From: Bacteroidia bacterium
GTDB taxonomy: Bacteria; Bacteroidota; Bacteroidia; Flavobacteriales; Flavobacteriaceae
DNA: 64,000 nucleotides
Direction: 5' to 3'
NCBI GenBank assembly: GCA_030427735.1
Contig: JAUIBP010000001.1
Coordinates: forward strand, 434,001 to 498,000
Shown: positions 1 to 64,000 of the stretch, one piece after another
How positions within the stretch are numbered: the first letter of the stretch is position 1
Layout of the letters: every line of letters starts with the position of its first letter
Notes under the pieces: generated by a model
What the model was told of the DNA's origin: nothing
Seen by the model: only the letters and a program-made list of their open reading frames with translations
Database searches by the model: none
Position numbers and translations under genes: made by a program

Positions 1-1068
1 CAACACATGGTTTAACATTGGTAATTTTTCTTGCGCAGTCTTTTTACTTGTAGATCCTGTTTGCGCTAATAAAATAGGATACGGAATTCCCAAACGTTCC
101 TTTAATCGGCTAATACTTTTAAACGCTTGCTCATCGGTCTTTGCATACTCAAAAGCTAAACCTACAAAAGCGAGATTTTGGTTTGGATGCGTCTTTAAAT
201 ACTCTACAAAATATTTAGTTTCATCTAAACAGTTTGGGCACCATGTTCCCATTAACTGCACGATTACCACTTTGTTTTTAAACTGTTCGTCGTTTAGCGA
301 AATTATGTTTCCATGTTCGTCGGGGAAGGCAAAACTCAATTTATCATAACCTGGCTTCAAAAACGTTAGCGTATCGGCATCAGCCAATTGAAACGTTTCA
401 TTTCGTTTTGCGACAAAAGGTTCTTTAAAGTGATTTCCAGAATAAAACATCCCAGATAGTGTGCTATCTGTAACTTCTGCAGTAAACAAATACGCATGTG
501 CACCATCAAAAGTCGATAATTTTAGTGTAGAGCCGTCTACAATCCCTTCTAAAAATCTATAATCGCCCGTAGTCGTTCTAAACGTACCTGTAACCTTTTG
601 GCCTTGCTGAGTAAAAATGCCTTTGGCCTTAGAAGCCTTATCGGTATCTGGACTAAAGGTGGTTTCCCACTGCCCCGTAACATTAAAAGCGTCCACCGTC
701 TTAGCTTCAAATCGGTCGGCATTGCCATATTTAGCCTTAAAAGGCACCACCCTATCAAGTTGTGGTTTAATATAGTGCCCCAATAAAGTAGAATCGCTTT
801 CAATTTTTGCTTTTATATAACCTTCAAAAACTGGCGTTTGTATAATGACACTATCATTTTTATAAAATACCTCATCTACAGCTATTACTTCATCTGCATT
901 AAAAATACTTAAAACCGAATCGTTTTTAACTTCAAAAATAAATGGTAAAAATAGGCTATCTTGCACGGCAAGTGTTGCTCGCCACTGCCCTTTCTGTAAT
1001 GTTTTTGTAGTGTTTTTTGAACAGCTAAATACCATAAATAAGCTACACAACAATAAAATATAACGCAT
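1..1068 (-). CDS. TlpA-like thioredoxin-fold lipoprotein (3' end cut by window)
   Basis: The reading frame is open from an ATG at 1066-1068 to the window edge (356 codons, no stop). The N-terminus is a lipoprotein signal (basic MRY, hydrophobic stretch, lipobox ending at Cys16, then SKN), so the protein should be anchored in the cell envelope. Residues about 20-240 form a beta-rich region typical of the DUF4369-like part of flavobacterial thiol-disulfide lipoproteins. Residues about 245-356 are a thioredoxin/AhpC-TSA fold with the active site WCPNC (Cys277, Cys280) preceded by VVIVQLMGT. The family reduces or exchanges disulfides in periplasmic proteins; the partner is unknown. It is divergent from pheT across a 118-bp gap. 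The C-terminal end lies outside the window. Confidence 0.85.
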   Translation of the reverse strand, partial: MRYILLLCSLFMVFSCSKNTTKTLQKGQWRATLAVQDSLFLPFIFEVKNDSVLSIFNADEVIAVDEVFYKNDSVIIQTPVFEGYIKAKIESDSTLLGHYIKPQLDRVVPFKAKYGNADRFEAKTVDAFNVTGQWETTFSPDTDKASKAKGIFTQQGQKVTGTFRTTTGDYRFLEGIVDGSTLKLSTFDGAHAYLFTAEVTDSTLSGMFYSGNHFKEPFVAKRNETFQLADADTLTFLKPGYDKLSFAFPDEHGNIISLNDEQFKNKVVIVQLMGTWCPNCLDETKYFVEYLKTHPNQNLAFVGLAFEYAKTDEQAFKSISRLKERLGIPYPILLAQTGSTSKKTAQEKLPMLNHVL

Positions 1069-1154
1069 AAAAATGTTTTTATTAATATTCGAAGAAACAT
1101 TAATTTCCTTACAATAAAAAGCAATTTACAATTTTATAGACGTTGAAGTATTAT

Positions 1155-1162
1155 TATCTTTG
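1155..1162 (+). promoter_or_regulatory. -7 box (TATCTTTG) upstream of pheT
   Basis: TATCTTTG matches the Bacteroidota TAnnTTTG box and lies 24 bases before the pheT ATG. No clear -33 TTG was found at the usual distance. Confidence 0.5.
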
Positions 1163-1186
1163 CGCCTCTAAGAAAACAAGCTTTAT

Positions 1187-3613
1187 ATGAAGATTTCATA
1201 CAACTGGTTAAAACAATTTATTAAAACCGACTGGACTGCAGAAGAAACAGGAGAACTTTTAACCGACCTTGGTTTAGAAGTGGAAGGTATTGATGCCTAT
1301 CAATCGGTTAAAGGCGGATTAGAAGGTATAGTTGTTGGCGAAGTATTAACATGCGAGCAACACCCCAATGCAGACAGATTAAGAGTAACTACTGTAAACG
1401 TAGGACAAGATGTACCTTTACAAATTGTTTGCGGTGCACCTAATGTTGCTGCAGGGCAAAAAGTACCTGTTGCTACAATAGGAACAACTTTATACTCGCC
1501 AGAAGGTGAAGCTTGGACTATTAAAAAAGGAAAAATTAGAGGCGAAGAAAGTTTCGGAATGATTTGCGCCGAAGACGAGCTTGGCTTAGGGCAATCGCAC
1601 GATGGTATTATGGTACTCGATAGCGCGCTTACTCCTGGCACCCCTGTTGCAGATATTTTTGAGGTTGAAAACGATCTTGTATTCGAAATTGGCCTAACAC
1701 CTAACCGCGCCGATGCCATGAGCCACTTTGGTACCGCACGTGACTTAAAAGCTGGGTTGCTTCAGAAAGAAATCCATACAGAGCTTATTACCCCTTCGGT
1801 AAGTTCTTTTCATGTAAACAACAGAACCTTACGCGTAGATGTTGATGTGAAAAACAAAGAACTTTCGCCAAGATATTGCGGTGTTAGTATTGCCAATGTT
1901 CGCGTAGCCGAATCGCCTAAATGGTTACAAAACCGTCTTAAAGCCATTGGTTTAACACCAAAAAACAATATTGTAGATGCTACAAACTACGTATTGCACG
2001 AACTTGGACAACCCCTTCATGCTTTCGATTTTAATAAAATTTCAGGACAAAAGGTTGTTGTAAAAACCGTAGAAGCGGGAACAAAATTTACCACCTTAGA
2101 TGGTATAGAACGCGAATTACACGAAGATGATTTAATGATCTGCGATGCCGATAAACCCATGTGTATTGCTGGAGTTTTAGGCGGAGAACATTCTGGTGTT
2201 ACTGCAAATACCACCAACATATTTTTAGAAAGTGCCTATTTTAACCCTGTAAGCATTCGTAAAACAGCTAAGCGTCATGGTATTAATACCGATGCTTCGT
2301 TTAGATTTGAACGCGGTATCGATCCAAACCTAACCGAATACGCTTTAAAACGTGCCGCTCTACTTATAATTGAACTTGCAGGAGGAGAAATTGCGAGCGA
2401 AATTGAAGATGCGTATCCAAATAAAATTGAAGATTTCCAGGTACGTTTAAGCTTTGAAAACGCCAAACGTCTTATAGGAGAAGATATTCCTAAAGACACC
2501 ATTAAACGCATTTTAATGTCTTTAGATATTAAAATAAACAACGTTACCGAAACCGGACTTGGACTTACCATTCCTGCATACCGTAACGATGTACAACGCG
2601 AAGCCGATGTTATTGAAGAGATTTTACGTGTTTACGGTTACAACAATGTAAAAACAACCGAAAAATTAAATGCCTCGATCTCTAATTCGTCACGCTTTGA
2701 AGACCATAAATTGCAAAACATCATTGGAAATCAATTAGCAGCGCAAGGATTTTTCGAAATCATGGCAAACTCGCTTACAACACCTAATTACATAAGCCTA
2801 AGCGAACAATTGTTAGATGAGCATAACATTACGATGTTAAATCCGCTGAGCAGCGATTTATCGGTTTTAAGACAATCGTTGTTGTTTTCTGGTTTAGAAG
2901 CCATATCGCATAACATAAACAGAAAACGACCAAACTTAAAGTTTTTCGAATTTGGTAAAACGTATCATCAATATCAAGATGAAAAGGCCGAACCTAAACA
3001 TTTATCGCTTTTTGTAACAGGAAATAAAACCCAAGAAACTTGGAACTTGAGTTCCGCTAAAGGCGACTTCTTTTATTTAAAAGGTATTATAAACACCCTT
3101 TTAGAGCGTCTGGGTTTATCAAGACATAACACAACTCCTGTAAGCAACGATGTATTTAGCGAAGGCTTAGAGTTAAGTTTAGGTAAAACCAAATTGGTAG
3201 AATTCGGTCTAATTTCCCATAAAATACTTAAGCATTTTGATATTAATCAAGAAGTCCTTTTTGCAGATTTTAATTGGGATGCCATAATAGATATGGCAAA
3301 ACACAATAAAACTAAATTTACAGAAATAGCGAAACACCCAGAAGTACGTCGCGATTTCGCTTTATTATTAGACGAGCAAGTAACTTTTGAAAGCATTTTC
3401 AAATTAGCCAAACAAACCGAAAAACAACTATTAAAAGATGTGAATTTGTTTGATGTTTACCAAGGTAAAAACTTACCTTCTGGCAAGAAAAGTTATGCTG
3501 TTAGTTTCATACTACAAGACGAGCAAAAAACGCTTACAGATAAGCAAATCGATAAGATTATGAGCAAATTACAAACGACTTTCGAAACTAAATTAGGTGC
3601 CGAATTAAGATAG
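1187..3613 (+). CDS. pheT: Phenylalanine--tRNA ligase beta subunit
   Basis: This is the 808-aa beta chain of the alpha2-beta2 enzyme that charges tRNA-Phe. It starts MKISYNWLKQFI, as the family does. A tRNA-binding OB domain covers about residues 40-155 (GLEGIVVGEVL, ADRLRVTTVNVG, IVCGAPN). The B3/B4 core with the editing site follows at about 210-400 (GVLGG, NIFLESAYFNPVSIRKTAKRHG split over two segments), then a B5 domain at about 405-475, a catalytic-like core with PLSSDLSVLRQSLL, and a C-terminal FDX-ACB anticodon-binding domain from about 715 (AKHPEVRRDFALLLDE). The length is normal. The alpha-chain gene pheS is not adjacent, so the two subunits are encoded apart. A perfect hairpin terminator follows. 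Confidence 0.97.
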   Translation: MKISYNWLKQFIKTDWTAEETGELLTDLGLEVEGIDAYQSVKGGLEGIVVGEVLTCEQHPNADRLRVTTVNVGQDVPLQIVCGAPNVAAGQKVPVATIGTTLYSPEGEAWTIKKGKIRGEESFGMICAEDELGLGQSHDGIMVLDSALTPGTPVADIFEVENDLVFEIGLTPNRADAMSHFGTARDLKAGLLQKEIHTELITPSVSSFHVNNRTLRVDVDVKNKELSPRYCGVSIANVRVAESPKWLQNRLKAIGLTPKNNIVDATNYVLHELGQPLHAFDFNKISGQKVVVKTVEAGTKFTTLDGIERELHEDDLMICDADKPMCIAGVLGGEHSGVTANTTNIFLESAYFNPVSIRKTAKRHGINTDASFRFERGIDPNLTEYALKRAALLIIELAGGEIASEIEDAYPNKIEDFQVRLSFENAKRLIGEDIPKDTIKRILMSLDIKINNVTETGLGLTIPAYRNDVQREADVIEEILRVYGYNNVKTTEKLNASISNSSRFEDHKLQNIIGNQLAAQGFFEIMANSLTTPNYISLSEQLLDEHNITMLNPLSSDLSVLRQSLLFSGLEAISHNINRKRPNLKFFEFGKTYHQYQDEKAEPKHLSLFVTGNKTQETWNLSSAKGDFFYLKGIINTLLERLGLSRHNTTPVSNDVFSEGLELSLGKTKLVEFGLISHKILKHFDINQEVLFADFNWDAIIDMAKHNKTKFTEIAKHPEVRRDFALLLDEQVTFESIFKLAKQTEKQLLKDVNLFDVYQGKNLPSGKKSYAVSFILQDEQKTLTDKQIDKIMSKLQTTFETKLGAELR

Positions 3614-3633
3614 TAAATGCGACATACACAAAA

Positions 3634-3669
3634 CAAAATAGCCTGCAAATTTGCAGGCTATTTGTTTTT
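3634..3669. terminator. Bidirectional terminator between pheT and csp
   Basis: AATAGCCTGCAAA and TTTGCAGGCTATT (3637-3662) form a perfect 26-base inverted repeat, followed by a T-rich stretch on the plus strand and an A-rich flank on the other side. It separates two convergent genes. Confidence 0.85.
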
Positions 3670-3689
3670 AAAAAATTAAAGAACAAAAA

Positions 3690-3881
3690 TTAAATTACTT
3701 TTACATTTATTGCGTTTAATCCTTTTTTACCTTCTTTTAATTCAAACTCTACCGAGTCTTTTTCTGCAATTCTGTCAATTAAGCCAGACACGTGTACAAA
3801 ATACTCTGTGTTTGAACCCTCTTCGATTATAAATCCAAATCCTTTAGATTCATTGAAGAATTTTACTGTTCCGTTTTTCAC
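3690..3881 (-). CDS. Cold-shock domain protein (copy 1)
   Basis: A 63-aa single cold-shock domain, slightly shorter than the usual 65-70. It has the two nucleic-acid-binding motifs of the family: RNP1 KGFGFI (about residues 13-18) and RNP2 as YFVHVS (27-32), plus the starting GTVKFFN. Such proteins bind single-stranded RNA or DNA and act as RNA chaperones. A second copy, about three quarters identical, lies 190 bases upstream on the same strand (4072-4263), so this is a local tandem duplication. Each copy has its own -7 box and terminator, so they are probably separate transcripts. The 5' leader is short, unlike the long thermosensor leader of E. coli cspA. Confidence 0.93.
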   Translation of the reverse strand: MKNGTVKFFNESKGFGFIIEEGSNTEYFVHVSGLIDRIAEKDSVEFELKEGKKGLNAINVKVI

Positions 3882-3909
3882 TGTTATAAAATAATGTTAA
3901 TAATTATAA

Positions 3910-3939
3910 CAAATTTAATATTATTAAGCACTTATCAAA
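3910..3939 (-). promoter_or_regulatory. Promoter of csp copy 1 (TTTG-N18-TAAATTTG)
   Basis: On the minus strand, TTTG (3939-3936) and TAAATTTG (3917-3910) are 18 bases apart, a good match to the Bacteroidota -33/-7 promoter. It leaves a leader of about 20-25 bases before the start at 3881. Confidence 0.65.
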
Positions 3940-4000
3940 GGAATATCGATTGTTTATTTTAAGAACTTAACGATTCTTAATTTACAGTTAATACGCCATT

Positions 4001-4038
4001 AAAAAACAAAAAAACCTATCGTTTTATTGATAGGTTTT
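4001..4038 (-). terminator. Terminator of csp copy 2
   Basis: AAAACCTATC (4011-4020) pairs with GATAGGTTTT (4029-4038) around an 8-base loop. On the minus strand it is followed by a T-rich tract (complement of 4001-4010). Confidence 0.8.
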
Positions 4039-4071
4039 GAAATTTTAAAAAAGTATATCGTAAAAAAAGTA

Positions 4072-4263
4072 CTAGATTACTTTTACATTTACTGCGTTTA
4101 ATCCTTTTTTGCCTTCTTTCAAATCGAATTCTACTACATCACCTTCACGAATTTCATCGATTAATCCAGAAATGTGTACAAAATGTTCTTTGTTTGTGTC
4201 GTCTTCAATAATGAATCCAAATCCTTTAGAATCGTTAAAGAATTTTACTGTTCCTTTGTTCAT
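4072..4263 (-). CDS. Cold-shock domain protein (copy 2)
   Basis: A 63-aa cold-shock domain with RNP1 KGFGFI and RNP2 as HFVHIS. It differs from the neighbouring copy at about 15 of 63 positions, mostly conservative changes. The changes cluster in the loop after RNP1 (EDDTNKEH here, EEGSNTEY in copy 1) and at residues 37-43, so the ligand preference could differ slightly. It presumably acts as an RNA chaperone like other family members. A -7 box CAAATGTA (read TACATTTG on the minus strand, 4296-4289) lies about 25 bases before the start, and a hairpin terminator follows the gene. Confidence 0.93.
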   Translation of the reverse strand: MNKGTVKFFNDSKGFGFIIEDDTNKEHFVHISGLIDEIREGDVVEFDLKEGKKGLNAVNVKVI

Positions 4264-4288
4264 TGTAAAATATTAAATAATTATAGTA

Positions 4289-4296
4289 CAAATGTA
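4289..4296 (-). promoter_or_regulatory. -7 box (TACATTTG) of csp copy 2
   Basis: TACATTTG on the minus strand fits TAnnTTTG at the expected distance from the start codon. No -33 TTG is evident. Confidence 0.5.
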
Positions 4297-4483
4297 AGCT
4301 TATAAATGAAATATCTACTGCTTTTCTGTTTTTATTTTTATTTTCAATAAATACTGCTTTTTTTTGAATGATTAATTTTTTTAGATTTTTTTTATTGAAA
4401 ATTTTGTATTTTTAGTCTATTCGCAACACATCGTAAACGCTCTTAACAATTTATGATGATAGAAAATTACATTTAACTTAAAG

Positions 4484-4729
4484 ATGAATACCATGGAAGA
4501 TTCTGATTACATAAAAATATATACGGGTTCCTTTATTATTACGCAACGTATTGTAGACCAATTAGAGGCTGTAGGTATTAATGCAATAGTGAAAGACGAA
4601 AGCGAATCGGCTAGATTGGCTGGTTTTGGAGCTTCTATTCAAGGCGAACAGGAAGTGTTTGTAACCAAAGAAGAAGAAGCCGCTGCACAAGATATTATTA
4701 ACGCGCTACTTTCTGAATTTAACGCATAA
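4484..4729 (+). CDS. DUF2007-type small protein
   Basis: An 81-aa acidic soluble protein without signal peptide or membrane segment. The pattern YIKIYTGSFIITQRIVDQLE, a central stretch NAIVKDESES, and a C-terminal QEVFVTKEEEAAAQDII resemble the DUF2007 (putative signal-transducing protein) family: a small ferredoxin-like alpha/beta fold related to the signalling protein PII. Its role is not known. A second in-frame ATG at 4493 could also serve as start. The gene stands alone, convergent with the ABC-F gene, and its stop codon lies at the edge of that gene's terminator. The 220 bases upstream are very AT-rich and hold no other gene. Confidence 0.75.
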   Translation: MNTMEDSDYIKIYTGSFIITQRIVDQLEAVGINAIVKDESESARLAGFGASIQGEQEVFVTKEEEAAAQDIINALLSEFNA

Positions 4730-4760
4730 AAAAAGCCCTGAAGCATTTTGGTCAGGGCTG
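4727..4760 (-). terminator. Terminator of the ABC-F gene
   Basis: AGCCCTGA (4734-4741) pairs with TCAGGGCT (4752-4759). On the minus strand a run of seven T follows. On the plus strand the T tract is weak, so it acts mainly for the minus-strand transcript. Confidence 0.75.
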
Positions 4761-4772
4761 TAAATTTATTTT

Positions 4773-6434
<1,662 letters not shown>

Positions 6435-6559
6435 TTAATTACACGAAACAAATAAAGTCTTATTAATATTTAACAGGTAATTAACATCCCAAATAAAGCG
6501 CTTAGGCTATTTTTGTTTGCAACACACTTAATTTATTGTTAGAAAGCACATTTATGTTT

Positions 6560-7978
6560 ATGAAACAATTTTACCTCTGTCTGCTTCTTATGGCTTGTTT
6601 TTGGGGTTGTAAAAAGGATGCTAAAATTGATTTAGGCGATAACGGATATTTAGGCGGAGAAATAATAAACCCTAATACTAGATTTGTTACTATTTCTAAA
6701 GACCACACACTTTTAGATACTATACTGCTAGACCAGAACAACCGATTTCTTTATAAAATTACACCTGTAAAACCTGGGTTATACACGTTTTCCCATGGCG
6801 GAGAAATACAAATGGTATTTTTAGAGCCCAACGACAGTATAATGTTCAGGCTAAACACCATAGATTTTGATGAGTCGCTGGTATATACTGGTATTGGTGC
6901 AAAAGAAAATAATTATCTAATTAATATGTTTATTGAGAATGAACATATTAATCATAATATTTTAAAATTCAGCCAAGCTTCACCTGAAGTTTTTCAAAAG
7001 AAATTAGATTCCATACGAACTGAGCAGAGCGAAAAATTTTCTGCATTTAATTCTAAATACACAACTTCTGCCCTCTTTAAAAAAATAGCCCTAGCCAATA
7101 TCGACTACAATTATTATGCGCTAAAAGAGTTATACCCATTTACTTTTTATGGCAATAGCGAACTTAAAAATTTAGAATCACTTCCGAAAAACTTTTACGA
7201 CTACCGAGCAAAAATAAACTACAACGACGATGCCCTAAAAGATTATTTTCCATATTACATGTTTTTAAGATATCATTTTAACAACATCGCGTTACAAAAA
7301 CATTTTAAACATTCTAACGACAGTATTTTTAATCCTAAATCTTTAGATTACAATTTAGACAAATTAGAATTGGTAGACAGTTTAGTTAGCAACGACTCTA
7401 TAAAAAATTATTGGTTAAACTATTATGCATTACGATACATAAACTCGACTAATAATCTTACAGACTGCGACACGTACCTTAATTCGTTTTTAGACAAAAG
7501 TTCTTCAAAAACCAATAACACTTATTTAACTAATTTGATTGCGTCTTTAAAAAAACTAAGACCAGGCAGCGAGTTACCAAATACAATTGTAACTAATAAG
7601 GACAATGAAGAACTACACATTCACGATTTTATAAAACACCCTACGGTTATTTATTTCTGGTCATTTAACATGAAGAACCATTTTACCGAAAGCCATAAAA
7701 AGGTACAGGAATTAATGCAAAAATACCCCGAAATTGATTTTATTGCCATGAATATTGACAAAGACGACAAACAATGGTTAAGTTTTTTAAAGCAATATAA
7801 ATATGGGCTTGACAATGAGTTTCACTTTAAAAACCCCGAAATTTCACGCCAAGCTATGGCTTTAAATTCAATACACCGCGTCATGTTAATCACAAAAAAC
7901 AAAACAATTGTTAACAGTAATAGTAATATGTTTTCTAAAACTTTTGAAGAAGAATTACTAGGTCTGATTAATCAATAA
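6560..7978 (+). CDS. Lipoprotein with C-terminal redoxin-like domain lacking CxxC
   Basis: A protein of about 472 aa starting MKQFYLCLLLMACFWGC, a signal peptide with a lipobox-like end followed by KKDAK. An in-frame ATG at 6554 and a TTG at 6536 are alternatives, but the signal fits 6560 best. The N-terminal 100 residues are beta-rich (DUF4369-like), the middle is helical, and residues about 345-472 have a thioredoxin/TlpA fold (VIYFWSFN, IDFIAMNIDKDD, HRVMLITKNKTIV). Where active relatives have WCxxC, this one reads WSFNMKNH, so both cysteines are missing and it cannot be a normal oxidoreductase. It may be a structural or binding relative. It is monocistronic and convergent with carB. Confidence 0.75.
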   Translation: MKQFYLCLLLMACFWGCKKDAKIDLGDNGYLGGEIINPNTRFVTISKDHTLLDTILLDQNNRFLYKITPVKPGLYTFSHGGEIQMVFLEPNDSIMFRLNTIDFDESLVYTGIGAKENNYLINMFIENEHINHNILKFSQASPEVFQKKLDSIRTEQSEKFSAFNSKYTTSALFKKIALANIDYNYYALKELYPFTFYGNSELKNLESLPKNFYDYRAKINYNDDALKDYFPYYMFLRYHFNNIALQKHFKHSNDSIFNPKSLDYNLDKLELVDSLVSNDSIKNYWLNYYALRYINSTNNLTDCDTYLNSFLDKSSSKTNNTYLTNLIASLKKLRPGSELPNTIVTNKDNEELHIHDFIKHPTVIYFWSFNMKNHFTESHKKVQELMQKYPEIDFIAMNIDKDDKQWLSFLKQYKYGLDNEFHFKNPEISRQAMALNSIHRVMLITKNKTIVNSNSNMFSKTFEEELLGLINQ

Positions 7979-7994
7979 CTAAAAACATACCAAT

Positions 7995-8025
7995 AAAAAA
8001 GGCTTCCCGATAGGAAGCCTTTTTT
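7995..8025. terminator. Bidirectional terminator between the redoxin-like lipoprotein and carB
   Basis: GGCTTCC (8001-8007) pairs with GGAAGCC (8013-8019), extended by A and T runs on both sides. It serves both convergent genes. Confidence 0.85.
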
Positions 8026-8054
8026 GCTTTTATAAAGTAAACAACTACTGTATT

Positions 8055-10907
8055 TTACTTATTTAAATACATTCTGCGTCTAGAGTATAAGTTGTAAAAC
8101 TCATCATCTTTTAAGTCATCTATAAACAAGATACTTTCTCCTGTACTTTTCATTTCTGGTCCTAACTTTTTATTCACATTAGGGAATTTATTGAAAGAGA
8201 ACACAGGCTGCTTAATAGCGTATCCGTTTAATCTTGGTTTAAAATCGAAGTCTGTTACCTTCTTGTCGCCCAACATAACTTTTGTAGCATAATTTACGTA
8301 TGGCTCGCCATAAGCTTTAGCTATAAATGGTACGGTACGCGATGCTCTTGGGTTGGCTTCGATAATATAAACCACATCGTCTTTTACAGCAAACTGGATG
8401 TTGATTAAGCCTACCGTATTTAAGGCTAAGGCAATTTTTTTGGTGTGGTCTTTTATTTGTTGCATCACTAAATCGCCTAAATTGAAAGGAGGAAGTAAAG
8501 CATTACTATCGCCAGAATGGATTCCACATGGCTCAATATGCTCCATAATACCTATAATATATACATTCTCTCCATCGCAGATTGCATCTGCTTCGGCTTC
8601 TATAGCGCCATCTAAATAGTGATCTAAGAGTAATTTATTATTCGGAATAGAACGTAGCAAATCTACTACATGCTCTTCTAATTCATCTTCGTTAATTACA
8701 ATTTTCATTCCTTGACCTCCTAATACATAAGACGGACGCACAAGGATTGGAAAATCTAATTTTTTAGCCACTTCCAAAGCCTGTTCTGCTGTTTCGGCAG
8801 TATCGAACTCAGGGTAAGGAATGTTGTTATCTTTTAATAATTTAGAGAAACTTCCGCGGTCTTCGGCTAAATCTAACGCTTCAAAACTAGTTCCGATAAT
8901 TTTAATTCCGTATTTATCTAATTTTTCAGCTAATTTCAATGCGGTTTGTCCGCCTAGCTGAACAATTACACCTTCTGGTTTTTCGTGACGGATAATGTCG
9001 TAGATATGCTCCCAGAATACTGGCTCAAAATATAATTTATCTGCAGTATCAAAATCGGTAGAAACAGTTTCTGGATTACAGTTGATCATGATGGTTTCGT
9101 AACCCGCTTCAGCAGCTGCTAAAACCCCATGCACACAACAGTAATCAAACTCTATACCTTGCCCGATTCGGTTCGGTCCAGATCCTAAAACAATTACTTT
9201 TTTCTTATCGCTTACCACACTTTCGTTATCGGTAAAACGCTTACCATCGGCTGTTTGTACGTCACTTTCGAAAGTAGAGTAATAATAAGGCGTCATGGCC
9301 TTAAATTCTGCCGCACAAGTATCTACTAATTTATAAACACGATTGATATTTAATTCATCACGTTTATTATATACCTGGCTTTCTAAACAACCTAACATAT
9401 GCGCAATCTGACGGTCGCCATAGCCTTTTTGTTTTGCTTCCAGTAATAGATCTTTTTCGATAGTATCTATAGTGAATGTAGAAATTTCTTTTTCTAAGTG
9501 ATATAGTTCTTCATACTGACGTAAGAACCACATATCGATTTTAGTAATTTCATGAATACGACTTAAAGGTATTCCCATTTGAATGGCATCGTATATTACA
9601 AACACACGGTCCCAACTGGCATTGGTTAATTTTTCGATTACCTGATCGTAATTTTTATACCCTTTACCATCGGCACCTAAACCGTTACGTTTTATCTCTA
9701 AAGACTGTGTAGCTTTGTGAAGTGCTTCCTGAAACGAACGCCCAATACCCATAACTTCCCCTACAGATTTCATTTGAAGTCCTAAAGTTCTGTCTGAGCC
9801 TTCAAATTTATCGAAGTTCCATCGTGGAATTTTTACAATTACATAATCTAGTGTAGGCTCGAATAATGCTGAAGTAGATTTTGTAATCTGGTTATCTAAT
9901 TCATCTAAATTATAACCTATAGCTAATTTCGCAGCAATTTTTGCAATAGGATACCCTGTTGCTTTACTCGCCAATGCCGATGAACGCGATACACGTGGGT
10001 TAATTTCGATAGCAATAATATCTTCATTTTCATCTGGGCTTACAGCAAACTGCACGTTACAACCTCCTGCAAAATCCCCAATACTACGCATCATAAGGAT
10101 AGCCATATCACGCATTTTCTGGTACGTTCTATCGCTTAATGTCATAGCTGGTGCTACTGTAATAGAGTCTCCTGTATGAATACCCATAGGGTCCATATTT
10201 TCTATAGAACAAATGATAACAACATTATCGTTAGCATCTCTTAACAGCTCTAACTCGTACTCTTTCCAGCCCATCATGGCTTTATCAATCATCACCTCAT
10301 GAATAGGAGATACTTCTAAACCACGAGTTAATAATTCATCGTAATCTTTTTCTTCATATACAATAGCTGCCCCTGCGCCTCCTAAAGTAAACGATGAACG
10401 TATACATAATGGAAAACCAAATTCTTGAGCTATTTTTTTACCTTCTAAATATGAGGTAGCAGTAGCTTGCGGAGCCATCTTAACCCCAATTTTCTCCATT
10501 AATTCACGGAATTGCTCTCTATCTTCTGTAATATTGATGGCATCGATATCTACCCCAATAATATCTACATTAAAATCGTTCCAAATCCCTTTTTCATCGG
10601 CTTCAATACAAAGGTTCAATGCGGTTTGCCCTCCCATTGTAGGTAAAACGGCATCAATCTGTGGATGCTCTTTAAGCACCTGAATAATAGATTTTGTAGT
10701 TAAAGGCAACAAATACACATGATCTGCCATAGATGGATCGGTCATGATAGTTGCTGGATTTGAATTGATAAGGATAGTCTCTATACCGTCTTCACGAAGC
10801 GATCTTAAGGCTTGTGTTCCTGAATAGTCGAATTCGCAGGCCTGACCAATTACAATTGGACCAGAACCAATAATAAGTATAGATTTTAGTTTTGGATTTT
10901 TTGGCAT
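8055..10907 (-). CDS. carB: Carbamoyl-phosphate synthase large chain, without the allosteric domain
   Basis: The 950-aa chain makes carbamoyl phosphate from bicarbonate, ammonia (delivered by CarA) and 2 ATP, for pyrimidines and arginine. It has two homologous halves, each with a pre-ATP-grasp domain (GSGPIVIGQACEFDYSG; GSGPNRIGQGIEFDYCC) and an ATP-grasp domain (SSFTLGGAGAAIV; PSYVLGGQGM), and the ends EINPRVSRSSALASK and EANPRASRTVPFIAK. Family members such as E. coli CarB are about 1070 aa. This one stops about 20 residues after GPEMKSTGE, so the whole C-terminal MGS-like domain that binds UMP and ornithine is absent. The stop is clean and followed by a terminator, so this is not a fresh frameshift. 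carA is not adjacent. A TACTTTTG box lies at 10935-10928. Confidence 0.95.
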   Translation of the reverse strand: MPKNPKLKSILIIGSGPIVIGQACEFDYSGTQALRSLREDGIETILINSNPATIMTDPSMADHVYLLPLTTKSIIQVLKEHPQIDAVLPTMGGQTALNLCIEADEKGIWNDFNVDIIGVDIDAINITEDREQFRELMEKIGVKMAPQATATSYLEGKKIAQEFGFPLCIRSSFTLGGAGAAIVYEEKDYDELLTRGLEVSPIHEVMIDKAMMGWKEYELELLRDANDNVVIICSIENMDPMGIHTGDSITVAPAMTLSDRTYQKMRDMAILMMRSIGDFAGGCNVQFAVSPDENEDIIAIEINPRVSRSSALASKATGYPIAKIAAKLAIGYNLDELDNQITKSTSALFEPTLDYVIVKIPRWNFDKFEGSDRTLGLQMKSVGEVMGIGRSFQEALHKATQSLEIKRNGLGADGKGYKNYDQVIEKLTNASWDRVFVIYDAIQMGIPLSRIHEITKIDMWFLRQYEELYHLEKEISTFTIDTIEKDLLLEAKQKGYGDRQIAHMLGCLESQVYNKRDELNINRVYKLVDTCAAEFKAMTPYYYSTFESDVQTADGKRFTDNESVVSDKKKVIVLGSGPNRIGQGIEFDYCCVHGVLAAAEAGYETIMINCNPETVSTDFDTADKLYFEPVFWEHIYDIIRHEKPEGVIVQLGGQTALKLAEKLDKYGIKIIGTSFEALDLAEDRGSFSKLLKDNNIPYPEFDTAETAEQALEVAKKLDFPILVRPSYVLGGQGMKIVINEDELEEHVVDLLRSIPNNKLLLDHYLDGAIEAEADAICDGENVYIIGIMEHIEPCGIHSGDSNALLPPFNLGDLVMQQIKDHTKKIALALNTVGLINIQFAVKDDVVYIIEANPRASRTVPFIAKAYGEPYVNYATKVMLGDKKVTDFDFKPRLNGYAIKQPVFSFNKFPNVNKKLGPEMKSTGESILFIDDLKDDEFYNLYSRRRMYLNK

Positions 10908-10951
10908 TGTATTATATTAAGATATTGCAAAAGTAATTATAAACGAGATAT

Positions 10952-10983
10952 AAAAAAAGGCGTTACCATTAAGTAACACCTTT
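10952..10983 (-). terminator. Terminator of rpmH
   Basis: On the minus strand GGTGTTAC (10980-10973) pairs with GTAACGCC (10966-10959) including one U-G pair, followed by seven T. It lies between rpmH and carB. Confidence 0.75.
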
Positions 10984-11007
10984 AATATATAAAACACTTG
11001 ATTGTCA

Positions 11008-11169
11008 TTATTTTTTATGTCTTGATTCTGAAGATACAGACAGTTTCTTTCTTCCTTTTGCACGTCTACGTGCAAGGACTTTTCTACCATTGGCAGAAGC
11101 CATTCTTTCTCTAAAACCGTGCTTGTTTCTTCTCTTTCTCTTTGATGGTTGAAACGTTCTTTTACTCAT
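11008..11169 (-). CDS. rpmH: 50S ribosomal protein L34
   Basis: A 53-aa, very basic protein: starts [20 protein letters not shown], then a stretch with [20 protein letters not shown] and a C-terminal extension [11 protein letters not shown]. This is the full L34 pattern of the large ribosomal subunit. The tail is a few residues longer than the E. coli protein (46 aa). The gene has a canonical promoter and its own terminator, and lies upstream of carB on the same strand. Unlike in many bacteria, dnaA and rnpA are not next to it. Confidence 0.96.
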
Positions 11170-11240
11170 TGTCTTGTATCTTTAAAAATCTTCAATATTT
11201 TAACTAAACTAATGTTTTGATGTCTCACCAAAACTGCGTG

Positions 11241-11271
11241 CAAATATACAAAGACTTTTTTGTTTAACAAA
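11241..11271 (-). promoter_or_regulatory. Promoter of rpmH (TTTG-N19-TATATTTG)
   Basis: On the minus strand TTTG (11271-11268), 19 bases, then TATATTTG (11248-11241): the best match in the window to the Bacteroidota housekeeping promoter. It predicts a leader of about 65 bases. Confidence 0.75.
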
Positions 11272-11338
11272 CCTTATTTTAAAAATATTTTTTTCAATAA
11301 AATTTTAGTTTCTTTGCATACAAATAAAAACCGTTTAA

Positions 11339-12217
11339 ATGTGCCGCCTTTTTGTTAACATATTCGTTATCAATTTAATATTTATACCAGCGCTTACCGC
11401 CCAAAATCTATTGCAATATCGCTTAAAAATTGGAGACAGCATAACCATAAACCAACAAGCAACCCAAGATATAGCTCAAGACGAAGCCGGAAAACCGCAT
11501 AACATTCAAAACATTTTAGAGGAAAACTATACGTTTAGGGTGATGGCTAAAACTGACAGCACATATATTTTAAACTTTAAATTTAACAGTTTCAAACTAA
11601 AAACAACATCTAATAAATTTGGTGTTTTAGCTGATATTGATACCAACAAAGCACTCGTTGTAGAAGATACCGAAGGCCGTGTATTTTCTGGCTTAACTGC
11701 AGCTGTGTTAGAAATTGAGATGGCTAAATCTGGAAAAATATTACGGGTATCTGGAACCGAAAACATGATAAACAGCATGATATCGCAAGCTGGTATTGAA
11801 GACGAATTCACTAAACAACTCATGATCGAGTCTATGAAATCGGATTTTGGCAGTACCTCTTTATCTAACAGTTTCGAGCAACTAACACATATTTACCCTG
11901 AAAACCCTAACCCCTCAACTACAAGTTGGACCAACACGTTTACTGGCGATTTTAATACCGTTAATACTTGGGCCATAGACAAAATTACCGATGCTATCTT
12001 TTTAAACGCCAAGTGCACTTTAAGCATGAATATTCAAGACGAACACACAAATTTATTACTTAACGGTACACAGCAAATTAAAGTTATTGCCAATAAAGTA
12101 AATGGATTTATTATAGAAATGACCGTTACAGCTAAGGCACAATCGGCAAAAGATTTAAATAATCCAGAACGACAACCCACAATTATAAATTCTAAAACAA
12201 CATATAAAATTCAATAA
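11339..12217 (+). CDS. Exported protein, DUF6263-like
   Basis: A 292-aa protein with a short N-terminal hydrophobic signal (IFVINLIFIPALTAQ) followed by NLLQYRLKIGDSITINQQA. The pattern of a beta-rich periplasmic protein with GxxxxxxQ near the start and a second conserved block (SWTNTFTGDF, LNGTQQIKVIANK) recalls the DUF6263 family of Bacteroidota; I am only moderately sure of that label. No catalytic motif is visible and the function is unknown. The next gene starts four bases after its stop, so the two are almost certainly co-transcribed. Confidence 0.6.
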   Translation: MCRLFVNIFVINLIFIPALTAQNLLQYRLKIGDSITINQQATQDIAQDEAGKPHNIQNILEENYTFRVMAKTDSTYILNFKFNSFKLKTTSNKFGVLADIDTNKALVVEDTEGRVFSGLTAAVLEIEMAKSGKILRVSGTENMINSMISQAGIEDEFTKQLMIESMKSDFGSTSLSNSFEQLTHIYPENPNPSTTSWTNTFTGDFNTVNTWAIDKITDAIFLNAKCTLSMNIQDEHTNLLLNGTQQIKVIANKVNGFIIEMTVTAKAQSAKDLNNPERQPTIINSKTTYKIQ

Positions 12218-12220
12218 AAC

Positions 12221-12790
12221 ATGTTCAATAAAAACATAAAACTAGTAATCGCAGGCTTAATTATTGCATACGCTGTATATCAATTTATAGAAGGCAATAT
12301 AGGAAATGGCATCATGTTAATTCTTTTATCATCTATTTTCATTTTCCTATATTTTAAAAATGAATTTATTTTATTGGCCTTTTTAAAACTACGTAAGCAA
12401 GATTTTGATGGTGCGAAACAATGGCTGAATAAAATTAAAAATCCAGAAAGCGCCTTAGTAACTAAACAGCAAGGGTACTACAATTATTTACACGGCATTA
12501 TGGTATCGCAAAGCAACATGAACGAATCTGAAAAATACTTAAAAAAAGCCATCGCGCTTGGTTTAAGTATGGATCACGATTTGGCTATGGCTAAATTGAG
12601 TTTGGCTGGAATTGCATTTTCTAAACGTAGAAAACAAGAAGCAACAAAACTGTTATCGGAAGCGCAAAAACTAGATAAACAAGGCATGCTTACAGATCAA
12701 ATTAAAATGATGAAAGAAAATATGAAACGTGCCCAAATGCCAAATCAGCATTTTGGAGGTCACAGACAGCCTCGTGGCGGCAGACGCTAA
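12221..12790 (+). CDS. Small membrane protein with TPR-like cytosolic part
   Basis: 189 aa. Two hydrophobic helices at about residues 8-24 and 29-46 form a DUF2892-like membrane hairpin. Residues about 55-165 are helical and read like tetratricopeptide repeats (YYNYLHGIMVSQ, SEKYLKKAIALG, ATKLLSEAQKL). The end is basic and glycine-rich (GGHRQPRGGRR). The role is unknown; a scaffold for the exported protein encoded four bases upstream is a guess. The gene is followed by a repeat-containing composite terminator. Confidence 0.65.
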   Translation: MFNKNIKLVIAGLIIAYAVYQFIEGNIGNGIMLILLSSIFIFLYFKNEFILLAFLKLRKQDFDGAKQWLNKIKNPESALVTKQQGYYNYLHGIMVSQSNMNESEKYLKKAIALGLSMDHDLAMAKLSLAGIAFSKRRKQEATKLLSEAQKLDKQGMLTDQIKMMKENMKRAQMPNQHFGGHRQPRGGRR

Positions 12791-12810
12791 TAGTTTAAAG
12801 TAAAACAAAA

Positions 12811-12948
12811 AGCTGTCTAGAAAACTTAACACTACGTCATTCTGTGCTTGACACAGAATCTCATCTTATTAAAAATCAATAATTAATAATGAGAATCTGA
12901 AATAAATTCAGATTGACGAAAAATTAACTTTCTAGACAGTTTTTTTTA
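12811..12948. terminator. Composite terminator whose stem encloses a cloverleaf repeat (copy 1)
   Basis: The outer arms CTGTCTAGAAA (12813-12823) and TTTCTAGACAG (12929-12939) pair perfectly and are followed by T8 on the plus strand, with an A-rich flank on the other side. The roughly 105 bases between them hold the dispersed repeat described separately. It lies between convergent genes. Confidence 0.75.
12831..12918. repeat. Dispersed cloverleaf repeat, copy 1
   Basis: The core folds on itself. An outer stem CGTCA/TGACG (12835-12839 with 12914-12918) encloses three arms. Arm 1 is ATTCTGTG/CACAGAAT (12839-12859). Arm 2 is CTCAT/ATGAG (12860-12893) with an AT-rich loop. Arm 3 is AATCTGAA/TTCAGATT (12894-12914) with a 5-base loop. 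A second copy with the same arms lies at 21791-21896. This looks like a REP/MITE-type element and codes for nothing. Confidence 0.8.
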
Positions 12949-12951
12949 TAC

Positions 12952-13359
12952 CTAATCTTCTTTAGAATATACCCACTTATAAATCAAAATTCCTATTCTA
13001 GATATTACAAATGTAAATGTTCCAAAAAGAGTGGTTAAAAAAGACACCTTTAAACCACCTGCCAACATTCCAGACGATACAGAACTCATGCTTTCAATAG
13101 CATCAAAAGCAGATACCATACCTATTACCGACCCAAAAAAACCCAATACTAGACCTAGCAAACTTGCATCGCTCACTAAGCCAATCATTTTTTTAGAAAA
13201 TGCTTTATTTTTATTTGCCTGATAAAATCCGCTTAGCAAAAAGAATAAAGAAAGTAATAAACAAATTAAAATTAAAGACATAAATAGGACACCGCCCTCC
13301 ATAAACCTATTGGCTATTTGAGTAAAAAATCCTTGTTGCTCGATAAGTAAAACATACAT
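12952..13359 (-). CDS. MotA/TolQ/ExbB-like membrane protein, orphan
   Basis: A 135-aa protein with three membrane helices (about residues 22-46, 62-85 and 100-125). The stretches SLLGLVLGFFGSVIGMVSAFD and GGLKVSFLTTLFGTFTFVIS match the two conserved helices of the MotA/TolQ/ExbB proton-channel family. Full-length members are 200-240 aa; this one lacks the large cytosolic loop. No ExbD/TolR partner lies nearby, so proton-driven work would need a partner elsewhere. It may instead be a minimal structural relative. Confidence 0.75.
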   Translation of the reverse strand: MYVLLIEQQGFFTQIANRFMEGGVLFMSLILICLLLSLFFLLSGFYQANKNKAFSKKMIGLVSDASLLGLVLGFFGSVIGMVSAFDAIESMSSVSSGMLAGGLKVSFLTTLFGTFTFVISRIGILIYKWVYSKED

Positions 13360-13547
13360 AGTTAAAAATATTATTGTTAGTAGACTTCAAAACTACCTAC
13401 ACAATTACTTCAATTATTTTTATTGCGACCAATAACCAATTTAATACTTTAATTAACCACATTGTTAAATCGCTTGTTAAATCTGTTATTCGTCTATAAA
13501 AGAAAACTCCTGCTTAAAAATATAGTAATATTGTATAGTTTACAATC

Positions 13548-14618
13548 ATGATTACAAGCCGTTTTATCTTTAAGCAATTAGGTCGATTAGTGTTACACCT
13601 TATTTTTTGGTGTGGTGTACTATTGTTTTACACCTACTTTTTCGGAGCTGGAAGTGACGACATGAGTTATGTACTTTCGTTTTCAGCCTTTTTAATGCCA
13701 ATTACCATTGCTACAACCTACGTGTGTATTTACAAGCTTATACCTGAGTATTTAATGCAAAAAAAATACATCCGTTTTGCACTTTACAGCTTATATACCT
13801 TTATTATATCGGCTTATCTTATTATACTTTCTATTTTTTATGGCCTAATATATTTATCGCATTTCGAATACAGGAACATGGCTCCTGATAGTCAGAATTT
13901 ATTATTTGTAATGATTGGCGTTTACTTAATTACAATAGTAGTAAGCACTTTTAAACTTTTAAAATTAAACCTGGAACAAATAGAAAAAACCAGCAAGCTA
14001 GAAAATAAGATTTTAGACACCCAATTAAAACTAAAAGAGCAAGAGCTTCAATATTTAAAAATGCAGATTCATCCGCACTTTTTATTTAACACCTTAAACA
14101 CCATGTACGGCTTTGCCTTAAAAAAAGCCAACGAAACACCCGAAATGATATTGAAACTATCTAACTTATTAGATTATCTTCTGTACCAAATAGACAAACC
14201 TTTTGTTTTATTAACAGACGAAATTAATCATATTAACGATTATCTAGCTTTAGAGTCGCTACGTTTCAACAACACCTTAAATCTACAATTTAACACCCAA
14301 AACATTAACGATAACACCACAATAGCACCTATGCTTTTTTTGCCTTTTATTGAAAACAGCTTTAAACACGGTGTTATTAAAAATGGCAGGTTAACTATTA
14401 AAATTGAGATGCATTGTAACGCAAATTTAATTTCATTTCACATTGAAAACACAAGCTCCAACGACAACGAATCCGAGCCAGGTATTGGCTTAGAAAACAT
14501 AAAAAAGAGATTGGATTTACTTTACAAAAACAACTACAATTTATCTATTTCGAACACAAACGGATTATTTATAGTACATTTAAATTTAAACACCCAAACA
14601 TTGTATGCAAACCAATAA
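13548..14618 (+). CDS. LytS/YehU-type sensor histidine kinase
   Basis: 356 aa. Four N-terminal membrane helices (about residues 10-135) are followed by a coiled linker and a His_kinase (PF06580) domain. The phospho-acceptor is the first His of QIHPHFLFNTLNTMYG. The ATP-binding part shows LFLPFIENSFKHGV (N box) and GIGLENIKKRLDLLY (G box). It lacks a separate periplasmic sensor domain, as usual for this family. It overlaps the next gene by 14 bases, so kinase and regulator are translationally coupled. The stimulus cannot be told from the sequence. Confidence 0.93.
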   Translation: MITSRFIFKQLGRLVLHLIFWCGVLLFYTYFFGAGSDDMSYVLSFSAFLMPITIATTYVCIYKLIPEYLMQKKYIRFALYSLYTFIISAYLIILSIFYGLIYLSHFEYRNMAPDSQNLLFVMIGVYLITIVVSTFKLLKLNLEQIEKTSKLENKILDTQLKLKEQELQYLKMQIHPHFLFNTLNTMYGFALKKANETPEMILKLSNLLDYLLYQIDKPFVLLTDEINHINDYLALESLRFNNTLNLQFNTQNINDNTTIAPMLFLPFIENSFKHGVIKNGRLTIKIEMHCNANLISFHIENTSSNDNESEPGIGLENIKKRLDLLYKNNYNLSISNTNGLFIVHLNLNTQTLYANQ

Positions 14619-15324
14619 AAATATAGGATGCTTAATTGTAGACGATGAGTTAATAGCGCGAGAAGTTATAGCCACTCACCTATCTAAAATTAACAACATT
14701 TCGATTATTGCTAGTTGCAGCAATGCCATGGAAGCTTTTAACCATATAAGCAACACCAATATAGATCTGGTGTTTTTAGACATTAATATGCCTGGAATAT
14801 CTGGCATATCGTTTGCAAAATCAATCAATAAAAACATTAAAATAATTTTTACTACAGCCTATCGAGATTATGCTGTAGAAGGCTTTGAATTACAAGCTGT
14901 AGACTATTTATTAAAGCCTATTGCTTTTGAACGTTTACTTAAAGCTGTAAATAATTATTTTGAAGTTTACACCAACTCACAACAAAGCAATGTAGCATCC
15001 AGCCCAATTTCAGATTTTATGTTTGTGCGCTCGGACAGAAAAATGATTAAAATAGATTTTGAAGATATCATTTATATAGAAAGTTACAGCGATTACCTTA
15101 AAATTAAGCTCGGTAATAATAATGTTATTGTAACCCGAGAAACCATTAGTTCTATTGAAGCAAAATTACCCAAAAAACATTTTTTACGCATTCATAGATC
15201 TTATATCATTTCCATAAAACACATTCGCTCGTTCACCAACGAACATGTTACTATTTTTAACCAATCTTTACCAATAAGTCGCAGCTATAAGAAAGAAGTG
15301 CTTCGAGAGCTCGAGCAATATTAA
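14605..15324 (+). CDS. LytTR-family response regulator
   Basis: 239 aa. The receiver domain (residues about 7-120) has the acidic pair Asp13/Asp14, phospho-acceptor Asp59 in FLDINMPG, the TTAY switch and the LLKPI lysine. The C-terminal LytTR DNA-binding domain (about 135-239) reads FMFVRSDRKMIKIDFEDI, IYIESYSDYLKIKL and FLRIHRSYIISIKHI. It pairs with the overlapping upstream kinase. Regulators of this class bind direct repeats, often upstream of their own operon. A bidirectional terminator follows. Confidence 0.95.
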   Translation: MQTNKNIGCLIVDDELIAREVIATHLSKINNISIIASCSNAMEAFNHISNTNIDLVFLDINMPGISGISFAKSINKNIKIIFTTAYRDYAVEGFELQAVDYLLKPIAFERLLKAVNNYFEVYTNSQQSNVASSPISDFMFVRSDRKMIKIDFEDIIYIESYSDYLKIKLGNNNVIVTRETISSIEAKLPKKHFLRIHRSYIISIKHIRSFTNEHVTIFNQSLPISRSYKKEVLRELEQY

Positions 15325-15335
15325 TCGGTAGCAAT

Positions 15336-15369
15336 AAAAAAGCGAATTAGTAACCTAATTCGCTTTTTT
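15336..15369. terminator. Bidirectional terminator, LytTR gene / lpdA
   Basis: GCGAATTAG (15342-15350) pairs with CTAATTCGC (15355-15363) around TAAC, with A6 before and T6 after. Confidence 0.9.
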
Positions 15370-15392
15370 ATTTTCACAAAACAACATGTACA

Positions 15393-16793
15393 TTATACAT
15401 GTAATGCTCTGTTATCTGTTGCTGCAAGTGCAGCTTCTTTAATTGCTTCTGTAAAAGTTGGATGCGCATGAGACATTCTAGAAATATCTTCGGCACTTGC
15501 TCTATACTCCATAGCCACAACAGCCTCTGCAATCATATCTGCAGCACGTGCTCCTACCATATGTACACCTAAAATCTCATCGGTTTCTTTATCTGCCAAT
15601 ACCTTTACAAAACCGTCTAAATCCATACTTGCTCTACTTCTTCCTAAAGCGCGCATAGGAAATTGACCTGATTTATACGCAATACCAGCCTCTTTTAATT
15701 GCTCCTCAGACTGCCCTACTGCAGCAACTTCTGGCCAAGTATACACAACTCCTGGAATTAAATTATAGTCGATATGTGGTTTTTGTCCAGCTAAAGTTTC
15801 AGCAACAAATACGCCTTCTTCTTCGGCTTTGTGTGCTAACATAGCCCCTTTTACAACATCGCCAATAGCATATATGTTTGAAGCACTAGTTTGTAAATGG
15901 TCGTTAACCTCAATTTGTCCGCGTTCATTAACTTTTACTCCTGCTGCTTCGGCATTTAAACCGTCTGTATATGGACGACGACCAACAGATACCAAACAAT
16001 AATCGCCTTTAAACTCTACTTCTTCTCCTTTTTTATTATCTGCTTTAACAATAACCTCATCGCCTACGCGCTCTACAGATTTTACTTTATGAGAGGTATT
16101 AATGCTAAATTTTTGCTTTTTCAAGACCTTATTAAGTTCTTTAGACAAACCACCATCCATAGTTGGAATAATGCGATCCATAAATTCAACCACAGACACT
16201 TCAGCACCAAGACGTTTGTATACTTGGCCTAATTCTAAACCAATAACACCACCACCAATTACAATTAAATGCTTAGGAACTTCAGTTAACTTTAAAGCTT
16301 CTGTAGAGGTAATAACACGCTCTTTATCTATGTTAATAAACGGCAAATTAGAGGGCTTACTTCCTGTTGCTATAATGGTGTGTTTTGCCTCTATTTCGGT
16401 AGTTTCTTCTCCTGTAATAGTAATATGCGTTGCATCTTTAAAGGCTCCTAAACCTTGGTACACATCGATATTATTTTTTTTCATTAAAAAATCGATACCT
16501 CCAGTGGTTTGATCGACTACAGATTGCTTTCTAGCAATCATTTTTTCTAAATTCACTTTTACTTCACCAGGAATTTCAATTCCATGATCTTCGAAATGCT
16601 TAACAGCATCTTCGTAATGATGCGATGAGTCTAACAAGGCTTTACTAGGAATACAACCTACATTTAAACAAGTTCCACCTAGTGTTGAATATTTTTCTAT
16701 AATTGCAGTTTTCATACCTAGTTGTGCACAACGAATTGCTGCTACATATCCTCCAGGTCCTGAACCGATAACGGCTACATCGTATGAATTCAT
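15393..16793 (-). CDS. lpdA: Dihydrolipoyl dehydrogenase (E3)
   Basis: The FAD flavoenzyme reoxidises dihydrolipoamide in 2-oxo-acid dehydrogenase complexes and the glycine cleavage system, passing electrons to NAD+. Visible are the N-terminal FAD motif GSGPGGYVAA, the redox disulfide GGTCLNVGCIPSKALL, the NAD motif GGGVIGLELG, the second FAD motif IGDV, and the C-terminal dimer/active-site stretch SHAHPTFTEAIKEA with the catalytic His. The start at 16793 (MNSYDVAVIGSGPGG, 466 aa) is preferred over 16829, because a TAAATTTG box at 16844-16837 places transcription start close to 16830. No E1 or E2 gene is adjacent. Confidence 0.95.
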   Translation of the reverse strand: MNSYDVAVIGSGPGGYVAAIRCAQLGMKTAIIEKYSTLGGTCLNVGCIPSKALLDSSHHYEDAVKHFEDHGIEIPGEVKVNLEKMIARKQSVVDQTTGGIDFLMKKNNIDVYQGLGAFKDATHITITGEETTEIEAKHTIIATGSKPSNLPFINIDKERVITSTEALKLTEVPKHLIVIGGGVIGLELGQVYKRLGAEVSVVEFMDRIIPTMDGGLSKELNKVLKKQKFSINTSHKVKSVERVGDEVIVKADNKKGEEVEFKGDYCLVSVGRRPYTDGLNAEAAGVKVNERGQIEVNDHLQTSASNIYAIGDVVKGAMLAHKAEEEGVFVAETLAGQKPHIDYNLIPGVVYTWPEVAAVGQSEEQLKEAGIAYKSGQFPMRALGRSRASMDLDGFVKVLADKETDEILGVHMVGARAADMIAEAVVAMEYRASAEDISRMSHAHPTFTEAIKEAALAATDNRALHV

Positions 16794-16836
16794 AAGACTA
16801 TTTTTGATTCTTTTTTTAAAATGGTTCACAAAAGTA

Positions 16837-16844
16837 CAAATTTA
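16837..16844 (-). promoter_or_regulatory. -7 box (TAAATTTG) of lpdA
   Basis: TAAATTTG on the minus strand, with a TTG 16 bases upstream (16863-16861), slightly closer than usual. It argues for the shorter lpdA start. Confidence 0.5.
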
Positions 16845-16917
16845 CACGGGTTTACTTCATCAACATTGATGATTTTTTAGGACTTTTTTTAAGAATCTGT
16901 TAAAAACAAATCTGCTC

Positions 16918-17376
16918 CTAAACAGGTATAACGGTACTGTGTTTCACCTCGTTAATTACAAACATACTATGGGTGCTGCCTATATGACTGATGTTTGTTA
17001 ATTTATTGACCATAAATTCTCGAAATGCGCGCATATCTTTCACCAATACCTTTAATAAATAATCGTAATCGCCACTAATATGGTAACACTCCATAACTTC
17101 GTTAAGTTTTGCCACTTCACGCTCAAACTTCACCACGAATTCCTGGCTGTGCTTTTCTAGTTTAATATGGCAATACGCTACAAACTCCTTCTGAATTTTA
17201 TCTTTATTTACCAAAGCCACATAATGCGAAAGTACCCCCTGATTTTCTAATTTTTTTATACGTTCATAAACCGCCGTAACAGATAAATTTAACTGCCTAG
17301 CTAAAGCTTTATTTGTCTGTTTACTATTAGTTTGCAATAATTGGATAAGTTGTTTATCGATAGCATCAAAAACCAT
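16918..17376 (-). CDS. Lrp/AsnC-family transcriptional regulator
   Basis: 152 aa. The N-terminal winged helix-turn-helix reads IDKQLIQLLQTNSKQTNKAL then LARQLNLSVTAVYERIKKLE. The C-terminal RAM ligand-binding domain includes VMECYHISGDYDYLLKVLV. Members are octameric feast/famine regulators that bind amino acids. It is divergent from a methionine gamma-lyase-like gene across 157 bases that hold several inverted repeats, so that gene is the obvious target, plus autoregulation. Confidence 0.93.
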   Translation of the reverse strand: MVFDAIDKQLIQLLQTNSKQTNKALARQLNLSVTAVYERIKKLENQGVLSHYVALVNKDKIQKEFVAYCHIKLEKHSQEFVVKFEREVAKLNEVMECYHISGDYDYLLKVLVKDMRAFREFMVNKLTNISHIGSTHSMFVINEVKHSTVIPV

Positions 17377-17392
17377 AACTGAATATTTTTCT

Positions 17393-17418
17393 AAACTTTA
17401 GATGAGTTTGTAAAGTTT
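17393..17418. promoter_or_regulatory. Inverted repeat at the Lrp start of transcription
   Basis: AAACTTT (17393-17399) and AAAGTTT (17412-17418) are exact reverse complements 12 bases apart. A -7 box for the Lrp gene (TATTTTTG on the minus strand, 17428-17421) lies just upstream, so the repeat covers the expected transcription start. It is a candidate autoregulatory operator. Confidence 0.4.
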
Positions 17419-17453
17419 AACAAAAATAAATCTATACACAAATAATTTAATAG

Positions 17454-17495
17454 ATTAGAAATCTAATTATATAAACTTAGATTGATTATTAATCT
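17454..17495. promoter_or_regulatory. Paired inverted repeats in the Lrp / PLP-enzyme gap
   Basis: ATTAGA-AA-TCTAAT (17454-17467) and AGATT-N7-AATCT (17479-17495) share the half-site AGATT/AATCT, with centres about 26 bases apart. Such phased AT-rich sites suit an oligomeric Lrp-type regulator. Confidence 0.4.
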
Positions 17496-17533
17496 ATTAA
17501 TAATCATTTTTGAATAAATAAATTTTCACAACT

Positions 17534-18733
17534 ATGTCTTTTAAACCCGCTAATAACATTCAAGATTTACAATATTTTGGTGAATTTGGAGGTGTAAATC
17601 CTTCCATTTCAGATTCATCTACATACACCTTTTTATCGGCAAAAACCATGTTCGACACCTTTGAAGGCAATGCCGATGGCTGCTATTTATATTCACGGCA
17701 CTCCTCGCCTTCTAACCTATATCTAGGCGAAGCTTTAGCTGCCATGGAAGGCACAGAAACGGCCAACGTAACCGCTTCGGGCATGGGAGCGATAACTCCT
17801 GTATTATTACAACTTTGTGGTGCTGGCGATCATATTGTATCTAGCAGAACGATTTATGGAGGCACCTATGCTTTTCTTAAAAATTTCACCCCTCGGTTTA
17901 ACATTGCCACAAGTTTTGTAGACATTACCAAATTAGAAGCTGTTGAAGCTGCTATTACCGAGCATACTAAAATTATTTTTTGTGAAACTGTTAGTAATCC
18001 GCTTTTAGAAATTGCTGACATAAACAATCTGTCTAAACTAGCCAAAAAACACAACATTCAATTGGTTGTAGACAATACGTTTTCGCCATTAAGTGTATCG
18101 CCAGCTAAGTTGGGAGCAGATATTGTTATCCACAGTTTAACCAAATTTATCAATGGAAGTAGCGATACCGTTGGCGGTGTGGTTTGCGGTTCGCAAGCAT
18201 TAATAGACCAACTGCGTAATGTTAACGATGGGGCTGCCATGCTATTAGGCGCGACTATGGATAGCTTTAGATCGGCTTCTATACTAAAAAACTTACGCAC
18301 TTTACACATTCGGATGCAACAGCACAGCAAAAACGCCCTTTTCTTAGCGCAAAAGTTTGAAGCTGATGGATTAAAAACCGTGTATCCTGGATTGCCTTCA
18401 CATCCTTCCCATCAATTATTTAAATCGATGATGAATACTCAATATGGTTTTGGCGGCATGCTTACAATAGATGTAGGTGCTTTAAACAAAGCCAACATGC
18501 TTATGGAACTCATGCAACATAAAAATCTAGGCTACTTAGCGGTTAGCTTAGGGTTTTACAAAACCTTATTTAGCGCACCAGGAAGTTCTACATCTTCGGA
18601 AATTCCAGAAGATGAACAAAAAGAAATGGGGTTATCAGACGGACTCATTAGATTTTCGATTGGGTTAGATGCTGATATAGAACGCACCTATAATATGATG
18701 CGGGAATGTATGGTTAGCCTCAATATTCTATAA
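17534..18733 (+). CDS. Methionine gamma-lyase-like PLP enzyme (Cys/Met metabolism family)
   Basis: 399 aa, fold type I PLP enzyme of the trans-sulfuration family. The PLP lysine is in HSLTKFINGSSD. Other family stretches are YLYSRHSSPSNLYLGEAL, ASGMGAI and FCETVSNPLLEI. These enzymes cleave methionine to methanethiol, ammonia and 2-oxobutyrate, or act on related thio-amino acids. In Pseudomonas methionine gamma-lyase a cysteine follows YG in the active-site loop; here the loop reads IYGGTYAFL, so that Cys is a Gly. This leaves O-acetylhomoserine sulfhydrylase-like or other lyase activity possible. The divergent Lrp regulator suggests control by an amino acid. A terminator follows. Confidence 0.8.
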   Translation: MSFKPANNIQDLQYFGEFGGVNPSISDSSTYTFLSAKTMFDTFEGNADGCYLYSRHSSPSNLYLGEALAAMEGTETANVTASGMGAITPVLLQLCGAGDHIVSSRTIYGGTYAFLKNFTPRFNIATSFVDITKLEAVEAAITEHTKIIFCETVSNPLLEIADINNLSKLAKKHNIQLVVDNTFSPLSVSPAKLGADIVIHSLTKFINGSSDTVGGVVCGSQALIDQLRNVNDGAAMLLGATMDSFRSASILKNLRTLHIRMQQHSKNALFLAQKFEADGLKTVYPGLPSHPSHQLFKSMMNTQYGFGGMLTIDVGALNKANMLMELMQHKNLGYLAVSLGFYKTLFSAPGSSTSSEIPEDEQKEMGLSDGLIRFSIGLDADIERTYNMMRECMVSLNIL

Positions 18734-18747
18734 TTACAATTATCTTT

Positions 18748-18778
18748 AAAACGCCTTAGAACTACTAAGGCGTTTTTT
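18748..18778 (+). terminator. Terminator of the PLP enzyme gene
   Basis: ACGCCTTAG (18751-18759) pairs with CTAAGGCGT (18765-18773), followed by T6. Confidence 0.85.
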
Positions 18779-18863
18779 GTTTTAACCGATAAGACCTCTC
18801 ATTTGCACAAAAGCATCTAAAATCGTAACATTACACATCAATTAAAACTCCTAAACAGACTTC

Positions 18864-20348
18864 ATGGAAAGCCAAGACATAAAACCACAATCGCCAAAAG
18901 ACGAACCTATTGTAGAAAACAGAGAATTAAGCATTTGGGAAGCTTTAATACCCGTGTTCGCTCTGGTTATAATGCTATTCTACAATGTAAAATTTGCTTT
19001 TGGAGATGATGCTCTAAGCGGTAGCAATCAGTTTATCTTATTGCTTGGTGCAGCTGTGGCAGCCATAGTTGGTTTTTTTAACAAGGTGTCTTACGATCAA
19101 ATGTTAGAAGAAGTAGCCGTAAATATTAAATCTACTTCTGGCGCCTTATTAATACTCCTTTTTGTGGGATCTCTAGCTGGTACGTGGCTCATTAGCGGCA
19201 TTATTCCTTCCATGATATATTATGGTTTACAAATTTTAAATCCGACTATTTTTCTGCCTGCCTGTGTGGTTATTTGCGCCATAATTTCTATTGCAACAGG
19301 CAGTAGCTGGACAACTTCGGCAACTGTTGGTATTGCCCTTGTTGGTATTGGTAACGCGTTGGGCATTAATCCAGGTATGACGGCTGGAGCAGTGATTTCA
19401 GGAGCCTATTTTGGAGATAAAATGTCGCCATTAAGCGACACCACAAACCTAGCTCCCGCTATGGCCGGAGGCGAGTTATTCTCGCATATCAAATACATGA
19501 CCTACACCACCGTACCGACTTTAATAGTTACGCTGGTGCTTTTCATAATCATTAGTCTTTCTTTAGATATTCATGGTACTACAGACACATCTGCTATGCT
19601 ACAAGCTATAGATAGCGCATTCAACATTTCGCCTTGGTTATTTTTAGTACCGGTACTCGTAATTTTTATGATTGTTAAAAAAACGCCTCCGTTACCAGCT
19701 TTATTAGTTGGAACGCTACTTGGGGGGATTTTCGCATTAATATTTCAGCCAGAAATTGTTAAACAAATTACTGGGGCTACAGAACTCAATTTTTTATCGG
19801 GTTACAAAGGCATCATGACGGCAATGACAGTAGATACCTCTGTAGAAACCACAAGTGCAGAACTTAACGATTTGTTCTCGTCGGGCGGAATGGCTGGTAT
19901 GCTGGGCACTATATGGCTTATAGTTTGCGCCATGGTTTTTGGAGGTATTATGGATGCAATTGGCGCACTATCCAGAATTAGTAAAGCTGTTCTTAATTTA
20001 TTCGATTCGGTTTTTGGTTTATTTGCCAGTACCGTAATAAGCTGTATCGGACTAAATGCAATTGCTAGCGACCAATATTTAGCCATTGTTATTCCTGGTA
20101 GGATGTACAAAAAGGCATTCGAAGACAAAAACCTAGCTCCAGAAAATTTAAGCCGTACACTCGAAGATTCTGGTACCGTAACATCGGTATTAGTGCCTTG
20201 GAATACTTGTGGCGCTTACCAAAGCAGTGTGCTTGGGGTAGACACTTGGTCTTATGCTGGCTATGCATTCTTCAACTATTTAAGTCCGTTTACCACCTTA
20301 TTATTTGCAGCTTTCAGGATTAAAATCAAACAACTTACTGATAAATAG
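18864..20348 (+). CDS. nhaC: Na+/H+ antiporter, NhaC family
   Basis: A 494-aa polytopic protein with about 11-12 membrane helices after a hydrophilic N-terminus (MESQDIKPQSPKDEPIVENR). The conserved blocks are SIATGSSWTTSATVGIALVG, GAVISGAYFGDKMSPLSDTT with the family's acidic and polar residues, and a late VLVPWNTCGAYQ. NhaC proteins exchange Na+ for H+ across the inner membrane; some relatives carry malate/lactate or amino acids, so the substrate is not proven. It is monocistronic, and no clear terminator was found between its stop and the peroxiredoxin promoter. Confidence 0.88.
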   Translation: MESQDIKPQSPKDEPIVENRELSIWEALIPVFALVIMLFYNVKFAFGDDALSGSNQFILLLGAAVAAIVGFFNKVSYDQMLEEVAVNIKSTSGALLILLFVGSLAGTWLISGIIPSMIYYGLQILNPTIFLPACVVICAIISIATGSSWTTSATVGIALVGIGNALGINPGMTAGAVISGAYFGDKMSPLSDTTNLAPAMAGGELFSHIKYMTYTTVPTLIVTLVLFIIISLSLDIHGTTDTSAMLQAIDSAFNISPWLFLVPVLVIFMIVKKTPPLPALLVGTLLGGIFALIFQPEIVKQITGATELNFLSGYKGIMTAMTVDTSVETTSAELNDLFSSGGMAGMLGTIWLIVCAMVFGGIMDAIGALSRISKAVLNLFDSVFGLFASTVISCIGLNAIASDQYLAIVIPGRMYKKAFEDKNLAPENLSRTLEDSGTVTSVLVPWNTCGAYQSSVLGVDTWSYAGYAFFNYLSPFTTLLFAAFRIKIKQLTDK

Positions 20349-20443
20349 AACTAAACTATAATATTAATAATCTTCAATAATTAAAACTTATACTGCTATA
20401 AAAATTTAAAATTTTATTCACATACAAAATCCACATAGAGCCC

Positions 20444-20451
20444 TATATTTG
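20444..20451 (+). promoter_or_regulatory. -7 box (TATATTTG) of the peroxiredoxin operon
   Basis: TATATTTG lies 38 bases before the start codon. No -33 TTG is seen at the usual spacing. Confidence 0.5.
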
Positions 20452-20488
20452 CACTGTAAAATTTAATAATCATTAAAATAAAAATACT

Positions 20489-21127
20489 ATGGCATTTGTA
20501 GGAAAAAAATTCCCAGATTTAAACGTTGACGCAATGAACGAAATGGGCGATACTTTTAAAGTAAACGTTCTTGAGGAAGCTGTTAACAACAAGAAAAAAG
20601 TAGTTTTATTCTGGTATCCTAAAGACTTCACTTTTGTTTGTCCAACAGAATTACACGCTTTTGAAGCTGCTAAAGCCGAATTCGAAAAAAGAAACACTAT
20701 TGTAATTGGTGCATCTTGCGACACTCCAGAAGTACACTTTGCTTGGTTAAACACTGCAAAAGACAACGGTGGTATAGAAGGTGTAACGTATCCTATTTTA
20801 GCAGATTCTAACAGAAATTTAGCATCTACTTTAGGAATTTTAGACATCAAAAACGAAACCTATAACGAAGAAACTGGTGTTGTAACTGTAGAGGGCGATA
20901 ACGTAACTTACAGAGCAACTTACATTATAGACGAAGATGGTATTGTACAACACGAAAGTATTAACAACATGCCTTTAGGTAGAAATGTTGGAGAATACTT
21001 ACGTTTAGTAGATGCTTTAACCCACGTACAGGAAAAAGGAGAAGTTTGTCCTGCAAACTGGGAAGAAGGTAAAGACGCTATGAACGCAAACAGAGATGGT
21101 GTTGCTAGTTATTTAGCATCTCACTAA
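20489..21127 (+). CDS. Typical 2-Cys peroxiredoxin
   Basis: 212 aa. The peroxidatic cysteine is Cys51 in KDFTFVCPTEL; the resolving cysteine is Cys187 in GEVCPANW. It reduces hydrogen peroxide and organic peroxides with electrons from a thioredoxin. The partner may be encoded directly downstream: a small CGNC thioredoxin and a DUF6952-type protein form the rest of the operon. The protein ends ASYLASH shortly after the resolving Cys. No AhpF gene is adjacent. A stem-loop without a T tract separates it from the thioredoxin gene and may set their relative expression. Confidence 0.95.
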   Translation: MAFVGKKFPDLNVDAMNEMGDTFKVNVLEEAVNNKKKVVLFWYPKDFTFVCPTELHAFEAAKAEFEKRNTIVIGASCDTPEVHFAWLNTAKDNGGIEGVTYPILADSNRNLASTLGILDIKNETYNEETGVVTVEGDNVTYRATYIIDEDGIVQHESINNMPLGRNVGEYLRLVDALTHVQEKGEVCPANWEEGKDAMNANRDGVASYLASH

Positions 21128-21145
21128 AAACACATCACAAAAACC

Positions 21146-21173
21146 TACCATCCTTTTTCGTTAAAGGATGGTA
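21146..21173 (+). promoter_or_regulatory. Intercistronic stem-loop between peroxiredoxin and thioredoxin
   Basis: TACCATCCTTT (21146-21156) and AAAGGATGGTA (21163-21173) form an 11-bp stem with a 6-base loop. It is followed by AACTAAAAAC rather than a T run, so it is more likely an mRNA-stabilising or partial attenuation element than a full terminator. Confidence 0.65.
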
Positions 21174-21191
21174 AACTAAAAACATTTTATT

Positions 21192-21506
21192 ATGTTACAA
21201 GAATTAGAACAAGACAATTTACAGGACATCGTATCTAATAACGATACGGTTGTAGTACAATACTCGGCAACATGGTGTGGTAATTGCAGAATTATGAAAC
21301 CAAAATTCAAAAAATTAGCCACCGAAAACGAAAATGTAACCTTTGTTATTGCAGATGCCGAAAAATTCGCGGCCTCTAGAAAATTAGCAAACGTAGACAA
21401 CCTTCCTACATTTGCAACCTTTAAAAAAGGGGAATTCGTAAATCAGGTGCAAACCAACAAGTTTGACGTTTTAAAAGATTTAGTCGATGAAGTTACCAGT
21501 AATTAA
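21192..21506 (+). CDS. Thioredoxin-family protein (CGNC)
   Basis: 104 aa, a compact thioredoxin fold: VVVQYSATWCGNCRIMKPKF with Cys29/Cys32, and the cis-Pro region NLPTFATFKKG. The active site is CGNC rather than the classic CGPC, which should shift the redox potential. There is no signal peptide, so it is cytosolic. Being 64 bases after the peroxiredoxin stop, it is a natural candidate for its reductant. It overlaps the next gene by 20 bases. Confidence 0.9.
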   Translation: MLQELEQDNLQDIVSNNDTVVVQYSATWCGNCRIMKPKFKKLATENENVTFVIADAEKFAASRKLANVDNLPTFATFKKGEFVNQVQTNKFDVLKDLVDEVTSN

Positions 21507-21747
21507 ACACTTAACTCAGTTTATTGAAGAAAACGATGAAGATTTCGTTCACGAAACCATCGAAACTTTAGAAGCTTTAACTGAAGTACCATCTTTAAAA
21601 GATGAAGAATTAGACGTTATTGGCGAACTAATCTCTAACATGTACGGTGCAATAGAAGTCAATACCATGATTAAAAATGGTACACCGCAAAAAGAAGCCT
21701 TAAACAGTTTCATGAAACGTGTTTTAGGATCTATCGACAAAGGTTAA
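21487..21747 (+). CDS. DUF6952-type small protein
   Basis: 86 aa, acidic, mostly helical (MKLPVIKHLTQFIEENDEDF, VIGELISNMYGAIEV). I place it with moderate confidence in the DUF6952 family, small proteins next to peroxiredoxin/thioredoxin genes in flavobacteria. No cysteine and no catalytic motif is present. The 20-base overlap with the thioredoxin gene implies coupled translation and a linked role in peroxide defence, perhaps as a regulator or adaptor (inference). Confidence 0.7.
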   Translation: MKLPVIKHLTQFIEENDEDFVHETIETLEALTEVPSLKDEELDVIGELISNMYGAIEVNTMIKNGTPQKEALNSFMKRVLGSIDKG

Positions 21748-21763
21748 ACGGCTTTAAAAACAT

Positions 21764-21927
21764 AAAAAGAGGCTGACTGAAAAGTTTAACAGTGCGTCAT
21801 TCTGTGCTTGACACAGAATCTCATCATATTGAAAATCGATAATTATGAGAATCTGAAATCGAAGATTCAACGAAGTTAAATAAATTCAGATTGACGACAG
21901 ATCTACTTTCAAACAGCCTCTTTTTTT
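21764..21927. terminator. Composite terminator enclosing a cloverleaf repeat (copy 2)
   Basis: AAAAAGAGGCTG (21764-21775) pairs with CAGCCTCTTTTT (21914-21925), with an inner TGAAAAGT/ACTTTCA extension, then more T. The arms differ in sequence from those of copy 1, while the enclosed repeat is the same. It lies between convergent genes. Confidence 0.75.
21791..21896. repeat. Dispersed cloverleaf repeat, copy 2
   Basis: Same design as 12831-12918. The outer stem is CGTCA (21795-21799) with TGACG (21892-21896). Arm 1 is ATTCTGTG/CACAGAAT (21799-21819), arm 2 CTCAT/ATGAG (21820-21849), arm 3 AATCTGAA/TTCAGATT (21850-21892). All paired arms are identical to copy 1, but the loop of arm 3 is 27 bases instead of 5. 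Confidence 0.8.
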
Positions 21928-21938
21928 ACACACTATTT

Positions 21939-22658
21939 TTAACCACCAGTAATAACCGCCTCGGGAATCGAGAAAAACTCAAAGTTATTTACAGATACTT
22001 CCCAAGTATCGCCTTCCTTTTCCGATGTTAAGTCTACGTCGGGATCTTCACAGAACACCTCATCGCCACGAAACATAATAATACGCTGCTCGCCACCAGG
22101 AGTAGACACGTGCACTTCGGCTGAATGCTTACCCGTTCGAACCACACCAAATTTACATTGTGCCGAATGTTTAGGGTCTGGCCCAACAGAACAAGGCACC
22201 ATACCTGTGGCATGGTAATTAGTTCCTGAAACTTTAACATCGTAAACCTTACTAGAAATTGCAAAATTTAAACTGTAATTTGCCTTTTCGTTTCGCCTTG
22301 CCGCACTTCGCATTAAATATACACGCACTCTATACGTATCGGTTTTTGGCAAAATACCCGTCCAGCTATTACCATTTACCGAGCCTACAAAAATAGCTTC
22401 TTCGGAATCTGAAGGTAATACGTTAAAGTAGTTTGCTGTATTATCTGTTATTAAATGTACTGTCATTTCCTGTCCTGCTTTTGCTCCTAAAGTGTAATCT
22501 ATAGTTTGATAGCCTTTAAGAACATCTGAAACTTCGGCAGAAGATGTGCCTGACTTAAAATGAACTGGTTTCGTTTCTATTTCGGTTTGCCCAAAACTAA
22601 CTAAGCTTAGACCAAACCACATTAAAAACAGAATGCTTTGCATGGGTTTTGTTTTCAT
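21939..22658 (-). CDS. Secreted protein resembling g-type lysozyme inhibitor (PliG)
   Basis: 239 aa with a clear signal peptide (MQSILFLMWFGLSLVSFGQ). The first domain (about 30-135) has VHFKSGTSSAEVSDVLKGY, YFNVLPSDSEEAIFVGS and YRVRVYLMRSAARR. As I recall the PliG family, these stretches match its beta-sandwich fold, which blocks g-type lysozymes of animals. The second part (about 145-239) is separate: TGMVPCSVGPDPKHSAQC, then a lone downstream Cys in VFCEDPD. It would act in the periplasm. A search against PliG profiles would decide. It is convergent with the thioredoxin operon and downstream of dnaK. Confidence 0.55.
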   Translation of the reverse strand: MKTKPMQSILFLMWFGLSLVSFGQTEIETKPVHFKSGTSSAEVSDVLKGYQTIDYTLGAKAGQEMTVHLITDNTANYFNVLPSDSEEAIFVGSVNGNSWTGILPKTDTYRVRVYLMRSAARRNEKANYSLNFAISSKVYDVKVSGTNYHATGMVPCSVGPDPKHSAQCKFGVVRTGKHSAEVHVSTPGGEQRIIMFRGDEVFCEDPDVDLTSEKEGDTWEVSVNNFEFFSIPEAVITGG

Positions 22659-22710
22659 AAGTATTGATTTATAAACTATTTAAAGTTAGCAAAACAAAAC
22701 CATAAAAAAC

Positions 22711-22741
22711 AAAAAAAGAGCAACCCTATAGGATTGCTCTT
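22711..22741 (-). terminator. Terminator of dnaK
   Basis: On the minus strand GAGCAATCC (22739-22731) pairs with GGGTTGCTC (22726-22718) around TATA, then T7. Confidence 0.85.
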
Positions 22742-22763
22742 AGATATATATTGAAAACTATAA

Positions 22764-24671
22764 TTACTTAACTTCTTCGAAATCTACGTCTTCTACATCG
22801 CTACCTTCGTTAGCTTGTCCGTTGCTGCTTGCATCTGGACCAGGTTGCTCTGCACCACCTTGCGCTTCGGCTTGGGCTTTGTACATCTCTTCGCTAGCTA
22901 CTTTCCAAGCTTCATTAATTTTCTCTAAAGCAGGATCGATTACAGCAATATCTTTAGTTTCAAACGCTTTTTTAAGCTCTTCTAAAGCCTCTTCGATTGG
23001 TTTTTTCTTATCATCAGATAATTTATCACCAAACTCTTTAAGCTGACTTTCGGTTTGGAAAATCATAGCATCGGCTGCATTTAACTTATCGGCTTTTTCT
23101 TTAGCTTGCTTATCAGCTTCAGCATTAGCTTCGGCATCAGCTTTCATTTTTTGGATTTCGTCTTCTGTTAATCCTGAAGATGCTTCGATACGAATATCCT
23201 GAGTTTTGTTTGTCGCTTTATCTGTTGCCGAAACTTTAATAATACCGTTTGCATCGATATCGAAAGTTACTTCAATTTGTGGTGTACCACGTTTTGCTGG
23301 TGGAATACCATCTAAGTGAAAACGTCCAATAGTTTTGTTGTCGCCCGCCATAGCACGCTCACCTTGTAACACATGGATTTCTACTGAAGGCTGATTATCG
23401 GCCGCTGTAGAGAATACTTGCGATTTTTTAGTTGGGATCGTGGTATTAGCTTCGATAAGCTTCGTCATTACATTACCCATAGTTTCGATACCTAAAGATA
23501 ATGGTGTAACGTCTAATAACAATACGTCTTTAACATCACCTGTTAATACACCACCTTGGATACCTGCACCTAAAGAAACTACCTCGTCTGGGTTAACACC
23601 TTTACTTGGCGCTTTTCCAAAGAATTTCTCTACAGCTGCTTGTACCGCTGGGATACGTGTAGAACCACCTACTAAAATTACCTCGTCGATATCGCTTTTG
23701 CTTAAACCTGCAGATTTTAAAGCAGACTCACAAGGCGCAATCGTACGTTTTACTAAATCGTCGATTAATTGCTCGAATTTAGCTCTTGTTAAAGTACGCA
23801 CTAAGTGTTTTGGTCCACTAGCTGTAGCTGTTACATAAGGTAAATTGATTTCTGTTTGTGCAGAAGATGATAATTCGATTTTAGCTTTTTCTGCAGCTTC
23901 TTTTAAACGTTGTAAAGCCATAGGGTCTTTACGTAAATCGATATCTTCTTCCGATTTAAATTCTTCTGCTAACCAGTTGATGATTTTTTCATCTACATCG
24001 TCACCACCTAAGTGAGTGTCACCATCTGTAGATAATACTTCGAATACACCATCACCTAATTCTAAGATAGAAACGTCGTGTGTACCACCACCAAAGTCGA
24101 ATACTACAATTTTTTGGTCGGTTCCTTTTTTATCTAAACCATAGGCTAAAGCTGCAGCTGTTGGTTCGTTAATAATACGCTCTACTTTTAAACCAGCAAT
24201 TTCACCAGCTTCTTTAGTAGCTTGACGTTGGCTATCGTTAAAGTAAGCTGGTACAGTAATTACTGCTCTGCTTACATCTTGTCCTAAATAATCTTCGGCA
24301 GTTTTCTTCATTTTTTGAAGAATCATAGCCGATAATTCTTGTGGTGTATATAAACGCCCATCGATATCTACACGAGGGGTATCGTTATCACCTTTTACTA
24401 CTTTATATGGTACGCGTTCTGCTTCGTTTTGAGATTCAGAAAATTTATTCCCCATAAAACGCTTAATAGAGTATACGGTTTTAGTTGGGTTCGTTACAGC
24501 TTGTCTTTTTGCTGGATCACCAACTTTAATTTCGCCGCCTTCTACAAAAGCAATTACCGATGGTGTTGTACGCTTACCTTCTGCGTTAGGAATTACTACT
24601 GGCTCGTTACCTTCCATTACAGAAACGCAAGAGTTTGTAGTACCTAAATCAATTCCAATTATTTTACTCAT
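22764..24671 (-). CDS. dnaK: Chaperone DnaK (Hsp70)
   Basis: 635 aa. It starts [20 protein letters not shown] (phosphate-1 loop) and has [43 protein letters not shown] and [11 protein letters not shown], all Hsp70 ATPase signatures. The linker is [13 protein letters not shown], followed by the substrate-binding domain and a Gly/Asn/Gln-rich lid tail ending [11 protein letters not shown]. It refolds proteins with DnaJ and GrpE, whose genes are not adjacent. No CIRCE element was seen upstream; a short inverted repeat TGACA-AGC-TGTCA at 24754-24766 lies about 85 bases before the start. Confidence 0.98.
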
Positions 24672-24869
24672 AATTACTATATATTTTAATGTTGTTGAAT
24701 TTAATTTTATTTCCCTTTACCTATTTCAATCATTGTGCCAACACATTTCATACTGACAAGCTGTCATATTAAATACATTTCTTTGTTTCCAAACCTTAGA
24801 TTAACATACCAAAGCACTTCTTTAATTTTTTGGTAATGTTTACAACACATAATCTGTACATACGCCAAG

Positions 24870-24877
24870 TACATTTG
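24870..24877 (+). promoter_or_regulatory. -7 box (TACATTTG) of the choice-of-anchor protein gene
   Basis: TACATTTG lies 25 bases before the ATG at 24903. No -33 element is seen at the usual distance. Confidence 0.45.
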
Positions 24878-24902
24878 TGCCAAACTAAAATATTCTATAC
24901 CA

Positions 24903-27900
24903 ATGAAGAAACTTTTACTTCTTTTAGCCTTATCTATAGTAGGCTACCTTAATGCACAAATACAAACAGGCGATATGGCCTTTGTAGGCATGAATGCCGA
25001 TGGCGATGACGATTTTGCCTTAGTAACATTTGTAGACATTCCAGCAAACACCACCATTCATTTCGCAGATAAAGAATGGACTGGCACTGCATTCAATTCT
25101 GGCGAAGCTGCCTACTCGTGGTTGAGTGGCGATGCTACTATTCCTGCCGGAACCATTATTACGTTTAATACTATTAGCGAAATACCAAATGTAAATTACG
25201 GAAGCATTGTTGGTGAACCTGGCGGATTATCGTCTGGAAGCGAAGCTATTTTTGCTTATTTAGGTACAGATGTTAATACTCCTTCAACTTTTATTGCTGC
25301 GGTTGCCAATGCTAATGGGGCTTTTGGCGATTTAACAAATACGGGGCTTGTTGCTGGCACAACAGCTATCACTTACAGTCCAGATGGTGCAGATATTGCG
25401 GCTTACAAAGGCCCTAGAACTGGTCTGGATGTTAACGGGTATTTAATTGCACTAAACGACATGTCTAACTACGACATACAAGATACAGATGAAGACGACC
25501 ACAACGATGGCACAGCTCCAGATGTACCTTTTAGCACCACTGCTTTTGTAATTTCTAACACCGATACTACAGCGCCATCAGTGGCTAATGTAATGCTTCA
25601 AAATGCAACTACATTGTCTGTGATCTTTTCTGAAAACGTTACAGAAAATTCAGCTGAATTAACATCAAATTACAGCTTTACACCTGCTTTAAATATTTCT
25701 AGCATTGATTACGATGCTAATAACAATACAGCTACAATTACTCACGACGCTTTTACTGAAGGTTTAGCATATACAATACGTGTTAAAAATGTAGAAGATT
25801 TAGAAGGAAACGCTCAAGATACAGAATATACCAGCGATGCTTTATTCTACAATGCCACGGAAACAGGATTGATTATTACAGAAATCATGTATAATGCTCC
25901 ATCAGACAACTCTGATGCTTTAGAGTTTTTAGAAATCTACAATGCATCTAACGAAGCAATTGCCTTGGGAGGTATTCAAGTAAAAGACGAAAGCAACTTT
26001 ACTTTCACTTTCCCAGAAATGACTTTAGCCGCTAAAGACATTGTGCTTTTAGCTACAGACAAAACCACCGCCGATGCTTTTTATGGTGTGTCGTTTTTAG
26101 ACATGCCACAAGGCATTTCGAATGCTTTAGGTAACGGTGGCGAAGTTTTACAAATTTTGAATACTATGGGCAATACCATATTTACTATGGAATATAGCGA
26201 CGACGCACCATGGCCAACCGAAGCCGATGGCGATGGCCCATCATTAGAACTTTTAAACCCTACGACTTCATTTAACGAAGGCACTAACTGGGCAGCTTCA
26301 ACCAATCTTATTGGTGCATCTTTAGGTCAAAATGTATATGCTTCGCCTGGAGTTTTCAATGCTGTAACCGATGTAACACCACAGTTATCGTTCCAAAACG
26401 CAACGTATAATGTTTCCGAAGCCGCTGGACAAATCACCATTACCATAGAATTATCAGCAGCAACTTCAAATGAAGTAACTGCCGATTTAGCCCTAGTAAG
26501 CGAACTAATTACAGCGTCTCCAGAATCCGATTTCACATTATCTAGTCAAAGTATTACCATTCCTGCCAACACAACGACTTACGAATTTGAAATCTCGATT
26601 TTAGAAGATGATATAAATGAAATTGACGAATTATTCATTCTTAAATTATCCAACCCTACAAACGCAAACCTTGGCGCTTTCGAAACCACTGGAATTTACA
26701 TTATAGATAACGACCAAGACATTACAACAGCAAACGATGTTTTAGATATTAATTACAAAACCAGCTATGTTGTTGATGCTGCTGGCTCTGCCGAAATTAG
26801 TGCTTACGACGCGAACACCAAGCGCTTATTTGTTTTAAATTCTGTTGGTAAAAAGGTTGAAATTTTAGATTTTTCTTCACCAGAAAACATGTCAACTCTT
26901 AAATCTATAGATTTATCAAGTTATGGTACAGAAGGCCCAACAAGTGTTACCGTACATAATGGCTTAGTGGCTGCATCTGTTTCTAACGGCCCTGAGGCAA
27001 ATGGCGTTGTTGTATTTATGGATACAAATGGCGAAAACGTATCTACTGTTACTGTTGGTAATTTACCAGACAATGTTAGTTTTACACCAGACGGTACAAA
27101 AATATTAACGGCCAACGAAGGGCAACCTAATGCCGATTATAGCATAGACCCAGAAGGAAGTATTTCTGTAATTGATGCCACTCCTGGTTTAGGAAACATC
27201 ACCCAAGAGCAGGTATCGCTTTTAACTTTTAATGCTTTCGATGCTGATATTGAAGCTTTAAAAGCGGCACGAGTTAGAATTACCAGTCCTAATGCTACGG
27301 TATCGCAAGACTTGGAACCAGAATACATTACTTATGCTAACGATTCTAAAAAGGCATGGGTAAGCTTACAAGAAAATAATGCTTTAGCTGTTATCGACTT
27401 AACTACAAATACCATAACAGATATCCTTCCGTTAGGTTTAAAAGATTTCAGTTTAAAAAACAATGCGTTTGATGCTTCCGATGAAACAGATTTTATCTTT
27501 ATGTCTACTTGGCCAGTTAAAGGTATGTACATGCCAGATGCCATTGCTTATTACGAAATAGATGGAGTTGGTTGTGTTATAACCGCCAACGAAGGAGATG
27601 CCAGAGAATATGATGCTTTTGAAGAAGAAGTTAAAGTTGGAGACGCCGACTATGCTTTAGACGAAACCATGTTTCCTAACGCCGATTATTTAAAATTAGA
27701 AGAAAATTTAGGCCGTTTAGCTGTAACTAATGCTTCGGGAGATATAGACAACGATGGCGATTTTGATGAAATCCATGTATTTGGTGCGCGTTCGTTCAGT
27801 ATCAGAAATGCAAGTACAGGTGCTTTAATTTACGATAGTGGCGACGATTTTGAGCGTATAACAGCTAACGACGAAACCTACGGCGCTTTATTTAATGCGA

Positions 27901-28469
27901 GCAATAGCAATAACAATTTCAAAAACCGCAGCGATAATAAAGGTCCGGAACCAGAAGGTGTAACTGTTACCCAAATTGGAAATAAATTCTATGCTTTTAT
28001 TACCCTTGAACGCGTTGGTGGGTTTATGACTTACGATGTTACAGATCCATCAAACCCTGTATTTATTAAATACATCAACAACCGAACTTTAGGCGATAAC
28101 GAGGGTGGCGATTTAGGTCCAGAAGGCATCATTTATATCGCTCCAGAAGATAATAGTTTAGAAAAAGGCTTAATTGTATTGGCTAACGAAGTAAGCTCTA
28201 CCATTAGCGTTTACAGTATGGATAATGTAAGCTTAAGTATAACCGACAAAGAAAAAGCAGCTAACAGTTTAAAGTTTTATCCTAACCCAGTAACTGCCAA
28301 CCAAACCATCTATTTTAATCAAAGCTTAGATGTTACTTTGTACGATATACAAGGGCGTTTAATTACTTCTGCAAAAAACACCAATACATTTAATGTACCA
28401 AACGTAAAAGCAGGAACCTATCTTGCCAAAACAAGCTTAGGAACCACTATAAAAATAGTAGTTAAGTAG
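24903..28469 (+). CDS. Secreted multidomain protein, choice-of-anchor I, T9SS sorted
   Basis: 1188 aa. Signal peptide MKKLLLLLALSIVGYLNAQ. In order there follow a beta-rich N-terminal domain (about 20-215, GDMAFVGMNADGDDDFALV), an SbsA-like Ig domain (about 220-315), a lamin-tail domain (about 320-470, LIITEIMYNAPSDNSDALEF), a Calx-beta repeat (about 495-610), and a choice-of-anchor I beta-propeller-like domain (about 615-1100, ITANEGDAREYDAFEE, GDIDNDGDFDE). The T9SS type A sorting domain is at the end (LKFYPNPVTANQTIYF). It should be exported by Sec, then type IX secretion, and attached to the surface. Choice-of-anchor I proteins are often linked to phosphatase or nuclease activity; none is proven here. 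A strong terminator follows. Confidence 0.9.
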   Translation: MKKLLLLLALSIVGYLNAQIQTGDMAFVGMNADGDDDFALVTFVDIPANTTIHFADKEWTGTAFNSGEAAYSWLSGDATIPAGTIITFNTISEIPNVNYGSIVGEPGGLSSGSEAIFAYLGTDVNTPSTFIAAVANANGAFGDLTNTGLVAGTTAITYSPDGADIAAYKGPRTGLDVNGYLIALNDMSNYDIQDTDEDDHNDGTAPDVPFSTTAFVISNTDTTAPSVANVMLQNATTLSVIFSENVTENSAELTSNYSFTPALNISSIDYDANNNTATITHDAFTEGLAYTIRVKNVEDLEGNAQDTEYTSDALFYNATETGLIITEIMYNAPSDNSDALEFLEIYNASNEAIALGGIQVKDESNFTFTFPEMTLAAKDIVLLATDKTTADAFYGVSFLDMPQGISNALGNGGEVLQILNTMGNTIFTMEYSDDAPWPTEADGDGPSLELLNPTTSFNEGTNWAASTNLIGASLGQNVYASPGVFNAVTDVTPQLSFQNATYNVSEAAGQITITIELSAATSNEVTADLALVSELITASPESDFTLSSQSITIPANTTTYEFEISILEDDINEIDELFILKLSNPTNANLGAFETTGIYIIDNDQDITTANDVLDINYKTSYVVDAAGSAEISAYDANTKRLFVLNSVGKKVEILDFSSPENMSTLKSIDLSSYGTEGPTSVTVHNGLVAASVSNGPEANGVVVFMDTNGENVSTVTVGNLPDNVSFTPDGTKILTANEGQPNADYSIDPEGSISVIDATPGLGNITQEQVSLLTFNAFDADIEALKAARVRITSPNATVSQDLEPEYITYANDSKKAWVSLQENNALAVIDLTTNTITDILPLGLKDFSLKNNAFDASDETDFIFMSTWPVKGMYMPDAIAYYEIDGVGCVITANEGDAREYDAFEEEVKVGDADYALDETMFPNADYLKLEENLGRLAVTNASGDIDNDGDFDEIHVFGARSFSIRNASTGALIYDSGDDFERITANDETYGALFNASNSNNNFKNRSDNKGPEPEGVTVTQIGNKFYAFITLERVGGFMTYDVTDPSNPVFIKYINNRTLGDNEGGDLGPEGIIYIAPEDNSLEKGLIVLANEVSSTISVYSMDNVSLSITDKEKAANSLKFYPNPVTANQTIYFNQSLDVTLYDIQGRLITSAKNTNTFNVPNVKAGTYLAKTSLGTTIKIVVK

Positions 28470-28494
28470 TTTTCTATTAATGTCTAGTTAGTGT

Positions 28495-28530
28495 AAAAGC
28501 ACCTTCGGTACCGAAGGTGCTTTTTTTATT
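28495..28530 (+). terminator. Terminator of the choice-of-anchor gene
   Basis: AAAGCACCTTCGG and CCGAAGGTGCTTT form a near-perfect palindrome (28496-28523) followed by T-rich DNA. Confidence 0.9.
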
Positions 28531-28621
28531 TTAATTAATTTATTAAGAAATAAGCAAATTAGAACTATGCTAAATCTCAAGAAACATAGTATATTTATTA
28601 CAAATTTAGATGCCATACCCT

Positions 28622-29677
28622 ATGAAAAACTTCATTATTACCTGTATTGCTATAGCTTGTACTTTTACGTCGTTGGCACAAATAGAACAAGATTCTATCC
28701 CCGAAAAAAAAGTAGAATTCAGTGTTATGCCATTTTTAAGTTACAACAGAAACTTAGAATTTATGTTTGGTGCCATCCCTATGTTCATGTATAAAACCAC
28801 CAAAGACGACACGATTTCGCCAAAATCTATTTCTGGGGTATCAGCCGTATACACGACTAACAAATCATATTTTATAGCAGCATTTAATAAATGGTATTTT
28901 AAGGAAGATTCTTGGCGTGCAAAACTATTCGCAGTAACAGGCGATAATAATTCTCAATTTTACATGGACGATTATGACACTCCTGGATTTTACGATTATG
29001 GCACTAAAATTACAGTAGTAAGTGCTGGTGTGCAACGTAAAATTATACCCCATTTATATGGCGGATTAACTTACACCTACGCCCATTACGATACCGTTTA
29101 CGAAGACGATGTACAACCCGAAGACATCACCGAAACCAATGGTATAGAATTTAATGTATTGTACGATACGCGAGATGCCGTTTATTACCCAACTACAGGA
29201 ATTAATTCTATTGTAAAATTTGTAACCTTTCCTACTTGGTTTGGCAACGATGTTAAAGCTCAAAAAATAACAGCAGAATACAATACGTATTTCCCAATGA
29301 AAACAGGACGAGATGTTCTCGCCGCTCGTTTTTCTGGTACTTTTGGACTGGGAGACATCGCTTTTCAGCAGCAGGAAACTATTGGCAACAAAGATATTCG
29401 CGGCTATAGCGAAGGCAAATACCGTGGCGATGGCGTTTTAGCACTACAGGGCGAATACCGTTACAATTTTAACGACAAAATGGGACTTGTTGGTTTTGCG
29501 GGTTTAGCAACCCTTTACGGATCGGACACCGAAGATTTCGACTGGAAAGCGTACCCTGGTATTGGCGTTGGCTACAGATACCGCGCCTTTAAAAAAGTGA
29601 AATTTAATATTGGTATAGATGGCGCCGTTGGAAAAGACGACTGGAGTGTTAATTTTAGAATTGGTGAAGCCTTCTAA
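28622..29677 (+). CDS. Outer-membrane beta-barrel, BamA/TamA surface-antigen type
   Basis: About 351 aa. The ATG at 28622 gives a good signal peptide (MKNFIITCIAIACTFTSLAQ); the ATG at 28610 adds only MPYP. The rest alternates short beta strands, with GVQRKIIPHLYGGLTYTYAH and a late GNKDIRGYSEGKYRGDG, the xRGY-type motif of Omp85 barrels. It ends in GEAF with a terminal aromatic residue. There are no POTRA domains, so it is a barrel-only relative of BamA/patatin C-terminal domains. The function (porin-like or membrane insertion) is unknown. It is monocistronic. Confidence 0.8.
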   Translation: MKNFIITCIAIACTFTSLAQIEQDSIPEKKVEFSVMPFLSYNRNLEFMFGAIPMFMYKTTKDDTISPKSISGVSAVYTTNKSYFIAAFNKWYFKEDSWRAKLFAVTGDNNSQFYMDDYDTPGFYDYGTKITVVSAGVQRKIIPHLYGGLTYTYAHYDTVYEDDVQPEDITETNGIEFNVLYDTRDAVYYPTTGINSIVKFVTFPTWFGNDVKAQKITAEYNTYFPMKTGRDVLAARFSGTFGLGDIAFQQQETIGNKDIRGYSEGKYRGDGVLALQGEYRYNFNDKMGLVGFAGLATLYGSDTEDFDWKAYPGIGVGYRYRAFKKVKFNIGIDGAVGKDDWSVNFRIGEAF

Positions 29678-29794
29678 TATTAACAAAACACTGTGCATCA
29701 ACCTCCTAAACACCATTAATTTCAACTGAAATTTCTTCATTATTTTTTAACGGTTTAAAAGCACCGAATACTGAAATTCGCAAGAAAGTTCTTG

Positions 29795-29802
29795 TATATT
29801 TG
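29795..29802 (+). promoter_or_regulatory. -7 box (TATATTTG) of sdaA
   Basis: TATATTTG lies 24 bases before the start codon at 29826. Confidence 0.5.
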
Positions 29803-29825
29803 CAGCCATTTAAAACGATTTCGTA

Positions 29826-31250
29826 ATGGAGTGTATTTCAGTTTTCGACATGTTAAAAATTGGTGTTGGGCCATCGAGTTCGCATACCTTAGGGCCTTGG
29901 CGAGCTGCAGAACGATGGATTGCCGAATTAAAAACATCTGGAAAATTTAATAAAGTCGAAAAAATCACCATAGACCTTTACGGGTCTTTGTCTTTAACAG
30001 GTAAAGGTCATGCTACAGACTTAGCCATCATGCTTGGGTTAAGTGGTGCCGATCCAGAACGCGTACCAACCGAATCGATAGACAACATTATTTCCAACAT
30101 AAAAACCACTAACACCCTTCAGTTTAACAACGAAAAAGCAATAGCATTTTCGCCTGAAACAGATATCGTTTTTAATAAAAAGTTCTTACCGTTCCACTCC
30201 AACGGATTAACTTTTTCGGCCACCATAAATGGTAGAAAATCCAAATCTACATTTTACTCCATTGGCGGCGGGTTTGTAGTTAAGGAAGAACGTAAAACTT
30301 CTAAAGTCAATAAAATAATATTTTATTGCACCTTACCCTATCCTGTCGAAAATGGCACACAGTTATTAGAAAAATGCAATCAGTTAGACCTGTGCATATC
30401 CGATCTGGTTTTAGAAAATGAAAAATCGTTGAGAACGCCAGAAACCATTGATTTTGAATTGAAGCGCATTTGGAACACCATGCTGGAATGTATGTACACA
30501 GGTTGCCATACCGAAGGCACTTTGCCTGGCGGCTTAAATGTACGCCGACGTGCTTTCGACATGCACCAAAAACTGAAAGGCGATTTGCCTTACAATTCAC
30601 CAGAAACCTGGCTTGAAACCATTAGAGAAACCGAAGTTAAATTCCGTCAAATTTTAAAATGGGTAAGCTGTTTTGCATTAGCAGTAAATGAGGTTAACGC
30701 ATCGTTAGGCCGTGTGGTTACAGCCCCTACAAACGGAAGTGCTGGTGTAATACCTGCGGTTTTAATGTATTATATGGTGATAGAAAATCATGAAGCCAAT
30801 TTCGAACACATTAAAAAATTCCTACTTGTAGCTGGAGAAATTGGCAGTATCTTTAAAAAAGGAGCTACTATTTCGGCAGCTATGGGTGGCTGTCAGGCAG
30901 AAATTGGTGTGTCTTCTGCAATGGCAGCTGGTGCCTTATGCGAGCTTCTTGGTGGCACTCCAGAACAAGTGGTTGTTGCAGCAGAAATTGCTATGGAACA
31001 TCATTTGGGACTAACTTGCGATCCTATTGGAGGGTTAGTTCAAATACCTTGCATAGAACGCAATTCTATGGGAGCCATTAAAGCGATAAATGCAGCCGAA
31101 CTGGCTTTAGAAACCGACCCAAAAAACGTAAAAGTCCCCTTAGACAAAGTAGTCTCTACCATGTGGGAAACCGCAAAAGATATGAACTCCAAATACAAAG
31201 AAACCTCGGAAGGCGGCTTGGCCGTAGGGGTTCATTTATCAGATTGTTAA
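29826..31250 (+). CDS. sdaA: L-serine ammonia-lyase, single-chain iron-sulfur type
   Basis: 474 aa. It converts L-serine to pyruvate and ammonia using a [4Fe-4S] cluster, without PLP. The N-terminal beta domain starts [20 protein letters not shown] (the substrate loop), and the alpha domain carries the cluster cysteines within [24 protein letters not shown] and [13 protein letters not shown]. Both domains are fused in one chain, as in E. coli SdaA (about 454 aa). It ends four bases before the convergent NTF2-like gene, with no hairpin in between. Confidence 0.95.
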
Positions 31251-31254
31251 TCTG

Positions 31255-31719
31255 TTAATGGCCTTTGCACCCCGATTGACGTCGCGTATCCATAATAAAA
31301 ACAATTTTCCATTGCCCTTGGTCTTTAAATAACTGGAACGAATTCACACCGCAATGTAAAAAAGTATCGTTATAATAAAATTCGTAGGGCGTCCAGACAT
31401 GTGCCATACTGCCATCAATCTTAACATCGTAATCCAGTAAACGCTCGTCCCATTTCTGGTCTGCAGGTTTTTGAGCAATCCCATTCAATAAATCGTCTAT
31501 GCTCCCTGTAACCAATTCGTCTTCATTAGCTTTATTTTTAAAAGCTGTAAATAGCTTAACCTCATCGTTTAAAACAGAACGCATTTTAAGGGTATCGCCT
31601 TCATGAAAACCTTCAAAAAAAGTATCAACAGCCGATTGCACAGCGTTGCTTTCTGTGTTGGTTTGTGCTTTAACCCCATTTACAATTAATAAAGCCAATA
31701 CAAGTATAATTCTTACCAT
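31255..31719 (-). CDS. Exported NTF2/SnoaL-like protein
   Basis: 154 aa with a signal peptide (MVRIILVLALLIVNGVKAQ). The mature part has the cone-shaped NTF2-like pattern: VQSAVDTFFEGFHEGDTLKM, a central HVWTPYEFYYND, and FQLFKDQGQWKIVFIMDTRR. Such domains hold small ligands or act as scaffolds, some as enzymes. The active role here is unknown. It lies tail to tail with sdaA and divergent from panB. Confidence 0.75.
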   Translation of the reverse strand: MVRIILVLALLIVNGVKAQTNTESNAVQSAVDTFFEGFHEGDTLKMRSVLNDEVKLFTAFKNKANEDELVTGSIDDLLNGIAQKPADQKWDERLLDYDVKIDGSMAHVWTPYEFYYNDTFLHCGVNSFQLFKDQGQWKIVFIMDTRRQSGCKGH

Positions 31720-31804
31720 AAATTTAGTTTTTCATCTAAATTAGTAATACTTAGCATTCTACATCTATCTTAAACAAAAGTTTAACAATGCAAGTAATTC
31801 TTCG

Positions 31805-31812
31805 TATTTTTG
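31805..31812 (+). promoter_or_regulatory. -7 box (TATTTTTG) of panB
   Basis: TATTTTTG matches TAnnTTTG, 41 bases before panB. No -33 TTG is seen. Confidence 0.4.
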
Positions 31813-31852
31813 TGGCTTCTTACATTTATTCTAAATACATAAAACAAAACGT

Positions 31853-32671
31853 ATGTCTGTAGCAAAAAATGAGTACAAAAGAATTACAGTAAAAACCCTT
31901 ATTGATATGAAAAACAAGGGTGAAAAAATTTCAATGTTAACGGCATACGATTATACCATGGCCAAAATTGTAGATGGCGCCGGAGTAGATGTTTTGTTGG
32001 TAGGAGACTCTGCAAGTAATGTTATGGCTGGTCACGAAACTACTTTACCCATTACTTTAGACCAAATGATATATCATGCATCGTCTGTAGTTCGTGGTGT
32101 AGAACGTGGTCTAGTAGTTGTTGATTTACCTTTTGGAAGTTACCAAAGCGACCCTAAAGAAGCACTACGATCTGCCATTAGAATTATGAAAGAAAGTGGC
32201 GCCCATGCTGTTAAACTTGAAGGCGGAAAAGAAATTAAAGAATCGATTAAACGTATTCTAAACGCGGGAGTACCTGTTATGGGACATCTTGGGTTAACCC
32301 CACAATCCATTTATAAATTTGGCACTTATACCGTACGCGCTAAAGAAGAAGAAGAAGCAAAAAAACTGAAAGAAGATGCCTTAATGTTAGAAAAAGCAGG
32401 ATGCTTTGCTGTAGTATTAGAAAAAATACCTGCTAAATTAGCGAAAGAAGTCGCCGAAAGCTTAACCATACCTGTTATTGGTATTGGTGCAGGTAATGGC
32501 GTAGACGGCCAAGTGGTTGTGGTTCATGACATGATTGGAATGACCCACGAATTTCACCCGAGATTTTTACGCCGCTATATGAATTTGTATGAAGATATGA
32601 CGACTGCTATTTCGCAATATGTAGACGATGTAAAGGCTGTAGATTTTCCTAACGAAAACGAGCAATACTAA
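31853..32671 (+). CDS. panB: 3-methyl-2-oxobutanoate hydroxymethyltransferase
   Basis: 272 aa. It makes ketopantoate from 2-oxoisovalerate and methylene-tetrahydrofolate, the first step to pantothenate and CoA. Family stretches are [40 protein letters not shown] (metal-binding Asp), [16 protein letters not shown] and [20 protein letters not shown]. Length is normal. panC and panD are not adjacent. The stop is followed after 15 bases, in the same frame, by the probable TTG start of a pseudouridine synthase, so the two are likely co-transcribed. Confidence 0.97.
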
Positions 32672-32686
32672 ATATTACTATTTCTT

Positions 32687-33385
32687 TTGGCTGATAAAAT
32701 ACTTTCGAATGCTTCTAACCTTCAAATCCTATTTGAAGACAACCATATTATTATTGTTAATAAACGAGCAGGCGATATTGTTCAAGGCGATAAAACTGGA
32801 GATCAGCCCTTAAGTGAAGTCGTTAAAGATTATATTAAAGAAAAATATAATAAACCTGGAAATGTTTATTTAGGTGTTGTACATCGTTTAGATCGCCCTA
32901 CAACCGGTCTGGTTATTTTTGCTAAAACCTCGAAAGCTCTATCGCGATTAAACACTATGTTTGCCAAGAAAGATGTTCAGAAAACATACTGGGCTTTAGT
33001 TAACAACAAACCTCCAAAAGAAAAAGACACCTTAGTAAACTGGTTGAAAAAGAATCCTAAAAACAATAAATCCACGGCATACAGCAAAGAAGTTACTGAT
33101 AGTAAAAAAGCCATATTACATTACGAATTACTGAAATCTCTGGAACGGTATTATCTTTTAGAAATTAATCTGGAAACCGGCAGACATCACCAAATTAGAA
33201 GTCAGCTTTCCAATATTGGCTGTATTATAAAAGGTGATTTAAAATATGGTGCAGACCGTAGTAATAAAGATGCTAGCATACATTTACACGCCAGACGCAT
33301 AACATTTATCCATCCGGTTTCTAAAAACGAATTAAAAATTACAGCTCCGTTACCAGACGATGCCCTTTGGCAAGCTTGCTTATAA
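32687..33385 (+). CDS. RluA-family RNA pseudouridine synthase
   Basis: 232 aa. It isomerises uridine to pseudouridine in rRNA or tRNA. The catalytic Asp is in VHRLDRPTTGLVIFAK (family pattern HRLDRxTSG); other stretches are IIVNKRAGDIVQGD and TGRHHQIRSQL. There is no N-terminal S4 domain. The family-like sequence (NLQILFEDNHIIIVNKRAG) starts right away and no ATG is available upstream, so TTG at 32687 is the best start; the only other in-frame options lie between it and the panB stop. The exact target RNA site is unknown. Confidence 0.88.
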   Translation: MADKILSNASNLQILFEDNHIIIVNKRAGDIVQGDKTGDQPLSEVVKDYIKEKYNKPGNVYLGVVHRLDRPTTGLVIFAKTSKALSRLNTMFAKKDVQKTYWALVNNKPPKEKDTLVNWLKKNPKNNKSTAYSKEVTDSKKAILHYELLKSLERYYLLEINLETGRHHQIRSQLSNIGCIIKGDLKYGADRSNKDASIHLHARRITFIHPVSKNELKITAPLPDDALWQACL

Positions 33386-33389
33386 AGAC

Positions 33390-34196
33390 CTAACCGTGTC
33401 TGTAAGGATATTTTAGTTCCAGTTGCACTCCTGCTTTGGGTTTGGAGCTTAAACGTATAGTTGCATCTATTAAGGCTGCCCTACTTTTCATATTCAACAA
33501 CCCAGCGCCGTGTTTTACAGTATTCATATCGAAACCTACGCCATCGTCACTAACGTTAACCAACATAAAATCGTTGCCATAATTGATGTCGACTTTTAAA
33601 TGTGATGCTTCAGAATATTTTATAGTATTTGAGAAAAACTCCTGAACAATGCGAAAAAGAATGATGGTATCTTTAGTTTCAGATAACAAATCAGGATTTC
33701 CATTTACAAACAATTCAGCCTGTAACAGTCCCAATTTATTAAAGCGTTCTATTTCATTATGTATAGATTCTTGAAATCCGTGATGCGCTATAACATCGCT
33801 ATTTAACGATTTAGACAAACCGCGAAGCTCTTGCAAACTTTCTTTTACGATGCCTTTGGTTTCGGAAAACGATTCTGCTAAATCGGTGGGGACTTGTCTG
33901 GAAAGCATGCTTAACTGCATATTAGCTACCGATAATAATTGACCAACATTATCGTGCAAATCTTGCCCTATATTTTTAAGCGTTTGTTCCTGGATTTCGA
34001 TTTGGGTTTTGGCAATTTCTTCTTCAAATAACTGCTGTTGCTTAATTTTATCTAGCAATAGTTTGTTTTTTCTTTTTTGGAAAGTGATAAAAAAAACAAT
34101 AATTAACGTACCAACAATAAACAACACACCTATCATGTAAACTAACATGTAGCGTTCTGCAGATGTACTTACTATCGATTCTCCGGTTTGCACCAT
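33390..34196 (-). CDS. NarL-type (HisKA_3) sensor histidine kinase
   Basis: 268 aa. One membrane helix (about residues 17-39), a coiled segment, then dimerisation/phospho-acceptor His81 in IGQDLHDNVGQLL, and an ATPase domain with VQEFFSNTIKYSEASH (N box) and VSDDGVGFDMNTVKHGAGL (G1 box). No periplasmic or PAS sensor is present. The gene overlaps the upstream 7-TM protein by 25 bases (unless translation starts at the ATG for Met17, after that gene ends), so sensing may be supplied by the 7-TM protein. No response regulator is adjacent. Confidence 0.88.
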   Translation of the reverse strand: MVQTGESIVSTSAERYMLVYMIGVLFIVGTLIIVFFITFQKRKNKLLLDKIKQQQLFEEEIAKTQIEIQEQTLKNIGQDLHDNVGQLLSVANMQLSMLSRQVPTDLAESFSETKGIVKESLQELRGLSKSLNSDVIAHHGFQESIHNEIERFNKLGLLQAELFVNGNPDLLSETKDTIILFRIVQEFFSNTIKYSEASHLKVDINYGNDFMLVNVSDDGVGFDMNTVKHGAGLLNMKSRAALIDATIRLSSKPKAGVQLELKYPYRHG

Positions 34197-34873
34197 AATA
34201 AGGCAAAGGTAAAAGTTAAATACATAAATATATTAGCAGACGAAGAAATTAAGCGCTGTAAAAGCACAAAATCCATATCTTTTTTTGTGTAATACATATT
34301 GTAAAACACTATTGGAGTTATAATAATCAACCAAATAAACATTGTCGCACTAATGTAAAAATAAATAGATTTATAAAAGTTTAATATACGATCTGATTGC
34401 AACATTTCGAAAAAGTAAACACTTACTAAGAACAAAATTATAAGTTCGCTAAATACCATAATGGACGGAACAAGACCTGTAAAAAGCCTGTTTACATTTA
34501 AGGCAATTACACTTAAGCAAAACAACAGAAATACGCCTAAAATAATCTTTATAAACACTTTAACCTTACTAGCGTTTATAAGTTTGTAATAAAAGAAGCA
34601 ATAAAACAATGTAGAGCCTACCCCCCAAGTTAAATTAATCCACCAGTAATTTCGCGCAAATAAAGTGCCTTTTAAAACACTAAACACGCCGTCCTCCACT
34701 TGATAAGTGTACAATGCAATTGTTTCGCAAATGAATACATAAATAAGAAAATAAATAAAAAACTTAGCAACTGTATGCTTATACTTTTTATAACAAAGTA
34801 GTGCAGTTACAGCTGCTAAGGCTTCTACAGAAATTATTAAAATGCTGTAATAGCTAAATAAAAATTCCTTCAT
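34172..34873 (-). CDS. Seven-helix membrane protein of a kinase operon
   Basis: 233 aa with about seven hydrophobic helices (near residues 5-25, 36-56, 78-97, 106-125, 133-153, 168-190, 207-227) and very short loops. I do not recognise the family; the layout resembles the 7-TM sensing modules fused to kinases. It starts six bases after the stop of a 140-aa soluble protein and overlaps the following histidine kinase, whose own membrane part is a single helix. The likely role is sensory input to that kinase (inference). Confidence 0.65.
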   Translation of the reverse strand: MKEFLFSYYSILIISVEALAAVTALLCYKKYKHTVAKFFIYFLIYVFICETIALYTYQVEDGVFSVLKGTLFARNYWWINLTWGVGSTLFYCFFYYKLINASKVKVFIKIILGVFLLFCLSVIALNVNRLFTGLVPSIMVFSELIILFLVSVYFFEMLQSDRILNFYKSIYFYISATMFIWLIIITPIVFYNMYYTKKDMDFVLLQRLISSSANIFMYLTFTFALLWCKPENR

Positions 34874-34879
34874 TGAATG

Positions 34880-35302
34880 TTATTGAGGATAATTTGCAGC
34901 TGGAGGATCTCCCGCTGTTCCCATATTTAATCCTCCACCTCCAGGAACATCGCCACTCGGTGCAGCGGCCGCTTTATAAGCTATATTATCCTGCGATTTT
35001 TCAGAACTTTTTTTAGTGCCCGTAGGTATTAAAAACATGGTTGTTAAATTATCCTCTTTATGGGCGCCTTCATAAACCCGAATACCGTCAAACGTGTAGC
35101 CAAGTTCTTCTGCTTGCTTTTCGGCGTAAGCCAAGAATTTTTTAATCTCATCTAAAGAATACCAAGTCGAGCGGTTATCTGGTTTACCCAAAAACTTGCT
35201 TACTGCTTCGTGTCTAGAATTGTACGCCTCATCTAAAGCTTTGGCCTGCTCGGGTGTTATTAAGCCACGAGGCGCTTCTGTTTCGTTTAATTTTTCATCC
35301 AT
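34880..35302 (-). CDS. Hypothetical protein, first gene of a kinase operon
   Basis: 140 aa, soluble, no signal peptide. A conserved-looking core spans about residues 10-100 (RGLITPEQAKALDEAYNSRH, STWYSLDEIKKFLAYAEKQA, FDGIRVYEGAHKED, TTMFLIPTGTKK). The last 30 residues are low-complexity Ala/Gly/Pro (SGDVPGGGGLNMGTAGDPPA). I do not recognise the family. It heads a three-gene cluster with a 7-TM protein and a histidine kinase, spaced by 6 bases and an overlap, so it probably belongs to the same signalling unit. Confidence 0.6.
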   Translation of the reverse strand: MDEKLNETEAPRGLITPEQAKALDEAYNSRHEAVSKFLGKPDNRSTWYSLDEIKKFLAYAEKQAEELGYTFDGIRVYEGAHKEDNLTTMFLIPTGTKKSSEKSQDNIAYKAAAAPSGDVPGGGGLNMGTAGDPPAANYPQ

Positions 35303-35418
35303 TGTAATTGATTTTATATGAGTTATTATTTTAAGATTAAAATTTCTTCCTTTAAAAGTACTAATTATATTTTACAGGCATAATGATATTTTTAAATCTG
35401 ATATCCATAAAAAGTACA

Positions 35419-36957
35419 TTACCCCAACCAACCTTCACGATCTAAACTTCTGTACTGAATCGCTTCGCTAATATGATGGCCTTGTATGGTTTTTGAAGCT
35501 TCTAAATCGGCTATGGTTCTTGCTACTTTTAAAATACGGTCGTAAGCTCTAGCCGAAAGGTTTAATCGTTCCATTGCTGTTTTCAACAATTGCAAAGACA
35601 CGTCGTCCAACTTACAAAACAGTCTAATGTGCTTACTTCCCATTTGGGCATTATAATGCAAATTATCGTAGGTTTTAAAACGTTCGGTTTGCAAACTTCT
35701 GGCTTTAGTAACACGATCTCTTATGGAAACCGAAGGCTCGCCATTGCGCTCTTCTGAAAGTTTTTCGAAAGGGACAGGAGTCACTTCTATATGAATATCT
35801 ATTCGATCTAGTAATGGTCCAGAAATTTTACCTAAATACCGTTGCATTTCGGCAGGCGACGACGTAACTGGTGCATTGGGGTCGTTAAAATACCCACTCG
35901 GACTCGGGTTCATACTGGCTACCAACATAAAACTGCTGGGATAAGTTACAGTAAATTTGGCTCTAGAAATGGTAACCTCCCGATCTTCTAAAGGCTGCCG
36001 CATCACTTCTAAAACATCGCGTTTAAATTCTGGTAATTCATCTAAAAACAACACACCATTGTGCGACAATGAAATCTCTCCAGGTTGCGGATAACTTCCG
36101 CCACCGACTAAGGCAACGTTCGAAATGGTATGATGAGGACTTCTAAAAGGACGCTGCGACATGAGCCCGATATCGGATTTTACGCGCCCAACAACAGAAT
36201 GAATTTTGGTAGTTTCTAGCGCCTCATGCAATGTCATTGGCGGTAAAATAGAAGGTAATCGTTTGGCAAGCATTGTTTTTCCGGAGCCAGGTGGCCCTAT
36301 TAAAATGATGTTATGTCCACCAGCTGCCGCTATTTCCATGCAGCGTTTTATACTTTCCTGTCCTTTTACATCGGCAAAATCGAATTCAGGGACATCCAAA
36401 TGTTTATAAAATTCTTCACGTGTATTTATTATGGTTTGTTGCAAAGGAATATCATCTTTGAAGAAATCGATAACTTCCTTAATACTTTCAACTCCAAACA
36501 CTTCTAAATCGTTTACAATAGCGGCTTCTTTAGCATTTTGTTTAGGCAGTATAAAACCTTTAAAACCTTCTTTACGCGCTTGCAATGCTATAGGCAAAGC
36601 GCCTTTAATAGGCTGCAAAGTGCCATCTAACGACAGTTCACCCATAATAATATAACGCTCTAAATCTTTTGCTGGAATTTGTTTACTTGCTGCTAGTATA
36701 CCTAAAGCTAATGTTAAATCGTAGGCGGATCCTTCTTTACGCAAATCGGCAGGCGACATGTTAATAATGATTTTCTTGCCTGGTATTTTATAACCATTAT
36801 TTTGTAATGCAGCAGCAATTCTATAATTACTCTCCTTTATGGCATTATCGGGTAATCCTACAAGGTGGTAGCCTATTCCTGAATCTACATTTACCTCTAC
36901 GGTTATGGTAGTGGCATCGACCCCAAAAACAGCACTACCAAATACTTTTTTGAGCAT
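35419..36957 (-). CDS. comM: YifB/ComM-type Mg-chelatase-like AAA+ ATPase
   Basis: 512 aa. The N-terminal ChlI/Lon-like fold (about 1-190, [20 protein letters not shown]) is followed by an AAA+ domain with Walker [21 protein letters not shown], Walker [11 protein letters not shown] and [12 protein letters not shown], then the C-terminal Mg_chelatase_C region ([20 protein letters not shown]). ComM/RadA-like helicases drive branch migration when transformed DNA is integrated; the natural competence of this organism is not shown here. Length is typical. It is monocistronic. Confidence 0.93.
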
Positions 36958-37059
36958 GGTTTGGTTAGTTTTCTTAAAAATAAGAAAATTGAACTAACTA
37001 CCTAAACCAAAAGCTTTTAAAGTTTAAATTATTTAATACTTGAAGTTGAAACTTAAAGA

Positions 37060-38376
37060 TTATTGCACTTCTATTTTTAAAATATGCTTTGTATTGGAAT
37101 TCACTTTAAACCGACCATCTGCTCGCCTGTTAATTACCCAAACAATTTCTGTATTGGAACATAATACCCAAACTGCTTCTTTTTCGAAAAGTGATAATTT
37201 TTCATCTTTAAAATATTTACTCAGCTTTTTTTTACCCTGCATTCCTAAGGGGTAAAAAAAGTCGCCTTGCTCCCATTTTCTAATAATTACGGGATGTTTC
37301 AATGTATCTTGATCTACATATATACAATTGGAATTTGTGTCTCCAATTTCTGAAACGGAAGTAAACACAAGCGTTCCGAATTCGGTATCTACATCTTCAA
37401 AATCCGTATTAACACTGTAATTGGTTTTAACGCTATTGGGCGCATTGTCTAAGGTATCTAAAATTAAATACTCGCGATCTCTTAAGAGTCTATGGGTTTC
37501 GGAAAACACCTGCTTTCCCGATTGGGCAAATAACAGATTTAAAATATCGTCCCAGGCGGTAAATTGATAGCTTTTTAACAACTCGTATAAATACGCTTTG
37601 GGTTTGGGGTATTTAAGTAATTTGGCGATATTAAATTTTAGTTTATCGTCATCTAAAGTTACAACATCGTTGTACACTTGCGTCATGTAATCATCTACTA
37701 AGAATTTGGTGTCTTGTAAATGCTGCTGTGTTTTACTAAAATTTTGCAGCCATTGCGGGTTAATATCTTTTAAAATAGGAATAACCTCATGCCTGAGTTT
37801 ATTTCTTAAATATTTAGTAGAACTATTACTGCTATCTTCTCGCCATTGCAACTGCTGCTGATTGGCATAAGCAGCAATTTCGTCTCTCGAAAACGGCAAT
37901 AAAGGTCTTAAAATATATCCGTTTGTTTCTGGAATACCTGTTAATCCGTCCAAACCTGTACCACGCGATAAATTGATAAAAAAAGTTTCTAAATTATCAT
38001 CGGCATGGTGAGCAACCAACACATAATCGAATTTTAACTGACTAACCAATTCTTCAAACCATCTATACCGTAACTCTCGCGCTGCCATTTGTATAGACAA
38101 TTTAGTATCGGATGCATATTGTTCAGTATTAAAACGCTCTGTAAACATCTCTAATTCTAAATGTGTTGCCAAAGCTGTTAAAAACGCTTCGTCGGCATCG
38201 CTTTCGTCTGCTCTCAACCCAAAATTACAATGTGCCAAAGCAACATTTAGCCCTACGGTTTTGCATAAATGCAATAGCACAATACTATCTATACCACCAG
38301 ATATAGCTAATATTAAACGCTTTTGAAACAATTCTGGAAACTGTGTTTGGATGTGATTTTTAAACCTCTGTAACAT
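37060..38376 (-). CDS. tilS: tRNA(Ile)-lysidine synthase
   Basis: 438 aa. It converts cytidine-34 of the CAU-anticodon isoleucine tRNA to lysidine, so that AUA is read as Ile. The PP-loop ATP site is SGGIDS (residues 26-31); HCNFGLRADESDADEAFL, VAHHADDNLETFFINLSRGT and LRPLLPF follow, then the TilS-specific C-terminal domain (GTLVFTSVSEIG, FYPLGMQGKKKLSKYFKDEK). A TATATTTG box sits only five bases before the ATG, so the mRNA is probably leaderless or nearly so. It is divergent from a sigma-like gene. Confidence 0.96.
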   Translation of the reverse strand: MLQRFKNHIQTQFPELFQKRLILAISGGIDSIVLLHLCKTVGLNVALAHCNFGLRADESDADEAFLTALATHLELEMFTERFNTEQYASDTKLSIQMAARELRYRWFEELVSQLKFDYVLVAHHADDNLETFFINLSRGTGLDGLTGIPETNGYILRPLLPFSRDEIAAYANQQQLQWREDSSNSSTKYLRNKLRHEVIPILKDINPQWLQNFSKTQQHLQDTKFLVDDYMTQVYNDVVTLDDDKLKFNIAKLLKYPKPKAYLYELLKSYQFTAWDDILNLLFAQSGKQVFSETHRLLRDREYLILDTLDNAPNSVKTNYSVNTDFEDVDTEFGTLVFTSVSEIGDTNSNCIYVDQDTLKHPVIIRKWEQGDFFYPLGMQGKKKLSKYFKDEKLSLFEKEAVWVLCSNTEIVWVINRRADGRFKVNSNTKHILKIEVQ

Positions 38377-38380
38377 GCTT

Positions 38381-38388
38381 CAAATATA
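38381..38388 (-). promoter_or_regulatory. -7 box (TATATTTG) directly before tilS
   Basis: TATATTTG on the minus strand ends at 38381; the tilS start codon is 38376-38374. With normal spacing, transcription would begin at or within a base or two of the start codon. Confidence 0.5.
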
Positions 38389-38502
38389 CAATTTTAAACA
38401 CCCCTTTAAACCTACATTTTTAGATAAATACAAATCTATTAACATTTGCGAACGATTAATTTTAGTAACTTTAAGACAGTTCATCTTAAACGCATTTAGC
38501 TT

Positions 38503-39195
38503 ATGGAAACCTCTAAAACACACCCAGAAAAAGATGCCCAAACTGCCTTTAACAAAAAAATACTTTCTATAATTCCTAGCCTGCAACCTTATGTTAAACA
38601 TCGCTTACACATTGGCGAATCGGTGGGAGTATTACCCAAAAATTTATACCATTCTAACGGGGTGATAGACGACTGCATTATCAGGCTCTACGAGAAAGGT
38701 TACGATACCGATATGCCGTCGCACGATTTAAAAATTAAACTTTTTAGAATTATAGACATCTATTTAGAAGAGCTCTTTTTAAAGGAAGGACATCACCAAC
38801 AGACCATAAGCACCAATACGCTATTACAGGAAGAATTAGACCGTTTGGAAGAACCTTACACTATAGATGGCGACATGGATTTTGTTATGCTAGACGAATT
38901 GGACGATATTTCGTACAAACAAAACAACAAATCTAACAACAATTTCACTGAAGATGAAAACAATGCCAAAATATTAGATGCATTAGATTTAAAAGCCGAT
39001 AAAACCGAAAAAGGTCGAACGCTCGTCAGCAAGTTTTACGGTTGGTTGCCTATTCGGATTTCTAATGTGGTAGATTTATATGTTTTTGCCAATTTACCTT
39101 TTGAAGACATATCTAGAATAAAAAAAATAGAAGTAAAACGTATAGAAAACATTCTTTACAACGTAAAAAAACGGTTTAGAAAACACATCGATTAA
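38503..39195 (+). CDS. Sigma-factor-like protein, orphan
   Basis: 230 aa, soluble. The C-terminal 55 residues (VVDLYVFANLPFEDISRIKK, then VKRIENILYNVKKRFRKHI) look like a sigma region-4 helix-turn-helix: an acidic first helix, the EDIS turn, and a basic recognition helix. The N-terminal half has a helical region (KILSIIPSLQPYVKHRLHIG, GVIDDCIIRLYEKGYD) that could be a diverged region 2. The middle (about 125-165) is an acidic, Asn-rich linker. It could be an atypical ECF-like sigma or a non-sigma regulator. No anti-sigma is adjacent. Its stop overlaps that of convergent pabB (TTAA). Confidence 0.6.
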   Translation: METSKTHPEKDAQTAFNKKILSIIPSLQPYVKHRLHIGESVGVLPKNLYHSNGVIDDCIIRLYEKGYDTDMPSHDLKIKLFRIIDIYLEELFLKEGHHQQTISTNTLLQEELDRLEEPYTIDGDMDFVMLDELDDISYKQNNKSNNNFTEDENNAKILDALDLKADKTEKGRTLVSKFYGWLPIRISNVVDLYVFANLPFEDISRIKKIEVKRIENILYNVKKRFRKHID

Positions 39196-40484
39196 CCCTC
39201 TAAAACCTCGCGCATAGCTTTAGCTTTTACCAAACATTCTTCGTATTCGCTTAACGGATTGCTTTTAGCTGTAATAGCACCACCCACAGAATACGAAACG
39301 TAACGCTTAGCGGCATTATACAAAATACTCCGTATTACGACATTAAAATCGAAATCGCCAAGTGGGGTAAAATAACCTATGGTACCAGAGTAAAGTCCGC
39401 GCTTGGTTTCCTCTAAGGCTTCTATAATTTTCATAGCAGAAAGTTTAGGTGCCCCAGTCATGCTCCCCATCGGGAACGTTGTTTTTAACACCTCTACTGG
39501 CGGTGTACTTTCAGGAATTTTAGCGGTAACGGTAGAAATCATTTGGTGCACTTGCTCGAAAGTATATACTTTGCACAGTTCTTCAACCTTTACTGTGCCT
39601 TTTAGTGCTGTTTTACTTAAATCGTTACGCACCAAATCTACAATCATAATGTTTTCGCTGCGCTCTTTTTCGCTATGTTCCAACTGATTTTTTAACGTTA
39701 AATCTACTTCGGAATCATCAGCGCGTTTTGCCGTACCTTTTATTGGTTGAGATATTATGGTTGTGCCTTCCTTTTTAATATAGCGTTCTGGCGATGCCGA
39801 TATGGCATACTTATCGGCCACCTTTAAAAACGTTGCAAAAGGCGGATGCGATACTGCATTTAATTTTTGATAGATGTACAACGGATGTATTTCTGCATCT
39901 TCTGCATAAAATTCCTGACAAAAATTAGCTTCGTAAATATCGCCTCTATGAATGTGCTGAAGCATGGCAGTTACCTTTTCAAAATACGCATCTTTATGGA
40001 TACGTAATTTAATTTTTATTGGGTAAGCTAAAGGCTGTTCTTCAAGAATTTCTGTGGCACTTATGGCTTCAAAATCAGATTCCAACTCGTCATCAACCAT
40101 ATTTAAGTAGTGAAACTCTACCTGATTTCCTTTAAACAAAAACACTTTTTTAGGCTGAAAAAAAAATAAATCTGCAAATTCTAAACCATCAAAATTACCA
40201 GATGTCAAGGGTTCTAACCCATTTTTTACATCGTAAGTAAGATATCCAAAAATCCAATCGTTTGTGGTTTGCTGGTAGTCTTGAAGCGTATCGAAAGCCG
40301 AAACATAATCGGTTTGTATACTCGTAAAGGCATCTACAGCTAAAATAGCATCGTAACTGGAATACGAAGTTTGGTATTGGTTAGAGTCCATCCAAACCAC
40401 TTCATTAAATTGCTGACTCCACGTTAAAAGCTGGTTTTTAAACGCAGGTACATCGTTTATATATTTTGTTTTTGTAAGACGCAA
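39192..40484 (-). CDS. pabB: Aminodeoxychorismate synthase component I
   Basis: 430 aa chorismate-binding enzyme. It makes 4-amino-4-deoxychorismate for folate, with ammonia from a PabA glutaminase. The diagnostic stretch is QPIKGTAKR: PabB has Lys in PIKGT where anthranilate synthase TrpE has Ala, which favours PabB. Others are SENIMIVDLVRNDL, FPMGSMTGAPK and GLYSGTIGYF. The N-terminal part is short, as in Bacteroidota PabB. There is no adjacent pabA or pabC. No hairpin lies between it and the sigma-like gene. Confidence 0.9.
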   Translation of the reverse strand: MRLTKTKYINDVPAFKNQLLTWSQQFNEVVWMDSNQYQTSYSSYDAILAVDAFTSIQTDYVSAFDTLQDYQQTTNDWIFGYLTYDVKNGLEPLTSGNFDGLEFADLFFFQPKKVFLFKGNQVEFHYLNMVDDELESDFEAISATEILEEQPLAYPIKIKLRIHKDAYFEKVTAMLQHIHRGDIYEANFCQEFYAEDAEIHPLYIYQKLNAVSHPPFATFLKVADKYAISASPERYIKKEGTTIISQPIKGTAKRADDSEVDLTLKNQLEHSEKERSENIMIVDLVRNDLSKTALKGTVKVEELCKVYTFEQVHQMISTVTAKIPESTPPVEVLKTTFPMGSMTGAPKLSAMKIIEALEETKRGLYSGTIGYFTPLGDFDFNVVIRSILYNAAKRYVSYSVGGAITAKSNPLSEYEECLVKAKAMREVLEG

Positions 40485-40566
40485 TGCTGCTAAATTTCGG
40501 TGTAAAGTTAGTTAGTTTCTTTAAAAAAGTTAGACTTTTGTATTTTAGTTTAAATCTTTTTTATAA

Positions 40567-41457
40567 ATGTATAGTCTTCAAAATAATCTGTTAAAAATTA
40601 CCGTAAACCAAACGGGAGCCGAGTTATGCGACATTAGCAGCATCAAGAATAAAACAAATTTTATGTGGGACGCCAACCCAGATATTTGGGGAAGTTTTGC
40701 TCCTAATTTATTTCCTGTAATTGGGTCTTTAAAAAACGACCATATACTTATAGACAATAAACCGTATGCCATCCCGAAACATGGCTTTGTAAGACGAAAT
40801 TCAGATATTACGCTGGAAAAACAATCGGATGACGAACTTGTTTTCAATCTAAAATACAATACCGAGCTATTAAAAATTTATCCTTATAAATTCGATTTTA
40901 AAATTGCATTTAAGTTACAAGACAATACGCTAACCGTTTCGCATTACATTGAAAATTTAGACAACAAAACCATGTATTTTTCGGTAGGTGGTCATCCCGC
41001 TTTTAAATGTCCGGTTTTTAAAGACGAAGCATATACCGATTATTATTTGGAGTTTGAACATGAGGAAACTGCCGAATCTTATGTATTAAACATGGAAAAG
41101 GGATTAATTACAGACCAAACCTTTTCTATCATTTCTAATCAGAATACCATTCCTTTACGTTACGATTTATTTAATAACGATGCGCTAATTTTTAAAGCAT
41201 TATCATCCCGAAAAGTGTCGTTAAAAAGCAAAAATCATGGTAATATTTTGGCTGTTCGCTATCCAGATTTCCCTTATTTAGGTATTTGGGCCAAGCCAAA
41301 TGCTAATTATGTTTGTATAGAACCTTGGTTAGGTATTGCCGATCACGAAAATCATAATTTAGATTTTACGCAAAAAGAGGGCATACAACAATTAGCACCT
41401 TCAAAAGTATTTCAAGCCAGCTATAGCATAGAAATAGACCCTAAGCATTTAGTTTAA
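40567..41457 (+). CDS. Aldose 1-epimerase family protein
   Basis: 296 aa. The galactose-mutarotase-like beta-sandwich is seen in LCDISSIKNKTNFMWDANPD, IPKHGFVRRN, FSVGGHPAFKCP (catalytic-type His) and LGIWAKPNANYVCIEPWLGI (the acidic catalytic residue). The family interconverts alpha and beta anomers of hexoses or hexose-6-phosphates. It is of the YeaD/LacX-like branch rather than true GalM (inference from length). A -7 promoter box for the next gene lies just after its stop. Confidence 0.88.
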   Translation: MYSLQNNLLKITVNQTGAELCDISSIKNKTNFMWDANPDIWGSFAPNLFPVIGSLKNDHILIDNKPYAIPKHGFVRRNSDITLEKQSDDELVFNLKYNTELLKIYPYKFDFKIAFKLQDNTLTVSHYIENLDNKTMYFSVGGHPAFKCPVFKDEAYTDYYLEFEHEETAESYVLNMEKGLITDQTFSIISNQNTIPLRYDLFNNDALIFKALSSRKVSLKSKNHGNILAVRYPDFPYLGIWAKPNANYVCIEPWLGIADHENHNLDFTQKEGIQQLAPSKVFQASYSIEIDPKHLV

Positions 41458-41472
41458 AACGAATAATAGCCT

Positions 41473-41480
41473 TAACTTTG
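41473..41480 (+). promoter_or_regulatory. -7 box (TAACTTTG) of the DEAD-box helicase gene
   Basis: TAACTTTG overlaps an in-frame TTG at 41478, so translation cannot begin there if this box is used. It supports the GTG start at 41499, about 12 bases after the expected transcription start. Confidence 0.5.
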
Positions 41481-41498
41481 CCTTCTAAATTACAACAG

Positions 41499-42854
41499 GT
41501 GACTTTTCAAGATTTAAATTTAAACACCCCCTTATACAATGCGCTAGACGATTTAGGCTTTACAACACCAACGCCTATACAAGAACAAGCCTTTAATGTA
41601 GTAAGCTCGGGTAAAGACGTGGTAGGCATTGCGCAAACAGGTACAGGTAAAACCTTTGCCTATATGCTACCTATTTTAAAACAATTAAAATTCTCGAAAC
41701 AGGACAACCCTAGAATTTTAATTTTAGTGCCTACCAGAGAATTGGTAGTGCAAGTTGTAGATGAAATTGAAAAGCTTGCAAAATACATTAACACCAGAGT
41801 TCTGGGTGTTTACGGTGGCACAAACATCAACACGCAAAAACAACAAGTCGCACAAGGACTAGATATACTTGTGGCCACACCTGGTAGACTTTACGATTTA
41901 GCGGTTAGCCGAGTGCTACAGTTAAGATCGATACAAAAATTAGTAATAGATGAAGTTGATGTTATGCTAGACTTAGGGTTTAGACATCAACTAATAAACA
42001 TATTCGACATTTTACCTGAGCGTAGGCAAAACATCATGTTTTCGGCAACCATGACGCAAGATGTAGACGAGCTAATTAACGACTTTTTTATTTTGCCAGA
42101 ACGTGTTTCTATTGCTGTTTCTGGAACACCACTAGAAAATATTCAACAAGAACGTTACAGTGTGCCTAACTTTTACACAAAAGTTAATCTACTAAATGCG
42201 TTGCTTCAAGATAAAGAGCGTTTTAATAAAGTTATCATTTTCGTGGCTTTAAAAAAGATGGCCGATCGCCTATTTGAAGCATTAGACCAGACTTTTTCTG
42301 AAGAAAGTTGTGTTATTCACTCCAACAAAACGCAAAATTACAGATTGCGCAGTATAGAGCAATTTAGAAACGGAGACAATCGTATTTTAGTTGCTACAGA
42401 TGTTATGGCTCGTGGATTGGATATCGATAACGTGTCGCACGTAATTAATTTTGACACTCCAGAATTTCCCGAAAATTACATTCATCGTATTGGTAGAACT
42501 GGTCGTGCAGAGCGCCAAGGGCATGCCATATTATTTTCGACAGAAAAAGAATTAGACGCCTTAAAACGTATAGAGCAACTAATGCAAATGGACATTCCTC
42601 TGAACGATTTTCCTGAGGAAGTAGAAGTATCGAACGACCTGTTGGAAGAAGAACGTATTAAAGTTAAAGAACGAAATAACCCGCTAAAACTTAAAGCGGA
42701 AGACATTCCTGGCCCGGCGTTTCATGAAAAGAAAGCCAAAAACAAAAAAGAAAATCTAGGCGGTTCGTACCGCAGGGAAATTGCAAAAAAATACAAAAAG
42801 CCTAAAACACGAGGCGATAAAAACGCCAACAAAAAAAATAAACGAAGAAAATAA
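41499..42854 (+). CDS. DEAD-box ATP-dependent RNA helicase
   Basis: About 451 aa, with GTG start (the first residues then read MTFQDLNLNTPL, like homologous helicases; a longer frame begins with TTG at 41478). All core motifs are present: Q motif region TPTPIQEQAF, motif I AQTGTGKT, PTREL, TPGR, motif II DEVD (instead of DEAD), SAT, and the second-domain ARGLD and HRIGRTGR. The C-terminus (about 400-451) is a Lys-rich tail (KKAKNKKENLGG) that should bind RNA. It is an RhlE/CshA-type helicase for ribosome assembly or mRNA turnover. DEVD is a conservative variant. A nuclease gene follows after 19 bases. Confidence 0.9.
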   Translation: MTFQDLNLNTPLYNALDDLGFTTPTPIQEQAFNVVSSGKDVVGIAQTGTGKTFAYMLPILKQLKFSKQDNPRILILVPTRELVVQVVDEIEKLAKYINTRVLGVYGGTNINTQKQQVAQGLDILVATPGRLYDLAVSRVLQLRSIQKLVIDEVDVMLDLGFRHQLINIFDILPERRQNIMFSATMTQDVDELINDFFILPERVSIAVSGTPLENIQQERYSVPNFYTKVNLLNALLQDKERFNKVIIFVALKKMADRLFEALDQTFSEESCVIHSNKTQNYRLRSIEQFRNGDNRILVATDVMARGLDIDNVSHVINFDTPEFPENYIHRIGRTGRAERQGHAILFSTEKELDALKRIEQLMQMDIPLNDFPEEVEVSNDLLEEERIKVKERNNPLKLKAEDIPGPAFHEKKAKNKKENLGGSYRREIAKKYKKPKTRGDKNANKKNKRRK

Positions 42855-42873
42855 ATTTAGACCTCTACTTGCT

Positions 42874-43665
42874 ATGACACTAAAACATTTTGCCCTATTA
42901 AGTTTTACAGTTCTATTTGTAAGCTTAAGTTCTGCCAATGTAAAACCCACTCCAGAATGGGGCCCAACAGGACATCGCGTGGTTGGTAAAATTGCCGACA
43001 ATTATTTAAAAGGCAGTACAAAACGTGCCATCAAAAAATTATTAAACCGTCAAACATTGGCCTTTGTATCTACTTATGCCGACGAAATTAAATCGGATAA
43101 GCGTTACGACAAATTCTACTCTTGGCACTTTGTAAATATGGAAGCCAACCAATCGTACCAAGACTCCACAAAAAATCCAGATGGCGATATCGTAACAGGT
43201 ATTAATTATTGCATCGAAATTATTAAAGATGATACCAGCTCTGACGATGATAAAGCCTTTTACTTAAAATTATTAATTCATTTAATTGGAGACATTCATC
43301 AGCCGCTTCATGCTGGTCTGGCTGAAGATAAAGGAGGAAATGATATTAAAGTGACCTATATGGGCAAAAACACCAATTTGCATCGTGTTTGGGATAGCGA
43401 TATGATTAATGGATTTAATATGAGTTATAGCGAATTGGCCTTAAACGCAGATGCGCTCACAAAAGCACAGGTAAAAGCTATCGAAGAAGGTTCTATTGTA
43501 GATTGGGTAAACGAATCGCATGCACTAGCCAACACCATTTACAAAGACACCGAAACAAACGATAAACTTGGTTACAAATACTCTTACAACCACTTTAATA
43601 CAGTAAGATCGCAACTACAAAAAGGAGGTATTAGACTTGCTAAAGTATTAAACGACATTTTCTAA
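42874..43665 (+). CDS. Secreted S1/P1-type nuclease
   Basis: About 263 aa. A longer frame exists from 42781, but that part overlaps the helicase gene; the ATG at 42874 gives a signal peptide (MTLKHFALLSFTVLFVSLSS). The zinc-ligand pattern of the S1/P1 family is visible: N-terminal WGPTGHRVVGKIA (Trp and His ligands), SWHFVNME, HLIGDIHQPLHAG and NLHRVWDSDMI. These three-zinc enzymes cut single-stranded nucleic acids and 3'-nucleotides. The enzyme would act in the periplasm or outside, releasing phosphate and nucleosides. A bidirectional terminator follows. Confidence 0.92.
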   Translation: MTLKHFALLSFTVLFVSLSSANVKPTPEWGPTGHRVVGKIADNYLKGSTKRAIKKLLNRQTLAFVSTYADEIKSDKRYDKFYSWHFVNMEANQSYQDSTKNPDGDIVTGINYCIEIIKDDTSSDDDKAFYLKLLIHLIGDIHQPLHAGLAEDKGGNDIKVTYMGKNTNLHRVWDSDMINGFNMSYSELALNADALTKAQVKAIEEGSIVDWVNESHALANTIYKDTETNDKLGYKYSYNHFNTVRSQLQKGGIRLAKVLNDIF

Positions 43666-43687
43666 AAAAGGAATCTAAAACAAATAC

Positions 43688-43728
43688 AAAAGCGCCGATA
43701 AGATTTAAAATTTTATCGGCGCTTTTGT
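43688..43728. terminator. Bidirectional terminator, S1/P1 nuclease / transglycosylase
   Basis: AAAAGCGCCGATAA (43688-43701) pairs perfectly with TTATCGGCGCTTTT (43713-43726), a 14-bp stem. Confidence 0.9.
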
Positions 43729-43748
43729 TATGCTGTAAAAATGATTGA

Positions 43749-44669
43749 TTAATTATAATACCCTTTTTCTGGTATTTTAATCTCGTATAATTTTCTGGAT
43801 TTATTATTTAAAAACGATTCGCGTAACCAAGGATTATGAATTTTTAAAACCTTATAATTAATACCAAAACCTTTAGCAAAATCGGCGAAATCGGTAACTG
43901 CAGTATCTACTTTTACAGTATATGTTGGGATATCACTGTACAAATCCTTCTCTCTAAAATTGAAACCATACTTTAAAGGATTGTTTAAAATTTCCTTTAA
44001 AGCCACAATTCTAAAAATATAACGTCCCGTTTCTTCCCCTAATAACAAATCGTAATAATCGGTAACTTTTTGGCGATCTAATTGTTTAGTTACTCCATAA
44101 TTACCTGCATTGTAAGCTGCAGCTGCAAGCGTCCACGAACCAAAATCTTGCTTAGATTTTTTTAAATACTCGCAAGCCACTTCGGTAGCTTTTTCTAAAT
44201 GATAACGTTCGTCTACATTATCGTTAACTTCCAATCCATATTCCTTTCCTGTAGTCGGCATAATTTGCCAAAACCCTTTGGCGCCTGCTGGCGAAACGGC
44301 ATTAGTTAAGCCGCTTTCTATAACTGCCAAATATTTAAAATCATCGGGAATGTTATGTTTTTTTAAAATAGGTTCTATAATAGGAAAATATTTATGGGCA
44401 CGTTTAAACAACAATAAGCCGTTAGACTGCCAATAGGTATTTACCAACAATTCCCTATCCATACGTTCGTAAATATCGGGATCGTTAAGAGGTAGTGCCT
44501 CGCCAGCAAAATCTAATTGCTCTGGCATTTGCAAGGCATAAACGTTATAGTCGTTAATTAATTTTTTTTCGAAATTTTCATTGGTTTGAGGGTCTTGAAC
44601 CGCATTGATGAATAATGCCGACAAACTTAATAATCCCACAAACATGAGTCCCTTTTGGATTGGCTTCAT
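43749..44669 (-). CDS. MltD-like lytic transglycosylase
   Basis: 306 aa with an N-terminal signal sequence (GLMFVGLLSLSALFINAVQ). The SLT domain (about 100-225) has the catalytic Glu in LAVIESGLTNAVSPAGAKGF, then WQIMPTTGKEYGL and AAAAYNAGNYGV. It cleaves peptidoglycan to 1,6-anhydro-muropeptides in the periplasm. A C-terminal LysM-like segment (about 250-306, YTVKVDTAVTDFADFAKGFG) has the shape of a LysM but is poorly conserved. It is followed downstream by a terminator shared with the nuclease gene. Confidence 0.88.
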   Translation of the reverse strand: MKPIQKGLMFVGLLSLSALFINAVQDPQTNENFEKKLINDYNVYALQMPEQLDFAGEALPLNDPDIYERMDRELLVNTYWQSNGLLLFKRAHKYFPIIEPILKKHNIPDDFKYLAVIESGLTNAVSPAGAKGFWQIMPTTGKEYGLEVNDNVDERYHLEKATEVACEYLKKSKQDFGSWTLAAAAYNAGNYGVTKQLDRQKVTDYYDLLLGEETGRYIFRIVALKEILNNPLKYGFNFREKDLYSDIPTYTVKVDTAVTDFADFAKGFGINYKVLKIHNPWLRESFLNNKSRKLYEIKIPEKGYYN

Positions 44670-44713
44670 AATTTAATAAGTTTTGCATAAAATTACTGAA
44701 AGTTCATCAATTT

Positions 44714-45388
44714 TCAGGCCACATTATGCCCTAAAATTATTTTAGGCAAGTTTTCGTTAAACCACTTATATTTATTAATAATCATAACATGTGTTCCGTT
44801 TTTAACCGTTATGCAATCGGTTATATATTGATAAGGAAACACAGCATCTTTATCGCCGTGAATATGAACAACTTTAGGTAAAACGGTCTCTCTATCCCAA
44901 CAAATAATCTGCTCTATGGCCCAGTCTAAATATACCTTATCACTAACCGACAAATATTTTTTATAAAGTTCTACGCGTTTGGTCGCCGTTTCTCCAAAAG
45001 CATATTTAGCTAAAAGCTCTACATTACCCAAAAGTTGCGTAGGAACCATTTTATAAGCCTTAGTTGCTTTAGCTAATTTCATACGTCGAGGAAGCTCATA
45101 TTTGGTTTTAACACTCGAAACCACAATAACCTGTTGAGTATTTACAAAAGCACTCATTTCCTGTACCAGAATTCCGCCAAACGACACGCCTAAAAGCACT
45201 ACATTATCTTCGGTAACGAAAGTGCACATCCGCTGTGCATACGCCTTAAGCGTTTCGTTAGGTTTTGGTAACTTCCATTCCAACAAATGCACCTTAAAAC
45301 GTTCTTTAGGCAGGTTAACATATTCGAATATTGAAGGGTTGGCAGCCATACCCGGCATAAAATACACATGTATTAAGTCTTGATTCAT
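44714..45388 (-). CDS. Alpha/beta hydrolase
   Basis: 224 aa, cytosolic. The nucleophile elbow is GVSFGG (Ser), the acid is likely in HGDKDAVFP, and the His in NGTHVMI. The start is VYFMPGMAANPSIFEYV with an oxyanion-type turn. The lid is short. The substrate is unknown. It is 44 bases upstream of the transglycosylase gene on the same strand, so co-transcription is possible. Confidence 0.8.
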   Translation of the reverse strand: MNQDLIHVYFMPGMAANPSIFEYVNLPKERFKVHLLEWKLPKPNETLKAYAQRMCTFVTEDNVVLLGVSFGGILVQEMSAFVNTQQVIVVSSVKTKYELPRRMKLAKATKAYKMVPTQLLGNVELLAKYAFGETATKRVELYKKYLSVSDKVYLDWAIEQIICWDRETVLPKVVHIHGDKDAVFPYQYITDCITVKNGTHVMIINKYKWFNENLPKIILGHNVA

Positions 45389-45433
45389 AAGCTATTAAAG
45401 TGTTAAACTCTTTAGTAATTGCATTTTTTTTTG

Positions 45434-45441
45434 TAAATTTG
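45434..45441 (+). promoter_or_regulatory. -7 box (TAAATTTG) before the GNAT-like gene
   Basis: TAAATTTG lies 59 bases before the ATG at 45501. A TTG is present upstream but only 12 bases away, too close for a -33 element. Confidence 0.4.
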
Positions 45442-45500
45442 CATCAGATTTTTCACGAAATAGTTACTCCTATTTTCCATCTCTACACTCGTTAAAAAAT

Positions 45501-45803
45501 ATGATCATGACAGAAACTGCAGAAGTAATAGACAACGATTTTTTACGCCAATTTGAATACAAAGTTAACGACGAAATTGCAAAAATTGAATATTCTTTAC
45601 AAGAACGTAAGATTTTTTTAACTAAGTTAATCGTTCCCGAAGTTTTAAATTCTGAAGATTTTAAAACGAATTTTCTAACTGCTGTCTTCGATATTGTTGA
45701 AGAACGCAATTTAAGCGTCGTTCCTACAAGTCCAGACATTGCTAAGTTTATTAGAAAAAACAGACAATACAAAAGTCTTTTGCCCATTGGAGTTAGAATT
45801 TAA
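45501..45803 (+). CDS. Small GNAT-like fold protein (YjdJ-type), acetyl-CoA loop missing
   Basis: 100 aa. The strand pattern FEYKVNDEIAKIEYSLQERK, IFLTKLIVPEVL and especially the end ERNLSVVPTSPDIAKFIRKN, YKSLL match the small YjdJ-type N-acetyltransferases (N-acetyltransferase_14), which end in KVVPxCxxVxxYxRxxPEYxxLL. In those the acetyl-CoA loop RGxGIA follows VPxxL. Here the corresponding stretch is NSEDFKTNFLTA, with no Gly-rich loop. It is either an inactive relative or a binding protein. A second ATG at 45507 is possible. A terminator follows. Confidence 0.65.
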   Translation: MIMTETAEVIDNDFLRQFEYKVNDEIAKIEYSLQERKIFLTKLIVPEVLNSEDFKTNFLTAVFDIVEERNLSVVPTSPDIAKFIRKNRQYKSLLPIGVRI

Positions 45804-45811
45804 ACACAATA

Positions 45812-45840
45812 TAAGCTACTTTTTAAGTAGCTTTTTTTTT
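45812..45840 (+). terminator. Terminator of the GNAT-like gene
   Basis: AGCTACTT (45814-45821) pairs with AAGTAGCT (45825-45832) with a 3-base loop, followed by T9. Confidence 0.85.
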
Positions 45841-46067
45841 GCCATACATTTTCCTAAAAACACCAAATCCTTCACCTTACATTTAAAAGCTTCACGCTGT
45901 ATCTTCTTAATATAAGATTCAATTTAGCCCATTTTCACCTACTCAGAAAGACTTGATTTATTAAAAACATGCATTTCATCGATAAAATGAAACTTTTTAG
46001 CGATTGTTTGAATTTTATTATTACATTTACTATGTCCCAAGTAATTAATAATTAAACACATACAATT

Positions 46068-46496
46068 ATGAAAACAATGAAACTAACCTACTTATTTATT
46101 TTTGCTATGTTTTTTATAACATCATGCTCTAGCGATGATGCAACTAGCGAAGAAGAAACTGCAACTGCCGAACCAACTTTAATTGGAGAATGGATTGGTG
46201 TTACTAGCACCTATAACGGAATAGACTTTGGAGATCCAGAGAAAAACATCATAGTTTTTTCTGAAGATAACACAGCCAAGTTTACGTATTTGGAATTTGG
46301 AGATAATGGTGAAGATGTAATTAGAGAAGCCAACTACGAGCAACTAGACAATGTATTGACTGTAGATTGGCAGGGGAATTTTAAAGACATGGAAACAATG
46401 ACTTTAACAGTAACTACCCTAACCAAAGACACTCTTGTTATTCAATACAATATTACTTTAGATGGCGTTATTACTGAAACCTACACGCGTTTATAA
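46068..46496 (+). CDS. Lipocalin-like lipoprotein
   Basis: 142 aa. Lipoprotein signal FAMFFITSC followed by SSDDATSEEE, an acidic stretch after the lipidated Cys of the kind reported to send lipoproteins to the outer surface in Bacteroidota. The mature part (LIGEWIGVTSTYNGIDFGDP, VFSEDNTAKFTY, YEQLDNVLTVDW) is all-beta and resembles lipocalin-like domains. The ligand is unknown. It is a lone gene; the 227 bases before it contain nothing else I can support. Confidence 0.75.
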   Translation: MKTMKLTYLFIFAMFFITSCSSDDATSEEETATAEPTLIGEWIGVTSTYNGIDFGDPEKNIIVFSEDNTAKFTYLEFGDNGEDVIREANYEQLDNVLTVDWQGNFKDMETMTLTVTTLTKDTLVIQYNITLDGVITETYTRL

Positions 46497-46515
46497 AAAC
46501 GCATGCATCTAAAAC

Positions 46516-46557
46516 AAAAAACGGCAACTTTAAAATTATTAAGTTGCCGTTTTTTTG
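46516..46557. terminator. Bidirectional terminator, lipocalin-like gene / mtaB
   Basis: ACGGCAACTT (46521-46530) pairs with AAGTTGCCGT (46541-46550), with A5 before and T7 after. Confidence 0.9.
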
Positions 46558-46567
46558 TTTATTTATT

Positions 46568-47902
46568 TTAAGCATAGCGCGCTTTATCTGCCATAAAATC
46601 GAATCTTACCAAACCGTCTTCATCAATTTTTGTTAGTGTAACATCATGCAAAGTGTTAACCAATTCTGGATTCCATGGCACTTTTACCTTTACGTAATTT
46701 TCGGTAAAACCGTGTATATAACCTTCTTTATTTTCACTTTCAAATAATACCGTTCGGGTGGTACCTAGTTGACTTTCGTAAAACGCACGACGCTTTTTAA
46801 CCGACAAGCCTCTTAGCATTTTACTGCGCTTAGATCGCACATGTTTAGGCACAACACCATCCATCTCTGCTGCTAAAGTATTATCGCGCTCGGAATAGGT
46901 AAACACATGCAAATAAGACACATCTAAATTGGCCAGAAAATTATAGGTTTCTAAAAATAACTCGTCTGTTTCACCAGGAAAACCTACAATAACATCAACA
47001 CCAATACAAGCGTGAGGCATCGTGTTTTTTATAGAATCTACGCGATCTACATATAATTCTTTCATATAACGACGACGCATGGCTTTTAAAATGGTATTAC
47101 TGCCGCTTTGCAACGGAATATGAAAATGCGGCACGAAAGTTCGGCTATCTGCAACAAATTCTATCGTTTCGTTTTTAAGCAGATTTGGTTCTATAGAAGA
47201 AATTCGTAAACGTTCTATTCCTTCAACCTCATCTAAAGCCTCCACCAATTCGTAAAACGTATGTTCGTGTTTTTTATTACCGAACTCGCCTTTACCATAA
47301 TCTCCGATATTTACTCCCGTAAGAACAATTTCTTTGATATTTTTTTGCGAGATTTCTTTAGCATTTTTAAGCACATTCTTTAAAGTATCGCTTCTAGAAA
47401 TGCCACGTGCTAACGGAATAGTACAGTAAGTACACTTGTAATCGCAACCATCCTGCACTTTTAAAAACGCACGTGTTCTATCCCCTATCGAGTAACTGCC
47501 TACATAAAAATCGGCTTCTTCTATTTCGCAAGCATGGACTTCACCAAAATCGTTTTTAGTTAAATCGTTTAAATAATCGGTTATTTTAAATTTTTCTGTT
47601 GCACCCAAAACCAAATCAACACCATCGACATCTGCTAATTCCTGTGGTTTTAATTGTGCATAACAGCCTACTGCTGCAACAAAAGCATTAGGATTTACTT
47701 TTTGGGCTTGTTTTACAATGGTCTTAAAACGTTTATCGGCATTATCGGTAACCGAACATGTGTTAATTACATAAATATCGGCAGGATCGGAAAAATCTAC
47801 GCGATCGAAGCCTTCATCCTTAAAACTTCTTGCTATGGTTGAAGTTTCGGAAAAGTTTAATTTACAGCCTAAAGTATAAAATGCTACTTTTTGTCGAGTC
47901 AT
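46568..47902 (-). CDS. mtaB: tRNA t6A37 methylthiotransferase MtaB
   Basis: 444 aa. This radical-SAM enzyme adds a methylthio group to t6A at tRNA position 37 (ms2t6A). The N-terminal UPF0004 domain holds the second cluster: VAFYTLGCKLNFSE, VINTCSVT, AAVGCYAQ. The radical-SAM cluster is in QDGCDYKCTYCTIPLARG. A C-terminal TRAM-like region (about 375-444) binds tRNA. It is MtaB (YqeV-type) rather than MiaB by its LGCKLN start. Translation from 47926 is unlikely because a TAAATTTG box covers 47924-47931; the ATG at 47902 (MTRQKVAFYTLGCK) is used. Confidence 0.93.
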   Translation of the reverse strand: MTRQKVAFYTLGCKLNFSETSTIARSFKDEGFDRVDFSDPADIYVINTCSVTDNADKRFKTIVKQAQKVNPNAFVAAVGCYAQLKPQELADVDGVDLVLGATEKFKITDYLNDLTKNDFGEVHACEIEEADFYVGSYSIGDRTRAFLKVQDGCDYKCTYCTIPLARGISRSDTLKNVLKNAKEISQKNIKEIVLTGVNIGDYGKGEFGNKKHEHTFYELVEALDEVEGIERLRISSIEPNLLKNETIEFVADSRTFVPHFHIPLQSGSNTILKAMRRRYMKELYVDRVDSIKNTMPHACIGVDVIVGFPGETDELFLETYNFLANLDVSYLHVFTYSERDNTLAAEMDGVVPKHVRSKRSKMLRGLSVKKRRAFYESQLGTTRTVLFESENKEGYIHGFTENYVKVKVPWNPELVNTLHDVTLTKIDEDGLVRFDFMADKARYA

Positions 47903-47923
47903 AATTTTTATTCTAAAACGCTG

Positions 47924-47931
47924 CAAATTTA
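47924..47931 (-). promoter_or_regulatory. -7 box (TAAATTTG) of mtaB
   Basis: TAAATTTG on the minus strand overlaps the longer in-frame start at 47926 and lies about 22 bases before the ATG at 47902. Confidence 0.5.
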
Positions 47932-48048
47932 CAAAAAACCAATGTGTTATTCGTTAAAAGGCTCTTAATACCTCGTTTTTCAACACATTTTAAACAGAAA
48001 CATTAAAATAATTTACACCTGTGTGAAGGTTTTAAAAACCATAACCTG

Positions 48049-48056
48049 TATTTTTG
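48049..48056 (+). promoter_or_regulatory. -7 box (TATTTTTG) of the solute-binding lipoprotein gene
   Basis: TATTTTTG lies 28 bases before the ATG at 48085. Confidence 0.45.
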
Positions 48057-48084
48057 AAACAACTTTACAATCAATTTCAATTTT

Positions 48085-49719
48085 ATGCATCATAATAAAC
48101 GGTTACTAAATAAAACGTTCTTCATACATTTTGTTTGTATCTTGGGTATTTTACTTTGTAACGGATGTAAATCGGAACCTAAAAAAGACAATAGCCATTT
48201 AGTATTCAGATATAACGAGCATAAAAACATAAGTTCTCTAGACCCTGCTTTTTCTAAAGATCTGGCCGATATTTCGGCCACAAACCAATTATTTAACGGT
48301 TTGGTACAAATGAACGACAGCATGCAGGTTTTACCCGCAATTGCTAAATCCTGGACCATTTCCGAAGACGGTTTGCATTACAGTTTTAACTTACGTAACG
48401 ATGTGTTTTTTCACAAACACAGGTTATTTAAAAACGATAGCACCAGACGTGTTGTAGCATCGGACTTTGAGTACAGTTTAAAGAGACTTTTAAATCCGAC
48501 TGTTGGGTCGCCAGGACGATGGGTTTTAAACAAAGTAGATGGTTTTAAAGCCATAAACGACAGCACATTTAACATAACGCTTAAACAAGCTTTCCCTGCA
48601 TTTTTAGGCTTACTTACCATGAAATATTGTTCGGTTGTCCCGAGAGAAATAGTAAGTTTTTACGGAAGCGATTTTAGAAATCACCCCATTGGCACTGGCC
48701 CCTTTTATTGCAAGCGCTGGGAAGAAAATATTAAACTGGTTTTCAGAAAAAATAAGCATTATTTTGAAAAAGATGCAACAGGAACATCCTTACCGTATTT
48801 AGAAGCTATAGCCATTACCTTTTTGCCAGATAAACAAAGTGAATTTTTACAATTTGCACAGGGTAATATCGATTTTATATCAGGATTAGATGCTTCGTAT
48901 AAAGATGATATTTTAACAGCCAAAGGCGAATTAAGAGCAAAATACACTTCTAGTGTAAACATGCTACGCGCGCCGTTTTTAAACACCGAATATTTATCAT
49001 TCTATATGGATTCTGAGATTCCCGAAATTCAATCAGAAAAAATTAGAAAGGCCCTTAATTACGGTTTCGACAGAAAAAAAATGATGACCTATCTTCGTAA
49101 TGGCATCGGTATTCCCGCACGAGGCGGTTTTATTCCTAAAGGACTTCCTGGATACAACCCAAATATTGGTTACACGTATCAGCCTGAAAAAGCAAAAGCT
49201 TTAATCGCCGAATTTATATCCGAAACCGGCATACAAACCCCAGAAATAACCATAACCACGACAAGTAATTATTTAAGTTTTTGCGAATACATACAACGCG
49301 AAATTCAAAAAACAGGAATAGTAGCAAACATTAATGTGATACCTGCCTCTGCTTTAAAAGATGCCAAAGCCAACGGAAAACTAGATATGTTTAGAGCCAG
49401 TTGGGTAGCTGACTATCCTGATGCGGAAAACTACTTATCGTTATTTTACAGTAAAAATTTTGCACCTAATGGCCCAAATTACTCACATTTTAAAAACAAT
49501 CTATTCGACCAATGGTACGAACAAGCATTTACTACTAACCATTTAGAAACAAGAACTAAATTGTATACAAAAATGGATTCGCTTGTACTCAATCACGCAC
49601 CGATAGTACCTTTATTTTACGACGAAGTTGTACGATTTACAGGAAAAAATGTTTCGGGATTAGGCATTAACCCTACCAATTTATTAGAATTAAAACATGT
49701 TAAAAAACAAAGAGAATAA
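48085..49719 (+). CDS. Family 5 extracellular solute-binding lipoprotein
   Basis: 544 aa. The lipoprotein signal is HFVCILGILLCNGC followed by KSEPKKD. The SBP_bac_5 domain (DppA/OppA type) reads SSLDPAFSKDLADISATNQL (signature near the N-terminus), LPAIAKSWTISEDGLHYSF, VVASDFEYSLKRLLNP, IGTGPFYCKRW and SEKIRKALNYGFDRKKMM. Such proteins bind peptides or nickel for an ABC importer. No permease or ATPase gene is adjacent, so the transporter must lie elsewhere, or the protein is a stand-alone binding protein. Confidence 0.88.
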   Translation: MHHNKRLLNKTFFIHFVCILGILLCNGCKSEPKKDNSHLVFRYNEHKNISSLDPAFSKDLADISATNQLFNGLVQMNDSMQVLPAIAKSWTISEDGLHYSFNLRNDVFFHKHRLFKNDSTRRVVASDFEYSLKRLLNPTVGSPGRWVLNKVDGFKAINDSTFNITLKQAFPAFLGLLTMKYCSVVPREIVSFYGSDFRNHPIGTGPFYCKRWEENIKLVFRKNKHYFEKDATGTSLPYLEAIAITFLPDKQSEFLQFAQGNIDFISGLDASYKDDILTAKGELRAKYTSSVNMLRAPFLNTEYLSFYMDSEIPEIQSEKIRKALNYGFDRKKMMTYLRNGIGIPARGGFIPKGLPGYNPNIGYTYQPEKAKALIAEFISETGIQTPEITITTTSNYLSFCEYIQREIQKTGIVANINVIPASALKDAKANGKLDMFRASWVADYPDAENYLSLFYSKNFAPNGPNYSHFKNNLFDQWYEQAFTTNHLETRTKLYTKMDSLVLNHAPIVPLFYDEVVRFTGKNVSGLGINPTNLLELKHVKKQRE

Positions 49720-49729
49720 GACCAAGTAT

Positions 49730-50905
49730 TTAATCGCGTCTGTATTTTTTTGTTTCCTCAAACACATGCTCTAAAATTGCTTTGTCAACATCGGTAAGTT
49801 CTATTTGTCGGCGCTTCATCACCACTTCGGCCACCTGAAATGCCTTTTTAGTTAAGTAAGTTGTAAAACCGCTACTCCCCCCCCAACTGAAACTAGGCAC
49901 AAAATTTCTAGGATAACCTGTACCAAAAATATTGGCATTTACACCAACAACAGTACCAGTATTAAACATAGTATTAATTCCGCATTTACTATGATCGCCC
50001 ATCATTAACCCGCAAAATTGCAGGCCTGTTTTGGCAAAATTTTCGGTTTCGTAACTCCACAACCTAACCTCGGCATAATTATTTTTCAGATTAGAATTGT
50101 TAGTATCTGCTCCTAAATTACACCATTCGCCAAGTACCGAATTGCCCAAATACCCTTCGTGACCTTTATTTGAATTAGCAAACATTACCGAATTATTAAC
50201 CTCGCCACCAACTTTACAATACGGCCCAATAGTTGTAGGACCATAAATTTTAGCTCCCATTTTAACCACCGCTTGGTCGCATAAAGCAAATGGCCCGCGA
50301 ATTAAACTGCCTTCCATTATTAAGGTATCTTTACCTATATATACAGGACCATTAGATGCATTTATAGTTACAAAATGAAGTTCTGCTCCTTCTTCTATAA
50401 AAATATTATCGGCAGCTATGGTATTTACCGTTTCTGGTATGGGTTGCGATGTTCTGCCGTTGGTAAGCAAATCGAAATCTTCCTGAATGGCCTGACCATT
50501 TTTAGAAAAAATATCCCAAGTATGTTCAATTTTCAAAACCGAGTCGTTAAAATCGATGGCTTCATAAGCATCAAAATCAATATCCTCTTGATGCGATTGT
50601 GCGTAAAACGCAATCACATCTTCATCTTTAAATATAGCCTGATTAACTTTTAAGCCTTGTATTACATCTACTAATTTTTCATTAGGCAAAAAAGCAGCAT
50701 TAATCATTATATTCTCCTCCAACTCTACCATAGGGTACTTATCGGCCAAGTAATCTTCTGTTACGGTTGTGGTCGTATAACCCAGATAGTGCTCCCATTT
50801 TTCGCGAATGGTTAAAATACCCACACGAATATCGGCAACAGGTCGTGTAAAAGTAAACGGCAAAAGACTGTTACGAGACGGCCCATCGAAAAGAATATAA
50901 TTCAT
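49730..50905 (-). CDS. GlmU-like sugar nucleotidyltransferase family protein
   Basis: 391 aa. The C-terminal 220 residues form a left-handed beta helix of hexapeptide repeats (NGPVYIGKDTLIMEGSLIRG, GAKIYGPTTIGPYCKVGGEV, GVNANIFG). The N-terminal half is the NTP_transf_4 type of Bacteroidota (NYILFDGPSRNSLLPFTFTR, RPVADIRVGILTIREKWE) and lacks the usual GxGTRxxPxxPK loop of GlmU. Whether it makes a sugar nucleotide is therefore uncertain; it may be an acyl- or acetyltransferase or an assembly protein. It is downstream of rpmE2 on the same strand with a terminator between them. Confidence 0.78.
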   Translation of the reverse strand: MNYILFDGPSRNSLLPFTFTRPVADIRVGILTIREKWEHYLGYTTTTVTEDYLADKYPMVELEENIMINAAFLPNEKLVDVIQGLKVNQAIFKDEDVIAFYAQSHQEDIDFDAYEAIDFNDSVLKIEHTWDIFSKNGQAIQEDFDLLTNGRTSQPIPETVNTIAADNIFIEEGAELHFVTINASNGPVYIGKDTLIMEGSLIRGPFALCDQAVVKMGAKIYGPTTIGPYCKVGGEVNNSVMFANSNKGHEGYLGNSVLGEWCNLGADTNNSNLKNNYAEVRLWSYETENFAKTGLQFCGLMMGDHSKCGINTMFNTGTVVGVNANIFGTGYPRNFVPSFSWGGSSGFTTYLTKKAFQVAEVVMKRRQIELTDVDKAILEHVFEETKKYRRD

Positions 50906-50927
50906 GGTTCAATTTTTTAGTAAAAAT

Positions 50928-50958
50928 AAAAAAGCCTTTCAATAGATGAAAGGCTTTC
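50928..50958 (-). terminator. Terminator of rpmE2
   Basis: On the minus strand AAAGCCTTTC (50957-50948) pairs with GAAAGGCTTT (50940-50931), followed by T-rich DNA. Confidence 0.8.
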
Positions 50959-50979
50959 TTAAAATATATTGTTACTAAA

Positions 50980-51231
50980 TTATTTTTTGAATTTAGCGTA
51001 TTTGTTTTTGAATTTATCGATACGACCAGCAGTATCTATTAACTTAGATTTACCAGTGTAAAATGGGTGTGATGTTCTTGAAATTTCCATTTTTATTAAA
51101 GGATACTCAACACCATCTACTTCTAAAGTTTCATTTGTATTTGCAGTAGATTTTGTTAAAAATACATCGTCGTTAGACATGTCTTTAAATGCTACTACTC
51201 TATAATTTTCTGGATGTATATCTTTTTTCAT
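50980..51231 (-). CDS. rpmE2: 50S ribosomal protein L31, type B
   Basis: 83-84 aa (start ATG at 51231, or 51234 for one extra Met). [20 protein letters not shown] and [20 protein letters not shown] are typical, with [19 protein letters not shown] at the end. There is no zinc-binding CxxC, which defines the zinc-free type B form that replaces type A when zinc is short. Whether it is the only L31 of this organism cannot be seen from the window. A promoter TTG-N19-TAAATTTG lies upstream. Confidence 0.96.
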
Positions 51232-51268
51232 CACTAATGCGTTTTAATCTTATCGAATTTTGAGACTG

Positions 51269-51298
51269 CAAATTTAGGCATTTTTTATTACTACACAA
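51269..51298 (-). promoter_or_regulatory. Promoter of rpmE2 (TTG-N19-TAAATTTG)
   Basis: On the minus strand TTG (51298-51296), 19 bases, TAAATTTG (51276-51269), about 35 bases before the start codon. Confidence 0.65.
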
Positions 51299-51344
51299 TA
51301 TTTTTTTATAAATTTTATTACACCCAGTTTTTGTAACGTTTTGT

Positions 51345-51352
51345 TATATTTG
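51345..51352 (+). promoter_or_regulatory. -7 box (TATATTTG) of the DUF4199 gene
   Basis: TATATTTG lies 38 bases before the ATG at 51391 and may drive the DUF4199-glycosyltransferase pair. Confidence 0.5.
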
Positions 51353-51390
51353 TTTACTAACTGTTTTAAAATGTAAAACTAACCAAAATT

Positions 51391-51921
51391 ATGGAACACA
51401 CTTCTAAACCTATAAGTGCCAATTACGGTATTTATCTTGCCCTGTTTTTATCTGCAATTACAATTTTAGCTTATGTAATTAACCTAGAATGGCTTACCAG
51501 CGTTTGGGTAGGCGTAGGACTTTTTGTGGTAATTATTGCCTTTGGTATTTTTGCTGCTGCGAAAACCAAAAGTGCCCAAAACGGTTTTATTAGTTTTAAA
51601 GAAGCCTTTACATCTTATTTTAAAACCATTGCCATAGGTGTTTTAATTAGCTCTGCAGTTAGTATTGTACTTTTTAATTTTATAGATCCCGAAGCTGCCG
51701 AATTTTTAAAACAGCAAGTGATTGAAAAATCGACTCAGATGATGGAAAATTTTGGAGCCCCTCAAGAAGCCATCGATCAAGCTGTTGCCGATATGCAGGA
51801 ACAAAATCAATTCGAAACCGTAAATCAATTAAAATCTTTGGCGTTCCAATTGGTCTTTTACGCTGTTATAGGATTGATAGTTGCATTGATATTGAAAAAA
51901 ACAGACCCAGATGCTAATTAA
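51391..51921 (+). CDS. DUF4199 membrane protein
   Basis: 176 aa with four hydrophobic helices (about residues 10-30, 34-54, 78-98, 148-170) and a conserved NGFISFKEAFTSYFKTIAIG, as in DUF4199 proteins of Bacteroidota. Residues about 110-140 form a soluble, Gln-rich helical loop (MMENFGAPQEAIDQAVADM). The function is unknown. It is 39 bases upstream of a family 2 glycosyltransferase. In flavobacteria the two are often found together (my recollection), which would suggest a role in polyprenyl-linked glycan work. Confidence 0.85.
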   Translation: MEHTSKPISANYGIYLALFLSAITILAYVINLEWLTSVWVGVGLFVVIIAFGIFAAAKTKSAQNGFISFKEAFTSYFKTIAIGVLISSAVSIVLFNFIDPEAAEFLKQQVIEKSTQMMENFGAPQEAIDQAVADMQEQNQFETVNQLKSLAFQLVFYAVIGLIVALILKKTDPDAN

Positions 51922-51960
51922 TTATAGTATTTTTGAAGTTTTAAAAGCTAAATTTCATAA

Positions 51961-52911
51961 ATGAATATATCAGTAGTCATACCACTACTTAACGAGCACG
52001 AATCTTTAAAAGAACTTTACGATTGGATAGCACAAGTCATGCAATCCAATCGTTTTTCTTATGAAATCATTTTTATAGACGATGGGAGCACCGATAATTC
52101 TTGGAAAATCATCTCCAAACTAGCCCAGAGTCATCCCGAGGTTAAAGGCATTCGCTTCCTTAAAAATTTCGGAAAATCGCAAGCACTACACGCTGGTTTC
52201 GCTCAAGCAACAGGAGACGTTGTAATTACAATGGATGCCGACCTTCAAGACAACCCCGAAGAAATCCCCGAACTTTACAGCATGATCGTAAACGATAATT
52301 ACGATATGGTTTCGGGCTGGAAAAAGAAGCGTTACGATGCTGTACTGTCTAAAAATTTGCCTTCTAAACTATTTAACTGGGCAGCCAGAACAACTTCGGG
52401 AGTAAAACTAAACGATTTTAACTGCGGCCTAAAGGCCTATAAAAACGACGTTATTAAACATATAGATGTAAACGGAGAAATGCACCGTTACATTCCTGTT
52501 TTGGCTAAAAATGCCGGTTTTACAAATATTGGCGAAAAAGTGGTACAACACCAGGCCAGGAAATACGGTGTTACCAAATTTGGTATAGACCGCTTTATTC
52601 ATGGTTTTTTAGACCTTATTACCATTTGGTTTTTATCGCGGTTTGGCAAACGGCCTATGCATCTTTTTGGTGCCTTAGGCGTGTTTATGCTTACCATCGG
52701 GTTTGGTTTTGCAACCTATTTAGGTATCGACAAACTGTTTATAAATCCGCAGGGCAGACTCATAACTCAACGTCCGCAGTTTTATATTGCATTAACCACA
52801 ATGATAATAGGTACGCAATTTTTTGTTGCTGGTTTCTTGGGCGAACTCATTTTACGTTCTAAACCCGATCGCAATAGATATGCTATAAAAAGCAAACTAA
52901 ATTTAAATTAA
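51961..52911 (+). CDS. Family 2 glycosyltransferase, polyprenyl-phosphate type
   Basis: 316 aa. The catalytic GT-A domain reads VVIPLLNEHESLKELYDWIA, IDDGSTDNSWKII, MDADLQDNPEEIPELY (DAD metal site) and LNDFNCGLKAYK. Two membrane helices lie at the C-terminus (about 232-257 and 269-295). This is the DPM1/GtrB layout: transfer of a sugar from a nucleotide donor to a polyprenyl phosphate at the inner membrane. Neighbours include a phosphohexomutase and an MsbA-like flippase/exporter, consistent with envelope glycan assembly, though not proof of one pathway. Confidence 0.88.
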   Translation: MNISVVIPLLNEHESLKELYDWIAQVMQSNRFSYEIIFIDDGSTDNSWKIISKLAQSHPEVKGIRFLKNFGKSQALHAGFAQATGDVVITMDADLQDNPEEIPELYSMIVNDNYDMVSGWKKKRYDAVLSKNLPSKLFNWAARTTSGVKLNDFNCGLKAYKNDVIKHIDVNGEMHRYIPVLAKNAGFTNIGEKVVQHQARKYGVTKFGIDRFIHGFLDLITIWFLSRFGKRPMHLFGALGVFMLTIGFGFATYLGIDKLFINPQGRLITQRPQFYIALTTMIIGTQFFVAGFLGELILRSKPDRNRYAIKSKLNLN

Positions 52912-52961
52912 CACGAAAGGAATTTAACGTCGCTTTAAACCTTAACATTATACGAATTGAT

Positions 52962-52969
52962 TATTTTTG
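52962..52969 (+). promoter_or_regulatory. -7 box (TATTTTTG) of the phosphohexomutase gene
   Basis: TATTTTTG lies 20 bases before the ATG at 52990, so the mutase-exporter pair probably has its own promoter. Confidence 0.5.
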
Positions 52970-52989
52970 TTCACAATATACTTTAAGCT

Positions 52990-54717
52990 ATGATTAACAT
53001 TGAACCACAATTACTAGAACGCGTAAACACTTGGCTTACATCTACGTTCGACGAAGACACACAAACACACATAAAAAACCTAATCGCTAATAATCCAACC
53101 GAATTAAAAGAAAGTTTTTATAAAAATCTAGAGTTTGGTACTGGTGGTATGCGAGGTATTATGGGTATTGGCACAAACCGAATTAACAAATACACCTTAG
53201 GTAAAAACACTCAAGGCCTTAGCAATTACTTACACAAAAGTTTCCCTAACGAAACCATAAAAGTAGCTATAGCCTACGATTGCAGACACAATAGTAAATC
53301 ATTAGCAAAAGTGGTTGCCGACGTATTTTCGGCAAACCAAATAGAGGTTTATCTTTTCGAAGATTTGCGTCCAACTCCAGAATTATCCTTCACCTTAAAA
53401 CACTTAAACTGCCATTGCGGTATTGTTTTAACAGCATCTCACAATCCACCAGAATACAACGGTTATAAAGTATATTGGCAAGACGGTGGGCAATTAGTAC
53501 CGCCACAAGATGGCGAAATTATAAAAGAAATTGAAGCTTTGGACTATTCTGAAATTAAATTTGAAGAACAACCAAAACTAATACATATTATAGGTAAAGA
53601 TATAGACGATGCTTTTGTTGATGCTTCAGTAAAAAACGGAAGCTTTACTACAGATGCCGCTCGCGATGGTTTAAAAATTGTATTTACCCCGCTTCACGGC
53701 ACGTCTATTACCACCATTCCAGAGACATTACAACGTGCTGGTTTTAAACATGTACATATTGTAGAAGAGCAAAAGGAACCTAATGGCGATTTCCCAACCG
53801 TAAAATCACCTAATCCAGAAGAACCTGAAGCTTTAAAAATGGCTTTAGATTTGGCCGAAAAAGAGCAAGCCGATATTGTTATAGGTACAGACCCCGACAG
53901 CGATCGCTTAGGTGTGGCTGTACGCGATTTAGATGGCAAGATGATTCTTTTAAACGGAAATCAGACCATGCTTTTAATGACGGACTTTTTATTGAAACAA
54001 TGGAAAGCCCAAGGCAAACTAAAAGGCAACGAATTTATCGCTTCTACCATCGTATCTACACCTATGATGCACCAATTAGCAAAAGCCTATAATGTAGACT
54101 ATAAAGTTGGTCTTACAGGATTTAAATGGATTGCCAAAATGATAAAAGATTTCCCTAATCAGGATTTCATTGGCGGTGGCGAAGAAAGTTTCGGTTACAT
54201 GGTTGGCGATTTTGTTCGCGATAAAGATGCAGTAACCTCTACCCTTTTAGCTTGCGAAATTGCGGCTCATGCTAAAGCTAACGGCAGTTCGTTTTACAAA
54301 GAGCTATTACAACTTTATGTAAACCACGGATTATATAAAGAACGTTTAATTTCCTTAACGAAAAAAGGGATTGAAGGCGCACAGGAAATCACACAAATGA
54401 TGATCGACGCCCGCGAAAATCCGATGTCAGAAATTGGTCATTCTAAAGTTGTAAAGGTAGAAGACTACCAATCGTCGACGTCCAAAAATTTAGTTTCAGG
54501 AGAAACCTCAACCATAGACATTCCAAAGTCTAATGTTATCATTTACTATACCGAAGATGGGTCGCAAGTTGCCTTAAGACCAAGCGGAACCGAACCTAAA
54601 ATTAAATTTTATATTAGTGTAAATACTGCATTAAAAAACACCGAGGCGTTTAATGCCACCCAAGAGATTCTAGAACAAAAAATAGAATCTATAATTAAAG
54701 ACCTGAAACTTAGTTAA
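52990..54717 (+). CDS. Phosphohexomutase (phosphoglucomutase/phosphomannomutase)
   Basis: 575 aa, four alpha/beta domains. The phospho-serine loop is [16 protein letters not shown], the metal loop [11 protein letters not shown], the sugar-specificity loop [14 protein letters not shown], and the phosphate-binding loop [21 protein letters not shown] is typical of the PgcA/PGM2-like branch that moves phosphate between C6 and C1 of glucose (or mannose, ribose). It is cytosolic and feeds nucleotide-sugar synthesis. Its stop overlaps the start of the ABC exporter gene (TAATG), so the two are translationally coupled. Confidence 0.92.
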
Positions 54718-56540
54718 TGAACTATTTTAAACAAATATTTAGTTTTGCAAAACCTTATAAAGTTTATGCAATACTAAATATCATCTGTAATATTTTTTAC
54801 GCGCTTTTTGGCACTTTAGCCATGGTATCTTTATTTCCTATGCTTAACGTTTTGTTCGATAAAACAAAACAAACAAATACCAAACCAGTTTGGCAAGGTA
54901 TTACAGAAGTTAAAGATTATGCCGAAAGTTATTTAAACTATTTTGTTACCCAAAAAGCAAACCAAGGGCACGACGATGTGCTTATTTTTATGGTTATTCT
55001 AGTAGTAAGTATGTTTTTACTTAAAAACTTCTTCAACTACCTAGCCATGTATTTTATTACTTTTTTAAGAAATGGTGTTCTTAAAGATATCCGAAATGCC
55101 CTGTACGATAAATATTTAGAATTACCCCTGTCGTTCTTTTCCGAAAAAAGAAAAGGCGACAGTATTGCGAGGATCTCTAGTGATGTTCAAGAAATTCAAA
55201 CATCATTTTTATCGATTTTAGAGCTTATTGTAAGAGAACCTTTAATGATTGTTTTTACTATTAATGCCATGTTCTTAATTAGCGTTAAGCTAACTATTTT
55301 TGTATTCATTTTTATTCCTGTAAGTGGTTTTTTAATTTCGTTAATAGGTAAATCTTTAAAAAAGAAATCGGATCGTGTGCAACAAGAACAAGGCTATTTC
55401 CTGTCTATTGTAGACGAAACACTAGGGGGACTTAAAGTGATAAAAGGATTTACTGCTGAAGCGCTTTTCGGTCAAAAATTCCGAGCCTCTACATCGCGAT
55501 ATTACGACTATTCTAACACATTATTAAACCGTCAGAATTTAGCATCGCCAACTAGCGAATTTTTAGGCATTACCGTTATTTCTATATTATTATGGTATGG
55601 CGGTCGCATGGTACTTAACGAGAATGCCTTGGATGCAGGTCTATTTTTCGTGTATATGGGATTAGCATATAACATACTAACACCAGCAAAAGCTATTAGT
55701 AAAGCCAGTTACGGTGTTAAAAAAGGCAATGCAGCAGCAGAACGTGTTTTAGAAATTTTAAATACAGAATCGCCTTTAAAAGATAAACCCAATGCCGTAA
55801 CCAAACCTAATTTCACTACCGCTATAGATATTAATAATGTATCGTTTAAGTATGAAGACGAATGGGTATTAAAAAACTTTTCGTTGCACGTTAGCAAAGG
55901 AAAAACGGTAGCCTTAGTTGGACAATCAGGTAGCGGAAAAAGCACCATAGCCAATCTGGTTACCCGATTTTACGATGTAAACGAAGGTAATATTACTATA
56001 GACGGGCAAGACATTAGAGACCTAACAAAGCACTCCCTTCGTGGGTTAATGGGCTTAGTTACTCAAGATTCTATTTTGTTTAACGACACCATTAAAAACA
56101 ATTTACTAATTGGCAATACCAATGCCACAGACCAAGATATTATAGAGGCGCTACAAGTGGCCAACGCTTGGGAATTTGTTAAGGACTTACCAAACGGCAT
56201 CGACACCAATATTGGAGACTCTGGTAACAAGCTCTCTGGCGGGCAAAAGCAACGCCTAAGTATTGCACGTGCCGTATTAAAAAATCCGCCAATCATGATA
56301 TTAGACGAAGCAACCTCTGCGCTCGATACGGAAAGCGAACGCCTAGTGCAAAAAGCTTTAGAAAATATGATGAAAAACAGAACCTCTATTGTAATTGCCC
56401 ACCGACTCTCTACAATCCAAAATGCCGATGCCATTGTGGTTATGCAAAAAGGGGAAATTGTAGAACAAGGTACGCACGAACAACTTCTGCAAAACAATGG
56501 CGCCTATAAAAAACTTGTAGAAATGCAAAGTTTTGAGTAA
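54717..56540 (+). CDS. MsbA-like ABC exporter (fused permease-ATPase)
   Basis: 607 aa. Residues 1-335 contain six membrane helices, with an SEKRKGDSIARISSDVQEIQ coupling region. The ATPase domain (about 365-600) has Walker A GQSGSGKST, signature LSGGQKQRLSIARAV, Walker B IMILDEATSALD and H-loop AHRLST. It works as a homodimer and most likely exports lipid-linked cargo such as lipid A precursors; the substrate is not proven. It starts at the last base of the phosphohexomutase stop codon. The 366 bases after it hold no gene. Confidence 0.92.
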   Translation: MNYFKQIFSFAKPYKVYAILNIICNIFYALFGTLAMVSLFPMLNVLFDKTKQTNTKPVWQGITEVKDYAESYLNYFVTQKANQGHDDVLIFMVILVVSMFLLKNFFNYLAMYFITFLRNGVLKDIRNALYDKYLELPLSFFSEKRKGDSIARISSDVQEIQTSFLSILELIVREPLMIVFTINAMFLISVKLTIFVFIFIPVSGFLISLIGKSLKKKSDRVQQEQGYFLSIVDETLGGLKVIKGFTAEALFGQKFRASTSRYYDYSNTLLNRQNLASPTSEFLGITVISILLWYGGRMVLNENALDAGLFFVYMGLAYNILTPAKAISKASYGVKKGNAAAERVLEILNTESPLKDKPNAVTKPNFTTAIDINNVSFKYEDEWVLKNFSLHVSKGKTVALVGQSGSGKSTIANLVTRFYDVNEGNITIDGQDIRDLTKHSLRGLMGLVTQDSILFNDTIKNNLLIGNTNATDQDIIEALQVANAWEFVKDLPNGIDTNIGDSGNKLSGGQKQRLSIARAVLKNPPIMILDEATSALDTESERLVQKALENMMKNRTSIVIAHRLSTIQNADAIVVMQKGEIVEQGTHEQLLQNNGAYKKLVEMQSFE

Positions 56541-56906
56541 TAAGCGCTATATAATTTGAATAGAAAAATGGGTATGGAAATAAACTCGGACTAGACAAAA
56601 CACACATCCAAGAAAAAAATATATGAAGAAAATAAAAAAGGACAAACATATAAAAATGTCTATCCTTTCTTCGTGGAATTCAACTTAGGGATTGTGTTGA
56701 TTATGGGCTTTTAAAATATTAACGTTCAAAAACGTCCACTTCTATTTACCGTTAAACTTATCTTAAAAACACCTAAAAACCAAACATTTACACGTTTAAT
56801 CGATAAAATACAGCTTGTTATCCGATTTTTATACCTAAACACAAATAAACACCTAATTTAAGTTTAAACTTTTTAAGCTTTCGTAAGTCTAACTAGAAAA
56901 CACCGT
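56541..56906. other. 366-base gene-free stretch
   Basis: I see no coding gene here. At about 56637-56668 AAAGGA/TCCTTT with inner ACAT/ATGT form an imperfect stem that may end the exporter transcript. The second half (56690-56906) is AT-rich and presumably holds the promoter of the sigma-factor operon, but I cannot point to a good TAnnTTTG box. Confidence 0.5.
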
Positions 56907-57449
56907 ATGACTGATGAATCACAACTTTTAGAGCAGCTTCAATCCAATACCACCAAAGAGCGTGCTTTTAAAGAATTAATCAGTTTATATAAAGAGCGCT
57001 TGTATTGGCACATTCGTAATATTTTAAAATCGCACGAAGATACAGACGATGTTTTACAAAATACTTTTATAAAAATTTACAAAAACATCAACAGCTTTAA
57101 AGGCGAAAGCAAGCTTTACTCTTGGATGTACCGCATTGCTACCAACGAGGCAATCACCTTTATAAACAAACGCGCTAAACAATTACAAATTACTAGTGAA
57201 GAGGTTCAAAACTTAGCTATTAACAATTTAAAATCGGATGTGTATTTTGAAGGCGAAGCCATACAATTAAAATTACAACAAGCCATAGCTACGTTACCAC
57301 AAAAGCAACAGTTGGTATTTAACATGCGCTATTTTGAAGATATAAAATATAAAGACATGTCGGATATTTTACAAACCAGCGAAGGGGCACTAAAAGCATC
57401 GTATCACTTAGCAGTAAAAAAAATCGAAGAGTATCTCACTAACGATTAA
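56907..57449 (+). CDS. ECF RNA polymerase sigma factor
   Basis: 180 aa. Region 2 (about 20-90) reads ELISLYKERLYWHIRNILKS and DDVLQNTFIKIYKNINSFKG, SWMYRIATNEAI. Region 4 (about 115-175) has LPQKQQLVFNMRYFEDIKYK and MSDILQTSEGALKASYHLAV. No region 3. It is followed by a membrane protein and a periplasmic Spy-like protein, a three-gene unit that suggests envelope-stress sensing. It likely acts on its own promoter. Confidence 0.94.
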   Translation: MTDESQLLEQLQSNTTKERAFKELISLYKERLYWHIRNILKSHEDTDDVLQNTFIKIYKNINSFKGESKLYSWMYRIATNEAITFINKRAKQLQITSEEVQNLAINNLKSDVYFEGEAIQLKLQQAIATLPQKQQLVFNMRYFEDIKYKDMSDILQTSEGALKASYHLAVKKIEEYLTND

Positions 57450-57483
57450 ACCTTTACTAAAAAATAAAGTCTAAACTTACAAG

Positions 57484-57987
57484 ATGAAACTAAATAGCTT
57501 AAATACAAACAAACATCGCGGGTTTAAAACCCCAGATCGGTATTTTAACAATCTCGATCAAGATTTACTACATCTTGCTAAGCTACATGCAAAAACAGAT
57601 GCTAGTGGTTTTAAAGCTCCCAACGATTATTTTAACACGCTAGAAACACAAATATTACAGAAAACAAGTCAGCAAACAAACCCAAGTAAGGTTATTACCT
57701 TAAAAAGAAATACGTGGTTATACGTTTCAAGCATAGCAGCAACATTATTACTGTTTTTTAGCCTCACGCTTTTCAACAAAAGTGCATCATCTTTTGATAG
57801 CCTGAACAACGACACGTTAGTTTCGTACATTTTAAGTCAGGATATCGATTATTCAGAAATGGCATCGTTAATAACAGACGAAACCACATTTGCAGACAAT
57901 ATTTTAAAAGAATCTATAAGCGACCAAAACATCGAAACCTATTTAGAAAACGACCTAGAACTAGACGACCTTTTAAACCAAAATTAA
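57484..57987 (+). CDS. Putative anti-sigma membrane protein
   Basis: 167 aa with one membrane helix (about residues 78-97, LYVSSIAATLLLFFSLTLFN). The cytosolic N-terminus holds two copies of a 12-residue motif GFKxPxxYFNxL (Gly13-Leu24 and Gly42-Leu53, 29 residues apart). The periplasmic C-terminus is acidic (LENDLELDDLLNQN). There is no zinc-finger (ZAS) motif. Position 34 bases after an ECF sigma gene and this topology suggest it is the anti-sigma factor. I do not recognise a named family. Confidence 0.7.
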   Translation: MKLNSLNTNKHRGFKTPDRYFNNLDQDLLHLAKLHAKTDASGFKAPNDYFNTLETQILQKTSQQTNPSKVITLKRNTWLYVSSIAATLLLFFSLTLFNKSASSFDSLNNDTLVSYILSQDIDYSEMASLITDETTFADNILKESISDQNIETYLENDLELDDLLNQN

Positions 57988-57990
57988 ACT

Positions 57991-58422
57991 ATGAAAGCGA
58001 AATTATACTTCCTATTATTTATACTCTGTACCACTGGTGTTTTCGCTCAAGATAAAAGCGATAAAATTAAAACCTTAAAAATTGCATACATTACAGAAAA
58101 GTTGGACTTAACAAAAGCTGAAGCCGAAAAATTCTGGCCAGTTTATAACACGTTCGACGAAAAAGATGATGCCATAAGAGACACCATGCGCAATCAACGC
58201 AAAAACTCCGATTTAGATACACTTTCGGAATCTGAAGCAAAATCGCTGTTAAACGACATGCTTGCCAGTAACGAAAAAAGACATCAGCTTTTTACACAAT
58301 ACATAAAGGACTTACAACGCATTTTACCAGCTAAGAAAATCATTCTCCTCAAAAAAACAGAAGACGATTTTAGACGAAAAATGTTTGAAGAATTCAAAAA
58401 GCGAAATCCTAAAAAAGACTAA
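57991..58422 (+). CDS. Periplasmic Spy-like protein of the ECF operon
   Basis: 143 aa. Signal peptide KLYFLLFILCTTGVFAQ, then a highly charged all-helical chain (YITEKLDLTKAEAEKFWPVY, EKDDAIRDTMRNQR, ILPAKKIILLKKTEDDFRRK). The helical pattern with the LTxxEAxxFWPxY start is that of Spy/CpxP-like proteins, often annotated in flavobacteria as sensors of ECF-type sigma factors. It begins three bases after the putative anti-sigma gene. It presumably monitors envelope protein state and tunes the sigma (inference). A terminator follows. Confidence 0.8.
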   Translation: MKAKLYFLLFILCTTGVFAQDKSDKIKTLKIAYITEKLDLTKAEAEKFWPVYNTFDEKDDAIRDTMRNQRKNSDLDTLSESEAKSLLNDMLASNEKRHQLFTQYIKDLQRILPAKKIILLKKTEDDFRRKMFEEFKKRNPKKD

Positions 58423-58423
58423 T

Positions 58424-58453
58424 AAAAAGCTCCAAGTTCGGAGCTTTTTTTAT
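58424..58453. terminator. Bidirectional terminator, Spy-like gene / Ycf48-like gene
   Basis: AAAAGCTCC (58425-58433) pairs with GGAGCTTTT (58440-58448) around AAGTTC, followed by T7 on the plus strand. Confidence 0.85.
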
Positions 58454-59487
58454 TGAAAGATTAATTTTGAAATTCGCCCTTGTCCAGCAGCATAAGCCAA
58501 ACTATCGTTAACAAATCGAATGGTATAAAACGATTCGTCGCTAATGTGTTGCCAAGTCAATCCAGAATCTGTAGAGACATCTACCCCCTTAAAACCAACT
58601 GCAACCAAATTCTGTCCATTACTATTAGGCACAAACTGCACGCAGCTTCTATACCCTGGGTTTTCTCCATTAGCCACCAACTGCCAAGTTTCACCACCAT
58701 CTGTAGTTTTTATTTTATTGGCTGTATTTAATTCTGGTTTGGTATAATCGCCCCCAATAGCAAAGCCAATATTTTCATTATAAAAATCTAACGAATAAAT
58801 ACCTTGTGTAGCCGCTTCACTACTAATTGGCGTTTTATAAAGCGTCCAATTATGCCCTTTATCTGCCGAAAAATAAATAGTTCCACTTGTTGTGCCTATC
58901 CATGCCTTATCCCCCAATACTTTTATATTGGTATTACTTGCAGCAAAAGCACCTTCACCGTCTAATCCTTTTGGTAATTGCTCGCAAAGAATTTTCTGCC
59001 AAGTCTGCCCGCCATCTCTAGTAACAATAACAGACAAACACCCGTTTACACTATCGCCTACTGCTATGCCTTCGGTGTCATTCCAAAACGTCATCGCATC
59101 GTAAAACACACCTTCACCTTCTTCTTGGTACACCAGTTCCATAGTTCCATTATCACCAGTTTTGTACAACAAGGCTGGACTTTCTATACTCAACATAAAA
59201 AAATCGTTCGATGTGTGCGCAATAGCCCTAAAATGTAAGGGCACCGAATCGTGCATTTGTTGCCCGGTTACCCATTGCATTTTCTTAGGAAAATACAACC
59301 CATAACGGCCTTTATCGGCAGCAAAAGCCAAGCTCCCATCCCCCATTAATTCAATAGCGCGAATACTTAAAGAATCGGTGTACAAGTCTTCTATTTCAAC
59401 ACGGCTATACGTTCTAAGCGTTTTTTGCTGTTCCTGCTTACAAGAACATATCAAAAAAAGCAGCAAAACACTCGTTATTAGTCTCAT
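58450..59487 (-). CDS. Ycf48/sialidase-like beta-propeller lipoprotein
   Basis: 345 aa. Lipoprotein signal LLLFLICSC (Cys16). The mature chain has repeated blade motifs: VTRDGGQTWQKILCEQ, FSADKGHNWTLYKTP, KTTDGGETWQLV and STDSGLTWQHIS, i.e. Asp-box like SxDxGxTW repeats as in Ycf48/Hcf136 and sialidase propellers. It has no recognised catalytic centre, so it is probably a binding or assembly protein of the outer surface. It is convergent with the Spy-like gene and divergent from an RNA methyltransferase. Confidence 0.82.
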   Translation of the reverse strand: MRLITSVLLLFLICSCKQEQQKTLRTYSRVEIEDLYTDSLSIRAIELMGDGSLAFAADKGRYGLYFPKKMQWVTGQQMHDSVPLHFRAIAHTSNDFFMLSIESPALLYKTGDNGTMELVYQEEGEGVFYDAMTFWNDTEGIAVGDSVNGCLSVIVTRDGGQTWQKILCEQLPKGLDGEGAFAASNTNIKVLGDKAWIGTTSGTIYFSADKGHNWTLYKTPISSEAATQGIYSLDFYNENIGFAIGGDYTKPELNTANKIKTTDGGETWQLVANGENPGYRSCVQFVPNSNGQNLVAVGFKGVDVSTDSGLTWQHISDESFYTIRFVNDSLAYAAGQGRISKLIFQ

Positions 59488-59498
59488 TTATTAAAATT

Positions 59499-59531
59499 TT
59501 GGCTAAAAATAATTAATTAAACTTACCTTTG
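59499..59531 (+). promoter_or_regulatory. Promoter of the RsmB-type gene (TTG-N22-TACCTTTG)
   Basis: TTG (59499-59501), 22 bases, TACCTTTG (59524-59531), with the start codon 18 bases further on. Confidence 0.5.
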
Positions 59532-59549
59532 TGCCCTTAAATATATAAA

Positions 59550-60761
59550 ATGCGATTACACAGAAATTTATGCTTTGCGGTTGTTGATGGTTTAATGCAA
59601 ATTTTTAATGAAGATGCCTATGCCGACAAAGTGGTACAACAGTTATTAAAACGCGATAAACGTTGGGGCAGCAGAGACCGTGCTTTTGTAGCCGAAACCA
59701 CTTACGACATTGTAAGATGGAAACGCTTGTATGCTGAAATTGCAGAAGTAAAAGAGCCTTTTGATCGCGATAATATCTGGCGCATGTTTGCTGTTTGGGC
59801 GACCTTAAAAGGTATTAAATTACCAGATTGGAAATATTTTGAAAACACGCCAACCCGTAAAATTAAAGGCCGTTTTGACGAATTGTCTAAAATTAGAAAG
59901 TTTAAAGAATCTATTCCCGATTGGATTGATGCCATTGGTGTTAAAGAATTGGGCGAATCGGTTTGGACTAAAGAAATTGCTGCACTTAACGAACAAGCAG
60001 ATGTTATTTTAAGAGTAAACACCCTTAAAACCACAAAAGCGAAACTACAAGCCGAATTATTCGACAACGATATTGAAACCGAAAATATTAAAGGATATCC
60101 AGATGCGTTAAAACTGAAAGAACGCACCAATGTATTTACAACCGACGCATTTAAAAACGGATTGTTTGAAGTACAAGATGCCTCATCGCAATTGGTCGCT
60201 CAATATTTAGATGTAAAACCAGGTATGCGAGTGGTTGACACCTGTGCTGGTGCCGGTGGTAAAACTTTACACCTAGCGGCGCTAATGGAAAATAAAGGGC
60301 AAATTATAGCCATGGATATTTACGCCAATAAATTGCATGAATTGAAACGTCGTGCTAAACGCGATGGCGCGCACAACATCGAAATGAGACATATCGACTC
60401 TACTAAAGTTATAAAGAAACTATACGACAAAGCCGACCGTGTTTTAATAGATGCGCCGTGTTCGGGATTAGGCGTATTGCGTAGAAACCCCGATGCTAAA
60501 TGGAAATTAGAACCCGAATTTTTAGACAGAATACGTAGCACCCAACAAGATATTTTACAACGCTACTCACGCATGGTAAAATCTGGTGGGCAAATGGTTT
60601 ATGCGACCTGCTCGGTGTTACCCTCCGAAAACCAAAAACAAGTTGACACTTTCTTAACATCGGAATCGGGAAAAGAGTTTACTTTTGTAAAAGATGCTAA
60701 AATTTTAGCACATCAAACAGGATTTGATGGCTTTTATATGGCGCTTTTAAAACGCAATTAA
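59550..60761 (+). CDS. RsmB-type RNA cytosine-C5 methyltransferase
   Basis: 403 aa. The N-terminal NusB-like helical region is shortened (about 1-140), then the SAM-binding domain with VVDTCAGAGGKTLHLAALM, VLIDAPCSGLGVLRRNPDAK (nucleophile-releasing Cys in PCS) and MVYATCSVLPSENQ (catalytic Cys in TCS). Both cysteines of the RsmB/NSUN mechanism are present. The target is probably 16S rRNA, but a different site is possible. It is divergent from the Ycf48-like gene. A terminator follows. Confidence 0.92.
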   Translation: MRLHRNLCFAVVDGLMQIFNEDAYADKVVQQLLKRDKRWGSRDRAFVAETTYDIVRWKRLYAEIAEVKEPFDRDNIWRMFAVWATLKGIKLPDWKYFENTPTRKIKGRFDELSKIRKFKESIPDWIDAIGVKELGESVWTKEIAALNEQADVILRVNTLKTTKAKLQAELFDNDIETENIKGYPDALKLKERTNVFTTDAFKNGLFEVQDASSQLVAQYLDVKPGMRVVDTCAGAGGKTLHLAALMENKGQIIAMDIYANKLHELKRRAKRDGAHNIEMRHIDSTKVIKKLYDKADRVLIDAPCSGLGVLRRNPDAKWKLEPEFLDRIRSTQQDILQRYSRMVKSGGQMVYATCSVLPSENQKQVDTFLTSESGKEFTFVKDAKILAHQTGFDGFYMALLKRN

Positions 60762-60787
60762 ACCTTATTCTCGATATGAGTTAAAAA

Positions 60788-60827
60788 TAAAGCCAGTTAA
60801 GACAATCTCTCAACTGGCTTTTTTTAA
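60788..60827 (+). terminator. Terminator of the RsmB-type gene
   Basis: AAGCCAGTT (60790-60798) pairs with AACTGGCTT (60812-60820), then T5. Confidence 0.85.
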
Positions 60828-60873
60828 TTTTAATCATCTATTTATTAATCAATACATTTTAAACCTTCATTTT

Positions 60874-62658
60874 ATGAAACACTTTTACATATTCATTTTA
60901 TTTACACTTAACGTTTTCCTTGGGGTTGCTCAAGTCACTCCTCCCGAAGACCTACAAGATTACTACACTACTGTCGATTTTACAAAAACCGGATTAGAAC
61001 TTAAAACCGACCTCAGCGCCGTAACTATTAGCAAGCACACTAAAAACCTAACCTATAGCCAAGTTTGGAATGCACTAAAGGTTACAGATTTAGATCCTAC
61101 TAATGCCAACAACGTATTACTCGTTTATGGTTTTGACGACACCGATGGCAATTTATCTACAGACAGAAGCCGCAATAAAAACAATAATGGCGGTAATAAT
61201 GGCGATTGGAACCGCGAGCATATTTACCCAAAATCTCTTGGTACGCCTAATTTAGGTGAAGATGGCCCTGGAGCCGATGCCCAAATGTTACGTCCGAGCG
61301 ATGTTGGAAGAAATGCCGATCGTAACAATTTAAAATATGCAGACGGCGCGGGACACTCCGATTTCTCTAACAATGGCTGGTACCCTGGCGACGAATGGAA
61401 AGGCGATTGTGCAAGAATTATCATGTACATGTATTTGAGATATGGCGACCGCTGTCTACCATCGAATGTTGGTTTTGGAACTACCGAAGCAACTCCAGAC
61501 GATATGATTGACCTGTTTCTAGAATGGAATGTTGAAGATCCTGTATCGGACTTCGAACGTACTAGAAATACATACCATGCCAATACCAGTAATACCTATG
61601 CCCAAGGAAATAGAAATCCGTTTATAGACAATCCGTATTTAGCAACTGCTATTTGGGGAGGGCCTGAAGCCGAAAACACTTGGGACAATCATCCTAACGA
61701 CGATACCGAAGCACCTACAATACCAACAAATTTAGCCGCTTCTAATATTCAAGCCAACAGTTTTACCTTAAATTGGACAGCTTCAACAGACAACGTAGCC
61801 GTTGCGTCTTACTCTATAAACATCGACGACGATTTTTTCAATTTTGCATACACCAACAGCATCACCATTCAAGATCTTACACCTAGCACAACCTACACGG
61901 TAAGCATATATGCCATAGATACTTCTGGAAATTATTCCGAAGAAAGCGAATCTATTACAGTTACAACAACCGAAGCGTCTAATGAAGCCTACTGTACCGA
62001 AGAGACTTTTAGCAATATTGGCGCCAGCGAAAGTAATTATGCTACAAGAGTTTGGACAGGAGATAATACCATGGATTGGCGAGCTACCGAGGCCAGAACC
62101 GACCAAAATATGAATGGCAGCAGAGTTATTGCCATAAGAGACGGTATACTTACACCACCAAGAACTTCTGGAGGTATTGGCCAATTAACCGTAACCACGC
62201 AACGCGTATTTAGTGGTACAGCAGGAACTTTCGATTTGGTAATTAATGGCACTAAAGTTGGCGAAATACCTTATGGTGATGCCATGCAAACCACAACAAT
62301 AGAAAACCTAAATATAGAAGGCGTAATCCAAATAGAAATCAACAACAACAGCACCGCCAGTAATCGCGTTATGTTTGATGATTTACGTTGGACTTGTTTT
62401 GACGCCTTATCTGTTGAAGATAACGACTTGTCTGAGATTCAAATTTTTCCAAATCCATTCAACAACACTTTGCAAATTCAAGGTAACAACTTACAAGAAA
62501 CGCAAGTAAACGTATACAACTTACTGGGCAAATTAGTTTTATCGACCACGCTTCAAGACAGTCGAACTTTAAATACTCATGCACTTCAACCAGGTTTATA
62601 TATTTTAAAATTAAAACAAGGCGCTACAGTACTTACTAAAAAAATTATTAAACACTAA
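60874..62658 (+). CDS. T9SS-secreted endonuclease I family protein
   Basis: 594 aa. Signal peptide FILFTLNVFLGVAQ. The endonuclease I domain (about 45-265) contains the His-Me-finger core WNREHIYPKSLG, then GADAQMLRPSDVGRNADRNN. After it come a fibronectin type III domain (about 285-375, LAASNIQANSFTLNWTASTD), a beta-rich domain of the carbohydrate-binding type (about 390-510, NIGASESNYATRVWTGDN), and a T9SS sorting domain (IQIFPNPFNNTLQIQGNN). It would digest DNA outside the cell, fitting the S1/P1 nuclease elsewhere in the window. A terminator follows. Confidence 0.92.
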   Translation: MKHFYIFILFTLNVFLGVAQVTPPEDLQDYYTTVDFTKTGLELKTDLSAVTISKHTKNLTYSQVWNALKVTDLDPTNANNVLLVYGFDDTDGNLSTDRSRNKNNNGGNNGDWNREHIYPKSLGTPNLGEDGPGADAQMLRPSDVGRNADRNNLKYADGAGHSDFSNNGWYPGDEWKGDCARIIMYMYLRYGDRCLPSNVGFGTTEATPDDMIDLFLEWNVEDPVSDFERTRNTYHANTSNTYAQGNRNPFIDNPYLATAIWGGPEAENTWDNHPNDDTEAPTIPTNLAASNIQANSFTLNWTASTDNVAVASYSINIDDDFFNFAYTNSITIQDLTPSTTYTVSIYAIDTSGNYSEESESITVTTTEASNEAYCTEETFSNIGASESNYATRVWTGDNTMDWRATEARTDQNMNGSRVIAIRDGILTPPRTSGGIGQLTVTTQRVFSGTAGTFDLVINGTKVGEIPYGDAMQTTTIENLNIEGVIQIEINNNSTASNRVMFDDLRWTCFDALSVEDNDLSEIQIFPNPFNNTLQIQGNNLQETQVNVYNLLGKLVLSTTLQDSRTLNTHALQPGLYILKLKQGATVLTKKIIKH

Positions 62659-62700
62659 TTCTGCTTTAACATAAAAACCAAGTGCAATTTTATTGCATGA

Positions 62701-62732
62701 CAAAAGCAACTCTAATCGGGTTGCTTTTTTAT
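62701..62732 (+). terminator. Terminator of the endonuclease gene
   Basis: AAAAGCAAC (62702-62710) pairs with GTTGCTTTT (62720-62728), followed by further T. Confidence 0.85.
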
Positions 62733-62764
62733 TTACAGCAAGCCAATAAAGACTGTAATAATTA

Positions 62765-62797
62765 TTGATATAATATCGACAAAAAACACTAATTTTG
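62765..62797 (+). promoter_or_regulatory. Promoter of purL (TTG-N22-TAATTTTG)
   Basis: TTG (62765-62767), 22 bases, TAATTTTG (62790-62797), leaving about 30 bases before the start. No purine riboswitch or other leader structure was seen. Confidence 0.5.
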
Positions 62798-62830
62798 TGC
62801 TTTCTAAAAAACAACGCAAACCCGAACATA

Positions 62831-64000
62831 ATGATTCATTTCTTTGGAAACGTAAACAGCAAAGTATTTGCTGTACAAACAGTAAAAGAATTATCTTCTG
62901 AAACCATTCAAAAATTAACATGGTTATTTGGCAACCAGCCTAAAATAGAGCAAGCATCATTAGATGCTTTTTTTGTTGGGCCAAGAGCAGCTATGATTAC
63001 GCCTTGGAGTACCAATGCGGTAGAAATAACCCAAAACATGGGGATTTCAGACATCATTCGAATTGAGGAATTCGAAGCTGTTTCTGAAGATTTCAAAGGT
63101 TACGACCCGATGATTTCTGAAAAATTCAACGGATTAGACCAAGAATCATTCACTATAGATATCAAGCCAGAACCTATTCTGGATATTGAAGATATTGCGG
63201 CTTACAACATTCAGGAAGGGCTTTCTTTAAGTGATGAAGAAGTGGCTTACTTAGAAGGTGTTTCTGAAAAAATTGGTCGCCCGTTAACCGATTCAGAAGT
63301 TTTCGGTTTCTCTCAAGTAAATAGTGAGCACTGTCGTCACAAAATTTTCAACGGCACTTTTGTTATTGATGGTGAAGTAAAACCGACATCATTATTTAAA
63401 ATGATTCGTAAAACGTCTGAAACGAATCCTAACGATATTGTTTCAGCCTATAAAGACAACGTGGCTTTTGTAAAGGGACCTGTTGTTGAGCAATTTGCTC
63501 CTAAAACAGCTGATAAACCAGACTTCTATGAAACTAAAGATTTCGAATCTGTGATTTCATTAAAAGCGGAGACGCACAACTTCCCAACCACCGTAGAGCC
63601 TTTTAATGGTGCTGCAACAGGTTCTGGAGGTGAAATTCGTGACCGTTTAGCTGGAGGAAAAGGATCCTTACCTTTAGCTGGTACTGCGGTTTATATGACG
63701 TCTTATTCGCGTTTGGAAGAAAACCGTCCTTGGGAAAAAGCCATGGACGAGCGCAAATGGCTATACCAAACACCAATGGATATCTTAATCAAGGCTTCTA
63801 ACGGAGCTTCAGATTTTGGTAATAAATTTGGTCAGCCATTAATCTGTGGTTCGGTATTAACATTTGAACACGAAGAAGACACTTCGACTGCGCTCAGTAC
63901 AGGTGCTAGAAAATTAGGTTTCGACAAGGTGATTATGCAAGCCGGAGGTATTGGGTATGGTAAAGCTGAACAAGCTTTAAAAGATACTCCTAAAACCGGT
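62831..64000 (+). CDS. purL: Phosphoribosylformylglycinamidine synthase, long form (3' end cut)
   Basis: 390 codons are open to the window edge from ATG 62831. The long single-chain enzyme (about 1220 aa) makes FGAM from FGAR, glutamine and ATP in purine synthesis. The N-terminal PurS-like part starts MIHFFGNVNSKVFAVQTVKE; the catalytic FGAM domain shows VFGFSQVNSEHCRHKIFNG, KAETHNFPTTVEPFNGAATG and SGGEIRDRLAGG, and a Gly-rich GGIGYGKAEQ at the edge. The C-terminal half with the glutaminase lies outside the window. Confidence 0.96.
   Translation, partial: MIHFFGNVNSKVFAVQTVKELSSETIQKLTWLFGNQPKIEQASLDAFFVGPRAAMITPWSTNAVEITQNMGISDIIRIEEFEAVSEDFKGYDPMISEKFNGLDQESFTIDIKPEPILDIEDIAAYNIQEGLSLSDEEVAYLEGVSEKIGRPLTDSEVFGFSQVNSEHCRHKIFNGTFVIDGEVKPTSLFKMIRKTSETNPNDIVSAYKDNVAFVKGPVVEQFAPKTADKPDFYETKDFESVISLKAETHNFPTTVEPFNGAATGSGGEIRDRLAGGKGSLPLAGTAVYMTSYSRLEENRPWEKAMDERKWLYQTPMDILIKASNGASDFGNKFGQPLICGSVLTFEHEEDTSTALSTGARKLGFDKVIMQAGGIGYGKAEQALKDTPKTG

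Follow-up and report, generated by a model that had tools for sequence, protein, structure and literature searches.

To our knowledge, few two-component systems use a separate membrane protein as their sensor. In UhpC-UhpB-UhpA, the membrane protein that senses for the HisKA_3 kinase is UhpC, a 12-helix transporter relative. The 7TMR-DISM receptors are seven-helix bacterial sensors. In the LiaFSR and VraTSR systems, an accessory protein in the membrane accompanies the HisKA_3 kinase and the NarL-type regulator, and LiaF is termed an inhibitor of LiaRS in an excerpt of a published study (PMC7191749).

Here, we analysed a window of 64,000 nucleotides from a genome of the Flavobacteriaceae, the window being the whole stretch of DNA studied. 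It contains a HisKA_3 kinase gene that is preceded by two genes, named S140 and 7TM. Two regulators have to be considered with them: RR1, a NarL-type regulator located directly after the kinase gene in five divergent relatives, and O55, which is encoded elsewhere in the window's genome. The features are the following:

34880-35302, minus strand: S140 gene, ORF of 140 aa
34874-34879: gap of 6 bases between the S140 and 7TM genes
34172-34873, minus strand: 7TM gene, ORF of 233 aa
34172-34196: overlap of 25 bases between the 7TM and kinase genes
33390-34196, minus strand: HisKA_3 kinase gene, ORF of 268 aa
33386-33389: junction between rluA and the kinase gene, the site of RR1 in loci L046 and L049
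G000:C9:144455-145084: O55, orphan NarL-type regulator in the window's genome

The first-pass annotation had described three genes spaced by 6 bases and by an overlap of 25 bases, and the ORF coordinates, all on the minus strand, agree with this. The rluA gene is convergent with the kinase gene, and 4 bases separate its end from the kinase stop; the other flank of the trio is a comM-like gene (35419-36957). Among named loci, the exact 25-base overlap was found in 17 of 80 7TM-kinase pairs and a gap of 5-9 bases in 42 of 84 S140-7TM pairs, both counted with uncorrected starts of the ORF caller and with some genomes repeated. This recurrence is more than chance. The motif TAnnTTTG, which we take to be the Bacteroidota promoter consensus, was absent from the 116 bases upstream of S140, and 12 promoter-like sites were found versus 9.1 (sd 3.1) in shuffles. 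That no response regulator lies nearby was also annotated correctly, since rluA abuts the kinase gene. Within the window, the searches revealed a single regulator, which is of the LytTR type (14605-15324), lies about 18 kb from the trio and is unrelated to the S140-7TM-kinase unit.

The kinase was scanned against Pfam and matched HisKA_3 with 45.7 bits (cut-off 24) and HATPase_c with 39.8 bits (cut-off 26.4), and no other Pfam domain exceeded its cut-off. One hydrophobic stretch is found at about residues 14-42. Pfam and hydropathy thus both support the annotation as a single-helix HisKA_3 kinase without a sensor domain. The H, N, G1 and G2 motifs are intact (LHDNVGQ, SNTIKYSEA, DDGVGFD and GAGLLNMKSR). 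Judged from these residues, the protein is a HisKA_3 sensor histidine kinase with a phospho-acceptor histidine and ATP-binding motifs.

For S140 and 7TM, nothing was found in Pfam and NCBIfam at E <= 1, and when 57 homologues of 7TM and 44 of S140 were scanned, just single members matched unrelated families. The predicted structure of 7TM shows seven long helices with a mean pLDDT of 92.8. The positive residues predict an N-out/C-in orientation in 48 of the 57 members and the opposite in 2. The alignment of these members had no invariant column and no catalytic motif stood out. The predicted model of S140 contains two helices and two long strands and has a mean pLDDT of 83.5. Its fold gave no Foldseek match at E <= 0.001 and a best Z of 3.7 over 52 residues. 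Sequence searches against solved structures returned matches at E >= 0.49 only. In the window, S140 ends with the tail PPAANYPQ, and a tail of the YP type ends 104 of 131 homologues. A simple hydropathy rule detected a hydrophobic N-terminus in 89 of these 131 (10 of the 89 with a lipobox-like cysteine), a set in which named loci partly duplicate sampled genomes. It is missing in the window's S140 and 41 others. The annotation of a soluble protein therefore holds for the window, where S140 has neither an export signal nor the N-terminal anchor common in its homologues, but would not extend to most homologues.

The conservation of the unit was followed in a sample of 199 Flavobacteriaceae genomes. 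Among the matches listed per genome in profile searches, 7TM was present in 119 and S140 in 122 genomes; both were found in 118, one only in 5 (1 and 4, respectively) and neither in 76. A separate scan of named genomes was seeded with the kinase alone, and its best 80 matches represent 79 distinct loci. The 7TM gene was directly upstream of the kinase gene in 79/79 and S140 was present in 76/79, the remaining three ending at a contig edge. The three-gene order is thus conserved. A kinase gene without the 7TM gene, which would have spoken against the unit, was looked for and not seen in the 79 loci. Likewise, no 7TM-kinase fusion was found there (the longest kinase ORF has 314 aa, with an uncorrected start). 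The first-pass annotation had proposed a kinase that was split from its 7TM sensor. Since this wording implies a fused ancestor, we do not follow it; the conserved unit is in line with a kinase and a 7TM protein encoded by separate genes, the latter very probably being the sensor of the former.

Two or more 7TM genes per kinase occurred in 21 of the 79 loci, and tandem copies were also present among loci lacking RR1, called RR-less below. The largest of these is the locus of Christiangramia crocea (L268), in which one kinase gene and its regulator are preceded by five 7TM genes and two S140 genes. In the first 20 neighbourhoods (L031-L050), each kinase gene had a 7TM gene directly before it; the nearest one in L048 is a 93-aa fragment, which is preceded by a full-length 7TM. 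S140 preceded the kinase gene in 19 of them, the copy of L048 being recognised by profile only, and L040 ends at a contig edge. Twenty further loci were picked for oddity. Here, an additional S140 separates 7TM from the kinase gene in L144, and in L150, L152 and L153 S140 and 7TM are present but the HisKA_3 kinase type of the unit is missing. In L151 (3053-5792), a His_kinase/LytTR pair takes the place of HisKA_3/NarL behind the S140-7TM pair. Proteins related to S140 of 310-323 aa, about twice the usual length, are encoded at L142:6448-7419 and L143:4035-6214, where they adjoin S140-7TM-kinase-RR units; the first one of L143 had no Pfam match. Among 296 genomes from across the phylum, 30 have S140; the Flavobacteriaceae account for 18 of these, a second family of the order for 6 and other parts of the class for the last 6. 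This occurrence pattern agrees with a plug-in sensor module for kinases. Taken together, S140, 7TM and the kinase very likely form a conserved sensor-kinase unit.

RR1 followed the kinase gene in 7 of the 79 named loci (Aquimarina, Gillisia, Christiangramia, Gramella and one MAG). In L046 and L049, RR1 separates the kinase gene from rluA and occupies the spot that is empty in the window. RR1-clade genes were detected in 51/199 genomes at E <= 1e-52, of which 49 have 7TM and two (G084 and G127) do not. The window's genome yielded no such gene; its top hit to the RR1 profile scored 150 bits, compared to 192-398 for clade members. This hit, C11:92918, was rejected as a relocated RR1; its orthologues occur in 37/199 genomes (E <= 1e-40), are absent from G004 of the same genus and are also present in genomes with RR1. 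On the kinase tree (FastTree, 113 rows) the RR-linked state changes once with a support of 99, and 97 of the rows are RR-less kinases. RR1 has been lost in the window's clade, apparently once. The canonical arrangement with a regulator beside the kinase gene is therefore not found in the window. The annotation was right about the vicinity of the trio; it missed a fourth operon gene in the relatives and a distant regulator that co-occurs with the unit.

This distant regulator is O55. From a comparison of the NarL regulators in four RR-less genomes, three orphans were tested in the 199 genomes. O55 was present in 49/49 genomes with a type A unit and no RR1-clade gene, in 26/32 with such a gene and in 8/118 other genomes, five of the 8 having a divergent 7TM; the limits for type A (7TM E < 1e-37) and for O55 (E < 1e-52) were both chosen once the lists were in view. 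With the 1e-40 cut of the search itself, the numbers were 49/49, 27/32 and 16/118. When the genomes were sorted by coordinates, O55 was found in 18/24 in which RR1 adjoins the type A unit versus 57/57 in which it does not (Fisher p 0.0004, not corrected for kinship). With and without the unit type, O55 occurred in 75/81 versus 8/118 genomes, whereas the two control orphans gave 25/81 versus 12/118 (C11:92918) and 78/81 versus 69/118 (C8:53936). C8:53936, also called L53, was rejected as the output; it is found in 147/199 genomes and its acceptor column holds Glu and not Asp, as judged by eye. With an acidic pair of Asp-His, this gene (L066:5937-6563; G000:C8:53936-54559) looks like a widely kept pseudo-receiver.

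The same gene served as the marker for a kinship tree of 80 genomes. On this tree, 14 genomes without any 7TM were also below the O55 cut, among which G078 has an O55 match of 108 residues with 71% identity. A kinship-corrected test for shared loss was not significant, with 6 supported pairs, about 4 of them the same way and 0 opposite (p 0.06-0.25). The control regulator C11 showed no trend. An orphan O55 was found in G110, G167 and G149 (88, 75 and 99% complete) where no type A 7TM was found. Directly upstream of the orphan O55 is a small gene in 32/32 fetched loci, which in the window's genome is aspartyl-protease-like by its Pfam match (PF13650, 42.7 bits; L068:5882-6412) and is a first place to look for a target.

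We then fetched 55 O55 loci, 29 of which come from the 57 RR-less genomes. In 23 of the 55, a kinase of about 640-690 aa is encoded directly upstream of O55, and four of these kinases were scanned and have TPR, HisKA_3 and HATPase_c domains. The TPR-kinase gene adjoins O55 in 18/18 loci where the genome carries RR1 next to its type A unit and in 0/29 where the type A unit is RR-less. It is further found in G068, G103, G123, G140 and G175, and not beside O55 in 32 loci, namely the 29 RR-less ones, G110, G167 and G149; for other genomes than the window's, its absence was judged from the O55 neighbourhood alone. The closest other HisKA_3 kinase in the window's genome is a TPR-kinase paralogue, 31-33% identical to the lost TPR-kinase, beside its own regulator. 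This pair, a TPR-HisKA_3 kinase and a NarL regulator 44% identical to O55, is located about 3 kb past the right end of the window (L064:3796-6453; G000:C4:500795-503452). In the best O55 tree the TPR-kinase state changes once, and the branch uniting the kinase-linked O55 has a support under 80. The loss of the TPR-kinase is best read as one event rather than 29. Thus, the unit and the O55 system are separable where each is whole and were found together in all cases where both are halved.

Comparing the receivers of kinase-linked and orphan O55, the most divergent column was position 84, two residues after the conserved Thr/Ser (T+2). It is His or Tyr in 23/23 kinase-linked and Asp or Glu in 32/32 orphan O55. 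In RR1, it is Asp or Glu in 20 of 21 and Gln in 1, with one locus counted twice (L146 and L266). Among 18 other NarL regulators, taken from four genomes only and limited to those with D54 and K104 (18 of 26), none was acidic (10 His, 5 Tyr, 2 Leu, 1 Phe). Positions 14 and 83 changed in the orphan O55 without approaching RR1, and position 87 moved towards RR1 and, less so, also towards the other regulators. By the numbering used here, position 14 is DD+4. Excerpts of two studies describe T+2 as close to DD+4 and as affecting the kinetics of phosphorylation and dephosphorylation (PMC8510515, PMC12632262). On the kinase side, several helix columns differ between RR-linked and RR-less kinases (sets 2 and 3 included kinases from 330 bits upwards). 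The RR-less kinases retain their own family's helix residues and show no approach to the lost TPR-kinase. RR1 loss, TPR-kinase loss and the change at T+2 can each be placed at a single event, so that the large counts are not independent.

These results suggest the following mechanism. The 7TM protein (N-out, C-in) would detect a signal together with S140, which in most relatives would be anchored in or exported across the membrane, and this membrane complex would switch the kinase, which itself lacks a sensor domain. In the ancestral state, the kinase would have phosphorylated the RR1 encoded beside it. RR1 would then have been lost in the ancestor of the window's clade, and O55, encoded elsewhere, would have lost its own TPR-type kinase and become the output of the 7TM-unit kinase. 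We give a probability of roughly 60% to this reading, a split-sensor two-component system that was rewired by reciprocal loss, with O55 replacing RR1, probably in a single event. Phosphotransfer to O55 as the present output of the kinase is likewise the probable case, given a strong pattern with one founding event. Against this reading are the mapping of each change to one event, the low branch support on the O55 tree, the non-significant kinship-corrected test, the three genomes with an orphan O55 and no type A 7TM, the general effect of T+2 on reaction kinetics, and the lack of an export signal in the window's S140.

A different course of events, which we regard as rather unlikely, is that the kinase signals after the loss of RR1 to another or to several regulators, and that O55 is served by the paralogous TPR-kinase or works independently of a kinase. 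HisKA_3 kinases share similar partners, several further NarL regulators are encoded in the window's genome, and the paralogous kinase beside a regulator so similar to O55 could act on O55, which also counts against the rewiring. In addition, the rim of the active site of the orphan O55 is changed at 14, 56, 83 and 84, which could mean a kinase-independent use. However, C11:92918 and C8:53936 do not track the unit and O55 does, a second O55-like regulator (E <= 1e-40) occurs in few RR-less genomes among the matches listed, and T+2 of the orphan O55 took a state otherwise seen only in RR1. It is far less probable still that the kinase of the RR-less clade is a relic without output, temporarily kept after the loss of its regulator. 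This would agree with the lack of an adjoining regulator and with the 49 unit genomes without an RR1-clade gene, but the strict patterns of H, N, G1 and G2 match in 117, 114, 115 and 112 of 118 kinases, a mostly RR-less set in which named loci partly duplicate sampled genomes. The high share of RR-less kinases on the tree and the tandem 7TM copies within RR-less loci also speak against a relic.

The 7TM protein itself might not be a receptor, but an enzyme or transporter that regulates the kinase or is regulated by it. Transport proteins can be kinase accessories, as are UhpC and BceAB, and 7TM belongs to no named family. This is improbable in view of the 57-member alignment without an invariant column or a prominent catalytic motif. 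The position of S140-7TM beside a different kinase type in L151 and the loci with multiple 7TM genes per kinase argue in the same direction, as both are expected of interchangeable sensors.

The unit is common in the Flavobacteriaceae, as seen from the frequency of 7TM in the sample, and includes two protein families unnamed in Pfam and NCBIfam. A literature search returned no paper with a title or abstract describing the S140-7TM-kinase unit. If the rewiring is true, genomes from before and after the change coexist, which makes the partner switching of kinase-regulator pairs directly testable, with T+2 as one residue to start from. As a tentative description, one or several GPCR-shaped 7TMs and a mostly exported partner may converge on a sensorless kinase; in a large clade, two complete two-component systems may each have lost the half that the other kept, with the remaining kinase and regulator becoming partners and O55 gaining an acidic T+2 like that of RR1. 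The GPCR shape refers to the fold. GPCRs by title make up 49 of the 50 rows shown, with a Z of 10.9-12.3 and an rmsd of 4.0-5.0. The seven helices align in order over 198-226 of 233 residues at 6-13% identity. The best Foldseek E was 0.16, and a Z below about 13 can mean a shared helix arrangement only, so that the predicted model gives no evidence for homology of 7TM to GPCRs. The gene neighbourhood points to a histidine kinase rather than to G proteins.

Compared with the described systems, the window's kinase scored 87 bits to the UhpB model, far under the cut-off of 408 and in the kinase part only, and 77 bits to the LiaS model, far under the cut-off of 450. Unlike in LiaFSR and VraTSR, the membrane protein 7TM matches no LiaF family (Pfam and NCBIfam, E <= 1), an S140 gene has been added and the regulator gene has been lost. 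When the 7TMR-DISM family (PF07695) was compared with the 57 7TM homologues, one match at E 0.042 and none below was obtained. The unit shares seven helices with the 7TMR-DISM receptors, but sensor and kinase, which are fused in those, are encoded here by separate genes.
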